A DNA stretch of 64,000 nt from NCBI GenBank assembly GCA_016748015.1, contig JAAOMT010000239.1, positions 164,812 to 228,811 of the forward strand, in the 5' to 3' direction. Every line of letters begins with the position of its first letter. The stretch's first letter is position 1. The notes beneath the pieces were generated by a model, which searched no databases, had not been told where the DNA came from, and saw only the letters and a list, made by a program, of their open reading frames with translations. The position numbers and the translations under genes are program-made. The DNA comes from Geosiphon pyriformis (lineage: Eukaryota; Glomeromycota; Glomeromycetes; Archaeosporales; Geosiphonaceae). Shown one piece after another: positions 1 to 64,000 of this stretch.

Positions 1-879
1 TAAAGGCAATAAAAAGTGTAAATATAATATAATGAATTTATTCAATTTTTTTTACATTGGAACTATTAATATATTCATTGGAAAAATAATTAATCATAAA
101 AGCTTTTTATAACAAAATATGTTTAAAATATTAAAATTTGTTAAAATTATTTTTGTTTTTAAATTAGCATAAATATAAAAATATTACATTATTGGTAACT
201 ATGTAAGTTATAAAATGTATAATAAAATCATAAATATTTTTACCATTAATCTTGACAGAAAATGATTTTCTGTAATGTAATTGGTTGAATGAATTTATCT
301 TGATTGTTAAAAAAACTTTTTTTTTTTTTTACCAAATTTGTGCACATCTGTCCAAAATCAAAATAAAAAGATGGTATAAGTTTTTACCACTTTCAAAGCA
401 CTTAAATAAATAATTTAAAATTTCAGTTTAGAATATTTAGCAGTACCATTTATCATTACACGGTTATTTTATTTTATTAGGAATCTAGAAAAATTTAATC
501 TCTTTCTATTTTTTGTCCAGTGACAATCAAAGCTGTTTGCTATAAGTGAACCATAACTTTTAATAAATTAGCAGATATCCTAATTCACTAATTTTCTCGG
601 TTGGATGCCATATATTTAGTAAAAGGTTTAGATTTTTACGCCTTTATACTTTTTCTAGTTTAATTCATCTTTTTAAAAGAAGGAATAAGTTACTTTAATT
701 TCATTTAAAATTCGTTTAATCATAGTTCAAAATTGTAGGGAATTTAATAAAAACAATAGAAATTAATATTAAAAACCAATATTAATTGATTTTCTTGGAA
801 AACTTTTTCGATAACGATGTTTAGAAAAGTTTTCAACAAGGTACTATACATGGTGATGAATGAGAATATTCATAATTTG
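1..879. other. AT-rich stretch, no gene seen
   Basis: No open frame with recognisable protein similarity was seen on either strand. It holds poly-T runs (for example near 318-330) and AT-rich sequence only. Confidence 0.5.
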
Positions 880-1275
880 ATACAAATCTTTGTTTGCATA
901 TTCAGCCTCTGTTTTAGAATTCAAATCGGATCGAAAGAGAAATATGCCAGCCTTTTTGCAATTCGATTCTGTTAAATTATTTTTAAAACTTTATCATATC
1001 GAAAAAACTTTAATCGAAATGAGAATTTTTGTATCAGCTCTATCAAAGAAGGATAGTTTTAATAATATATAATCTTGAAGAAATTCTGAAGCTTTTGTAT
1101 AGACTATCTCTATACCTAAATTTAAGACCAAGATGCCCGTAAAATTTTGCTGGATTCTCTAATTTTAGATATTTAAGATTATCTCTATTATCCAATTATG
1201 CTTTTTGACGTAGCCAAGACTTTATGATCCTACTCAAAATCCTAGAAACTTCTCACGGTGGTCTTGAAATTATAA
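880..1275 (+). pseudogene. Eroded coding-like stretch, possibly F-box/LRR-type
   Basis: The + strand reads protein-like with stops and frame changes: an open piece 890-1072 (ending in SALSKKDSFNNI), a Leu-rich piece about 1075-1130 (LEEILKLLYRLSLYLNL), and near 1220-1273 a piece ending LKILETSHGGLEIIKI. The last resembles the Leu/Ile-rich segments of the large F-box-like families of Glomeromycotina, which is a family impression and not a domain match. No ATG opens the first piece and no single frame spans the region, so it is at best a decayed fragment. It could also be chance coding-like sequence. Confidence 0.25.
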
Positions 1276-4200
1276 AAATCTAGTTTGAATTTTAGTTACC
1301 ATGGATATTCATCTGCAAACATAAATTTATTAGTTTTGGTTTTTTGATTAATTAGTTTTTTATGGAAACTTTCAATATTCTCTAAAAAAAAAATTTTTCT
1401 CCTAAAAGAGAAATATTCATTTTTCTTAAAAAGAATTTTCTCAACATGCTTATTGCTTATCTTTTTTGAGGCTGGCGTATGGCCATAGATTGTGAATCAT
1501 GACCCTATAGCTGTCTATAAAATGGAAACCTAGATCCGCTTCTAATTTGGGTTTAGTTTAACCTGAAAAAAAATTATAAATAGGAAAGTTTAATCTATTT
1601 AGATCAATGCCGAATATATTGTGTATGTCATAGATCAACCGGTCATTATTGAATTCTAAAATAGGTAAAAAGTAGCATTTTTTCTCCTCCGTTCGAAAAG
1701 GTAAACTTCTGAATATGACCAACCTCTGTTAAATGAGCTACCTTTAATTTTATTTTTGAAAAGATGTTATTATTAATAAAATGTTCAAAATTCAGAGTAA
1801 ATTTTATTACTTTGAATATATAATAATAACTAAAACTTTCCGCTTTGTAATTTAAAATTATATCTTGAAAAAGTACCAATTCTTAAAAATAATGCCTCCT
1901 AGACTTGATCAATACCTGATTTATAATTTTCAAGATACAATCAAACAATAATTGAAACCTAATCGAAGATTTTTAAAAGAAAATTGATAATATTTGAAAA
2001 GTATTACATACTAATATTGTATATTTACTGTGTAGTTAGAAGGGACAAACAATTACTAGTAAAAAAAATAAGGTTTACAAGCTCTTGAGAATAATTTTAT
2101 TTGTTTTTTTTAAAAAATTCTTACTTAATTATCTTATCTTACAGCTAAATTCCTAAATTTTTTTGGTCATAAACAAACGATGGCATGTATGAAGATGAAT
2201 TGATGTTTTTCTAAGAGTATCACAACTTTTTCCATCAGCAAAATACATCAGCTTTACTTTTATGAGAAATAATTCTTGTTCCACAATTTTTACAACCATT
2301 ATTCATTGATTTTTTGTGATTAATAACGTATAATGGTGATTCAAAGACAAAGAAAACAAATCATTTATTATCTCATTAATTACCTAATTAATGATTTAGC
2401 GATTGATATATTTAACGAATTTAAAAAGGTTTTCTATTATGTGTCATCAATGATTTGTAACAAATTTTTAGGAATATTCTATCTGCCTTTCAGCTTGGGG
2501 TCGATGGTTGGAAAGATTATTTTTCTTTTAGAAAAAACATAAATGCTTTTTGATTAGTTGATCAAATAACAAATGATTCTGAGAATTTGTCTTTGGTAAG
2601 AACAATAGTAATTTTCAAGAAATCTAGTTTTTCGCTATCAAACTTTTGTGCATTCATCGATGTAATACTAATCGAATGAGAATACGTTTAATATTTCTTA
2701 TCTTCTTCAAAAAAGTAGCGCAAACCTAATAAAAAAATTTAAAAAGATAATTTATATTCAATTTAAATTTCCTAAAACAATATTGAACTCCCATGCTATA
2801 AACAACAAAAGGACCCAAATTGGTTCATGAAACTGAAGTTCAATGCTCCTTCTTGTTAATATTTTATGATCTGTACTAAAAATTATATAGTAGCTACTTT
2901 TACTTTGCAGAAAATCACAAGATTCTTAACCATTGTGGAGATAAACCTGGTGAAGACTTGTTTTGCGATCAAGAATTGCATAAATTTTAATTGGAAGATA
3001 AGAAGATTAATTAATACATTGGAAAAAAAAAACAAATATTTTTCACTCCATCCCTAGTACAGGTTATCCTTCCAATGAGAGAGAGAGAAAGAAAGAGAAA
3101 GAAAGAAAGAAAGATGGAAAGAAAGAAAGAGAGAAATTTAGTAATCAAATATTGTTATTTAATTGTTTTGTAGCCTATCACCCATATTTAATATATTAAG
3201 CTTCTGTTGTTATGTTTTAATTGTTTGTTTCTATATTGAAGACTAAAAACTTTTGAATAAATTATACCTATAAAATACCGGTTGTTATAATTATTTTTAT
3301 ATCTATTTTAAAAAGCCTGGGACCGTTTAAAAATATCCTAAAGTTCCTTACTAAGCAATCTTTTGATCCATATTTAAAAATCCAAATTTCCGAATCAAGT
3401 CCATATGTTTGAATTTTATTCAAGCACAAGAAATTCTTTAATCAAGATTGGAAGCGAACTTAGAGTTTGTTTTGACATTCTGCTTTTATTAAACAATGAT
3501 CCGTTATTTATTTCCTTTTAGAAAAGATTGCTACTTATAATACCAGGTAAAATTCTGTTTAGATGATCATATTTTAATTAAGATCTACTTATAATATATT
3601 TGTTAATCTTTTCAGGGGTTTTAAAACCGGAATTTGTCTTCTATTGAAATCAAAGTACACTTTGCAATCTAGCATTATTAATTCTTTGTGAATTAGACAA
3701 ATTTGAATTTACAAGTCCAAAGTTAGTGCTGCAAAAACCGCAATTTATGAATAAACTTATTGAATACAATAGCAATCATATCATAACAGATATAACTCAG
3801 AATCGCTATTTTTTATAGATAGTAGCAAACCTATTCCGAAGCAACTGAAGATTGGTTCTTGACCATAATAAATATGCTTGATGTGATTATAATTTTTTAT
3901 TTGTATATTATATACTTTCTAAACGCAAAAATTTTTAACAAAAAGCTTTAATTTTTGGAGATTTTAGATATATTTTAAAAACCAACTTGGATAGATTTTC
4001 CATATTAAATAAGGAAAGCTCAATTAATTTAGTTATCTTTAATTCGATATTTAATATTTTACAACAACGGGTATAATTTGCTTGGTAAAAACAATTTACA
4101 CCACTTCTTGGCAACCTCCACAGGTGATGCTGATCAAATTTTACCTTGTACTGTATTATAAACAAACACAAATCTTTAGTGTGGAAAGGGAAAGATAGAG

Positions 4201-5114
4201 GATTGTGATTGCACTAATAATTTTTAATTAAGTGGGAAAATAATTATTGATTAGTTGACTCAAGTAACTAAAATAAATTTCAATTTCAATCAAAACCAAA
4301 CAACTAAGCAGAAAACAATACTAATAACAATAAAAAATTTAAATCAATCACCTGAAAGAAAACCAATACTAATCTTTCAAGAAAAAAAGCAACCAAATGA
4401 CTGATCAAACTTCAATAATAAAAGAATTTTTTTTAATTATTATAGCAAAAAGACAATTTTTTTTTTAAAAAAAAACAATTTAAATAACAAATAAAATATG
4501 TACTATAATTATAAATTAATTATTTAATTTAAGAAATATTTATTTGTGATAATTTATTACACTATTTAAAAATTAGTTATAGTTATTGAAAAAAGAACGT
4601 AAAAACTTTTTAATTAATTAATTAAAAATTATATTATATTTATGGTTTATTATTTTTATTATTATAAAAAAAATATTTTTAGATAATTAATAAAAAATTT
4701 ATTTTAATTTTTAAATCCCATTTTTTTTTAAATTATTATAATTATTTATAATTTTTACAATTGATCATAATTATAAAAATTAATAATTTTAATTTTTTAT
4801 AAATTTTAAAGCTCAAATTATTTATTTATTTACTTTACTATAATAATAAGCACCAATATTTAAAATAAACATACATTATTAAGTTTTGGTTTTTTCAATG
4901 TTGTACAATTGAAAAATTTATTAATTTTAGTTTATGTCTTTGTTAATTAAATTAAATTGTATCAAAAAGTATTTTAACTTGTATTTAACCTTTAAAAAAT
5001 TTAATTATCAATCTGATTATGCATAAAAGATGACTTGTTTATTATTTTAGCAATTTTTATCTTAAAAAAACCAAAATAAAGAATTTTCAATAAAATAAAT
5101 TATATCAACAAACC
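1276..5114. other. Long AT-rich intergenic region
   Basis: About 3.8 kb with no supportable gene. Open frames here (1646-1879, 2333-2542, 2866-3057, 3935-4171) are short, low in complexity and lack recognisable motifs. A purine-rich GAAA tract lies at 3078-3136. From 4430 the sequence becomes almost pure A+T. Confidence 0.5.
3078..3136 (+). repeat. GAAA/GA purine-rich low-complexity tract
   Basis: Interrupted repeats of gaaa and ga on the + strand, giving about 59 bases with no pyrimidine apart from one T in gatgg. It is a simple sequence repeat with no gene on it. Confidence 0.85.
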
Positions 5115-5965
5115 ATATTGAAAAATCAATTATTTGAGCAGTTAAAAAAAGATTTGTACAAGTTACTCCTGGATAAATATTTGCCAGAGATTTGGGTGAA
5201 AACTTTTGTCTCTCTTTAAGTTTTAAAATGTTTTTTAGGGGCTGAATAATTTTTCTGAAAATTTTGTTGCCCCGTCATTCTTAAACATTTCTCTAGCAGT
5301 AGGACAATTTTATGGATCGGTATCTCAACACCTTTAATTAGCCTCACATAGCAAGGTGGAAAAAGAGGGAAAGTAATTCCAGATTTGTGGCCATTTAAAA
5401 TATTCATCACGAGAAGGTGATTATGAGAATAATCATGAAAGGGAGGCATCCATGTTGCCAATTCACATAATAGCATGGCAAAACTTAAGATATCACCAGC
5501 CGTCATAAACTTTCTCCTCTTAAAACTTCTGATAGAATGTATAGATAGACTCCATATATTTACTTTTTCCCTGTTACCTTTGCTGTTATTATAAATCCAA
5601 GGTCAGCAATTTTTGCTAGAGAAGTTAGTAGGATGTTGCCCCGAATATAGATCACTAATTCAATATAAAATGACAAAATGCTTCGCAAACTCCATATTCG
5701 AGTGTGCTAGCGTTTTGTGTACTCGCGTACATTTTAAAGATATAAAATAGGTATTCAAAGTCATTAGTAGTATTTAAATAAGGAGATGAATATAATAATA
5801 ATAATAATTGTTTATATATTATTTCTTTAAAGATATCTTCATAAATTTTATTGCTAATTCCTGTTCCCAATTACATGATGTTTTATTAATTAATCCATCA
5901 ATTACTGTTGCTCGATAATTTTGTACCCAAATCCTCTTGTTGATATTCGACAAACTCTCCATTTA
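5115..5965 (-). pseudogene. Relic of a TKL-like protein kinase
   Basis: Read on the - strand, fragments of the kinase family of this window follow in order. Exon 1 resumes at 5963 with ESLSNINK and continues through IDGLINK and AIKFMKISLKE. The start of exon 2 (TQNASTLEYGV) lies at about 5690-5720. A decayed catalytic loop (DLYSG) follows, then the C-lobe from TAGDILSFAMLLCELAT at 5506 downward, and the family tail (TNLFLTAQIIDFS) at about 5115-5165. The Cys-rich N-terminus is absent, the glycine loop is ruined, the stretch between the N-lobe and the HRD loop is deleted, and several stops and frameshifts intervene. It lies divergently from intact kinase K1, 5' ends facing. Clearly non-functional as a kinase. 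Confidence 0.85.
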
Positions 5966-6459
5966 ATCAACCATGGTAATTCAATTTCAAAATTATTTTA
6001 TTTTAAAAGATACTCCTTCTTTAAGTATATAAAGAAATCCCAAAATTTTTATTCCAAGTATAAACATTATCGGGTTTACTTATTAATAGAATAAACTTTT
6101 TCTAGTAAATCTCCAAAGTCATTGCTAGTGACTTTAAAGAGATTTAAAGGAAATATTCATCTTATCAGCTATGATGAAATTCATAATGCTATATATCCCT
6201 TTTTAATGATTAAAGAAATAGAAATTAAAGATTATTTACTTTGTTTTTACACGTTGAATCCACCTATATATTTGATCCTTGTGTTAATTTTGCCATTTAA
6301 AATAAGAAATTAATAGGTGCAATAAAAATATATTATGCATGTAATAGTTTTTAAATCATGCTAAAATTTAAAAAGTTTTTTTTTCACAGATCTATAAAAA
6401 CGCTGAAAATAAAACCCTTGACAAAACATATTTAGTAATAAAGGTATATAAGCAGAAAA

Positions 6460-6560
6460 ACTTGTTTGGCGTTTTTTGTGTACTATAATTTGATTCGTTA
6501 AACTATGTCCACATTGAGGGACAGTATAAATACAAACTCCGCCTTTTAAAATGTTCCTTT
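6460..6560 (+). promoter_or_regulatory. Promoter of kinase K1, with blocks shared with K2 and K4
   Basis: A block TTTGGCGTTTTTTGTG lies at about 6467-6482. A second block at 6507-6553 contains CACATTGAG, a TATA box (TATAAATA, 6525-6532), AAACTCC and CCTTTTAAAATGTTCCTTTCT. The TATA box is about 105 bases before the start codon. Closely similar blocks stand in the same order before K2 (33308-33354) and K4 (62258-62310). A TATA role is an inference from sequence and position. Confidence 0.6.
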
Positions 6561-6635
6561 CTAAACATAATATAAATATAATCTTTCAAATAGCCTCTTC
6601 CCATAAGATTATATTCAATTTCATCCACACAAACC

Positions 6636-8087
6636 ATGGAAAACCATGAAAATAAAAGAAGTCGTCCAGAAGTTCATGAGTGCAACGAGTGTTCTTTCTG
6701 TCAAGAGAGCATTCGAGATGAATGGAATAAGTGTAGAGCATGCATTTCCTTATTTTTAAAAAAAAATTACAAAGACTTTTCAAGTGGCAATAAAATAGTA
6801 GACGAAATAATTAAGAATCCAATTTATAGTGAGCATGAAATAAATTATTATGAATGGATTCCATGGAATCGTTTGTCAAAGGTCAACAAAAGTGGTGAGG
6901 GAGGGTTCGGTACACTTTATAAAGCAACATATATTGATGGATTCATTGATCAGTTTAATATAAAACATCATGGTTCAATGGAATATAAAAGAAGAGGAAA
7001 AGAGGAAGTAGCAATAAAGTTTTTAAAGTTATCTTTGCGAACCAGTGATGAACTCTTTAAAGAGGTAATTAAATTATTATTATTATTTATTATTGTTTAA
7101 TTACTTAATTTAATTAACAATTTATCATTCTTTCACCTTTGGTAGTTAAATATTCAAAGATCCATTCTCATTAATAATGTAAACACACAATTTATCTCTA
7201 AAATAATGGGAATTACACAAAACGCCATAACACTCGAGTATGGAATTGTGATGAAATTTGCCGAATACGGAGACATGCGAAAGTATTTATCCACAAATTT
7301 TCATTCTACGAGTTGGTCTGATAAATTAGAATTCGCGTGGCAGATAGCTAGTGGACTTTTAACAATTCATTCTGCTGGTATGGTTCACCGTGACCTACAC
7401 TCGGGTAACATCCTACAATATTACACTAATAGGCTATATATTGCAGACCTTGGATTATGTCAACCTACATGCCATGAAACATCAATAGGATACTCAAACT
7501 TAAAAACAACAACAGGAAAATACGCAAAGAAAAAAAATATATATGGAGTGATTCCATACATTCCACCAGAAGTTTTAAGAGGAGAAAAGTTTACAACAGC
7601 TGGTGATATTTATAGTTTCGCCATGATATTATGGGAATTAGCAACAGGAAAGCCTCCCTTTCATGATTATTCTCATGATCAAATACTTATAATGGCTATT
7701 TTAAATGGTCAAAGACCTAAGATTACCTCCCCAATTATTCCACCTTCTATCGCTAAGCTAATTGAAAAGTGTTGGGATCCCAATCCAGAAAATCGTCCTA
7801 CCACCAGAGAAGTTTACAAAAGATTAGAAAAACTTGATAAATATAGTTTTGAGTTTCAGAAATCAGAAAAGTACATGAAAGAACATGTGAAAGGCGATGA
7901 CTTGACAACAAAACCTTCAGAAAGATTTTCAAAATTTATTAAATTCCTTAAAAGAACTATAAAACACAGGGAGATAACAAAAATATCAAGGGTAATAATT
8001 CATCCAGGAGCAGTTTATACAAGTCGTCTTTTAACTGCTCAAACGGTTGATTTTTCAACAGGTTTCTTTCATTCAATTTATAAATGA
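6636..8087 (+). CDS. TKL-like protein kinase K1 (two exons, 456 aa)
   Basis: Exons 6636-7064 and 7146-8087 join in phase 0 across an 81 bp GT-AG intron. Residues 15-36 hold a Cys/His cluster (H14, C16, C19, C22, C33, C36), followed by the family motif DFSSGN and KNPIY (47-64). The kinase domain starts at about 80: glycine loop GEGGFG (87-92), ATP lysine K128 in VAIK, catalytic HRDLHSGN (224-231), DLG (244-246) in place of DFG, and YIPPEVL in place of the APE motif. The C-terminus carries the family tail (IHPGAVYTSRLLTAQ, then DFSTGF). It resembles the expanded kinases of Glomeromycotina that usually end in a plain kinase domain. Substrate and pathway are unknown. The start is the ATG in accATGG, as in the paralogues. 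The residue before GEGG is Ser where others have Ile. Confidence 0.9.
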
Positions 8088-8117
8088 TGAATTTTTATTT
8101 GATTAATTTATTACTTT

Positions 8118-8225
8118 AATTAAATATTCTAACTTTCTTTTATTTTATATTATAAAAGGATTAGTCTATTTACCTCAAGGTAAGAATTTAAAATGTTAGA
8201 ATTTGATTATTTATAATTGTTTAAC
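8118..8225 (+). promoter_or_regulatory. Conserved 3' flank of kinase K1
   Basis: Downstream of the stop, the sequence tattctaactttctttt, then gtctatttacctcaaggtaag and aaatgttagaatttgattat, is closely repeated after K2 (34915-35045) and partly after K4 (63820-63880). In K1 TTACCTCAAGGTAA forms an inverted repeat. It probably contains the 3' UTR and the cleavage region; the exact poly(A) site cannot be read. Confidence 0.45.
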
Positions 8226-9080
8226 ACTTATTTATTTTTATTATCTCATATCTAGAAATTCAAATTTTAAACTACTAAATAAAATGAATGTTTCAAGAAA
8301 ACCTTTATAAAGTGTATTCAATTTTACAATTATTGTTTTGAATGAGACTTGGAATTTTTAGATTAAATTAAATTGCAAATAGAAATATAGTTTTTCTATC
8401 TTTTTAGTTTTATTTTATTTATGAATTCCATAATATTTGTTACGTTATATCTCCAAATCAGACCAAACAAAGTTTGAAGAAGAGATGAGTCATATTATAG
8501 CTTTAAGATTAGCTTAGAAACAAAGCAAAATAGACATAGATTTATATATTTCTTGATTTCGATTTCAGAAATTGCAAATCAATATTATCTATCTAACGTA
8601 AAATTGAAAATTGAAAACCGAAATATAATAAAATTCTTTTTATATTTTCATTTAGGTAGTCTCAAATAATAAAGCTAACAGCTTTTCCGATCTTGACGGT
8701 TGGATCGCATTTCAATTTTGAATATTACAATTAGAGAAAGATGAATAGTTTTTGGTAGATTTCGACATAAAATATTCCTCTTGTTTTTTCTATCCTACTC
8801 GAATGAAAAATATTCCAATTGAGATCTTCAAAAAGGTAAGAGGCTAAATATTCTTGATCCTTTCATTAAATTAATAATTATTTTATCAATAAATTTTAAT
8901 TTGATAACGTTGTGAAAAACTAAACAAGGTTTAAAATTGTATCATTAAAAATGAAACTCATAAATTTATTAAAACCTTTTCAAGCTAGAATCAAACTAGA
9001 AAAAATCTTCTATAAAAAAGATTAAGGGTTCACCAAAAAGAAAGCACCTTTAAAATTTTCCAGTAAATAATTAATTTTTT
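8226..9080. other. AT-rich intergenic region
   Basis: No supportable gene on either strand; only short frames broken by stops. Confidence 0.5.
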
Positions 9081-10612
9081 CATAATGTTGCACCTACGAT
9101 TACCTGTGCATTCATTATTCTTTTGGTGGCAACAATTCTTCTTCCACATATCTTCTTCTCGACTCTACCAGTTGCAGTGATTCCAAAAATGTACCGATTG
9201 TGGTGACAAGCGTTGATCACGAGTAAAATGGATTTTAATACAATTTTCAATTTAACAATATTAATAAATCCCCTATAATATTTCAAAATTAAAACTTCAA
9301 ATTCATTTATTATTATAGGACATGTCTTTTTAATAAGCCGCACTATGTATAAAACGTAATTATATTTTAATAACCCCATAAATTATTGTGAATTGTTTAT
9401 TTTACTAAAATATATTTATTTAATATAGGTTCGCTAAGTTGGGTGATATATTTACAATTTATATTGGCCCTCAGCGCTTTATAATTATAAACAGCCCCAA
9501 AGAGATGTGTATAAGAGACAGCCAATATTCTTGTCCTTTCCTCCATATCGAAAGGAGCTTTCCAACATTATACAATTACGTGACGAATTGGAAACACTAA
9601 TGCGAGGCTTATTGAAAAGAGTAGAGGATGATTTGGAAAAGAAACCATGTGTTTCCCAAGATTTTTTGCAGAAATTGAATGAAGGCTCTATTGACGAGTT
9701 AAGCGTTATTACATTATGCAATGTGTTTATGCTAGCAGGAACAGTGAGTCCATAAATTTTATTTTAATAAGTGAATATCTCTATAATAAGTCGGATAAAT
9801 TTTAAAAATCTTTTTGCCAATTCTAGGAAACCGTAGCAATTACTATATATTGGCTTATTGCAATTTTAGCCAATCATCCTGAGTTTCAACAGAAAGCGCA
9901 CAAAGAATTAGACAAAGTAGTTGGACGTAAACGTTTACCAAACATATCTGATTTTAACTCACTTCCATATATCCAATCGCTGATTAAAGAAACTCTTCGT
10001 TGGATTCCTCTAGTTAGGAAGCTTTTTATATTCCACTACATTTTTTTTTCGAAATATATCACTTATATATTCATAGTTTTTCTATTATTATTAGGATCCA
10101 GCACCGTTAAGGTTTCTTGAACAAGATGATGAATATTTTAGGATATCATATCCCAAAAAATTCAATGATTTATTTAAATGTTTATGCGTTGAATTTTGAC
10201 GAAAACCGGTATCAAAATCCCGACGTTTTCAATCCGGATCGGTTTCTTGATTCAAAAGAAAGCATGGCCGCCTCGGCAAAAGGTTCCTACGAAAATCGAG
10301 ATCATTATTCTTTTTCGATGGGGAGACGAATTTGTACTCGAATTCACTTAGTAAGTTTTTAACGATTCTTTTATAGATTCATTTTATTCTCCCCTAAATT
10401 CTGAAAATAAAATTTATATTTAATAGGCTGAAGCAGAAACGCTCTCTATCTTAAGTGGGCTACTTTGGACCTTTAAAATCGAAAACGTGAAACGGGATGC
10501 AACTGGAAGAGTTCTTCCAATTGATCTAAATAATTCCTTTAAAAGTCGTCTTCAGACTCCTTATCCATTTAATGTTCGATTCATCCCGAGGCATCAAGAA
10601 ATAAATCTTTAA
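9081..10612 (+). CDS. Cytochrome P450, incomplete: adapter inside and one frameshift
   Basis: Heme-thiolate monooxygenase, probably ER-anchored. A hydrophobic anchor-like stretch (CAFIILLVATILLPHIFF, about 9098-9160) precedes an exon at 9429-9502 (FAKLGDIFTIYIGP, early beta-sheet region). A Tn5 mosaic end (9503-9521) then interrupts. The gene resumes with exons 9522-9743, 9827-10012, 10095-10350 and 10427-10612, which give the I-helix (AGT|ETV), the K-helix ETLRW, the NPDVFNPDRF region, the heme loop FSMGRRIC and a normal C-terminus. Roughly 110 family residues are missing at the adapter. One extra T in the TTTT run near 10131-10134 breaks the frame; removing it restores phase at the next splice site. 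The heme-loop Cys is followed by T-R where the family has x-G. The anchor exon and start are uncertain. Confidence 0.8.
9503..9521 (+). other. Tn5 mosaic-end (Nextera) adapter sequence
   Basis: AGATGTGTATAAGAGACAG, the exact 19 bp Tn5 transposase mosaic end used in Nextera libraries, lies between two parts of a P450 gene that do not adjoin in the family. No transposase gene or second end is present, so this is best read as library adapter left in the assembly at a false join. Confidence 0.93.
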
Positions 10613-11439
10613 CCTATAATTAAAATATTAAAGATCTATAAATATATTTCAAGTTTCTTTAAACTGATTTTAATAGCTGAAAGAAATTCTTAATACTTGA
10701 TTCTTTAATTTACCATTATAATACCAATTTACAGGGCATATAATATATTATATGGTTAGCATTTTGTAATAACAAATTCAAATATTTTGAAGTTGTTTTT
10801 AATTACTGCATAATTAACTAATGTATTTAATAAAAGATGAAATATTAGCTAATATCAATATCTCAAAATTATATATTTACCGCAGTTTATTTATTTCAAA
10901 ATGATTTGAAATTACTTTTAGTTTAAAATTTTATTTTGAATAAAAAATGTAGAGCTAAGATAATATTTGAATTGATTATATTAAATTATATATATTGTTT
11001 TTTAAATACTGAATGTGTTTATTAATATGAAGTGAAAAGTTTTATTAAAAAGATTTACTTATTTTTAATGTTTTTGTAAATAAAATTTTTAAAATGTTTG
11101 ATATTTGAAAATTATCTATTTGCTATTTCAAATAAATAGGATTTATTTGAAATTTCACATATTATGCTATTAATATTTCTGAATTAGAAAATATTCTTTA
11201 GGTGTGAGAGAATAAATTTTATAATCAACTAAATAAATTGATAAAAATATTTTTATTAATATATAAAATATCGTACTTAATATACTATATTTAAAATTTA
11301 CACTACAATTAAAGTCATCACGATTAGATCTAAAATAAATAAATGCAAACTAATTATAGATAAAATTTTTTTAACTCTTACTTTTAGTATATTAAATATA
11401 AATAAAATATTAATCCCTAAAATCCATCATTTATAACAT
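10613..11439. other. AT-rich intergenic region
   Basis: No gene seen; very A+T-rich sequence between the P450 stop and the kinase tail relic. Confidence 0.5.
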
Positions 11440-11745
11440 CAACCATTTGAGCAGTTAAAAAACGACTTGTAATCTTGGAAAATTTGTCCTTAAATAATCT
11501 GTTGTTCAGGTTTTTTTAAGGAATTTGATATATTTTGAACATCTTCCTGAATGGTTTGTTTTCGAATCGTCCCCTTTCATATTTCTTTTATGTACTTTTC
11601 TGACTCCTTAAACTCTAACCAACCAGAAGAAATCTATCTAATTTCTCTTTAACCTCTTTGGCAGGAGAACGATTCTCAGAATTAGAGTCCCAACACGTTT
11701 CGATGAGTTCATCATCGATAAAAGGTAGAATAAGGAGGAAGTAAT
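11440..11745 (-). pseudogene. C-terminal relic of a TKL-like kinase
   Basis: On the - strand the end of the C-lobe can be read (PFIDDELIETCWDSNSENR, about 11660-11735), then EVKEKLDRF, a decayed linker matching the family (EFKESEKYIKE, about 11580-11620), and the tail ITSRFLTAQMVD (11440-11480). Everything before the last C-lobe helices is missing and stops interrupt the linker. It is a 5'-truncated copy. A run of tttctttt sequence follows directly at the truncated side (11751-11770). Confidence 0.8.
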
Positions 11746-14195
11746 TTTATTCTTTTCTTTTCTTTTCTTAATTTGTATATGGTTAGTTTTTGTAAAGTAT
11801 AGTGAATAAATTTTTATTCAAAAGTACAAACAATACCTGTTATTGAATTATAAAAATGTTAATATAAAACATATAATTATAGCAGCTGTTTTATTTTTTG
11901 TTGACAGTATTTTTCAAAGTTGAAATTTCTCCTTGATTATTTTCTTGCCATACAATATTTGTTCTTTCTTGCTATTTATTAGCATGTTACTTTAACTAAT
12001 AATAATAGATTAATATTTGGCTGTATTGTTTAATATAGTTATTTTTGGAAAAACATTTTCTATTAAAAAACAAAATAAATTGTGTTTTAATACACACTTT
12101 TATTCAGCTAAACTATAAAATCACCTAATTTAAAAAAAAGCTGAACTAATAACATAAAAACTAAAACAGTTTCTTTTGGAAATGCTATTGGCTTTAATGA
12201 TATATAGAAGATTATTACTAATTGTCAAAAATTTTATAAGTAAATAATCTTTATTTTGGTGTTTGGTGTTTTTAAAAAATCAAATTGGCTTATATTAAGC
12301 TTGTATTTTAATAATTATATAGTTTTATTAATATTAAAATGGTTATTAAGAATAATATTAAGCTTTTTTGTATGAAGTTTATATTTCAAATTTTTTTGAA
12401 TATTGCAACCAAAGTTGAACTGGCTGAATCTTTTTCTCACTACATTAAAAATTATCAAATCTGTTGTAGCTTCATTTTTGTTTCTGTCTTTGCTGTTATC
12501 GTACTTTTTGACACATTAAATTATAAAGTTAATAATGCTTTTGGGGGTATTTGGTGAAGTTTTCACAATTAAATTTAAGCATATTGTTTTGTGACAATAT
12601 GTTGTTGTTTATTTTAAGAACTCTGTTTCTGCTGATTTTGCTCTGAACCACAAAAAAAATAGTGTTAGAATTTTTTGCTTCTGGATCAAGAAAAGATAAT
12701 TGTCTTGAGAAATTTTTTTAAGGTGAATCTGATTAATCTTCTTTCTGGCTGCACAGCTCATGAAATTAGTTACAAGATCACTTAAGTGCAGTTATTATCA
12801 AAAAAAGAATGCTCAACAACCAAAAAAATATTATTCTCAAATTTCAAAGCATAAAAATACATCCAAACTGATAATAATTTTCTAAGAAACTGCACAAAAT
12901 TCAAAACTCTTCTTGACTAGACATAATGATATATTATTCTTTGAACGATTTTTCCGAATGTGTACATTAAGCTCTAAATTTTAAATCGAAGCGGTATTTT
13001 ACACATAGAATCATAGATGTCTTGAATTCTAAAGATAATATGATTTTCACAGAACAATATTTGCTTCGAAATTGACATGATATCACTTTTGTTCATTTAA
13101 AGGTAGTGTCAGATGATGTAGAATGAAAACGAAATGATGCTTCTAAGAAAATATTATACACGAAATCGGTTAAATTATTGGAAGGGGTTCTCAAAACCAG
13201 ATTAAAATAATATTTCGCTTAATACGAGATAAATGAAAAAAGTAATAAAGAGTTTTCGGGTTTAAAAAATGAAATAGGCAAACATCAAAAAAGTTGGTTT
13301 TCACATATCATTATAAATTACAGGATCAATATCTCATTAATAAAATAATCATATTCTAGAGTCATTATGTCGAAAGTATTTACATATGGCATTCAAAAAT
13401 GTGCGACCTTTTAACACGGTAATCACCCTATTTAATTTTCTTTGTGTTCATAGCTTTCTATAGAATCTTTCAAGTTTTAAACAAATTGTGTGTTTTATCC
13501 CAATTGGCTGGGAACAAATGAATCTCAGAAAAATTAAGCGAATTTATCTTTGTAAATACCAACTAAATAGTTTCATGAATTATACGTTGCATTAATTTCC
13601 CAGAGCCCACTTATTTATTATTAGTTTTAAATTTAATCTAAGCAACTCTTCATTTTGCGATTATAAATACCCCAAAATTATCCTCAAAAGAAAGTTATTG
13701 CCGAGAACAATTGTTAAATATTATTAATAAAGAACAATACTCTATTTGTACCAAGAATACGATGAACTTTTTTTTATTTCCTATCAACTAATTCAAAATG
13801 TATTTTCTACTATTTTTTGCATAATTTCTTGAATATAACACTGATAAGCATAATCAATAATTTAGGTAACGCTTTTTACCATTGTCTGTGAACGTACAAG
13901 ATTTTTTTAATAGAAATTCCCTATAAAACCTGTTTATTACATGCACAATTAACATCAGCTGCCCTAATTGTGGAAAAACAATGCTTATCTCCTGCCTTTT
14001 TCGATATGCTTTTAAAATATTTTAGGACATTGTTAGTATACTTTAACAATGCATCGCCAAATTTATAGTTAAATCGAACAATAATTTTTAACCTGGGTAT
14101 TGAAAATTTCTACCAAAATTTAGCTTTTTACCATTTTGATTTAATTCGTATTGTTTCCAATTATAGATGCTGATATGAAGACCATGATTTTTTGC
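11746..14195. other. AT-rich region, no gene recognised
   Basis: The longest frame (12339-12557, +, 72 codons) has a hydrophobic C-terminal half (CCSFIFVSVFAVIVLF) but no recognisable family and poor codon context, so it is not called. A TATA-like sequence (TTATAAATACCCC, about 13662) is followed only by very short frames. Confidence 0.45.
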
Positions 14196-14202
14196 TATAA
14201 AA
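14196..14202 (+). promoter_or_regulatory. TATA box of the CaaX peptide gene
   Basis: TATAAAA lies about 100 bases before the ATG at 14299, the same spacing as in the kinase promoters of this window. It is followed by a pyrimidine-rich leader (cttctcttctctcaatcc) typical of fungal transcription starts. Assigned from sequence and position only. Confidence 0.5.
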
Positions 14203-14298
14203 CTAACGGTGCTTTCCCAACTTCTCTTCTCTCAATCCAAATCAACAAAATAACCAAAAGAAAAAAAGCAAAGCAAATAAAATAAAGTAATTTGAAAA

Positions 14299-14430
14299 AT
14301 GCAACCAACAACCAACAATCAATCCTTATTCAATCCGCTCTCAATCATCGCTCCTGGCAATGGCTCTATTAAAGGACCAACCGGTGACCCAGACGATGGT
14401 AGCGGCACTGGTCAATGCTCAATTATGTAA
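14299..14430 (+). CDS. Small 43-aa protein ending in a CaaX box (CSIM)
   Basis: A single exon starts at the first ATG after a TATA box and a CT-rich leader, and ends Q-C-S-I-M-stop. C-a-a-X with X = Met is a farnesylation signal; CSIM is also the box of vertebrate prelamin A. The body is Asn/Gln/Thr-rich at the start (MQPTTNNQSLFNPL) and Gly/Pro/Asp/Ser-rich before the box (GPTGDPDDGSGTGQ), with no TM segment or signal peptide. Small size, low complexity and a terminal CaaX box are the form of ascomycete and basidiomycete lipopeptide pheromone precursors, but no maturation site can be confirmed, and a non-pheromone prenylated peptide is equally possible. Local base composition is less A+T-rich than its surroundings and the reading frame is clean. 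The GT in ATGTAA could alternatively be a splice donor, which would remove the box. Confidence 0.55.
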   Translation: MQPTTNNQSLFNPLSIIAPGNGSIKGPTGDPDDGSGTGQCSIM

Positions 14431-17400
14431 ATTCAAAAATTATTCCCATCGAAAATTCTCTTTCTTGACCACCACCATCACTTTTTGCCGCCAAATTTAT
14501 AACCGAACCAAATTTTTTAAAAGTTATGTTCGTTACCTCTGGCTCATACTTTTTTAAGAGGTTTAACGATTTGATTCAAATTAGTTAATACCGAGTTTAA
14601 ACGCTTTAAATGATAGTTTAGCCTTCAAAAATGAATTATCTCTTTAAATATTTATAATTTTAATTTTGTATCAATCCTATTAAATTAATTTTTATTTGAC
14701 TTGTTTTTATATGATATATAATTAATTACTAAATGTCAAATAAGTAACAAGATCAATAATTAATTGTGAAAACAACAATTTTTTCTTGAAAAAAGATTTT
14801 GAATCAAAACAAGAAAAAAAATTGATTCTTGACTAAACTGAACAGAAGCTTTTACTTTAATAATTTTTATAATATTGATTTTGTGAATATAAATGTCTGA
14901 AAAACAAATTTAAATTTTTTCTGTTCAATTGAATTTCCAGTTAAATAATAAAATAATTAACTGGTCTCATGCCAGCTTTTTAACAAAAGGTTTTATTCTA
15001 TTTTGAACAAATATCTATCATTTTGAATCATAATCAAATTCATGCATAACATTGGATTCATTTCAGCATGCGAATTGCTAAAATAAAAATCACAAATTCC
15101 ATACTAATGTGGCCTGAAATATTTTATTCAAATTTCTCTCAATTAATCCCCATAATCCACCAAACCAAAAGAAATAATTCAATCGAGTCACAACTATATT
15201 TCTCATTATGAATACATAGAATAATTGTATGACCAAGTTCCAAGAGATCGATTAGTTTTTTTCCATCCCAAATTTAAAAAAAAAACTTTTTACCAAATTT
15301 ACTTTTAATCATTTTATGACTTTTATTTTATTTACAATCATCAGCATATAAATTGTTTAACTTAAAAATAATTACATATAATTTTCACACAAATATAACT
15401 TTTTTAAAAATTATAAAAGAATAACTTGAATTGGTTGCAACTTTTAAAAGATGATCTTGACACAAAAATCAAGAGTATACCTTTCTAATACAGAGAAAAA
15501 CAGTACTGACACACCATATATACACATAACAACAAAAAACTCACAGATAGAGAATTTCTGCAAAACTTTTTTTACTAACAAATACTATTACAATGTTTAA
15601 AAAAGGAATTGGCTCTTTTTATATACATATAGCATTTAATAATGAATTGACAATTATCTCTGCGTCCCAAATAGCAAAAATACAGAGAGTAATTTCTCCA
15701 GTTATTAGAAATAAACGCAACCAATACTTTTGATAACCATTAGGAAGACAGAAACACTTTTGGTAATGCTGGCACATAAAGATATTATGTTTTTTACTCA
15801 AAAGTTTGATTCAGTTATTGTCTCATTATTTAAGGTATTGGATATAATAAATTGAAATAAAAAAATTACGCAAAAAATTTTCAAAAAATATTCTGCTGGG
15901 TTTATTATTATTTTTATCAACATCTGATTTCTAAGGCCAAGCAATAAGCTGTTACAGCGTCAAACATTCTTTTTGGGATATTAAGATATTCCTTAAATGC
16001 TCCTATGGAATTCATTAAAAATAATTAACTTTACTACATTTATTGTCATTATGAGGTAAAAAAAAGTTTAATTTCATTAACCACTTTATTATCATTTGAA
16101 AAGTCTGAAAAGTTTTTCAAAAAATCAGAAATGGCATATTGCATGCAAATTCACCCAATTATTTTGAATGTTTTTTTAACATTCATAGAAGTCATGAGCT
16201 TTTAAACAGGTTGCTTTAGTTTCAAAATTTTCCATAATGTAAATCAAATTTGCATAAGTATTTATGAAAACGTTTCTAAATATGATTCAGATAGTTCAAA
16301 ATTCGAAACCTAATAATTAAAAGATTAAAATCCATACTAAATTGATTGTATCTCAATTGAAAAACTCCAACTCAAATGCTGCATTCATTGATGAAATCAT
16401 GTGAAGCCCCTATATTAAGTGGCTTGTTTATTATTTCAGCATTTTTTTTCACATTTGACATGTTACAAAATGGATATTGAAGAATTGATACTTTGAAAAT
16501 TCAAGAATGTATTTAGTTTTAATATACTGATACTTTCCATTGTTTTAAGGCTATCAAAATTCTATTGTTTCAGATGATTTGGCTTTCGCAACAACCATTT
16601 TAAATTGAAAAATAGCCCTTTTTTACAACACAGCTACTGATAGCGTCTCAAGTACAATTATATTATAATCTTATATTTCAAAATATTTTGTGCTGAATTA
16701 TTTTAAACTGAAATGATATTATCTAAAGCTTTGAGGTATATACTATTAAGCTTAAAGAATTAAATTTTTTTTATTATAAATTTAATAGTCGTAATACAAA
16801 ATATTTTTTTAGGAAATAATTGTGGCTTTATTTTAATTTAGTTCGTGACAAACCATATTATAAAAATTTTCTTTCAATGGTTAATTAAAATTTAAAAATA
16901 ATAATTTTTGATACTCGATTATAATAAAATATTATAGAATTAATTATACATTATATGATTAATAAATGTAATATATAAAAATATAACCAATATTCTTGAA
17001 GATTAAAATCAATTGTAAAGTTTTAGAATTAAAGATAACTAATATATTCACTTCAGTTTTTAATTAGCGCTGGTTATAATTTTTAGATAAATGTCATTTG
17101 AATTTTAGAAAATAATTATAGATATAACAGCAAAAAATATTTGAGGGATAGACTTGCAAGTGAAATTTATTCAAAGTAAATAACAATGAATTATAGATTA
17201 TTTTAGATTTGCAATGATTAACAAATAAGTTCTCAAACTATTGTAATCTTAAAGATTTATTGAATCTTTATTTAATTATTAATTTTTACAATTTCGCTAA
17301 CATTAATTTAAAATAATTGAATCATTGATTATAAGGTCTGTTATAAAAAAATATGATATCTTTGCTTTTCTTTAACTAATTGTATTTATTTCTGCTATCA

Positions 17401-17864
17401 AGTGCAGAAATATGAGCTTCAATTTTTTTAAACATTTCGAGTAATCATATGTTAATTTTTGCTTGATATTTTATTAATATCAAATATTTAAAAGGGTAAA
17501 ATCTTTTAAAACATTCTGTTACATTCAATAAAGTATAATTAAAATGCATGTAAATATTTTGAATTGACTTTTTAATAAAATATTTTAATCAAGATTTGCT
17601 GATAAGCAATGTGTGTCTGAAAATAGTTCTATAAATTAGAAACTTAAAAAAAATGTTTTTTTAAATATAAAAATTATTAGAATTACAAAATAATTTGCAA
17701 AGTTTTAAATTTTTTCATATAAATTATAAAAAATAATATTTTAATTTCATGTAAATAAATTGGAATTAAAACTAAATAAAAGGATCTAACATAATTAAAA
17801 AATATTAATTCGATCTTACTAATAATAGATACACATCAGTCATAACTTCAATAATTAGAATTAC
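14431..17864. other. 3' flank of the small gene, then AT-rich desert
   Basis: About 14431-14620 is less A+T-rich and probably is 3' UTR. The rest holds no supportable gene. A 60-codon - frame at 15619-15801 has no recognisable motif and no coding context. Confidence 0.45.
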
Positions 17865-18360
17865 AATATATGCTGAAACATTCAAGTATGGGGATTGTGA
17901 TGGATATGGAAGTATTTATCAGCAAATTTTCATTTTACTCGTTAATCCGATAAATTAATGATAGTTCATAGACTGAATTATATTAATTCTGCTAGTATGG
18001 TTTATTGTGACCTACACTCTGGCAACATCCTAAAAAGTACAAATATATGGTTAGAAATTGGAGACCTCGAATTATGTCAATCAGCAAATTATAATCACCA
18101 ATAGGACTCTAAAAAGCAACAGCAAACAATAAGTTACAAGAGGAGGAGAAATTATATGGAGTAATTACATATGTTCTACCCAAAGTTTTAAGAAAAGAAA
18201 AGTTTATTTCGACTGGTAATATTTATAGATATGGAATGTTATTTGAGAGTTGGCAACACGGAAGTCTTTCTTTCATGATTGCTCTCATAATCAAATCCTT
18301 ATAATGGCTATTTTAAACAAAAAAAGACTTAAAAATAGTGATCAAGAATATAAGTAAATT
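17865..18360 (+). pseudogene. Decayed TKL-like kinase, exon 2 relic
   Basis: Fragments in family order on +: AETFKYGIVMDM, a decayed catalytic loop MVYCDLHSGNIL (HRD changed to YCD), IGDLELCQ in place of IGDLGLCQ, YGVITYVLPKVLRKEKF, TGNIYRYGMLFE, and FHDCSHNQILIMAILN. Stops (for example after the first 30 codons) and frameshifts separate them. There is no exon 1, no family tail, and the catalytic residues are lost. It is a second-exon relic that has decayed further than the copy at 5.1 kb. Confidence 0.85.
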
Positions 18361-20102
18361 GAAATTATTGTATTGACCTGGTAACTAAAAAACTGATTCT
18401 GAATTTTTATAGTTTTGGGAAGTCTCACTTATATATTTTCAAAAAAAATCAATAATTTGGTCAATTATTAAGTTTTTGATCAAGTCAATAATTACATTAA
18501 TGACTTATTCTTAAAAATAAGATGGCTAAAAAAGATAATATCAGTGGTTAATACATGTAAATAAATATAATTTGATAATTAATATAACTAAAAAACTAAG
18601 AAATTTAAGTATGACACTATTTTTATTTTAATAAACATATTATTACTGCTGTTATTAAAAAAAGTGGTTGAATTTTTTGGAATTTTACTAAAATTAGTTT
18701 TTTTCTGTTTTTAATAATAGAATTTTTAAGTTATTTGTTAAATGTATATGCCGTTAATACTATTTTTTTATATTTGAGATATATATTTTTAATTTTTGTA
18801 TTAAAGACATTTATTAAAAGTTCCAATCAGTTTTAAAATTAAAAAAGTTATTTTTTACCTAAAAATTCAATTTTCAATTATTTTTTAAGTTAAACAATTT
18901 ACACTTTTAATAGTTGTAAAATAATAAAAAAATTCGATTCAAATTTTTCTTCAAATCTGAGATAAAAATAAATTTTCTTAAAAAAAAAAAGCTTTTTTTT
19001 TATACATTTTAAAATAAAACTATTTTGAGTTTTAATTTGTAAAAATATTGGTACATTTCTAAAGACTGAATGTAAATTTTTTATTAAAAATTTTTAAATA
19101 ATTTTATTATATATTTATAATTTTTTGTAATTGCTTTTTCAATTATATATTTTTAATATTTAAAATGATTTTTAAGAAAATATTTCAAAAATAATTTAAA
19201 ATATATATATATATCCAAATCTTTATTTAAATTTATTAATTATTCATTTTAATATGATTAAAAATGTTATATTATATTATTTTTAAACTTTTTACTTTTT
19301 GAATTAATTTACACACATTAATTCATATAACTAATTTAATAATAACAATAAATTTTTAATTAAAAAAAAATGTATATTAAAATTAAGATTCTAAAATAGT
19401 AAAGTAATTCGTTTAAAAATTATTTTTTTTTCAAGTAAATTGATTGCAAAATATTGTAAAAGTAACAATTATAAAGACATCAATTAAGTGATATTAAAAT
19501 AATAAAGAATTTTTATGTGTATAATCAACTTATCATTCACGAATTTTGTGCTATAACAAGAAAAATAAGTGTTTAAAAATTTAATTATTTCCCTAATGAA
19601 AAATCTTTAATGAATTAGCATAATTAATATATCATGGCATCTAATATAAGATTGATAGATCTATAAAATTAAAAAGTTTTTTTTTAATAAGCTTTACAGA
19701 ATTACAACTATGCTATACTATAAACTTTACTGCGTTCGCTCATTCTTCTAAAGAATCGAAACCCTTTAAATATCAAGTGCGTAATCCTAAGAAAGCGATT
19801 TCAATTCTGAAGGTTTATTTCAGCTTATTGCTAGGAACCCTTAGATAATAAAGCTAAAAGGCTATAAACGGACATAATTGTCCAACAAATAAAAAACTAA
19901 AATAAGTAGATAATCCTAACTAAAACCTGAAAAGAAATCAATAATCCGAGTTTCACGCCTTTGGAGTTAGATTGACGTTTCGGATGCTTTAAAAGAAGAG
20001 ACTTAGTGAGAGCCACGATCACATAATATAAGTATAAATACTCAATTACCTGTCTTCAATACTCATAGCCTTGTCGGTACGACTCTAAGATATAAACCAT
20101 AG
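18361..20102. other. AT-rich region, no gene seen
   Basis: Extremely A+T-rich to about 19700. From 19700 to 20100 base composition is more balanced, but no continuous frame or recognisable motif was found on either strand; this part may be the 3' flank of the - strand gene that ends at 20103. Confidence 0.45.
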
Positions 20103-20689
20103 TTATATATCTAATTTTTTAAGCATCAAAGAAATACAAAATAATCCACCCACATCAATACGAATGCTAGTGCAAACACGAGGCACATTCATCTTGTGAA
20201 TATGTTCTATGCATTGTTGAATGACGTCCATAACATCATGCCAGTTTCCTTCTTTTGATTGCAAATGAATGATTGAATTAAATTTATTTCTTTAGATTGT
20301 TGCTTTCAATTGCAGTCTTACCGAGATTGGTTCCACTAGCATGAAGGTTAAATTTTATTCTTTACCGTAGAAAGAAAATTAGTCGAGGGCACCACTAAAA
20401 ATTAACTGTTAATTTGTAAGTTGTACTTGCCCTTGTTTTTCCTTTAAGATTTTTTGGACCTCAGCAATGTACTATGTTGAGAACAAAAAGGTTTGTTAAT
20501 AATAATTGAGGCCAAGTTTTCTCGAAATAAAAATAAGAATAAATCAGCTATAAAAAAAAAGTAATCATTCATAAAACGTGGATCTGTGTGGAAGCTAGAG
20601 CCCAAAATAAATTTTTTCAATATCACCTCTGAAGTGTTCACTTTGGTACCAACAGGTACGATTGAAAAGTCAGCGAGGATTGAATTCAT
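20103..20689 (-). CDS. ECM15: UPF0045/MTH1187-family (ECM15-like) protein, with a frame break at one splice site
   Basis: Small YkoF-like protein of the family of yeast ECM15 (YBL001C), members of which bind thiamine in structural work; cytosolic role uncertain. Exon 1 (20627-20689) gives ILADFSIVPVGTKVNTSE. Exon 2 (20427-20471) gives YIAEVQKILKEKQGQ. Exon 3 (20323-20360) gives IKFNLHASGTNL. Exon 4 (20103-20251) gives EGNWHDVMDVIQQC, then HKMNVPRVCTSIRIDVG. These are the family's N-terminal strand, first helix, H-A-x-G-T-x-x-E-G motif and last R-V-x-T-S-I-R-I strand. Exons 1-2 and 3-4 join in frame, but exon 3 has one base too many after its AG acceptor (20360), so exons 2-3 do not. That is a one-base sequence error or an early pseudogene. 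The C-terminal end after DVG is uncertain. Confidence 0.75.
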
Positions 20690-20805
20690 GTTTAGTACTG
20701 GGACTTGATAAAAGGGTAAGAAATTCCAAGTGAAAATATATATAGGGGATTATAGCAGAGAGACAACTTAAGGAAAGATCAAAGTTAAGGGAACAGGGGT
20801 TAAAT

Positions 20806-20871
20806 ATGTCTCAAACATTGGAAGAAAATTTCAAAGACTTTTTGACACATAAGCTAAGGATGATGTCAAAG
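20806..20871 (+). CDS. Possible first exon of an unknown gene
   Basis: ATG at 20806 opens 22 codons (MSQTLEENFKDF, then LTHKLRMMSK) that end exactly at a good donor (AAAG|GTAATA, 20872), in phase 0. It lies 117 bases from the start of the ECM15-like gene on the opposite strand, in a less A+T-rich stretch, so a shared divergent promoter is possible. No convincing second exon was found in the next kilobase. The protein is not recognised; it may be a remnant or chance. Confidence 0.25.
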
Positions 20872-22433
20872 GTAATAAATCATGAGCTCAGATGATAGAA
20901 TAGTGCATATATATATTAAAAATGGCTGTGAATTCAATTTACGAAATAAATAGAGCGTGATAGAAACAAAGTACACACGTAATAATGCCGTTTCATATTT
21001 CACATATGTCTCAAAATTTTAGGTATGATTTTTTTAACCTATTGAGTAAAATAACATTTTTATAAGTTTTATAAGGGCAAGATCCAAGTTTAGAAGGCAC
21101 ATATTCTATTCACAAAAAATACTTTAATAAAAGATATCGTTAAAACTATGTAAAAATTGTCAGTTTTTAAAAAATTTAATGAGGCTTCAAAAAATAGGTT
21201 GATAGAAATTTCATGATTACCAAAGAAAAATATTAAAAAATTTAGGCTATAACATATTTCATTTAATGCATTCTCATCCACAAAACAACTACAAAGAGAC
21301 TTTCCGTTCCGCTCCGCTCTATTTCAAAGGAAAATTCAGACGAAAGGGTGAGGTTCAAAAAGCAAAATAAATTCTAATTTTCTAAATTGTTTCTCATTCA
21401 TGAAAAAATCTAAATTGCATAAAAACTAAAAATAACATACTTTAATGTCAATTTCAGTAATGAAAATTTTAATATTTTAAATGCTTAAGAGGATTATAAT
21501 TTATCTTAGATCGTCAAATCTTTTAAATATGTAAACTTTCATCTTATTATAATAGGAAATGTAAAAATTTAATGTTTTAAAGTTAGGTTTTGAAGATCAA
21601 TTTAAATTAAGGAATGCTCTTGAAAATTCGAGGCTGTTTTACCACGTTTTGCACAAAATTTTAATGATATTTTGAGTTTCAACCTTAATTTTGCGGTACA
21701 GAATTGAAAGAATCTTCTTTTCAAAAAAGAAAAAAAAATTTTTTAAAGTTAAAATATTTATGATATTACAGATAAAAATATCATCTTTTAATGCAAAAAA
21801 AAAGTTTAAACGTAGCATGTGGATATTTCTGTATTAAATTAGAAGCCATTTAGTTGAATGATTTTTTACTTAAAAATTTTTTTAAAAGGAAAAAAATAGT
21901 TGAAACATATAATAGTACTTTTCCAAATATATTTAGCTTTAAACACTCTTACTTATATAATTTTAAGATAGCATGGGAATTTAGTGTATGAAATTTTAGG
22001 TAAAATTTTTATTTTATTTAACTTAAATTATTTTTTAAACTGGCCAAGTTTTTCTAGAGTAAAGACTAATCATAAACGTATATATATATATTAAAAAGAA
22101 AATTTCCTTTAAAAAAAAAAAAATTTAGGTTTTTTAAATTTGTGTCTCAAAGGGACTAACCGCTAGTTCGAAATAATATTAAAATCCCTCTTATATCAAT
22201 TATTTTATTATCGACCTTAACAGTCAAAGTTAAAATACTTTAGATAGATTAGTCCACAGATAGTTACCTTGAAAATTCCCACGCGACTATTATAGCAAAT
22301 CGGCGTCAGAAAGATTTTACAAATAGCAAACACTACTTACTTTTTTGCTCCAACTATGAACTTTTTCACAATTCTTTTTGCTTACATTTGCAGAAAAGTT
22401 TATACAAAATGCTTTGATTCTACTGTCAAACAA

Positions 22434-22481
<48 letters not shown>

Positions 22482-23481
22482 AAGAAATTTTTAATCTAAA
22501 ATATTCTAAATTTAGTTTTTTTTATTTCTTCTCCACATGTGGAGCTAGCTGGTAATTTTTACCACTTTTCCAATTTTTCTTACTCAAACTTTAAATAAAT
22601 CTTTAAGCAAGAAAGTGAACGGAAATTTTTTTTTTTATTATGATATCAGGTTTCTCATAATCTCATCCACAAGAGTAATTTATAAAAAGGATCAATACAG
22701 TGATTTTTCAATAATGTTGGGTAAGAACCTCAACATTAAAACTTCTTTTTTTTAATCAAAAAAATTTTTTTTTTCCTAATTAAGACCTACAAACGCATAC
22801 CCACTATTACATCTAATGCTATCCATTCAACAAGGAAACTACTTTTGACTGTTTTTAGTCGTGAGACCCAATTTAATTTGTAAATTTAACTTGAATTATA
22901 CTTGGTTGAAGTTAACCTGCGGGTTCAATATATTTACTTAATTAACGTTTAGAAATTCAAGAGAACCGTCAAACATCATCTTGATCATGATCATCGATCA
23001 ACATCTATCAAACTAATTTATTTTGTAATCAGCACAAATATCACACTAAACCAAAACTCGCCCATGAGAAAGCAGGATTTTATAAAGTTCTCTAACCTTT
23101 CTCTAGGCCCCTCATTTTTTTGACAGCTACCATCTAACCTCTGTATATTCTCTCCCACGTAGAGCATAAAACCGGAAAAACTCTTCAAAAATATCTTTTC
23201 CTATTAAATAGAACTGAAAACAAATAAACTCGAGATACGCCAAGCTTGAAAAAGAAACTCAACTTCTGATCAAATCGTGAGAACTATATAAATTCTATGT
23301 CACCATAGTGACAAAGATTAAAAATAGCGTCGAAACTTATTCTCCCAGTTTCATTTTCTCTAAGAACCAAAGTGTTTACACTTAAAAGTTTTATCGATAA
23401 AGAGGCGTTGACTACCTAAATTTTTTGAGCCTTAATCTTTTAAATCACTTTACCAACTCGAACCTCACAAAATTCAAAGAA
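20872..23481. other. Intergenic region with a TTA microsatellite
   Basis: No supportable gene. The 63-codon - frame at 21090-21281 has no recognisable motif. A (TTA)n array lies at 22436-22481. From about 22850 base composition becomes more balanced, as expected of the promoter and leader of the VMA12-like gene. Confidence 0.45.
22436..22481 (+). repeat. (TTA)n trinucleotide microsatellite
   Basis: About 15 perfect TTA units in an intergenic region; one of several TTA/TAA arrays in the window. Confidence 0.95.
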
Positions 23482-24847
23482 ATGGTCTTACTAGTGTTAA
23501 CCGATCGTATTCGTAAAGCCGTCTTTCTCGCTCTGGAATCATCAGAGTTTGATAGTTCAGCAAAAGAAAGGCTTAGAAATTACTTGAAAAGAAGAACTTG
23601 TTTACCACTCGATTTATTGAAAGAGGTTTCCAAGTTTTTGGTCAGTCGTGATGGAAAACTGGGTAAAGAGATTGGTAAGTAAAAAAATTTGAGATTTTTG
23701 AAATTTACAATTAAACCTTTCCCTCGCACTTTTTCCTTCTTCGCTCCTACTTTCGCTCTCAATTTCCTTGAAAATATTTGCCTATTCTTTTCCCGAATTT
23801 CCTTTTCATCACAATACATTATCAACTCAATTTATTCCAAAGATGGTTAATCACAAACTGTCAAAGCCTGATGTTTGATTATCATCTACAAATACCCCGT
23901 TTAAGGGAATGTTGATTGAATCTCTTTTTTCTTTTGTGCAAATCGTTAATCATTCCCCTTTTAGCTCTTTCCATTTTCATACACAATTTTTTTTCCCACC
24001 CTTTATTGACGAATGATCAAAACACCTCTTAAAAGCTTGTATCTTATTCTTCATTATTATCTACGTCAGGTTTATCAAACTATTGGCTACATGATTTACT
24101 CTGTGGTAGTGGAATTTACGTCGAGCCTAAGGAAGAGAAACCAAGGGTCTGTATGATGAAAATGATGCTCATAAAGATTCTTATCTTAATAAGACGCTAA
24201 ACTCTTTTAATTAATTCAATTCGAAAATAGAATCCTGAACTAATAGCTCGTCTTGAAGAAATTCTGGCCGAACAAGCAAACAAAGAATACTCACGTATGA
24301 TAGCCCGTGTTTCATCTTCTTATGATGTAGAGACTTTTAGGCTATTGGATACAGAAGAGTTTGCAGCAATGCGAGGTCAACTCACCGCCATAATTAACAT
24401 TACATTCACGATTGTTGCTGTCTTTGCCGCGGTATATCATGTGGCCCAATCTGTCACTGGTGATACTGGAATGGTAAGCATATTGATGAACCTTTTACTA
24501 AAACTTATGTCATTAACGCGTATTAATTTGCTCATTTAATTAATAATTGATAGCGAATACTGCTTGCTGGACTTGGGGGCATTATTGTCGGTGCCGCCGA
24601 AACATTTTTGTACATGAGATATCTGAGCGGCTATGGTGAAACTAAAAGGAAAGAAACGAGCACAAAAAAGATCGAGGCAGTTGAGAAAGAGAAACGTAAA
24701 CCTCCACATCGACGAGCTACTTCCATTTGTTCCTCAAATGGATCACGGGAAAAATCAGATGCAGCAGTTCCAAAAGTTGATAATAATTCCAAGGCATCAG
24801 CTCTTACCAGTACGGTGCGACCGATTATACGAACGAATTCACTTTAA
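23482..24847 (+). CDS. VMA12: V-ATPase assembly factor, VMA12/TMEM199-like (268 aa)
   Basis: ER membrane factor that helps assemble the Vo sector of the vacuolar H+-ATPase (Vma12p-Vma22p complex in yeast). Four exons, 23482-23674, 24070-24146, 24231-24473 and 24554-24847, all with GT-AG introns and consistent phases. The start is the first in-frame ATG after a stop at 23398-23400. The cytosolic N-terminus ends with the family block SNYWLHDLLCGSGIY (about 67-81) and the PRNPEL motif across the exon 2-3 join (89-94), followed by a charged helix (ARLEEILAEQANKEYSRM). Two TM segments follow at about 141-162 and 173-193. The C-terminal tail (194-268) is basic and Ser-rich, longer than in yeast. 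Single-copy housekeeping type. Family assignment is by eye but the block order is diagnostic. Confidence 0.88.
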
Positions 24848-26213
24848 TTGTTTAATCGACAAGCTCAACTTCGAACTCCTCTCATATATGAAGTAACACT
24901 TGCTTGCTTCGAGGAAGTCAATATTTTTGACCCGCAAAAATTTCTTGCTTCACTATTACCACTTCTGAATCGAATTTAGCTAATTTCAAAAAAAAAGAAC
25001 CTTCTTTCATCAATGTGCTTATCTTTTTTTCATGTTCAAAACGCAATAATAATATCCCAAAACGTTTCAAAATTTACACAACTAATATCAATTTACTCCT
25101 CTTGTAAATATACCTGTTTCATTTAAAAATAATTATATTCACTTATATAAAGGCTTTTCATCTAATATTTCTTAAATATATACAAAAAATACCGGAATTT
25201 GTCCAAAGATTATCGTACACTTTCCAAAATCCGAAATTCCCATCTTGTACATTTTATCCCCAAAAGTTTCTTTATATTAATCACTCTTTAAAATCTTCGT
25301 ATCTTCCTTTCTGTTCTGTTCTGTTAAAAAGTATTCTGTATCAAAAAAGTGTTCGTTTTACCGTTTTAGTATTAAGCTCAATTTTTGAGTGGAATAATTT
25401 TCCGTGTTAATTTGTTTCATTTCGTTTCGTTCCATTGTTATTCCTCTTTACAATCGTTCTAGCGCTATCCTTTTCTGTTCTTTTCGACGTATGATCCTAG
25501 ACAATAAAGTTTCCTCTCAGTTAATCATGCTTTTTTAACAAATTCATAATAATTGTTATTATTACGAGTGATGCTAAGGTTAAAATACTGATTGGAATAA
25601 ACAAAGTATTATTGATCGTCAGCTTTGCCAGGTTAACTCTAACTTAAGCAGACCTAATGATTACCCAGGTAATTAAATGCAGCCACTATAATATATTAAA
25701 TTAATTAATTAGAAAAGTTATACCCTATTCACATACAATGTACGTCTATAAGTGTTGGTCCAGATGTTTGTATTCAAAAATCGGGAGGGTTTTGATTCCA
25801 GATAAATTGAAAATTTAGTTTCTCCTAAAAAATACCAGTTTGGCGTGATCTTTTGTTATTGAATTAAGGTTTTTTTTACAAGAAATTGAAAATCCTTTGG
25901 TAACACCATAATATTAGTGATCAGGAACGATAGTTTTTTCGCCATATGACCAAAAACAGTATGTCGATAGGTTGGTTATTAACAAAACTTTCTTAATTAA
26001 AATGCTTTTTTAGGAAAGAATACAAGAAAAAACACCTGGATCTTTGTCAACCTTTTTTTCAGCCACAGAATTTTGAATCTTTCCTTTTGGACTCCCAAAT
26101 TTTTATTTGAAAGATTAAAAAATGGTGTCACCATCTAAAAGATTAGCGCAGAGAAATAGGTATTCTCACTGTCCCATATATCGATCCGATTTTTGAAATT
26201 TCGTTATTCTAAA
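24848..26213. other. 3' flank and intergenic region between convergent genes
   Basis: It lies between the ends of the VMA12-like gene (+) and the Myb-like gene (-). An AATAAA signal stands at about 25503. Composition is more balanced to about 25560 and then AT-rich. No gene seen. Confidence 0.45.
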
Positions 26214-27386
26214 TTAGGGATCAAAAGATTTTCTCAAGGTTTTCATATGCTTAGAATTCCTGTTATAAAAGTACTGAGAGCATTGCTTAGGTGTTCTAGA
26301 GCCAACAGCTTGGGAAATCTCCTGCCAATTATTTTGCCATTTTTGGTGAGAACTCCACAGTATCTTGAGTTCGGCTGCACTCCATGGGCCTTTGCGGATC
26401 GCCTTTTGGGGCAGACCTGAATTCAATTAAGACAATTTTAAAAAATGCTGCCAAGGTTTTCCTCTAAAAACTGCCCCCGATACAAAATTTACCTATATCT
26501 GTTGAGGACTTGAAAATATTTCGACATTTTGAACGTCTTCTTGTAGCCACAGCTCGAGAAAGTATCGCCCAGTTTTCTCCAGCTAGAAAATTTGGCTTCC
26601 GAAAAATTTCTTTGACTTTTTTCTTCCAAACACCTTCATTATTTGGCACACCTGTCGAGTTCAAGTAATAGAAATTATTTTTCTGGATTATCCTCCAAAA
26701 TATGATTCTATTCCGATCTGCTTTTTTTGTCGTTGAAAGCTTTTTTTTTTACCTTTTGGCTCGATCGTCCTCGAGATCAAGTCCAAACTCTCGGGAACAA
26801 GTTTCTCATGACTTTCACTGGGTAAATCACTCTTCGACATAGTCGGGAGCTTTCTATCCCACTCTTGTTTTTTGAAAAATGTCGTAGGTTCCTCAATTCT
26901 TCCAATCATTTCTTGATTTTGCAAATTTTTTGCTTCCATGTCTAATTTTTGTTGAAATTCAAAGGTTGCTGAAAAGTAGTTTTTTCAAATCAAGCAGAAA
27001 TTATGATTTGAATTTTCACCAATTTCATTTCGTGTTCTCCATTCGTTTGATGTTTTATCATGGTTTGTTACTATTTGAGATTCCATCGAGGTCCATGAAC
27101 ATTTTGCCGAAATATTTTGATTCTCTGGTTCCGTTTTCGAGTATAACTTGGTCTTTTTTTGTTCGGAATTCTTACATTTTTCAGACGGCTGATCTCGGGC
27201 AATGGAAACGAACGATGGCATACTCGGTTGAAATCCGAAACCAGTATTATACCTTTTGCATGAATAACATGATATGCGTCCAATGGGGTTTGTTACCGGC
27301 CGGAGTCGTGCCAAAGATTGACAATTTTTTTTCATTTCAATAGTCTGTAAGCTTAGGTAAAAAGAACAAACATAATTTACGGTCAT
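26214..27386 (-). CDS. Protein with two Myb/SANT-like repeats (314 aa, four exons)
   Basis: Probably a nuclear DNA- or chromatin-binding protein. Exons on -: 27020-27386, 26753-26968, 26493-26651 and 26214-26416, all joined in phase 1 by GT-AG introns of 51-101 bp. Repeat 1 (about 202-247) reads VWKKKVKEIF, then GENWAILSRAVATRRRSKC. Repeat 2 (about 256-300) reads KGPWSAAELKILW, then NNWQEISQAVGSRTPKQC, with Myb tryptophans W259 and W278 and the usual third position carried by Tyr/Phe (QYFYNR). The N-terminus is Cys-containing (SCYSCKRYN), Lys/Ser/Glu-rich and not recognised. Start is uncertain: ATG at 27386 or at 27335; a TTACAG just before the second could be an acceptor. If the second intron is retained, the product ends earlier with a PIP-box-like sequence (see findings). 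Confidence 0.7.
26697..26720 (-). other. PIP-box-like motif readable if intron 2 of the Myb-like gene is retained
   Basis: Translation straight through the inferred donor at 26752 gives KKKSFQRQKK, then QIGIESYF-GG and a stop at 26688-26690. QxxIxxYF preceded by basic residues is the form of a PCNA-interacting (PIP) box. It may mark a true alternative 3' end or be chance. Confidence 0.35.
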
Positions 27387-30300
27387 ATAACCTAATCAAT
27401 AAATATTTATAAATAAGAGGTAGATAGTGTCGATTAATGCCTCATTTGATTAGCAATTTGATTTTCTTTACTGAGAAGTATCCATTATTGTTATTACATA
27501 AGTCAAAAGAACTTTTGAATTGGAAAATCAAATTTATTATCATCATCAGATTTTCCTTTGATTTATAGCAAATAACTCTATCTGTAAATTCATATCGCTA
27601 TTTCAAGAAGATTTTTAACTATGTCAAACTTTGGTAATGATATTCAATTTTTCAAATTCAAAATATTAATTCAATAATCAACAAGACAAGCAAATAAATA
27701 TAAATATTATTCCTAGTCGGGAGAAAATCCTTATTTAATTGACTTATTTAATTGACTTGGCTAACCAGAGATTTGATAATTTAAAAGACAATGTCAAAGG
27801 TTTTATCTTGTGTGACAATCTATAATGTAATTGGTTATACTTTTTTAAGCTGGAAGATTATACTGCTAATAATAAACTTTGATATGACACATGTATCTCA
27901 CACCAAAAAGTTTGAAAATAGAATATACAGAAAGACGACACTTGAAAATATGATATCACTGGCGCATGTAGTATTTTAGATTTTGAATTATTACTTCAAA
28001 AATAATGACCCATGCATTAAAAAAATCTTTTTTAAATATATAAAATAATGAATTAGATATAATTATTTAAAGTCAATGAACAGTGTCTAAAATAGATTGA
28101 AAATTTGATTCTGCAGTTTCAGAATTTTGAACACACTTTATGGGAAATTTTTAATTCCGAGATTTTACCCTAAATTAGTAAATACAATTTTGAGATTATT
28201 GACGATATATTAAATTTTACGCAAATACTCGGCAAAAACAACAAAATAGAAGCCGTTAAAAAATTTTCAAAGTTGGCCAATTACAAACTTTGTTGTCATA
28301 ATGAATTTTTTTTTTCTCGGAAGGGATAATAATGTTTCAAATTATGAACACTTAATTTTCTTGGCAAAGTGATATCATCATGTTTGCAATGTCCATTTTC
28401 CATATTACCTTTTAGTGTTATACGCGTGCACAAAGATGTATGATTCTGAAACGTGTTAAAGGCACAATACATGGTTCATTCAAAATGCTGCATGTATGAT
28501 ATGGTGACGTTAACAGAATTTTCCGCACTGTTTTTTTTTTTGGTTAATATGAAAAATTGAAAGAAAGTATATTAATTAAAATAAAATAGAATAAAATAAA
28601 ATAAACTAATAAAATAAAAATATATTGGAAAGATTATTTAATAATGAAATCACTGAATGCTTTTAGCCGGTTAAAAAGAAATTTTCCTAAAATCTCAATA
28701 TGTATTTGTAAATAACATAATGCATATAATCATTTCTTAAAATGTTATGACCATTATTTTCGAATGGATAATATTTTTTGGAAATCTCATTCCAAAAAAA
28801 TTCACACTCTTTAATCAATAATATTAATTTTGGAAATAGGTAAATTTATAATTTTTATTACTTTTAAAGTTTACTATAAGAATAATACACTAATCAAAAA
28901 TTAATGGAATAAGAATTAAAATTTTTTTTTAACCAACATATTCCAATTGAAAAAAAAAATTTTAAAAATTTCTTAAAATTAATAGACCAATTTTAAATTC
29001 TTGATAGTGAATTCATTAAATTTCTCTGGTTAAATAAAATTTTCTCAATAGACTGTTTGTATTTTTTATAATGAAGCTCAACTGATATTTTTAATGTTAT
29101 AAAACTTTAAAGTTTTGTGTAAATCTAGTATAAAAAATTTCAAGTTCATAAAGAATTTTTTGTTTATATCATAACTGAAAATTGCATTTTTTCAAAAATA
29201 TCATTTTAAGCTATGGTAGCTCCCTCATTTTTAATAACAAACTGTAAAGCTGTTGTTAGCAAGTAAACCTCCAAATTCTGCCATGAGTTCTTACAAAAAA
29301 GTATCCTATTTTTCCTTATATCGATCATGCAATGACAAATTCTAATTCACACACAAAGAGGTCTTGTTCATGGGGAAATGTTCTTAATGGAAAAAATGGC
29401 AAAAAGACTGGGAAAATGTTCAAGCGCTAACTATCAGGATAATGATGATCTATTTCAACTACCAAATAGGCTAGACCTGATTATGGGGAATCACAAATTG
29501 TTATAGCGGTTTGAAAATAATTGATCAAATTATAAAAGCCTTTATTAATTTCTTTTAATTTTTGAATTGCTTTCGAAAATATTTTATTCATTTAATATTT
29601 AAAACACGATTCATAAATTTTAATGAAAATTAAAGTGAGCATCTTTTGAGGATTAATAAATATTTTACAGAAAAATAAATCTCATTGTAGTAACAATTCT
29701 CAAAAAATTAATTTTCAATGTTGTTAGGTAATACACAAATAGATCTTCTTTAACTAGCTAATTAAATTCCAAAAGCCAAAGATTAAATATTTATGTTCTT
29801 GATTAAGTGAAAAGTGGCTAAAGTGTTTTTCTTTGGAGAAAAATATTAAATAAAGAATTTGATTATACCCATTGTAAGATCACCAAATCTTCAGCAGACT
29901 AACAATTTTTTTGTAGTGAATGAGCCATATGGTGCAAAATCTCATCTAGAAGGATGTTAAATGATTAGCATAAATTGTGAATCGAGTATTCTGTAAAAAA
30001 AATTGAAATCGGAGAGTTTTTGCCAAGCAGAAAACTTAATATAAACATACAGAAGATAAGGATCATATCAAGGGCTCAATTGAGAAGGATCCAACATACT
30101 TTTCACAAAAGATTCTCATTAAAGTTGGTTCAATGAGATCACACATAAAATCAAAGGTGAGGGCAATTTTACGTCATTATTATATTTCTGATACCATAGG
30201 AAGAATATCTGCCGATGCTCAATCTCAATTTGAAAACATTAATAATTATATAATTCACTAAAAACTACTATGCACCCTGAATTATTGTCTAACAAACATT

Positions 30301-33225
30301 TTCAATATGAATGAATTCATGTGATTAAACAAAAAAGTTGGCAAATCAACCATGAATTAAAAGTTTTCAGATTTCAGCATTTTAATTGGAGAAATCTACT
30401 AAATGAGTGAAACTGTTTCTCTTCTCGAACTCGGTAGGAAAAAAAAAGACAAACGATGTAAAAAGGAAAATTGACCTAATTAAGGAGTATTTCCGCAAAA
30501 TTATTAGCACTTCAAAAGCAATAATTAATAATATATGTTTGTTTACATTCTGTTTTACACAGATATTAAATTAATACAGAACTTGTGGCTAATCCAGCAA
30601 TAGCTTCTGTTTTTGATAAAAAAAAAAGGGGTATTATGTTACAAATAAAGAAAATTAATAGACTTTCAATTCATTAATACTAAAAAGAAATAAACTAAAC
30701 ATGAATGCAAGTAATAAGGTAACCTCTAATTTGAGTTTTTATTTAAGTTCATATGGATTATTGGTGATGACTCGAATTAAAGTTTTTTTGCCATTCTGAG
30801 ATTAAGTAGCATGCGAAATTTTTAAGTTTGCCGCGAGCAATACTTTTATCTATTTTTTCCAATACGAGAGCTAAATTATAAATTAAAAACATTTGTTTAG
30901 ATAAATTATTAAGGTAATTTTTAAATGTTTTTTTTTGATATAAATTTTGGTGGTATATTAATATAGCTTAAGAAAGTAAACCTATGATTTATAAATTTAG
31001 CTATTTTTTCCAAAGTCAAGAATTTAAAATTATTTCTAGAATGCTAAAATTTATTTATTTTTTTGACATAGTTTTTTAATTTCTCATATTTAATATGTAT
31101 TATTAGTCAAAAAATATTAATTTATTGATCTTCCAATCCCTGTTATTTATCATTTTTAGAAATAAATAAAATTAAAGATTTGATGAAAACTCAATTATTC
31201 TTTTGGTATTACATTACCGTTTGATGTTTCAGCTAAATCTTTTTAAATAGTAGAAAAATTTTGTTTTATTTTTATCTCAGGAAAAAAAAATGAAGTAAAT
31301 ACAGTATTTTCTGTTTTTTTTTTTTGAACTTGGTAATTTAATTTGCATAAATCATTTAATTAAATTAGGTTAATTAAATTAGCTTAATTAAATTTTAACA
31401 AAATTTATTTAATTTGGTTTAAAATATATAAATGATTATTAATTAAGGTGTTTGAATAAATTAATTTAAATATAATTCAAATAAAATAAAAATTGTCTAT
31501 AATTTTTTATTTAAACTTTCTTATTAAAAATATAAATTTTTAAAAATTTTAAAGAAATGTTGGAAAAAATAATTTTAAATTTTAAATTCAATTAAATAGA
31601 CAAAGTATTTGCAAATTTTATTTCAAAAAGGCGTTGTATTAAAAATTTATAAAAAATTTTAATTTCTTTAATAATTATTTTAATTTTATATGAATATAAC
31701 TTTAATTATTAGGTTTTTTTTTAAAAAATATTTCTAACTAATTTTTTTATTTTCTCCTTTAAATATATAACCAGAATTTAAAATATTTTGATGAAAGTAA
31801 CAAGTTTACTATTTTTCTTAATATTAATTATTTTAAATAAAACATTTTTTTAAATGTTGTTAAATTGATTTTTTATTATTAAAACATTATATTTTTCATG
31901 TATTTTCTAACACATTCTTTTAATAATCAAAATAAAATCAGAGTTTATATTGGCTAAATTTAAATAATTTTTTCATTTTCTAAAATAAGTTATTTGAAAA
32001 ATTTATGCACATAATTCATATCTGTAAAAAAAAAATTGATTTTTTTGGTATAGGCATAAAGCAATAAAATAAAGTTTTTTTTTTAGATGAAAATTTTTAT
32101 CTATTAAAAAATAAGATTCACTTTTAATATAATTACAAGTCAAAATTGAACAAGATTAAATGCTAAAATTAATTTTTGAATCACATTTTTTTAGCTAAAT
32201 TTTCGATCTTTTACAATACAAATTTTAAAATAAATTAAAATCTAAATTTTGTTTTAGATAATTAAAAATATTTTTATATTTATTGTTAAAAAAATATTAA
32301 TACTAACTTTAATTCAATAATTTTATTTATTCTTTTTCATCACATAAATAAAAATTTTTATTTAATAATCTGAAATATTAAAATTACAATTACTTTTTTA
32401 TTAATTAAAACTTTTTTGATTATAAAAAATACAAATATATATCCTTTAAGTGTTTTTTTTTTGGATACAAAATTTTCTATTGTTATATAAAAAAGATGTA
32501 ATAATAAAATATTAAATTGTAAAGCAATTAATTTTTTGAGAAATTAATTTTTAAAAGATTATAATATTCAACGTTTATTAATAAACCTTAACTGCTTTTT
32601 AAACCAATTCAATCGCTAAATATTTGTTTAAACAATTGTTCTTTTAAAAAAAAAACTTTTATGTAAATTAAAATATATCTAAAAATATTGACTCTTAGAT
32701 TCATATTTAATGGTAGGAATAAAACGATTTAAAAATTTAAAATTTTCCTAGAACCTTACAGTCGGTCTTTTATTTGAAGAATCAAAAAAAAAGAAGTTTA
32801 ACTAATAAAAACAGATAGATTAAAAAAAATTCTTTTAAGATATAAGTTTGGAGTAAATAGAATTGAAATTTTGTATTTCATATATTGAATTTATTTTTGA
32901 GTCTTTTACAAACTAGTTTCCTGATGGAAAAAAATATGCATTTGGCATTATGTCAAGTTATGAGTCTTATTTTTAGAAGTATTATATTAAATTGTCTTAA
33001 ATACAACAACAATTGCAAAATTAAATTTTTGTTGTAATTAATTAGTAACTAACTTCTTCCTAATATATATACATGTACATGTAATTATCGCCACTAATCA
33101 TAATACTGAGAAAATGCACAAAAATGGCTGAAATTTTTTCTCAGAATGAACGTTTCCTACAAAGAATTTGATCTTTAATTGGTGAAACAAAAGTTGATTT
33201 ATTTAGGAAAAAGTTGTGTTTATTT
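27387..33225. other. AT-rich desert of about 5.8 kb
   Basis: No supportable gene on either strand. An imperfect AAAAT-type run lies at about 28575-28622. The part 29240-30720 is slightly less A+T-rich, with short broken frames and no recognised motif; it may be an old element too decayed to identify. From 31300 the sequence is nearly pure A+T. Confidence 0.45.
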
Positions 33226-33354
33226 TATACTGGCATTTTTGTGTTCCAGCTACTTGAAATTTATTCATAGTTACACCTAATTTAAAGAGTAAATAATTTA
33301 ATTTAGTGTGTTCACATTGAGAAACAGCATAAATACGAACTCCCTTTTTAAAAT
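33226..33354 (+). promoter_or_regulatory. Promoter of kinase K2, with blocks shared with K1 and K4
   Basis: The distal part (about 33226-33290: TGGCATTTTTGTG, CAGCTACTTGAAATTTATTC, ATAGTTACACCTAATTTA) matches the K4 flank at 62180-62240. The proximal part (33308-33354: TTCACATTGAGAAACAG, CATAAATACGAACTCC, CTTTTTAAAATATTTCTTTC) matches the K1 block, with CATAAATA in place of TATAAATA. Confidence 0.6.
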
Positions 33355-33418
33355 ATTTCTTTCTAACATAATATCCATAAAATTCCTCTTTTTCATAATC
33401 TCAATTTCAAGGTTTTCC

Positions 33419-34879
33419 ATGATGTCTGTAGATAAAATCGAATATAAGAGAACTCGCCCAGCAGCTGCTCATGATTGCAACGTGTGTTCAACGTGTCAGC
33501 GGTGCATTAAATCCAATTCAGGGAACCATTGTGGAGCATGCCAATTCTTATTTTTTGAAAAACTTTACAGAGATTTTTCAAGTGGCAATAAAGTAGCTGA
33601 TGAAATAATTAAGAATCCAATATATAGACCTAATAAATATGGTAAGGATGGTGGTAAAGTCAGTCATTATGAATGGATTCCATGGGAGAGTTTGTCAAAT
33701 ATCAACAAAATTGGTGAGGGAGGATTCGGTACAATTTATAGAGCAACATTAATTGATGGATTAATTAATAAACTTAGTCTAAAACATCATGGTTCAATGG
33801 AATATAAAAGATGGAGTGTAGGGAAGGAGGTAGCAATAAAATTTATAAAGACATCTTTAAAGAAAAACGAGGAGGTCTTTAAAGAGGTAATTAAATGAAT
33901 ATTTTTATATATATATATTCATCTGAACATTTAATTTATAAATTTAATTAGGTATTTATCATTCTTTCACTTTTTATAGTTAAATATACAAAGATTTATG
34001 TTTACTAAGATTGACCAAATGTTTATCTCTAAAATAAAAGGACTTACACAAAACGCTGAAACACTTGAATATGGGATTGTGATGTGGTTTGCCCAACATG
34101 GAGACATGCGAAAGTATTTATCAACAAATTTTATTTCTACCAGTTGGAAAGATAAATTACGGATCGCGTCTGATCTAGCTTGGGGACTTAATTTAATTCA
34201 TTCTTCTGGTATGGTTCATCGTGACCTACACTCGGGCAACATTCTACAATTACGCACTGATATGGTAAATATTGGAGACTTTGGATTATGTCAACCTACA
34301 AACAATGAAGCAACAACAACAGAGGAAAAAAAGATATATGGAGTGATTCCATATATTCCACCAGAAGTTTTAAGAGGAGAAAAGTTTACAACGGCTGGTG
34401 ATATTTATAGTTATGGGATGATATTATGGGAATTGGCAACAGGAAAGCCTCCCTTTTATGATCGTTCTCATGACCAAATCCTTATAATGAATATTTTAAA
34501 CGGTGTTAGACCTGAAATCATATCCCCTCTTATTCCATCTTGTTACGCTAAACTCATTGAAAAGTGTTGGGATGCTAATGCTGAGAATCGTCCTAAGGCT
34601 TTCGAAGTTTGGTCGGAATTGGATAAACTTGATTCTCAAAAGTCAGAGTTTAGGAAATCAGAAAAGTACATAAAACAAACTGTAGAAAGTGACGATGGAA
34701 CAACGAAACTTTTAGGAAAATTTTTAAAATATAATAAATTCTTTAAAAAAAATATCAAACACGATGAGACAAAACTTTCAACAAAATATTCAGGAGTAAT
34801 AATTCATCCAGGAGCAGTTTATATAAGTCGTCTTTTAACTGCTCAAATGGTTGATTTTTCAACAGGTTTGTTCATTTAA
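33419..34879 (+). CDS. TKL-like protein kinase K2 (two exons, 455 aa)
   Basis: Exons 33419-33886 and 33980-34879 join in phase 0 (93 bp intron), at the same place as in K1, after VFKE. The Cys/His cluster (H18, C20, C23, C26, C29, C38, C41) is followed by DFSSGNKVADEIIKNPIY. Kinase motifs: GEGGFG 99-104, K141 in VAIKF, HRDLHSGN (236-243), and a canonical DFG at 256-258, unlike K1 and K4. YIPPEVLRGEKFTTAGDIYSY marks the activation-segment end. The family tail (IHPGAVYISRLLTAQ and MVDFSTGLF) closes the protein. All catalytic residues are present, so it should be active. Two ATGs stand in tandem; the first is used here. A longer open frame upstream lacks an ATG and lies on the promoter. Confidence 0.9.
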
Positions 34880-34914
34880 TTTATAAATGGTGCAATTTAT
34901 TGAATAATTTATTG

Positions 34915-35421
34915 GTTAAATTATATATTCTAACCATTTTTTATATATTTTAATTTTTTAAAAGAATTGATCTATTTACCTGAATGTAAGAATTAAAAAT
35001 GTTAGAATATAATTATTTATAGTTGATTAACGTTATTTTCCTATTAATTATATCGTTTAACTTAGTATACTATATTTTAGATAATTTAAATTTTATATCA
35101 ACCAAAGTATATTTGTTTATTATGTAAAGCATTTTTTAATAATTAAATATTAATATTGGGACTTTATTAGTAAAAATAATTTCACTAAATATATAATCTA
35201 ATTCTAAAATATTTCATTGATGAATTATTTTAAAAATCAATTTAGAATGAAAAAAAAATTGGTTTTATATTACTCATGAGTGAAAAATTTAAGATTATCA
35301 AACTCGTCTAAACACAATATATAGTAAAATAAATAATTGCAAATAAGTTAATTAAAATTTTTGCCTATTGCTAGGGAAATTGAAATGAGATATTGGAGAA
35401 ACTTAATCATAATAGCCTACA
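34915..35421 (+). promoter_or_regulatory. Conserved 3' flank of kinase K2, then AT-rich spacer
   Basis: 34915-35045 resembles the K1 3' flank (TATTCTAAC, GATCTATTTACCTGAATGTAAGAATT in two parts, AAATGTTAGAAT, AATTATTTATAGTTG). The rest to 35421 is AT-rich with nothing recognised. Confidence 0.45.
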
Positions 35422-35625
35422 GTTTTAGAAATCAGAAACTTACTACATTAAAGAAATGTCAAATGATGATTTGAATATAAAACCTTTAAGATTTTCAAAA
35501 TATATTCAGTTGCTGAAAAAAAACTATGAAGCACGAGAAGAATACAAAACTCTTAACAACAGATTGTTTAAAAACAAATCGTTCAATGGTAATAAATCAT
35601 CCAGGAGCAGTTTATATAAGTCCGT
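35422..35625 (+). pseudogene. Kinase tail relic, C-terminal part only
   Basis: The + strand reads the linker and tail of the kinase family: a decayed copy of the FQKSEKYIKE segment (about 35422-35455), NDDLNIKPLRFSKYIQLLKK (matching K1 DDLTTKPSERFSKFIKFLKR), and, after a frame change, VINHPGAVYIS (about 35588-35622), where the similarity stops inside the tail motif. There is no kinase domain. A 68-codon open frame from ATG 35456 covers part of it but runs into the opposite-strand relic, so it is not taken as a gene. Confidence 0.75.
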
Positions 35626-35634
35626 ATATTCTTC

Positions 35635-35803
35635 CTATATTTTACATTCCATTACACGATGATGTTTTATACTAAATTTATTAATGAATCCATCTAAACA
35701 TACTGCTTGATAAATTATCCCGAACCCTCCCTCACCAAATTTTTCGATTAAAACCAAACTCTTCCATCGAATCCATTCATAATAATTAAGACTGCCGGTA
35801 TCA

Positions 35804-35845
<42 letters not shown>

Positions 35846-36045
35846 GGTGGAGTATAGATTGGATTCCTAATTATTTCATCAGCTATTTCACCGCCACTTG
35901 AAAAGTTCCTATAAAGTTTTTCAAAAAATGTGAATTGGCATGCTTTACACTCATTCATATTTTTTCTTATGCTCTCTTGACACACTTCACATTCATTGCA
36001 ATTATGAGCTTCTGGACGAGCTCTTTTAATATCAAGATTTTCCAT
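35635..36045 (-). pseudogene. Truncated TKL-like kinase: exon 1 only, with a poly-Asn run
   Basis: ATG at 36045 (accATGG context, as in the intact genes) opens 136 codons. They show the Cys/His cluster (HNCNECEVCQ and ECKACQ), NFSSGGEIADEIIRNPIY, a run of 12 Asn encoded by the TTA/AAT microsatellite, YYEWIRWKSL, the glycine loop GEGGFG and IDG-like CLDGFINKFSIKHH. The frame then stops just before the VAIK lysine should appear, and no exon 2 follows. What follows instead is the oppositely oriented tail relic. The open frame is intact and could be expressed as a short Cys-cluster protein without kinase activity, but truncation at a rearrangement is the simplest reading. Confidence 0.75.
35807..35845 (+). 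repeat. (TTA)n microsatellite inside a kinase exon
   Basis: About 12-13 TTA units, read on - as AAT and translated as Asn in the truncated kinase relic. Confidence 0.93.
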
Positions 36046-39000
36046 GGTGTTGATAAACTATGAAGAGGTTCTTGTGAGATGTCAATAAAATGGTATTTTA
36101 AAAAGGAATGTCTCTTTACGGATATTATGTTAAAAGGGTGAGTTCAGATTTATGCATTAAAATATGCAAAAAAATTGGTCAATCATTTACGATAATAGGA
36201 ATTATCCTGAAAGGCAAGTATGGAACCTCGTTCAACTTTTAATCTAATAAATTAGAATATAGCTCAGTTAATTATGCAAATGTATTATTATTTACTGTGA
36301 TATGGGTTGATCCTAATCATAAAATCTAACATTATAAATGTGTCTTATATTTAAAAACCTTAAATAGACCCAATACTAAAGTTTTTAATAAAGTTTACAA
36401 TAAAATCTTTTATTAATAATCCTTTGCCAATATACTTTTTCAATAATATTTTTAAACAGTATTGTTATAATATTATTTAGCCATTAAATTTCAATAAATA
36501 ACTTTAATTTTGAAGTTTTGATGTATTAATCTTAAAACAAAGTCTAAAGAATCCAAATAAAATTAATTGTTTGTTTGGTTTAAACTTCCAAGTACCAAAT
36601 TATTATTACTTGTTGAATATGGTTTTTAAAGTTTATATTTAGATTTTTTTAATATATTAAAAAAAACTTGTATTTTATGTTTATATAATTTTCTTTACAA
36701 CTTAATATTTACATTTAAAAATTATAAAATAAATCTTATAACTTTTTTATGTGATTTTTAATGTTCATGCTTGGTTTTTTTTTTAAAATACAAAATAAAA
36801 TATTTATTTTATGTTTATAAAATTTTAGTATTTAAATTCTTTTTAATATACTAGCTAATTAAATGTTATTATTACTATTAAAGTAATTAATTAATTTTAT
36901 ATAGTTTTAAATAAATTTTTCTGTAATTTGATATTAGAATCTCAAAGTTAAAAAATAATTATTATAGCTTACTTAATATAATTCTTAATATTTATATTTA
37001 AATTTTTTTTAATATATAGAACAAAATGTATATTTAATTTAAAGATTATAAATGTTTATATTTGAATTTTTTTAATATATTAGCTTGCTAAACATTACTA
37101 TTATTATTAATAAATATATATTAATGATTTCTTAATTTAATTCTTTAAAATTAGTCTTTTATAAATTATTTTTGTTATATAAAAAACTATGTACTATTCT
37201 TTTTTAATAGCAAAAATAAGTTATTAAGACCAAAAATATATTTGTTTTATATATTAATAGAAAAATAAAAAAAATAAAGTTTTTAATAACACGTTTGCTG
37301 TTTAGCTGAAAAAAAAATTGTTTCAAGCACAGTTTATAAAGCTTCTATTTATTAATAAAAATTTGATATTTTTTCACAAATTTTTTTTAATAAGTAATTT
37401 GTAATATAAATATCTACTATATTCTTATTAATATAAATGAAAAAAAAACATTTTAAAGCAAACTAATTTTATAAAAGTTAATTGATAATAGTAGATATAA
37501 AAACCTAAGAAAATAAAAATCTATGGCATTATCTGTTGTAACATGTTAAATTTTTAAAGTTTTTAAAGTTTTTATTATGTGTAAAAAGATGTCTATGGAA
37601 TACAAATAAGTATGTTGTATTATTATTTTTCTTTAAATTTATATTGTAACTTTTATTATTTACACATTATAAGCATGTTTAAAAATATTAACCACAGCAA
37701 TAAAAAGCATATTGCTTAAAAATTAGCAGAATTTTTTAACAAATAATGTTATTACAACAAAGTTGCAAAGATTATATGAGCACTTTTAAAAATATAATAT
37801 AATAGAATTAAATTTTTTTGTTCAAAATATTTCGATTATAGTATTTTTTTTAAATTAATTCAAAAAATTATAAAATATTTTAAAAATGTTTTTGCTGTTT
37901 TTTTTTGCATGTAATACTTTTTTATTGTTATTATTACTATGAATTTTGTTGTCAATCTGACTATTTAGTTGTTGTTGTTGTTGCGATTAATTTTTTAATT
38001 TTAATAATTTTTTGGTTAATTTTACAATTGCATTTTTTCATATATTGCTTTTAAATTTAAGTTTTTAAAAAATGTTTTTACATAATTAAATATTTTTTGT
38101 ATTTTTCATTCATTTTGAAAGTTTTTATTAAAATATATTATTTGTTGTTTAATTAAATTTCATAATTGAAAATAGTAGCGATTCGGCTACACTTTGTTAT
38201 AGAAATAAAAAAATAAAAAAAATAGTTACACGTAAAAATATTAACTTTGTGATCATATTAGCTTTTTAATTTTTTTCATTATCACTTTATGAAATAATTG
38301 AAAATTCAAATTCAGTAAAAAGGTCAAAAAGAAAGTTTATTACTTTTTTGTTTTGTTAGGAAAAAATTAAGATCCAAAATTTTTTCTTAAATAATCTTAA
38401 GCATGAAATAACTATTTATTTAGAATCTGTATTGCTAATTTATAAACAAAGTTTTGGTCCTAATTTTTTTTGTAACAATTTAATTCAAAAATTTTAAACA
38501 TAAATTTATGTTTACTTAAAAATGCCATTTAATTTTTTAATTAAATTTTTTCTATTTCAAGAAATCAGTGATTTTTAATGGTTTAATTTTTAATCTAGTT
38601 ATTTGTTTTATAATATAAAATGAAATATTATCCAAAGTGAATTATTAAACTTAAAAATTATAAATAATAAGCTTAGTGTACTATTAATAATCAATCAATT
38701 CGTATTATTCATCATGATTATTGAGCTTTCATTTATAAGAGCTGAGTTACATTTATTTTCACAAACGATTTAAAGTAATTGAGAATCTAATTTTATTTCG
38801 AATACTTATAATAAAAAGATCAAATCACTCTAAAAAAAACGTTTTGGCTTATATAATTCATATTTAAATTTTAGAATTTAAGATATACTAAAGTTGAGCG
38901 GAAAAATAAATTCACTAATCACCATTAGTTTTTCTTGTCTAAATAAACAGTTACATGTATTAAAATAGTCTTCACTGATTACACGTAATGATATTAAAAA

Positions 39001-39091
39001 TATTTTACTGATTACCTTCTGGTAGATAAATAAATTCTTTTTAAGTAGAGTAAAATGAAAGTTTATCTTATTAATTTAATCAAAAAAGTCG
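36046..39091. other. AT-rich desert of about 3 kb
   Basis: The first 120 bases upstream of the truncated kinase resemble the proximal promoters of the family (CCTTTTTAAAATACC and AACATAATATCCGTAAA on -). The rest is nearly pure A+T with a short (GTT)n run at about 37970-37984 and no gene. Confidence 0.5.
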
Positions 39092-39959
39092 CTAAAAAAC
39101 AACATAATTGAACAAACCTGTTGAGAAATTAACCGTCTGCGCAGTTAAAAGACGACTTGTATAAATTGCTTCAGGGTGAAAGACTGTTGACCATTTTGTT
39201 GTCTGGTCGTATTCACTAATGTCTTTTTTGAGTTTATTTGAATCAGCAATTGCTTTTACGAATGTATCTGCTTCCTGAAACTGTGCATTATCGATATCCC
39301 GCATTTCAAACAATCTATCTTTAACTTCTTTGGACGTGGGACGTTTCAATGGATCAGCATCCCAACACCTTTGAATTATTTGAGCAAAACAAGGTGGAAT
39401 AGTGGGTGATGCGATATCAGGTCTTTCACCGTTTAGAATATTCATTATGAGAATGACATCATGAGGACGATCATGAAAGGGAGGCTTTCCTGTCGCTATT
39501 TCACACAATATCATCCCTAAACTATAAACATCCCCAGCCAGTGTGTGTTTTGCCCCTTTTAAAACCTCTGGGGGAATGTATGGAATTACTCCAAAAACTT
39601 TGGTTTCTGAATTTGCTAATACTTCCTTGTTTGCAGGTCGACTCAATCCAAAATCTCCAATCGCTACACTCTCGTATGAAAATTGTAGGATATTTCCCGA
39701 ATGTAGGTCGCGATGAATCATACCAGCAGAATGAAGAGTACTAAGTGCGGCTGCAACTCCTATCGCGTATTTTGCTTTAAGCTCCCAACGAGTGTCATAA
39801 AAGTATGTGGATAAATATTTCCGCATATCTCCATATTGGGCAAGCTGCATCACAAGACCATAATCGAGTGTTTCGGGATTTTGCGTAATCCCTAGTATTT
39901 TTGAGATAAACCGTGTACCATGTTCTTTAGTGAATATAGCTCTTTGAACATTTATCTAA

Positions 39960-40003
<44 letters not shown>

Positions 40004-40511
40004 TCAATGAAGAAATTATATAAATTTCAGAGATTTTATTTAAATAGTTTTTAATTACCTCCTTAAAGATTTCCCAATTGTTTTGTGAATTTGAATTTAT
40101 AAATTTTATTGCAACTTTCTTATTTTTCTTTCTTTGATACTCAGTTCCACCATAATGTTGTATTAAACTTAAATCAATTATTCCATCAATCCATGTTGCT
40201 TTGTATATAGTCCCAAATCCTCCCTGGCCAATCTTGGAAATATCACTTAAACGCTCCCAAGGAATCCATTCATAATATTCAAATCTATCCCAATCTCGTT
40301 CATTCTTGGCTGGTACAAACATTGGGTGTTTAATGATTTCGTCAACAGTTTCGTTGCCACTAGAAAAGTTAGTATAGAGCTTTTCAACAAACAAGAAACA
40401 GCATGCCTCGCATAAATTGGAGTCTTTGTTTTTGATATTTCTTTGACACATTTTACAATCGTCACAACTATGAGCTTGTGGACGAGTTCTTAAAATATCA
40501 AAGTATTCCAT
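39092..40511 (-). CDS. TKL-like protein kinase K3 (two exons, 438 aa)
   Basis: Exons 40059-40511 and 39092-39955 join in phase 0 after IFKE, the same site as in K1, K2 and K4; the 103 bp intron holds a TAA microsatellite. The Cys/His cluster (H14, C16, C19, C22, C34, C37, C38) is followed by NFSSGNETVDEIIKHP. Kinase motifs: GQGGFG 95-100, K136 in VAIKF, HRDLHSGN (232-239), canonical DFG at 252-254 followed by LSRP (the others have LCQP), and YIPPEVLKGAKHTLAGDVYS. It ends with the family tail (HPEAIYTSRLLTAQ, VNFSTGLFNY). It is the most divergent of the four and lacks the shared promoter blocks. All catalytic residues are present; target unknown. Confidence 0.9.
39959..40001 (+). repeat. (TAA)n microsatellite in the K3 intron
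   Basis: About 14 TAA units directly inside the 3' part of the intron on -, where they form a TTA run just before the TTTTAG acceptor and act as its T-rich tract. Confidence 0.93.
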
Positions 40512-43151
40512 GGTGTAGATAAAATGTCAATAGCGAATATGGTTTTCTGAGATTTCTCAAGATCTTTATTCTGAAGTTTGAGCTTTGAAAAGAGGCTTTC
40601 TTTTAAAAGGTTTTATTCACAGTACCCATTAAAAAGGAATCTTTTCTTCTTTGTGTTATTGAAACGATTCAATCATTGACGCCTTAAATCTCGTATTCAT
40701 AAAACAAAGAATTAAATTCCTGGCTAAAATTGGTTAAAAAGGTTAAAGCACATGATCATGCATTTTAGTCTCCTATCTAAAGGTAAAACTTTTATGATTC
40801 AAAACTGTAGTAGACAAAAATTTTACTTTGTTTTCAATGTGAAACAGGGAATCAACCATTGATTAAAGTTCCGGATCTTTCCAAAATGAGTTAAAACGAG
40901 TTTAATGTCAAGTTACATCCTGAATGAATAGCTTAATTTCTTTCTGGGAAACAGGCATTCAAAGAAAAAAAATTTCAAATAATCTGCATCGTCTAATATT
41001 TCACAAATTCCTTGTGTAAGAATTGAGGAATATTAAGTTAAATAAAAAATCGAGTATGAAAACTGAACTAAAGCTTTAATCTCTAAAATATATACATGTA
41101 TTAATAAAAAGTAAGCCAAACCGTTTTTTCTGCTAATTTGTCTTTGGTTACAATTTGGTAGAAGAAGTAATATTTCATGTTAATACTTACTACTTTGGAT
41201 CTTTTTATTTGCAAAAAAGAATTGGAAATAACTTCTGTTTTAATTATTAAAACACCGGAATTCATAGTAAAATTTTAGAAATTATCTGAATTACTTTCCA
41301 TTGAATTATAATAAAACTTCTAGTAGCTTTCTTTATATACTTGCATTTTACAATTTTATAAAAGTTTTATATCTTTTGGTTTATAAGAATTTAATATTTA
41401 TTTATAAAAGAATGCAAATAATTAGAAAAAGTAAACTTTGTAAATCAGGTTAATTATTTAACCAATATTAAGTAAGCTTTTAAAATAAATTTTTAATACC
41501 ATAATTTTGGTTTGTAAATTAAAAGTTTTAATCTTAATTAATGATTTTTAATTTTTAAGAATAATCTATGAGATATTTTTTATGTTTCAAAGGTCAGTTA
41601 TTTTATTACATCTTCATATTTAAGCCTTTAACGAAAAAATTTTATTTTGCTTTTTAAACTAAATATTTAAAAAAATTAATATTTTTAATGATAAAATATT
41701 TTATCAATACTTGAAACAATTAATAAAGAAGTTTTTAATCAAAAATACTTGGTTTATTCTGTTATTTTAAAAAATCACAAAATTGTGATTTACATAAGAT
41801 TATTAAGTATAGTTTACAAAAAAGTTTAAAAGGAAAATGAGATTTTTATTTGTTTTTAATTTTATAAAATATTAATTTATGTAATTATTGATAATAATAT
41901 TTTTTTTGAATTAATAAAAACAAATTTTATTAAAATATAAAAATTATTAAATTTTATTAATGCAAATTAATACTTTTTATTTAGGTTAAATAATAAATAT
42001 GATTATAATAAAGTTATTAAGTCATTTTTGAAAATGACTGCTAAAATTAATTCTTGTCCCATATTTTGATTTTACCTAATAATCTTTTTAAAGTTTTAAT
42101 TTTATTTAAGTACTCTTAATAAAAATCATCACTTTAAAACTAGTTGGATTTTTACATTTTGAAATGAATATATAATTATACTTGAAATATTATGTATTTT
42201 TTATCTAATATGACATTTTGCCAACAATAATAATTAATTTCCCATTTTTCGTTATTTTAATATGATCAATTATTGTTACTCAATACGTAAGAGTTTAACA
42301 AAATATTCCGTTTTTAGCAAAATTTTTTATATTAAACTTAAAAGTTTAAAAGGTTAATTAAATCAAATTCTAACCTCAAATGAATCTTATTTTTTTTCAT
42401 ACGAGCATGTTTTCATAATTAAGATTTATCATTAGAGCTGTAAAATATACTTTTATCAAATTATTTACTTTTTTTGTAAACAATGTAAATAATTTAAAAA
42501 TAAAATTGTATATTAAAATTCATTCAAATAGTAAATCAAAAATTGATTAACTAATAATAAAGTATTTAAGAATCGCATTGTAATTGACCGAAAATTATTT
42601 TATGAATCCATAATTAATTCAAAATGTTTTAATTAATTTTACGATATATTCAAAATTGTCTTTAATGATGACAAATAATAATGAAAACAAGATTATCTTA
42701 ACTGTAAATGTGTTGTTTTGATACGATTTTATTTACTATTTGTAAGAATGGTTAGTTATTTGAAAAACTTGTTTGTTTTTACTGGGATTCATATTAATTC
42801 AAAATTTTTCTCTTAAAAAAAACTAATACCATCAATAATATTAAGACGCTTGATTATCTTCTCAATATTTTTAACATAAATCTTATTATTCTTCATTCAG
42901 CTGGAATTTTTAACATAAAAAAGCAATTAGTTAAAAAAGTCGAAATACAACGAGTGCTTTATCTTCCAATTGTAGTATCAAACTTTCAATTTTATTTCAA
43001 AATAATTATCCTATTAACAAAAATTTACCATCGATGGCTAACAAAAAAAATTATACACATTTTACAAAGTGTTTACAAATTAATAAAATGTCCATATGGA
43101 ATTAGCTAGCTATTTCCCATGATATTTATCAATTTCATTTTGAATCCTATC
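40512..43151. other. AT-rich intergenic region
   Basis: 40512-40760 is the presumed promoter of K3 and has CCTTTTTAATGGG in common style with the family, but not the full shared blocks. The rest is AT-rich with no gene seen. Confidence 0.5.
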
Positions 43152-44357
43152 TTATTCTAGCTCATTAAAACCATAATTTTTTCCAAGCTTGAATCCTCTC
43201 AGTTGATTCTGCTGTTCCCATTGTTCCCTGATGAAACTAGGACGTATTGAATGACTGGGGCGATAGTTTGAATACGTGGGTGATTGATTATAAAAGAAAA
43301 CATCATGTTTATCTAAACTTGATTCATGATTTTCTCTATGATTACTTGTATCAGAGTTCACCATCCTTTCCTTTCCTTTGAAACTATGACATTTTTGATG
43401 AGTTATATCTGAAACAAAAAGGGATTCCTTCATTTGAACCTTCTCCTTTTTTTCTTTTGCTTTATCGAGTTTAGAACCGGGATCAATTACAATATTTAAA
43501 ATTTGATCATGTTTATGATGACGATGAGTGTCATTCGAAACTTTTTTTGGCCTTCTTAAACTTCTTGCCCTTTCAACTGAGAATCCTAACCAATCAACAA
43601 GCCCTCTTCGTTTTTTTGTTGATGGCATTCTCTTGACACGGATTCCATCAATAATTGTTCCCCTTTTTGGCATTTTCAGGCTAGGAGTCATCACTTCAAT
43701 CTCAACTACGGATTTCTCATATTGTGTTGATTCGTCACTTGATGAACTTGCAATAGAATGACGATAACATTTTTTAGATAATTGAATCTTCTTTTGAGAT
43801 CTAATTATCCGACTTCGTCGAAATATGAATAATGCAGTAATGATAAATAGAAGAAGCATTATCAATATTATCGGGATTGCTGGGCTTCTTTTATAAGGGG
43901 ATTGGTGATTTTTATCAAGGTGTGTTGGAAAGGGTACGAAGTTAGTAGACGTTGATGTAACGACTGTTTCGGTCGCAATTGGGTCTGGGGTTATGGTATA
44001 TGTTGATTTTGTCGTGATCTCAGTGACTATTGTCGAAGTTTCAGTAATATTACTTTGAGTTTTCACAAGAATTTCTTGGTCAGAAATATTGGTCTTTGGA
44101 ATTTCACTTTTGAATGTTGGAGGCGAAGTAGGTGTTGATGAAAAAAGTTCTGATGATGATGAGGATGGTGATAATAGTAACGATGAAAATGACGTCGTGG
44201 TGGTGGCGATGGTTGTTGTTGCTGATGCTGTTGTTGTTGCATTTGTTGCTGTTAATGGTAACGAAGAAAAGGGCGATGATTTTAAGGTTGAATCAGCTTT
44301 TGATTTTTCACGGCTTTTGGGTGGAGCCCGTCGAATAAAATTTAGGTTTTTTGCCAT
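43152..44357 (-). CDS. Ser/Thr-rich single-pass membrane protein (401 aa)
   Basis: One open exon with ATG at 44357. Residues 25-145 are rich in Ser, Thr and Pro (runs such as TTTIATTTTSFSS and SSSSS) with two possible N-glycosylation sites (NIT, NIS), like an O-mannosylated stalk. A TM segment lies at 160-179 (AIPIILIMLLLFIITALFIF), followed at once by Arg-rich residues (RRSRIIRSQKK) that mark the cytosolic side, and a 220-residue basic tail with Ser-rich patches and a His cluster. The architecture is that of fungal wall-stress sensors (Mid2/Wsc/Axl2-like), but no Wsc Cys domain is visible and no signal peptide stands at the N-terminus. The Ser/Thr part could therefore need an upstream exon. 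Function not recognised. Confidence 0.75.
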   Translation of the reverse strand: MAKNLNFIRRAPPKSREKSKADSTLKSSPFSSLPLTATNATTTASATTTIATTTTSFSSLLLSPSSSSSELFSSTPTSPPTFKSEIPKTNISDQEILVKTQSNITETSTIVTEITTKSTYTITPDPIATETVVTSTSTNFVPFPTHLDKNHQSPYKRSPAIPIILIMLLLFIITALFIFRRSRIIRSQKKIQLSKKCYRHSIASSSSDESTQYEKSVVEIEVMTPSLKMPKRGTIIDGIRVKRMPSTKKRRGLVDWLGFSVERARSLRRPKKVSNDTHRHHKHDQILNIVIDPGSKLDKAKEKKEKVQMKESLFVSDITHQKCHSFKGKERMVNSDTSNHRENHESSLDKHDVFFYNQSPTYSNYRPSHSIRPSFIREQWEQQNQLRGFKLGKNYGFNELE

Positions 44358-46208
44358 TAGCCTTGGAAGATTTTTGTGTTCTATGGAAAAATTTTCCCCA
44401 GGTTATTTTTTGTTTAGAACTATTAATAAAAATGAAATTTGTTTTTTCTGCAAAATAATTTTAATCAAACAATTAATTTAACGAGGTATCAGTTGTAAAA
44501 ATATCCCCAGATTTTATCAACGAATAAAACTATCAAAGTATGGGAAAAAATTTCTAGAGAACAAATCCCACACTCAAAGGATTAGAATCTAAAGAAATCG
44601 ATCTAAACATATGTAACATTCGACCCTTCTTCCACTCTTAACTTTCTATTTCTTTAAAAAACATTAACAGGACATTAACATACTTGAGTTATAAATACAC
44701 AATACTTTTCGTTACTAGAAGAATTTACACTGGATGATGATGATGAAAATTTTCTCAAGGGGTGAATTTGGGCGTGTGATTTACCGTGAGCTACTTGGGG
44801 TGGTATCAAATATTTGTGCCCTTGGTGAGCTTTGAGTATAATGATATGAAAAATGATTAGGTTTTGAGAGGGGGAGGGGGGGGGTAAAGAGATTGATTTT
44901 TGAGTAAGAAGATAATTTATGGATAAGAGAATGGTTGTTTATGGGTAAAAAGAAAGAGTAAGGGAATAGAGGAAAAGCTAAATCGATGGGAGAATATTTG
45001 AATGGATTAAAATTGATTAGCTAAGGATATCGTATGGGTCATATGATAAGATGGGAAAACGTAAAATAATGGGAAAAAAAGGGATTAAACTATGAAATAA
45101 AAGGTTAAAAAACTTCAAACGACGATAAGATGGTAAAGGAGTTTTGTCAAACTATTTTATAGTTCCTTAGATAAGGTTTTTCCTTAATATGTTTTTGTTT
45201 TTGTGGGGGTATTGTATATTGTTAATGCCTGGTTTTTTTTTTTGGGTAAATATTTTTCAATCGTTTAGTACATGGTTTTAGCAAATTTTTTAAGTAAAAC
45301 TTATTTTTGGCGCGGACTTTTCTCGAAAACAATTGTGGCAGATCAAATTCCTACTATTCATAAACTTTGAAGCGAAAAAGGTAATATCTAAATAGCCGAA
45401 TTTCTAACTAACTTAGAAATTCAACTGGTGTTCCCGATTTCCTAAAAGAATATGTGAACGTAGATCATAAATAATAAATATTTTCTAAATATTTAAAGGC
45501 TTCTTCCTGAGAGAAATTTCATGAATTTTTTATGCACTAAATACTCAGTATCTTTCGCTTGTGGTTTGGGAACTCTCCTGGTTATATTACTCTTTTGATG
45601 ATGTGAAGCTTTGGAGTTAGATAATTAATCCAGGGTGATAATAATATTTTGAAATTTAACTTTAGAAAAATTAAAATACGTTCATTCATTGATGCTCAGC
45701 GGAAATTGGATTTTTTTTCAATTCAACCATGTGATTTGAAAGAATTTTCTATTTAGAAGATTTTCAAAGATTGTTAAAAAAAATTATAAAGGTCTTTGAT
45801 CGAATAAATAATTGTCTAATATAGTATAGACCCAAATTTTTCATTGAGAAATGATAATAAAATTCTTTTATTTACAAATTAATTTGTCGTCGTCATGAAA
45901 AAAAATTTCATTATTCATAATAAACTATTTCGATTTTTATCTTTTTATTATTAGTTAAACAAAGAACAATATATATATTTTGTTTTTCTTACTCACGGTA
46001 ATTTAGAAATAATTTTCGTTAAAAAAAAAAAGGGTTACTCGTAATTGTTTTGCGTAAAAATGATGAAATTTCTATAAAAAATTTTGTGAGGATTTCAACA
46101 AACAAATTTTTAAATTAGAAATTGGAGAATCAAACCCATTTTCATCTTTTATGAGAGGTTAACTAAAAAATATGAAACATTTGGAATACCGATTTGCAAG
46201 ACCGATCC

Positions 46209-46272
<64 letters not shown>

Positions 46273-46843
46273 GATAAATTTATTTCTAATCGATTCTAGG
46301 CTGTTTAAAAAAAAAGTTAGATTATGTATTATCATAGATCTGGACTTTTAAATAATAGTTTTTTGTAAAATTACTAAACTTGTGCCCAATTAAATATTTG
46401 AATAAAAATGTTGAAAAAGAAAAAAGTGCTTGTAAAATTGATACAACTGAATATGTTAATCATCAAGTTTTGAAAATATATATCTTAATCTGCTGCACAT
46501 ATATATAATCCAACCGTAAAGATCTTGAAATCTGTTTTTAAAATTTAAATCTCGAAACTAGAAAAACCTGAAAAGGAACGATCAATCGTGTGTGCTACAT
46601 TTTCTAACAAATTATATTCAAATATAATGAATTTCGAATCAATAAATTTAAATTTAAGTAGATATCGTAAAGAATAATAATAATTATAAAGACGGTGATA
46701 TATAGATTTAGAGTACAGATTGAGAAAATTTGAAAATATACTGTGCAAGTTTCAAACTTTTGGTATCCATGTTTTAAGAGCATTCATTGAAAATCACTTT
46801 ACTCATTCACTCAAATTCTCAATCACAACTTGTGGTTAGATTA
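44358..46843. other. Promoter flank and intergenic region with a TTA microsatellite
   Basis: 44358-45130 is more balanced, purine-rich on + (including a G run at about 44871-44884), and probably holds the leader and promoter of the membrane protein gene; TTATAAATACACAA at about 44690 is present. The rest is AT-rich with a (TTA)n array at 46209-46272. The short - frame at 46545-46748 shows nothing recognisable. Confidence 0.45.
46209..46272 (+). repeat. (TTA)n trinucleotide microsatellite
   Basis: About 21 perfect TTA units, the longest such array in the window, in an intergenic region. Confidence 0.95.
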
Positions 46844-48847
46844 TCATTTATCATCTTTTTTAGTTGACAAAGACGGTGAAGATATTGATGAAGAATAATC
46901 CCCTAGAGCTGCAGTTGATGTTGACCCACCATCACCAGCTGTCTTAACATTTTCTTTTTTTTGTCGTTTTACTGGAGGTTTCTTTTGACTCTTGTCTGTC
47001 TTCGTTAGCCTTTTTTTTCCTTTCATCATTTGACTTGCTTCGCTCTCTATAAGATTTGGTTCAGTATTTGGGGCTGTGGTACTAATTTCAGGAGGCATAA
47101 TTATGGTTTCCATTTTGAGATCAGCTTTTTTTAATTTCAGTCGCTCTGATCGTCTTGTTCCACGTAGCGGGGGATCTGATAAAGTAGTATCATTGGCACC
47201 GGTAGCGGGTGGTGAGCCAGGCTTGCGCGATTTTTTGGTTGTTTTTTCTAATTGTGAGTCAGAAATTTTGATTGTTGGTCGTACAAACTTTTTCTTCAAA
47301 GCTGGTGCGGCTTTTTCTTTTTCTTTTCCTTTTCCTTTTCTTCGCTTTGATGCTGGACTTGAAATTTTTTGATGTTCATACTCTCTTTGATTTATTTCTT
47401 CTCGATTATTCAGAGAATAGCCTTCTTTTTGTTGTGTGGAACTCCCAGCAGTAGCTTTTAAATTTGCTAATCGTAATGATTGATCAGCAAAGATTGCGGC
47501 TTTATATTCGGTCAAATTCTTAGGTTGACTTGATTTTGTACTTATCGCACTTGAATTTAATTCTGTATTATGAGGTGATAATGAATTGTCCCGATGCCTT
47601 TCGATATTTTCTGCGCTATGTTCAGGCTGTTTGCCTTTTTCATTGTATTTATTTTGCGCTCTTCCATCAGCAAATTCTTCATATTCATCATGCAACACCA
47701 GATGGTCTTCCGCATCATCATATAGTCCTTGTAACCAATAGCGATCAAGGAGTAACTTTTCTGTCCTACTTGCTCTGTTAGATGGATTCTCATTAGCTGT
47801 TGTGTCATCCGCATCGAATTCGCTCAAAGGAAAAGGTTCATCACCAAAATTTAGATCTTTGCGAAGTGAAAGAGGTTGAATTTCTGTTTGACTTGTTGAA
47901 CCTTCTGCAAAATTACTTCCAGCCGATGGGTCAAATAAATTGAAATTTGAAGTTGCAGGAAACTCTGATGTAATGTCATAGCCACCCGAATTAGCCCCAC
48001 TAACCGGATCAGACTCTCTCCTAAGCTGTTGATTAATTAAAGCCGCGGAATTGAATGTTTTGTTTCTCACCAATCCGACCAAAAATTTTGCCCACCTTTC
48101 ACGTAGCGGTTTCATCTGATCTTTTATTTCCCAATCTGGTAAAATTTCCTCCCCACCATTAATAATTTGTACCAATGATTCAAAATTCTGATCTATTCCG
48201 TGTTCTTTTGCAAGTGATGCAAATGTTGAGTGCCAGTAAGGATACAAAGTTGCAAACTCGATTTGTACTTCACGAAGAAACACATGTACAGTTTCTTCGT
48301 CAATGTGGTTAAGATTTAGCAGGAATTTTCTCATCTTTTCGGTGGTGTCATTTTGCAATAATTGCTCAACAAAGGTTTTATCCTGGGTTTTGATTGTGTT
48401 TGCAAGACTTTTTAAGTTTGCTGCGATAGTCTAAAAAGTTCGAATTTTGAGATTAATTCGTATTAAAATTTTTTATCATTGATTGATCAAACTAAATGCG
48501 TTCAACAATTAGACATTTACCTTTGCATCGCGTTTAAAACCGGGTAAAATTCCGATCAAATCTGATAATTCCCCACCCGAAAGCGACATCTTTTCAGCGC
48601 TAGCACAACTGTCATGTGTCAAGAACTTTTCTCTCATTATATTCAAAAACTCTTCCTCTTGAACATAAGTTAATTCATATCTTGTTTTGTTGTAAAGATA
48701 TGCACAGACCAGCCAACGAAAGAAAGTGTTGTTTCTATTGACGTCGGATGTCAAATCAAAATTTAAACGTTTAGAGATGATCAAGCCGTAATTTTCAAGA
48801 ATTATCCCAATTTTTTGGCGTGACCCTAGTAAATTGGATGCAGACAT
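46844..48847 (-). CDS. Unrecognised protein with basic, nuclear-looking C-terminus (637 aa)
   Basis: Exons 48521-48847 and 46844-48430 join in phase 0 across a 90 bp GT-AG intron. Residues 1-180 look folded and helical (ENYGLIISKRLNFDL, RWLVCAYLYNKTRYEL, then after the intron TIAANLKSLANTIK and a helix-rich segment to about 230). Residues 230-400 are acidic to neutral and low in complexity (Asn, Ser, Asp, Glu). Residues 470-637 are strongly basic with several bipartite NLS-like clusters (SKRRKGKGKEKEK, LRGTRRSERLKLKK, KKPPVKRQKKE), Pro-rich between them, and end in a Ser tract. The layout suggests a nuclear DNA- or chromatin-associated protein. No known domain was recognised. The gene is well formed and less A+T-rich than its flanks. 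Confidence 0.8.
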
Positions 48848-50585
48848 TTTTTGTAATCGGTGAGAAGATGGAGGTAACTAATTAGAAAAGAAATTATAAA
48901 TATAAAATGAAAACGTAGTGAAGAAGGAAAAAGATAAAAATAAAAGCGTCTTTGTAGTTTTAAATGCAACAAATTTCCACAAAAAAATAAATTATCAGCT
49001 TTTATATTTCAAGAATGTATTATCATCAGGACTTTTTTTAACTCATCACTACATCGTGTATATACAGAAAAGTACTTTTAAATACACCAAATTCTAGAAA
49101 CTGATACATAGAATGGAGAATTCTTCAACTCCTTGACCTTTGTTCAATTGAATTATTCCAAGGTTATGGTATTATTATTATTATTATTATTATTAATTTT
49201 TGAATATTTTATTTCGAGGTCCTGAATATGATAAGAGTATTCAAATTCGCAATAAAAATTCCCAAAATATCTGATATTATGATCAAAATTAATCAATTCT
49301 GGTTTACATATTTTTTATACATATAAACATCTAATGTGAATTATATGTATTTTGTGACCTAGTTGCAATTGTATGTACTGTATTATCACGATCACATACA
49401 TGGTATTGTAAATTAAGGTAGCATGATAATTTTTGAAATAATTCGACAATACATTAAAAGACCGATAATAAAATGTAAATGTTCCCTTGAAACTATGGTA
49501 ATCTTTAATGAAATAATTTAAAAGTCAACAGGGACGAAGAAACTATAAGGAACCTTTAAAGTAAATTTCAATATTATTATATATCTTATATAATTATTCA
49601 AGAATTTTTGTATCATAATTCAAATTTAGCTACACATAAAACAATTATTTGAGCTATGCTGCAATACAACCAGAGAAAGTGAAAATTACCTACAAATAAT
49701 TCCAAGGATCAGAATTGTTACAACGAATATTGTGTCTGCAAAATTAAATCTTTGAGCGTTTTATTTTTTTTGCTTTTGTTCATAATTCTTTGAACTCTAA
49801 AATAAATTCTGTAATTTTATTAAGTGCCTGATAATTAGATTTTGCAAAAAAAAAATCCTAATTTAACTTATAATGAAATAAATCAGTTTGTTTTTTGTTA
49901 ATTGTTATTCTTTCAAATTGTAAAAAAAAGTTGTTTATTTTTAGCAACCTAGAAGTGATTTAATTCAGTTTTATTTTCAAATTTTTGCCTTTGTCTTTTT
50001 ATTATAATAATTAAATGAAAGCATAAATAATTTTTATTGTTATTGTTTTGATATAACAGTTTATATTTTTTATCAAAATAAGATTAAAATAAAAATAATT
50101 TTTATACTTGATTCTTTAAAAGAATAAATATACAAAACTATTGATAAAATCAGACCTCTGTATAATAAAAAAGTTTAGTCACTAATTTTTTATTATGACA
50201 AAAAATTTTGGTAAAAAAAAGCATAACACTTTTAATGTATAGTATTTCAAATTATTTTTTCACGTTCAATTCTCAAAACAAATTTTAGTGTTCAATTCTT
50301 TTGTGAGCCACTCTATGTAATCCTATCTATATTTTATCACCTTGTAAGTTTTCGTTCCAACAATAAGTTCATTAAATATCAATATAATCTGCTAAAAATT
50401 TTATTTTATTAATATTTACACATTTATTTCTGTTATGTATAAATCATGTTATATGAAGAAAGATAAAATTAATGATATCTGATGTGAGAAATGATATCAA
50501 GGCTCATAATAGGAAATGATCGAGCGTCATGCACGTTTAAAACAAGGTTTATCGGGAAGAAATAATTGCTGCACCAACACACTCA
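48848..50585. other. AT-rich intergenic region
   Basis: No gene seen; contains a short (TTA)n array at 49170-49195 and AT-rich sequence. Confidence 0.5.
49170..49195 (+). repeat. (TTA)n trinucleotide microsatellite
   Basis: About 8-9 perfect TTA units in an intergenic region. Confidence 0.9.
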
Positions 50586-51760
50586 TTAATAAAGTTTTCC
50601 CCCGTGCATATAGTAGGTTAATAAATGAGAAAGAGCACGTGGGATTTTTACACTCATTCTTAGATTCACTGATCTAGAAAAAATTAATTTGTTCATATAA
50701 TCAGCAATGGATTCCATGCAGCTTTTGTCTTCTTCATATGCAAGTGGGTCGAAATTCTGGCAATTGAATATATAGCAATGAGTACGGAGTGCCTTTTTCC
50801 TATAATCCCGCATTCGAAGAAAGACTCCTTTGGGAGTTTACTTCTGTTTCCAATTCTTGATTTGAATCAGTGAGATGTTGAATCAAGTGATACAGGGCTA
50901 GATCCATTCCAACATAACAAAACTGGAAATATCAAGCCAACTACTGCTTGGTTACGTTTACAAATCATATATGAATAAACTTCTCAATTCCATCTGAGCT
51001 CGGTGGAATGAAGTTTGTAAATACTCAGCAAACTTTTCGGGGGAGGTCTCGAATATTATTATTATAATTGTTCTGTTCAAAAAGTGATATCAAAAAATCC
51101 TTGGCTGCGAAACAAATTCTACGAATCCCAAGTTTTCCAAGTGTGATAGTGAAAAAATGTTCGGAAAATTACTCAGCTTTTTATTCGATCCCCATCTACT
51201 TTTAATGATCGCTTTGGACTAGGCTATTGCGAGTAAAGGAATATCAGATGGGTAATCGGTGTCGATCCTCTGAAACGTGAGCGCATATCTCCATGAATCC
51301 TGCAACTAATTCCAGACTCAATTATGACATCAAGTGAGATACGAAAAGACAATGTTGCAAGGACAGAATGTGAAGTTGGATCTCTTCGTTCACCTATAAG
51401 TTGTTGCTCCGCTAAACTTTGAAGGTTTTCGATGTAAGGGTCGTTGCTCAAAGCCGCCCCATAAAGAAAGAACAATTCTTTCAACTTTGATAGTCGATTC
51501 GAGCTTGAGTATTGTTTTTGCAAAAATAAAATAACGGGAAAATTTTATTGATATATAATTGAGGGGAAGGGCCCTGAGATGCTGATGATGCAAATTTAGG
51601 ATATATATTAAATAAATACATAAACTTACCAAAGGAAGCCCCAGCTATTGATAAATATATATGGTCCCGATAGCAGCACAAGTTAGATCTATGGGTAATC
51701 GATAACGAGATGGAAACTCATTACTACACTTTATTGAATTAACTTTCCAACTATCCTGCC
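50586..51760 (-). pseudogene. Eroded unknown gene with stops
   Basis: A less A+T-rich stretch reads as cellular-type protein on - in pieces. About 51710 downward: FPSRYRLPIDLTCAAIGTIY, then an in-frame TAG and LGLPL at a good donor (GTAAGT, about 51630). About 51520-51224: SKLKELFFLYGAALSNDPYI and EQQLIGERRDPTSHSV, helical in character. About 50980-50880: MDLALYHLIQHLTDSNQELE. About 50813-50586: a piece ending in a clean stop. Stops and frameshifts separate them, so no full-length model is possible. The family is not recognised. The quality of the pieces suggests a recently decayed gene, or a multi-exon gene whose splicing I could not solve. Confidence 0.4.
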
Positions 51761-53999
51761 AATAAACCTGCGTTAATTGCCTACCTTTTGTGTTTTGAGA
51801 TATTCCTATTTATTTCTTCTTCAGAATGTTATTTATGGAAAGAGTAAAACAAAAGACTTTGATTATGTATCAATAAAACAGATTGTGTTTATTGAGATTG
51901 TTAATAGCGTTAATTTTTAATGGTGATGTAAGGTTTGATGAAATGCTAGTGTTACTATGCGCTAAATATTGATTTTTAAAAATGAGACCTTAGCTAGTTT
52001 ATTAATAATTTAGTTAAGTAAAAATATATTTGATTTAAAGTTGATTTTTTTATTAGTATATGTTATAATCCCAATTAGCTTAATCAATTAATAAGATTAA
52101 ACATAATTTAAGTTTTTAATTAATTCATCTTATCTTGAATATATTGATAATATTTTTGATATAAAGGAACTTAATTGTTGAATACATTACTTATTAGTCA
52201 AATTTTTCTAAAATAAATTGCACACCACAATTGTTTAATTTTAAACCTTTTTGTTCATTTTAAATTGAGCATTTTTGTAACAAAACGTTAAAAATGATAT
52301 TTGAATTGAAAAACTCAACTTTTTAAAAATGTATTAAACTAACTTATGTTTTTAAAATAATTGTTCCATATTATTCTAAAAGTGGCTTAAAAATTTCGAA
52401 GAATCAAAAACATGTAATTTTTGATAATTAATAATAATACAAAGGTTGTTGTAAAAATGCGAATTTTTTATTTTTGGGGAAGTTTTGTTTTTTTTATTAA
52501 TTTCTTAAAAACAATAAACACAAAGATAATTAAATAACAAATACAGAATATCTTACAATACAAAATAATAATTGACTTTCCTAAAATAAATATTTTCATT
52601 CTCAAAATGGTTAATAATGGATATTAAAGTTCTATAAAAAATATTTATTTATTTATAATATAAAATCCAACGGTTTTGAAGCACCAGTCAAACTAAATTT
52701 AACTTAAGTGTATTTATGAACAATCGACTTGAAAAAATATAATATTTAAAAGATTAATTGTTATATATTTGCTTTATTATGAAACTGCAATCTAATAAAA
52801 AATACATAATAGAGGTACAATATAAACGATACTTAATCTATCAAGTTGACAAAAAAAGATTTTATAGAAAATATTTATAATAAAACTTTTTTGGGCGAAT
52901 TTTTATCTGAAAAAAGGTTTCACAAATAACTTGCTGAAATATTCGAAAAACTAGCCTAAGTTGAATAAAATCTAAGAGGAAATATGGAATTTTACAATTT
53001 CAAATAAAAAACTTTGAAATTATATTAAATTATAATTTAATCCATTATAAGTAAAATTACATTTTAATTCTTAAATTTAACAAATCAATTTTACATTAAG
53101 AAAGTAATATTGAAACAAAGTTTTAATTTTTTAGCTCATATATATGCTTTTAACTTTTAATAAATAAATTTAATTTATACATCTAATTGTTGAATTTAGT
53201 TATAATGATTAAATTCAAATTTTTGTAATATCCATTTTTTTCTAACATTAAATTTTAAATTTAGTATTGAAATTAAAAATTAAGATTTTAATTTTTGACC
53301 ATAATAAAGTTTTATGGTTATTTTTTTGCAAATTCATTCACAGTTTAATTACAAATTTTTTTGAGAAAAGCTATTTATAAGCTTAATATTTTATTTTCAA
53401 TCAAGTAATAAAGACAAAAATTTTAGCTTGGCTGGCAAATTAATTTGAATTTCTTTTCAAAGTATATTTTGAAAAAGTGTAATTGAAATATATATTAATT
53501 TGATTTGATTTCAGCATTTACATTGAATGAATTTAAAATGCTTTCTTAATGCTAAGATTTGGGATTTTCGCAAAAATATTTTGATATTTGAATTCGAACA
53601 AAATGAAGCGATCTTATATATATGTTTAACTTGTTTTATTTTCAATATTAACTTTTTATTAATATTTTTTACTAAAACTATAAATCTTATAGTTTTTAAA
53701 ATTTAAAATGAGCAACAAAATATTTTATTTTAAAATTTAATTGAAAAATTAGTTTCATTACATTAATTTTTAACTTTAATAAAAAATAATAAATCTGGTT
53801 TCAATCAGTGCTTTTAGAATTTAATAACAAGTGGTATTTATTTAGTAATTGTTTTTTTAAAAAAATTACAAAAAGAAGTCTTTTAATTTTTCAGGTTTAT
53901 TTTAATAAACACAATCAAGAATAAAAATAAAACTATCTTATTTAATTTAATAATTTTTTTATAGCTATGAAAGTTTTTTATACATTTAATAAAAAAAAT
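51761..53999. other. AT-rich desert
   Basis: About 2.2 kb of nearly pure A+T sequence. No gene seen. Confidence 0.5.
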
Positions 54000-54119
54000 T
54001 AATATACCATCCAAGGTTATATTGTGCAGTGTAATTTCCCGCCCTCCGCTGTTTTTAAATAGAATTCAAATGTTTCTTCTGGATTTTTGACTGTTCCCCA
54101 TCCATTTTGTTAATACATT
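54000..54119 (-). pseudogene. Decayed Sel1 repeat beyond the stop of the Sel1 gene
   Basis: On -, directly after the stop of the Sel1 gene, one more repeat can be read: NGWGTVKNPEETFEFYLKTA, then a break, then YTAQYNLGWYI. It shows that the ancestral protein was longer and that its 3' end has been lost. Confidence 0.75.
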
Positions 54120-56141
54120 CTAATATTGATTTTTAAACTCGTTTTTCCTCATTTTCGTCATTCTCCGTCCATTAGCATAGCACCATCCAAGATCGTGTTG
54201 TGCTTTTGTATTACCCGCCTCTGCTGCTTTTGAATAGAATTCAAATGCTTTTTCTAAATCTTTCGTCGTTCCCTGTCCTTGATCATAACACCATCCAAGA
54301 TTGTATTGTGCATTTGCATTACCCGCCTCTGCTGCTTTTGAATAGAATTCAAACGCTTTTTTTTCATTTTTCCTTGTTCCCCATCCATTTCGATAATAAT
54401 TTCCAAGATTATATTGTGCCATTGTATTACCTGCCTCTGCTGCTTTTGAATAGAGTTCAATTGCTTTCTTCTGATTTTTCCACGTTCCTTGTCCATTATC
54501 ATAAAACCATCCAAGATCGTATTGTGCGTTTTTATACCCCGCATCTGCTGCTTTTGAATAGAATTCGAATGCTTTTTCTAAATTTTTCGTCGCTCCCAAT
54601 CCATTTTGATAACACAATCCAAGATTGTATTGTGCATTTGTATTACCCGCCTCTGCTGCTTTTGAATAGAATTCAAATGCTTTTTCTAAATTTTTCGTCG
54701 TTCCCCATCCATTATCATAACACAATCCAAGCTGGTATTGTGCATTTGTGTTACCCGCCTTTGCTGCTTTTGAATAGAATTCAAATGCTTTTTCTAAATT
54801 TTTCGTCGTTCCACGTCCATTCTCATAACACCATCCAAGATTGTAATGTGCATTTGTATGTCCTGCTTCTGCTACTTTTGAATAGAATTCAAATGCTTTT
54901 TCTAAATTTTTCGTCGTTCCCCATCCATTATCATAACACCATCCAAGCTTGTATTGCGCATTTGTGTTACCCGCCTCTGCTGCTTTTGAATAGAATTCAA
55001 ATGGTTTTTCTAAATTTTTCGTCGTTCCACGTCCATTCTCATAACACCATCCAAGATTGTATTGTGCATTTGTATGTCCTGCCTCTGCTGCTTTTGAATA
55101 GAATTCAAATGCTTTTTCTAAATTTTTCGTCGTTCCCCATCCATTATCATAACACAATCCAAGCTTGTATTGTGTATTTGTATTACCCGCCTCTGCTGCT
55201 ATTGAATAGAGCTCGAATGCTTTTTCTGAAATTTTCCTCGTTCCCCATCTATTATCATAACACCATCCAAGATTGTATTGTGCATTTGTATGTCCTGCCT
55301 CTGCTGCTTTTGAATAGAATTCGAATGCTTTTTCTAAATTTTTCGTCGTTACCAATCCATTTTGATAATACAATCCAAGATTATATTGCGCCATTGTATT
55401 ACCCACCTTTGCTGCTTTTGAATAGGATTCAAATGCTTTTGCTAAATTTTTCGTCGTTCCCCATCCATTTTGAAAACAAAGTCCAAGATTGTATCGTGCA
55501 TTTGTATTACCCGCCTCTGCTGCTTTTGAAAATAATTCAAATGCTTTTTCTAAATTTTTCTTTGTTCCCGATCCCTTTAGATAACATGTTGCAAGATTGT
55601 AGTATGCATTTGTATTACCAGCCTCTGCTACTTTTGAATAAAGTTCAAATGCTTTTGTTGAATTTTTCGTCGTTCCTAATCCATTTTCATAACAAAATCC
55701 AAGATTGAATTGTGCAATTGTATATCCTGCCTCTGCTGCTTTTGAATAGAGCTGGAATGCTTTTCCTTGATCTTGTAAAGTACCAATTCCATTATCATAA
55801 CAACGTCCTAAGAAGAATTGTCCGAAAGAATCTTTTGCTTTCGCTGCTTTCTGGAATCTTTGAAAGGCTTTTGTTAAATTAGGAATAGTTCCAATCCCAT
55901 GTTCAAAAGAAAAGCCGAGCAAAATATTGTCTATCGAACGCTTTAAACTTTTATTCTTCAAACAATCGAATAAATCTTCAGGTGTTTTCTGATTGTGCTC
56001 AAGGTATATTTTCACCAAGTCGGCAACTTTTGAATATTCGCTAGCTGGAAAAATGTCCAAATTTTTTTTGATGACAATTAATGCTCCTTCAAGCCAGTCG
56101 ATGGGTGAAATTGCAATTTCAATTGATGAAGTTGAAGACAT
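54120..56141 (-). CDS. Sel1-like repeat (SLR) protein (673 aa)
   Basis: One exon. Residues 1-70 are a non-repeat N-terminus (IDWLEGALIVIKKNLDIFP). From about residue 72 there is one partial repeat, then 15 complete 36-residue Sel1 repeats of the form NAQYNLGxCYxNGxGTTKN-LEKAFEFYSKAAEAGNT, then a partial repeat that ends in an aberrant sequence (RRMTKMRKNEFKN) and a stop. Sel1 repeats form alpha-alpha superhelices that bind other proteins; in Glomeromycotina they form a very large family, often next to or fused with TKL-like kinases. The repeats are nearly identical at DNA level, which suggests recent internal duplication. The end is probably frameshifted (see the decayed repeat at 54000-54119). 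No signal peptide or TM segment. Confidence 0.92.
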   Translation of the reverse strand: MSSTSSIEIAISPIDWLEGALIVIKKNLDIFPASEYSKVADLVKIYLEHNQKTPEDLFDCLKNKSLKRSIDNILLGFSFEHGIGTIPNLTKAFQRFQKAAKAKDSFGQFFLGRCYDNGIGTLQDQGKAFQLYSKAAEAGYTIAQFNLGFCYENGLGTTKNSTKAFELYSKVAEAGNTNAYYNLATCYLKGSGTKKNLEKAFELFSKAAEAGNTNARYNLGLCFQNGWGTTKNLAKAFESYSKAAKVGNTMAQYNLGLYYQNGLVTTKNLEKAFEFYSKAAEAGHTNAQYNLGWCYDNRWGTRKISEKAFELYSIAAEAGNTNTQYKLGLCYDNGWGTTKNLEKAFEFYSKAAEAGHTNAQYNLGWCYENGRGTTKNLEKPFEFYSKAAEAGNTNAQYKLGWCYDNGWGTTKNLEKAFEFYSKVAEAGHTNAHYNLGWCYENGRGTTKNLEKAFEFYSKAAKAGNTNAQYQLGLCYDNGWGTTKNLEKAFEFYSKAAEAGNTNAQYNLGLCYQNGLGATKNLEKAFEFYSKAADAGYKNAQYDLGWFYDNGQGTWKNQKKAIELYSKAAEAGNTMAQYNLGNYYRNGWGTRKNEKKAFEFYSKAAEAGNANAQYNLGWCYDQGQGTTKDLEKAFEFYSKAAEAGNTKAQHDLGWCYANGRRMTKMRKNEFKNQY
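54150..55850 (-). repeat. 108 bp tandem repeat array coding for Sel1 repeats
   Basis: About 15 tandem units of 108 bp, highly alike (ttgaatagaattcaaatgc and ctaaatttttcgtcgttcc recur on + at that spacing). Alternate units such as 8, 10, 12 and 9, 11 resemble each other most, suggesting two-unit duplications. Confidence 0.85.
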
Positions 56142-58889
56142 GATTTGTATATTTTTTATGGGTGAAGAAGGATTTTAAAGAGTTCGTCTTGCTAATAAAT
56201 AAGGATTTCAATCTATAATCTTGAAGAAATCTGAAAGGCTAACTATGCTTGTCATGTAAACTTAAAGTTGAGTTACATCATGATTGATTTTGATAAATTT
56301 TTTGAATAGATAATCTAGTGCTAAGGTTGCAGATGGTCTAGCCGCTTCTTTTAACCGCAATGAGAACTTTAATAGCTAGTTTAATATTTGATATTCAACC
56401 CAAAATCTGTAATGCTTTAATTGTCATCTATTTTGGGCGTCTTTCACTTGGCAAATAATTTATCTGAAATCTTCTCACGCCTTTGTCTTAAATCCAGTAT
56501 AATAATTGATGTATTCGGCATTACTTTGGAGAATAAAAATATTTTGGTTCTCATGAAAAAAATTGAGTATATTGAAATGTATTATTATATAAGTTCTGGA
56601 ATGTGAAAAGATCTCGTTTTTGCTACCTTTTCTGTGAGCTCTTGTCTTTATGTGAACTTTTAAGTCAAACCATTTTTAAATAAAAAATTACCTCACCTGA
56701 TTGTGTTATCATAGGTTTTAGGAGAGAATCGGAATGATAAATAAAGTTATATGAGAGATTAATGATTTACAAAAGGAGTTGTTACGAAGCAAAATTTATC
56801 AAAGACCGAGGTATATTAAAGGATTCAGAACAAGTTTCGTGAACCTATAAAATACCATATATAATATTTAAATGAAGTCGAATCAATTAATAATAATACT
56901 GAGAATCTTATTCAATCAAATAATTTGTGTTCAAACCACTTTGGTAAACACTAATTCAAGGTCTATTAGCAAACCTTTTTTATGAACTTTAAAAGATACT
57001 TGCCTAATTAATATTTAATTTTCTTAAAAAACCAGATTTTTATGAATTTTCAAATAAAACTTTATTTAATGTAGCTTACAATAGCTTACTTCCAAAATTC
57101 TTATAATTCTGAAATAAACTATAAATTGGCAATAACTTTTATTAATAAAAAAAAATACAAAAAGATATTAAACAAATAAAAAAGCTTAATGTATTGCATA
57201 TATTTTGGAAATAGTCAATAACAACTTTTTAGATTAAATTAAAATATATTATAAATTAGCAAGTCATTAATGTTTATAAAAAACAGATTTAATAATTAGA
57301 ATAAATAAAAATTTAACTTGACTAAAAATGTATTATGCTTTATAGCAACCAAAAATATTTAAAATATTATGCTTTTAACAAATACTTTATTAACAATAAT
57401 TTAAAGTACACAAAATTAATACTTTATATATAATTTGAAATATTCTAAAAAAAGTTGTTAAAGTGTTAACCAAAAATCACTTTTAAAATCACTTTTAAGA
57501 TTTTACTAAAGCAATAATGTAAATTGCTTTCAGATTATCTTTAATTGATAAAAAAATCAATATTAAAAACCTAATTGCTTATTAAAACAGAATTTGAGTT
57601 TTTACTGCCAAGATTAGATAAAATCATAAAAAAAATAAGTTAATTTATAATGGATATTTTAAAGCTTGTGAATTATATCAATAATAGAAATACCAATATA
57701 GCATTTTTGTCAGATAAAATTCTTTTTAAACTGGGTTATTTGAGCTTGGTTAAAATAAAAAATTGAGAGCTTACTTTCAAATATTGTCTATATTAGTATG
57801 TTTTAATAAAAATGGTAAGATATTTAGGAATCTAGTTAACTTAGCATAGTGTTGTTTTAACATAAGTCCAAGTGGCTGGTTATGTGTTAAAACACATAAC
57901 TCATGTTTATAGTTGTCTAAATTGTAATTAAAATAGACAGTAAAAGGACCTTACTTTGTTAACGCAATAAAAAAAATTAAAAACAAAAAATAATAGATTT
58001 CATTTATATTTTTAATATGTTTTATTAAAAACTTTTATTGACAATATTTAGATTTTTTAACTTTTTAGTAATTTCTTAAGTGTACAAGATATTATCCTAA
58101 ATTTCGATAACTGTTATATTGGTCTTTAAAGCAAGCGAAAAAATTCACTTAGTTAAAATGCTGTGTTATTCTGATATCTGTTTTGAAATCGGAATAAAAA
58201 TACAATGTACAATGAAGTAATTTTTTTGAATATTAAATAAATTAAGATGCTTTTACCAATCATCCTTTTTATAAGTTTTAATAACATTAATCAAGATATG
58301 CTTTGTCCAGCAAATGTCTTAGTATATCTGATTTTAGGATTAATATATCAACTTCATATTTAATAATTAAAAAAATAAAATTCAGGAATTTTACAAATAT
58401 ATTTATAAAACACATTAAGGAAAATTCCTCTAAGGTTTTCAGAAATTTTAGTGAATATTGTACAATGTCAATTCAATTATTTTTTTAAAGTGGTAGCATG
58501 CTCCTTATTACCGAATTTTCTTTTTATAAAAATAAAATTTGTGAAAAAAACTTTAAAAATCTCAAAATTGATGGAACATTTCTTGTAAATCCCAAAAATA
58601 TTTAAAGAACCAAATAACTATATATATTAAATTTCATTTTCTAAATGTCTATAGAAAATAAAGAAACAAACTCTTAAAGAATGAAAATTATATGAGATAT
58701 AGAATATATCATTAAGATAATTTATTTAATAGGTAAACGTATTTATTTTCTAGAAACATTTTCAAAACAAAATCCAATGCATTTATTTATTATTTTTTAA
58801 AAATAATTAAGAATTCTAAGAAATGCTTCATCAATTTTAAGATTTTTAATGCTAAAAAGAAAACCTATTAATCTATTAATTTGAAATAG
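56142..58889. other. Sel1 gene flank and AT-rich intergenic region
   Basis: 56142-56650 is somewhat more balanced and probably contains the Sel1 gene promoter. The rest is AT-rich. Frames at 56421-56606 and 58303-58488 show no recognisable motif. Confidence 0.5.
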
Positions 58890-59095
58890 ACTTATGATCT
58901 TGGCACTCTGTATGTTGGAAGAATATTTAAACTTGGGCACTGTTATGAGGAGGCGACTAATACCAAGGACGAGAAGAAAGCTTTTGTCTTTACTTACCAT
59001 CCCGCTTCCCAGGATTATATTCACGGCCAATATTATGTTGGTAAATGTTATGATTCGGCATAAGGACGAAAAACGGTTTATCTGTTTCGTTTGAG
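58890..59095 (+). pseudogene. Sel1-repeat relic
   Basis: The + strand reads two joined, decayed Sel1 repeats: LGHCYEEATNTKDEKKAFVF and then DYIHGQYYVGKCYDSA, with a stop directly after. Start and end are missing. It is an isolated fragment of an SLR protein other than the 54-56 kb gene. Confidence 0.65.
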
Positions 59096-59440
59096 AGTGC
59101 CAAGTTTGTAGGTGTCAAACTAATAAATAAATAAATAAATACATCGGATTTTGCTTCCTAAAACTTTATAGAGAATACACACATTTGGTTATTATATAGA
59201 CCATCTCAGTTATATTCCATCTCTCACATTGTCTTCATCCTTTAAAAATTAGCTATAATTGAATTTACTTTTAAATTGAAATGCATTTTAAACACAATCT
59301 TCAAAGCAGATCTAAAATTATAGTGGCAACTTTCATGTTATTGACATTTTATTTTCGAATGCACAGAAACCAAAAAAATTTGATAGATTTAAAAGGCTTC
59401 AAAATACTAAGTTCGCTCAAAAATTAGATACAAATCAAGA
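59096..59440. other. Spacer between two relics
   Basis: A short (AAAT)n run at about 59122-59142. No gene seen; a weak coding-like piece (KPKKFDRFKRLQNTKFAQK) begins at about 59368 and may belong to the lipase relic in another frame. Confidence 0.4.
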
Positions 59441-60511
59441 TTTTCCAACTATAATGAGGTGGATGAATCTTATAAGTTTTCACTAAATAAGAATCAAGCT
59501 ATAAGACGTTCACAATCACAAAAGAAATTGCCATCCAACCCTATCGACCCGGTCTTTTACAACGCTCCAGTGTGGATAAATTTTATAGACTGTACAGGGC
59601 TAAATAACGTTGGCTTAAGAGTGCCCGGTTTGCAAATAAGAGGTATTTTGTTGTACAACCAAATATTCTAATATTAAGACTATTTTCTAAAAAGAAAATA
59701 TTTTAGTGCATGCACTTCGCTGGGAAGAGAACCTGGGGAAGGAGCCTGATTTAGCAATCATATTTGTAAGCCCAGTAAGGTCTTTGATTTTTATGAATGA
59801 TAAACCTTTTTTTTCTACGAAAATAACATTAATAATTTCTATTTTACACCAGAAGAAAACAACAAAGCAAGAATAGAGTTCGAGAAATTCAACATTATTG
59901 CAGCTAAATTTTCCCCAGACGACCGAACGTGTTTATTCACAATTTATTAAAGAAGTAGAGCCATTATTCCCTGGGTTAAAAAGAACTATTGGGAGCACGT
60001 AAAATACTCTTTAATCCATAGTTCTGCGCGTATTTTGTTTGTTGGACATGGTCTTGGTGGAGGTTTGTTACTTAAATATTTCTATATTTTTAGTAATCAA
60101 AAGTAAATGAATTCTATTTTAGCTTCTAATAAAATAAAAAATTGTATTTTCAATATAATAGCATACGCTTTAATTGCTAGTTATCTGTGGCAAGGGAACT
60201 TGATTATGACCAATTTAGCATTGAAGCATATACTTTGGGGCTCCGAATGGGGTGGAAGCATTTTTGTTTGGAAGTATGGATTGAGCCATTAGACACGTGT
60301 GATTGTACTGAGGATCAAGAGAAATATTGGGAGTGTAATCGTTTTGCTGTTGATGAGAATGAGGTCAGTAAATAGTTGTCCGATTATGAAATATTTTTAC
60401 ACCTGAAAACTGAAAAAGTTGTGCTATCTATTTTAGGAATGTAATGCAGGTCAACCAATAGACATGGTCCCAGACCAATTTTTTCATAATGGCCCGTTAT
60501 TTTGGAGTTGA
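59441..60511 (+). pseudogene. Relic of a class 3 lipase-like gene
   Basis: Pieces in order on +: NPIDPVFYNAPVWINFIDC ending in an AGAG|GT donor near 59640; HALRWEENLGKEPDLAIIFV (about 59706-59770); the nucleophile region ARILFVGHGLGG (about 60027-60063), matching the G-x-S-x-G elbow of class 3 lipases but with the Ser changed to Gly; ARELDYDQFSIEAYTLG (about 60187-60240); and a C-terminus across an intron, ENE|ECNAGQPIDMVPDQ and FFHNGPLFW, stop at 60509-60511. Several frames and stops lie between. Both the loss of the nucleophile and the frame breaks make it non-functional as a lipase. Class assignment rests on the elbow and the C-terminal pattern and is moderate. Confidence 0.6.
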
Positions 60512-61436
60512 AATAGGCAGTTGTAAACATACTAAAGGGTTTAAAAATTTTCAGAATAAAGATATAAATTGAACATTTTTATTCATTTTAACATAGCAAT
60601 TTAACTTTTCTTTTTTAAATACAAATAAATGAGAGTTTATAATATATAATAAAAGTTTTCTAAAAAAAAAACATGGAAATAAAAATTCAAATAGTTTTTA
60701 TATATTAACTTTTCGATTAATTGAAAACATTTAGAAGAACAGAATTCAAAATATTTGTGTTGTTTTTTTTTAATTTTAAGAAATAGTTAAAACAATCTTT
60801 TCATATATTTTAATTTAGGTGATTTAAAAATATAAAAGTACTTGTCACTTATTTAAATTTACTGTCATGTTATTTTTATTGAAAAAGTAGCAATGTAAAA
60901 TAATTATGGATGATATTTTTTTATTTGAAATACTTTGATAATTGAAAATATATTTAAAGATTTTGTTTAAAAATTTCATTTAAGAAATTTAATTATTTGA
61001 TTATATATGTTAGTAATTTAATGTTATTATTTTTTAAACAGGAATAGAATTTTGCAATTATGTAGTCACAAAATCAAAGATGTAATTATTTAAATTTTTT
61101 TTACTAGATTTTAATTAATTTTAAAACTTTTTTTTGAGAATAATATCGTAGGTTAAAACAAATATAAATTAAAGATTTTGAAATTTAATATTTTACTTAA
61201 TCTAAATATTAATAAAAATTTAAACGACTAAATTAACTTGCTTTAAACACTTATTAATATATAAATAAAATACATATTTTTGTTTTTAAAAATTACAATT
61301 TATTAAATTTAACGAAATAATATAAAACTAAAACCCAGAAAATTAGTTAACTATTAAGAGTACATTGGAATGCAAGAAAAATATCAGCTTATCACTCAAA
61401 CCAGAGTCCTTATCTTATTGCACACCCAAATTTTAA
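60512..61436. other. AT-rich intergenic region
   Basis: No gene seen between the lipase relic and the next relic. Confidence 0.5.
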
Positions 61437-61915
61437 ACAATCTTTATGCGACTTTTCTGATTTGTCGCAACTGACAAATTCCATAAATTATACTGTGCTT
61501 CTCACATTCTGCTCTCAATTTCGCGGTCAATAACCACACCCTTTCTCTGTGTGTCATTATCAGCACAATCTTACAATGGCTGTCTTAGTGGATCTGAAGG
61601 TCTTTAGCGCATTGCTATACCAATACTTTATAACGAATCCCTTTGCCAATGCCATGTAAAGCCTTTTTACAGACTCTATGTTGTGAACCCTATTCATAGA
61701 CGATAATTCACAAAGATCTTGCATGACCCTAGAATCACCGATTGTCGAATTTGACCATGTAGACCATAATTCCTTATAGTGTTTGTATCGGTAGCGCATT
61801 CGAACACATGTGCCGAAGATTCGACTTATCGCAAGCGCTTCTTTTTGAAGCTTTTTAGTAAAACAGAGGGATAAGTTTGGGCAGAATGGCTGGCAATATA
61901 ACGGTGGGTATCAAG
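61437..61915 (-). pseudogene. Relic of an unknown gene with a frameshift
   Basis: A less A+T-rich stretch on - is open from about 61910 to 61560 (including KKLQKEALAISRIFGTCVRM, ELWSTWSNSTIGDSRVM, NRVHNIESVKRLYMALAKGF). It then ends at a TGA, after which another frame stays open to 61437 (VLIMTHRERVWLLTAKLRAE). The composition is that of a normal cellular protein, helical, without low complexity. There is no ATG in good context at its beginning and it is not recognised. Most likely the 3' part of a decayed gene. Confidence 0.35.
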
Positions 61916-62177
61916 GTAAATAAAAATAACATTTAAGTGTCGACCTTTTTGGAATTTAGAAACACGATAAAGTTTGATAACATTTGGCCGCCGTTAAAAA
62001 ATCTTTTATTTTAATGCACAAAAGAATTTCAGCAGTACAGTATTTTTTATGCATCACACGAAGCGTAAATCTTTTTTATTAGTATTGTTGTTGTTGTTGT
62101 TGCTATTTTTCTTGTTTTATAAAGAAATTGAACTACTCATTTAATTTATGTAACAAGAAAATTTGACAATGGGAAAC

Positions 62178-62310
62178 TTATTTGGCGTTTCTGTGCATTA
62201 TAGCTACTTAGATTTGTTCATAGTTAAACCTATTTAGTATGATGAATAACGATATGTGAACACAGAGAGATAAGATGAATACTAACTCCACCTTTAAAAA
62301 ATTTACTTTC
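62178..62310 (+). promoter_or_regulatory. Promoter of kinase K4, with blocks shared with K1 and K2
   Basis: TTTGGCGTTTCTGTGCATTA (62180-62199) matches K1, TAGCTACTTAGATTTGTTC and ATAGTTAAACCTATTTAG (to about 62240) match K2, and the proximal block (about 62258-62310) reads GAACACAGAGAGATAAGATG, AATACTAACTCC, CCTTTAAAAAATTTACTTTC. The TATA-like position is degraded (GATGAATAC). Confidence 0.55.
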
Positions 62311-62399
62311 GAAAAAAAAAAACCTTTGTTCTTGTTAAAAACCCTATTCGAATAATAGCCTATACAATTTTATTTAATTTTATTCACATAAAGTTAACC

Positions 62400-63789
62400 A
62401 TGGAAAACAAAGAAATTAAAAGAACAACTCGTCCATACGCTCATAATTGCAATGAGTGTCGACGGTGTCAACAGAGTATTAAAGATAATTATAATCATTG
62501 TAGAACATGCCAGTTCATGTTTTTTGAAAAACATTATAAAGACTTTTCAAGTGGCAATGAAGAAGTTGATAAAATAATTAAGAATCCAATCTATATTCCT
62601 GATAATTGGAATAGTCAATTGAATTACTATGAATGGATTCCATGGGAGCGTTTGTCGGATATCAACGAAATTGCTAGAGGAGGGTTTGGTATAATTTATA
62701 AAGCAACCTTAATTGATGGATTAATTGATGTAGAAAGTATAAAATATCATGGTTCAATGGAATATAAAAGAAAAAGAATAGGATGGGCGGTAGCAATAAA
62801 AATTATCCCAACGAACAGTTCAGAAGTGTTTAAAGAGGTAACAAACTATTTATATTTATATATATTAATTTAATTCACATTTACTTATTAGTTATTTACT
62901 ATATATATTATCTATTTACTTAATCTTTTTTTACACTGTGTTTTGATAGTTATATATTCAAAGAGCTATGTTTAGTTATAAGGGATATGGAAGTTCTTAT
63001 GTCTCTAAAATATTGGGGATTACGCGAAACGCTGAAACACTCGAGTATGGAATTGTGATGGAGTTTGCCAAAAAGGGAGATATGCGAAAATATTTATCAA
63101 CAAATTTTCATTCTACGAGTTGGTATGATAAATTACACACCGCGTACAGTATAGCTTCTGGACTTGAACATATTCATTCTACTGGTTTGGTTCATCGTGA
63201 CCTACATTCGGGCAACATCCTACAATTATACAATAATACGGTAACTATTGGAGACCTCGGATTATGTCAGCCTACAAACTATGAAGCAACAACAATAACA
63301 GAGGAAAAAAAGATATTTGGAGTGATTCCATATATTCCACCAGAAGTTTTAAGAGGAGAAAAGTTTACAACAGCTGGTGATATTTATAGTTATGGAATGT
63401 TATTATGGGAATTATCAATAGGAAAATCTCCTTTTCATGATTGTCCTCATGACGAAATCCTTATAATGGCTATTTTAAATGGTCAAAGACCTAATATTAC
63501 CTCCCCACTTATTCCACCTTCTATCGGTAAACTCATTAAAAAGTGTTGGGATGCTAATCCTAAGAATCGTCCTACTGCTAGAGAACTTACAGGAAAGTTT
63601 ATGGAACTTCTTGATTTGTATAATAATCATATATTTAGATTGATATACTTTGGGAAATCAAATATACTAACAAAAATAGCAAAAAATGACTCGACAACAA
63701 CAAAGATAGCAATTCATCCAGAAGCAGTTTATACAAGTCGTCTTTTAACTGCTCAAATGGTCAATTTTTCAACAGGTTTGTTTATTTAA
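62400..63789 (+). CDS. TKL-like protein kinase K4 (two exons, 425 aa)
   Basis: Exons 62400-62837 and 62950-63789 join in phase 0 after VFKE (112 bp intron). The Cys/His cluster (H15, C17, C20, C23, C34, C37) is followed by KDFSSGNEEVDKIIKNPIY. In the glycine loop the first Gly is Ala (IARGGFG, 91-97). ATP lysine K134 in VAIKI, HRDLHSGN (228-235) and PPE are present; DFG is replaced by DLG (248-250), as in K1. The family tail (IHPEAVYTSRLLTAQ, MVNFSTGLFI) closes the protein. The Asp of DLG and the other key residues remain, so activity is possible, but two departures from consensus (Ala in the loop, DLG) may weaken nucleotide binding. Start at accATGG as in K1. Confidence 0.9.
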
Positions 63790-64000
63790 TTTATAAAATG
63801 ATTCATTTTATTTGCTTTAATTACATATTTTAACTTTCTTTTTAAATAATTAGTCTATTTGCCTGAGAGTAAAAAAGTTGAAGAAAATTTTGAATGAATT
63901 TTTAATGTGTAATCGTTTAAATGAGTTTAATCATATTTGTTTCTTTTTAATTATAAATCAATCATAATTAGATTAGAATTATATTATATATTTAGTAAAA
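63790..64000 (+). promoter_or_regulatory. 3' flank of kinase K4
   Basis: TTTATAAAATGATTCATTTT after the stop, then ATATTTTAACTTTCTTTTT and TAGTCTATTTGCCTGAGAGT, correspond to the 3' flanks of K1 and K2 in the same order. The window ends in AT-rich sequence. Confidence 0.4.

Follow-up and report, generated by a model that had tools for sequence, protein, structure and literature searches.

Tiny CaaX genes in high copy number are typical of fungal pheromones. In Saccharomyces cerevisiae the a-factor precursors MFA1 and MFA2 are 36 and 38 aa long, with CVIA as the CaaX box, and Asn21 of Mfa1 is the residue directly before mature a-factor. The M-factor of Schizosaccharomyces pombe, encoded by three genes, is a farnesylated pheromone. 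Basidiomycete lipopeptide pheromones are made from multicopy CaaX precursors and act on STE3-type receptors; their copies differ in sequence and adjoin the receptor gene. The core site for sequence-specific HMG-box proteins is AACAAT. Arbuscular mycorrhizal fungi, for their part, are a group long held to be asexual.

A 2013 survey of Rhizophagus and Glomus cerebriforme, in its available portions, describes a single STE3, STE6 and downstream kinases and states that a peptide pheromone gene was not found (PMC3834313). In the accessible text of a 2019 survey, pheromone chemistry is called largely unknown in early-diverging fungi besides Mucoromycotina and Blastocladiomycota, and KEX2-processed repeat peptides of R. 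irregularis are put forward as a different class of candidate pheromone (PMC6339444). A 2020 study, in the sections available, reports putative mating genes to be up in co-inoculated isolates and does not report a pheromone gene (PMC7490403). Among the titles and abstract openings surveyed from the open-access literature, with preprints outside the scope, none reports a CaaX pheromone for these fungi. For lipopeptide pheromones generally, the available part of PMC10569646 names as the only strictly conserved character that a very short protein, of under 100 aa, ends in CAAX/CPAX, and calls for evidence beyond that end before the class is assigned. In the excerpts available from PMC1693924, the promoters of mfm1-3, the S. 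pombe M-factor genes, bear AACAAT/ACAATG motifs; M-specific genes of this yeast have an M-box, bound by the HMG protein Mat1-Mc, at a distance of about 1.5 or 2.5 helical turns from a Ste11 box.

The window, by which we mean the whole 64,000-nucleotide stretch analysed (on contig C402), carries a short frame with a CaaX end, within a longer shared block:

14299..14430, + strand: CaaX-peptide precursor gene, 43 residues in a single intronless open frame, MQPTTN...NGSIKGPTGDPDDGSGTGQCSIM-stop
14359..14430, + strand: predicted mature C-terminal part, codons 21-43 plus stop, with the CaaX box CSIM; residues 19-43 are invariant in 31 of 33 copies
12792..15231, + strand: block 80% identical to one around the copy on contig C401; it holds the CaaX-peptide gene

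Translation of 14299-14430 (+) reads MQPTTNNQSLFNPLSIIAPGNGSIKGPTGDPDDGSGTGQCSIM-stop, as expected from the earlier note, which had described a 43-residue frame ending in CSIM and a stop. The presumed mature part is rich in glycine and aspartate. The window contains 240 ATG-to-stop frames with lengths of 25-100 aa, and this one alone matches a strict CaaX pattern, compared with a mean of 0.033 matches in 30 first-order Markov simulations. A loose pattern gives 1 match in the window where the simulations average 1.7, and the CaaX end on its own therefore proves nothing. What lifts the frame above chance is its recurrence in the genome, with 33 full-length copies that all end in CSIM. A Pfam scan of the 43-residue peptide returned no family, and comparison with solved structures returned one match (E 1.8), which we regard as chance.

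We searched the window's own assembly (124,688,122 bases, 406 contigs) for further copies and obtained 37 matches, comprising 33 full-length copies, complete from ATG to stop, and another 4 that are degenerate or partial. The full-length copies lie on 12 contigs: eleven on C380, five each on C241 and C216, three on C283, two on C318, and one each on C402 (the window), C254, C160, C394, C353, C401 and C356. In all 33, CSIM stands directly before the stop. The DNA pattern for QCSIM-stop has 35 exact matches in the whole genome, all within the family (the 33 full copies and 2 degenerate ones), and its reversed control has none. Copies with a conserved CaaX box, which the earlier note had proposed looking for, are therefore present in the same genome; the variable core it expected alongside them is not: with two outlier copies set aside, variation is lowest in the C-terminal part. 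Translation stops at TAA in 31 of the 33 copies and at TGA in the other 2. Splicing through the GT of ATGTAA was considered and rejected, given the TGA copies and a fall in identity right after the stop (0.61, then 0.37). The degenerate or partial copies, with a stop, a truncation or an altered CaaX, are at C353:140160, C393:605211, C83:322889 and C216:39725. A pattern search for relatives in prokaryote and virus contigs, which is silent on other fungi, yielded 22 and 5 matches, none of them confirmed.

The copy number, about thirty, is approximate. The copy at C318:387080, counted among the 33, lies next to adapter sequence and probably reflects a chimaeric assembly. Near-identical segments (C241/C380, 98% over 3.1 kb; C160/C394, 94% over 5.9 kb) may be haplotypes or assembly duplicates, and the block shared between the window and C401 is read as an old segmental duplication. 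Copies also cluster near contig ends, with eleven at C380:889485-964096 (contig end 965501) and five at C241:286846-314896 (contig end 316138). These end clusters suggest an array that breaks the assembly, and the real copy number is therefore possibly higher.

Substitution patterns among the 33 full-length copies indicate selection on the protein product, as expected of a pheromone precursor. The copies comprise 29 distinct coding sequences that specify 8 proteins, and pairs of distinct sequences give pS 0.396 and pN 0.0187, or a dN/dS of 0.034. Variable columns number 9, 11 and 33 at codon positions 1, 2 and 3 (each out of 43), and parsimony places 13, 11 and 141 changes on the tree at these positions. 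Third codon positions thus change 3.28 times per column, against 0.28 for first and second positions together, and their rate equals or exceeds that of gap-free flank columns (1.25 to 3.00 changes per column, from stretches of only 4 to 31 columns). On this sequence evidence, we consider it close to certain that the frame represents a real, selected, multicopy CaaX-peptide gene.

The amino-acid changes are unevenly placed. There are 20 in total and 6 once the outlier copies C216:57705 and C356:513199 are left out, and all 6 of those remaining among the 31 copies fall in residues 7-18, leaving residues 19-43 unchanged. Third-position changes are as frequent in one part as in the other (67 in residues 21-43, 59 in residues 1-20). 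The strongest constraint therefore coincides with the site expected for a mature C-terminal lipopeptide, with the exception of the two outliers, which do vary within residues 19-43. The chance that 6 evenly spread changes would all fall in residues 2-20 is 0.009, a figure for a residue split chosen afterwards and with the two outliers, changed in 19-43, left out.

Sequence conservation also extends upstream of the coding region, where mean pairwise identity across the 33 copies is 0.61 over the 50 bases that precede the start codon and 0.73 from -100 to -50, compared with 0.90 in the coding sequence. Further upstream it is 0.39 to 0.53; past the stop it is 0.61 over the first 48 bases and 0.37 to 0.49 beyond. 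The following features lie in the upstream region:

14196..14202, + strand: TATA box TATAAAA, present within 350 bp upstream in 31 of 33 copies
14211..14238, + strand: CT-rich leader, within the conserved -100 to -50 stretch
14150..14155, no strand assigned: proximal ATTGTT site; 30 of 33 copies have an ATTGTT in the interval -200 to -125
14029..14050, no strand assigned: inverted pair ATTGTT-N10-AACAAT, HMG-box-type sites; a pair spaced by 8-12 bases lies upstream of 25 of 33 copies
14077..14082, no strand assigned: further AACAAT site, from the upstream motif scan
13977..13982, no strand assigned: further AACAAT site, from the upstream motif scan

Both the TATA box and the CT-rich leader had been pointed out in the earlier note. 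Per 350 bp of upstream sequence there are 3.70 AACAAT/ATTGTT sites, compared with 0.61 in background (73.8 kb of C402), and 32 of the 33 copies have such a site upstream. Within 287 kb of loci, 27 inverted ATTGTT-N8..12-AACAAT pairs are situated upstream of one of the 37 matches, at a distance of no more than 400 bp, and a single pair lies elsewhere. The 18 columns of three sites have a mean top-base frequency of 0.923, against 0.566 in the other 202 columns from -330 to -110, and random placement gives equal conservation in 4 of 20000 trials. These motif figures overstate the evidence, since the copies share ancestry and the alignment had been seen before the sites were chosen. AACAAT-type HMG sites in the promoters are a feature that these genes have in common with S. 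pombe mfm1-3. What differs from mfm1-3 is that the sites here are arranged as an inverted ATTGTT-N10-AACAAT pair and that the AACAAAG Ste11 box, at 0.18 vs 0.13 per 350 bp, hardly exceeds background upstream of the copies and is not clearly enriched. Neither ACAAAG (0.21 vs 0.30) nor the yeast response element TGAAACA (0.12 vs 0.10) is clearly enriched there.

Like S. cerevisiae MFA1 and MFA2, the gene encodes a tiny precursor with a C-terminal CaaX, in several copies. In a single BLASTP comparison, the peptide aligned without gaps from Met1 to the yeast Mfa1 precursor, with 11 of 31 identities (E 0.002); the shared positions are MQP, Thr5, Asn21, IKG and DP. When the peptide was shuffled with Met1 and the CaaX kept, 34 of 20000 shuffles attained the alignment score to Mfa1 and 2 of 20000 had as many in-register identities. 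Likeness to Mfa2 is weaker, with 205 of 5000 shuffles attaining the score. In contrast to yeast a-factor, the precursor has 43 aa, a longer Gly/Asp-rich presumed mature part, CSIM rather than CVIA, and about 30 copies. A genome search with PF17317 (yeast a-factor, MFA1_2) gave 8 matches, all below its cut-off and none in the family, and a search with PF08015 (basidiomycete pheromone) gave none, a weak search in that control genomes gave none either. We therefore regard the likeness to yeast a-factor as suggestive at the sequence level and claim membership in neither pheromone sequence family, because both profiles miss these peptides. Basidiomycete pheromones differ in further respects, as the copies here are near-identical and lie on contigs other than that of STE3.

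The genome has one STE3-type receptor locus, on contig C303, and resembles Rhizophagus and Glomus in this single STE3 gene, as far as the pathway is described in the available portions of PMC3834313. A three-exon model is open and encodes 526 aa, of which residues 7-286 match the full PF02076 profile at 3e-70; residues 1-309 of the model had no match among solved structures. A linked STE3-type receptor had been suggested as a test of the pheromone reading, and the gene itself is present while the linkage is absent, with 0 of the 37 peptide matches on C303. The receptor encoded in this species is a candidate for the cognate one. The STE2 receptor profile gave no match in this genome, and likewise none in control genomes. 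No AACAAT/ATTGTT lies in the 1482 bp upstream of STE3. Linkage of the family to homeodomain loci was also considered and rejected, as the 2 PF05920 matches are on C355 and C300, which have no peptide matches.

Three HMG-box matches lie on C303, with the end of the STE3 model about 5, 9 and 12 kb away. The frames of the nearest two (about 5 and 9 kb) were read and confirmed with Pfam (C303:341000-349500); another frame between the HMG-box matches had no Pfam match. The arrangement is reminiscent of a receptor/HMG mating-type neighbourhood; with at least 118 HMG-box matches genome-wide, chance could also account for it. CaaX-processing enzymes are encoded at the level of family matches, several of which cross stops or introns: one Ste24-type, two ICMT (Ste14-type), and ten prenyltransferase-beta at three loci. 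Such enzymes serve other CaaX proteins too. The genome is placed tentatively in Glomeromycotina on account of its AT-rich composition, its HMG-box matches (at least 118), the single STE3, kinase and Sel1 genes, and the affiliation assumed in the earlier note; the AML2 primer sequence has 0 matches in it.

The peptide is very likely prenylated. We further think it probable that the gene is one of about thirty precursors of farnesylated lipopeptide pheromones of the a-factor, M-factor and basidiomycete type, sensed by the single STE3. This reading is preferred because of the class features, the resemblance between promoters and the presence of a receptor that lacks a known ligand. The prenylated, pheromone-like character proposed in the earlier note draws support from the copies with a conserved CaaX and from the STE3-type gene; its pheromone function is something we infer. 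Relative to the 2013 survey, which in its available portions lists a lipopeptide receptor and exporter without an a-factor- or alpha-factor-related ligand gene (PMC3834313), this genome contains a family that could supply the ligand. It makes a strong candidate for the missing peptide pheromone in an apparent arbuscular mycorrhizal fungus.

Were the product instead a prenylated small protein kept on a membrane inside the cell, a house-keeping or symbiosis-related microprotein and not an exported signal, one could readily understand why the N-terminal half is also conserved and why pheromone profiles find no match (Pfam scan, PF08015, PF17317). Many copies of a tiny CaaX gene are nevertheless typical of fungal pheromones, and outside the two outliers it is the C-terminal 25 residues that are most constant. 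CaaX ends are found on non-pheromone proteins as well, according to the available part of PMC10569646, but the conserved HMG-type sites here are like those of the M-factor genes (PMC1693924, in its available excerpts), and STE3 is present, a receptor for which a survey of such fungi, in its available portions, did not find a ligand gene (PMC3834313). We consider such an intracellular role unlikely. An exported lipopeptide aimed at the plant host or at other organisms, not at the fungus's own STE3, would suit the organism if it is an arbuscular mycorrhizal fungus, since these live by signal exchange with plants. We think this quite improbable, since these fungi possess their own exporter STE6 and receptor STE3 (available text of PMC3834313) and mating genes have similar promoter sites (available text of PMC1693924).

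Copies that are both dispersed and clustered in an AT-rich genome, long flanks common to recent duplicates, and a loose CaaX end expected 1.7 times per window by chance could all be accommodated by a transposon passenger or a chance frame with an accidental CaaX end. Yet the stretch that the window copy shares with other copies has no fixed ends, extending over about -25..+135 for C318, -112..+172 for many C380 and C241 copies, and -1507..+932 for C401, and neither an element boundary with terminal repeats nor a neutral codon pattern was seen at the copies. An accident would not preserve the CSIM end in 33 of 33 copies, and the 3.28 changes per column at third codon positions against 0.28 at first plus second positions are not those of a chance frame. 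We reject this origin as extremely improbable.

If the gene encodes a pheromone precursor sensed by STE3, Cys40 would be farnesylated, in keeping with a CaaX box in which X is Met, after which SIM would be clipped off and the new end carboxymethylated. The N-terminal half would be removed, possibly after Asn21, by analogy with a-factor. The peptide may leave the cell via a Ste6-type ABC transporter, and it would then act on the STE3 of the same genome. More tentatively, and less likely than not, the thirty-odd genes might be under HMG-box control and make an a-factor-type lipopeptide that arbuscular mycorrhizal fungi sense through their own STE3, as an autocrine or kin-recognition signal and not a two-mating-type signal. 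If true, such a signal could let hyphae of like strains home in on each other and fuse, or it could serve self-compatible mating. Sex in arbuscular mycorrhizal fungi is an old open question, and the peptide sequence makes the ligand testable at the bench.

Elsewhere in the window, positions 9503-9521 hold an exact 19-base sequence that recurs at C318:387254; we take it to be the Nextera (Tn5) mosaic end, and its occurrence within the assembly points to local mis-assembly. Of 10 frames scanned, 4 have protein-kinase (PK_Tyr_Ser-Thr) matches (7206-8087, 39092-39850, 39927-40511 and 62968-63789), of which one falls below its cut-off. A 673-residue frame at 54120-56141 (-) has 15 Sel1 repeat stretches.
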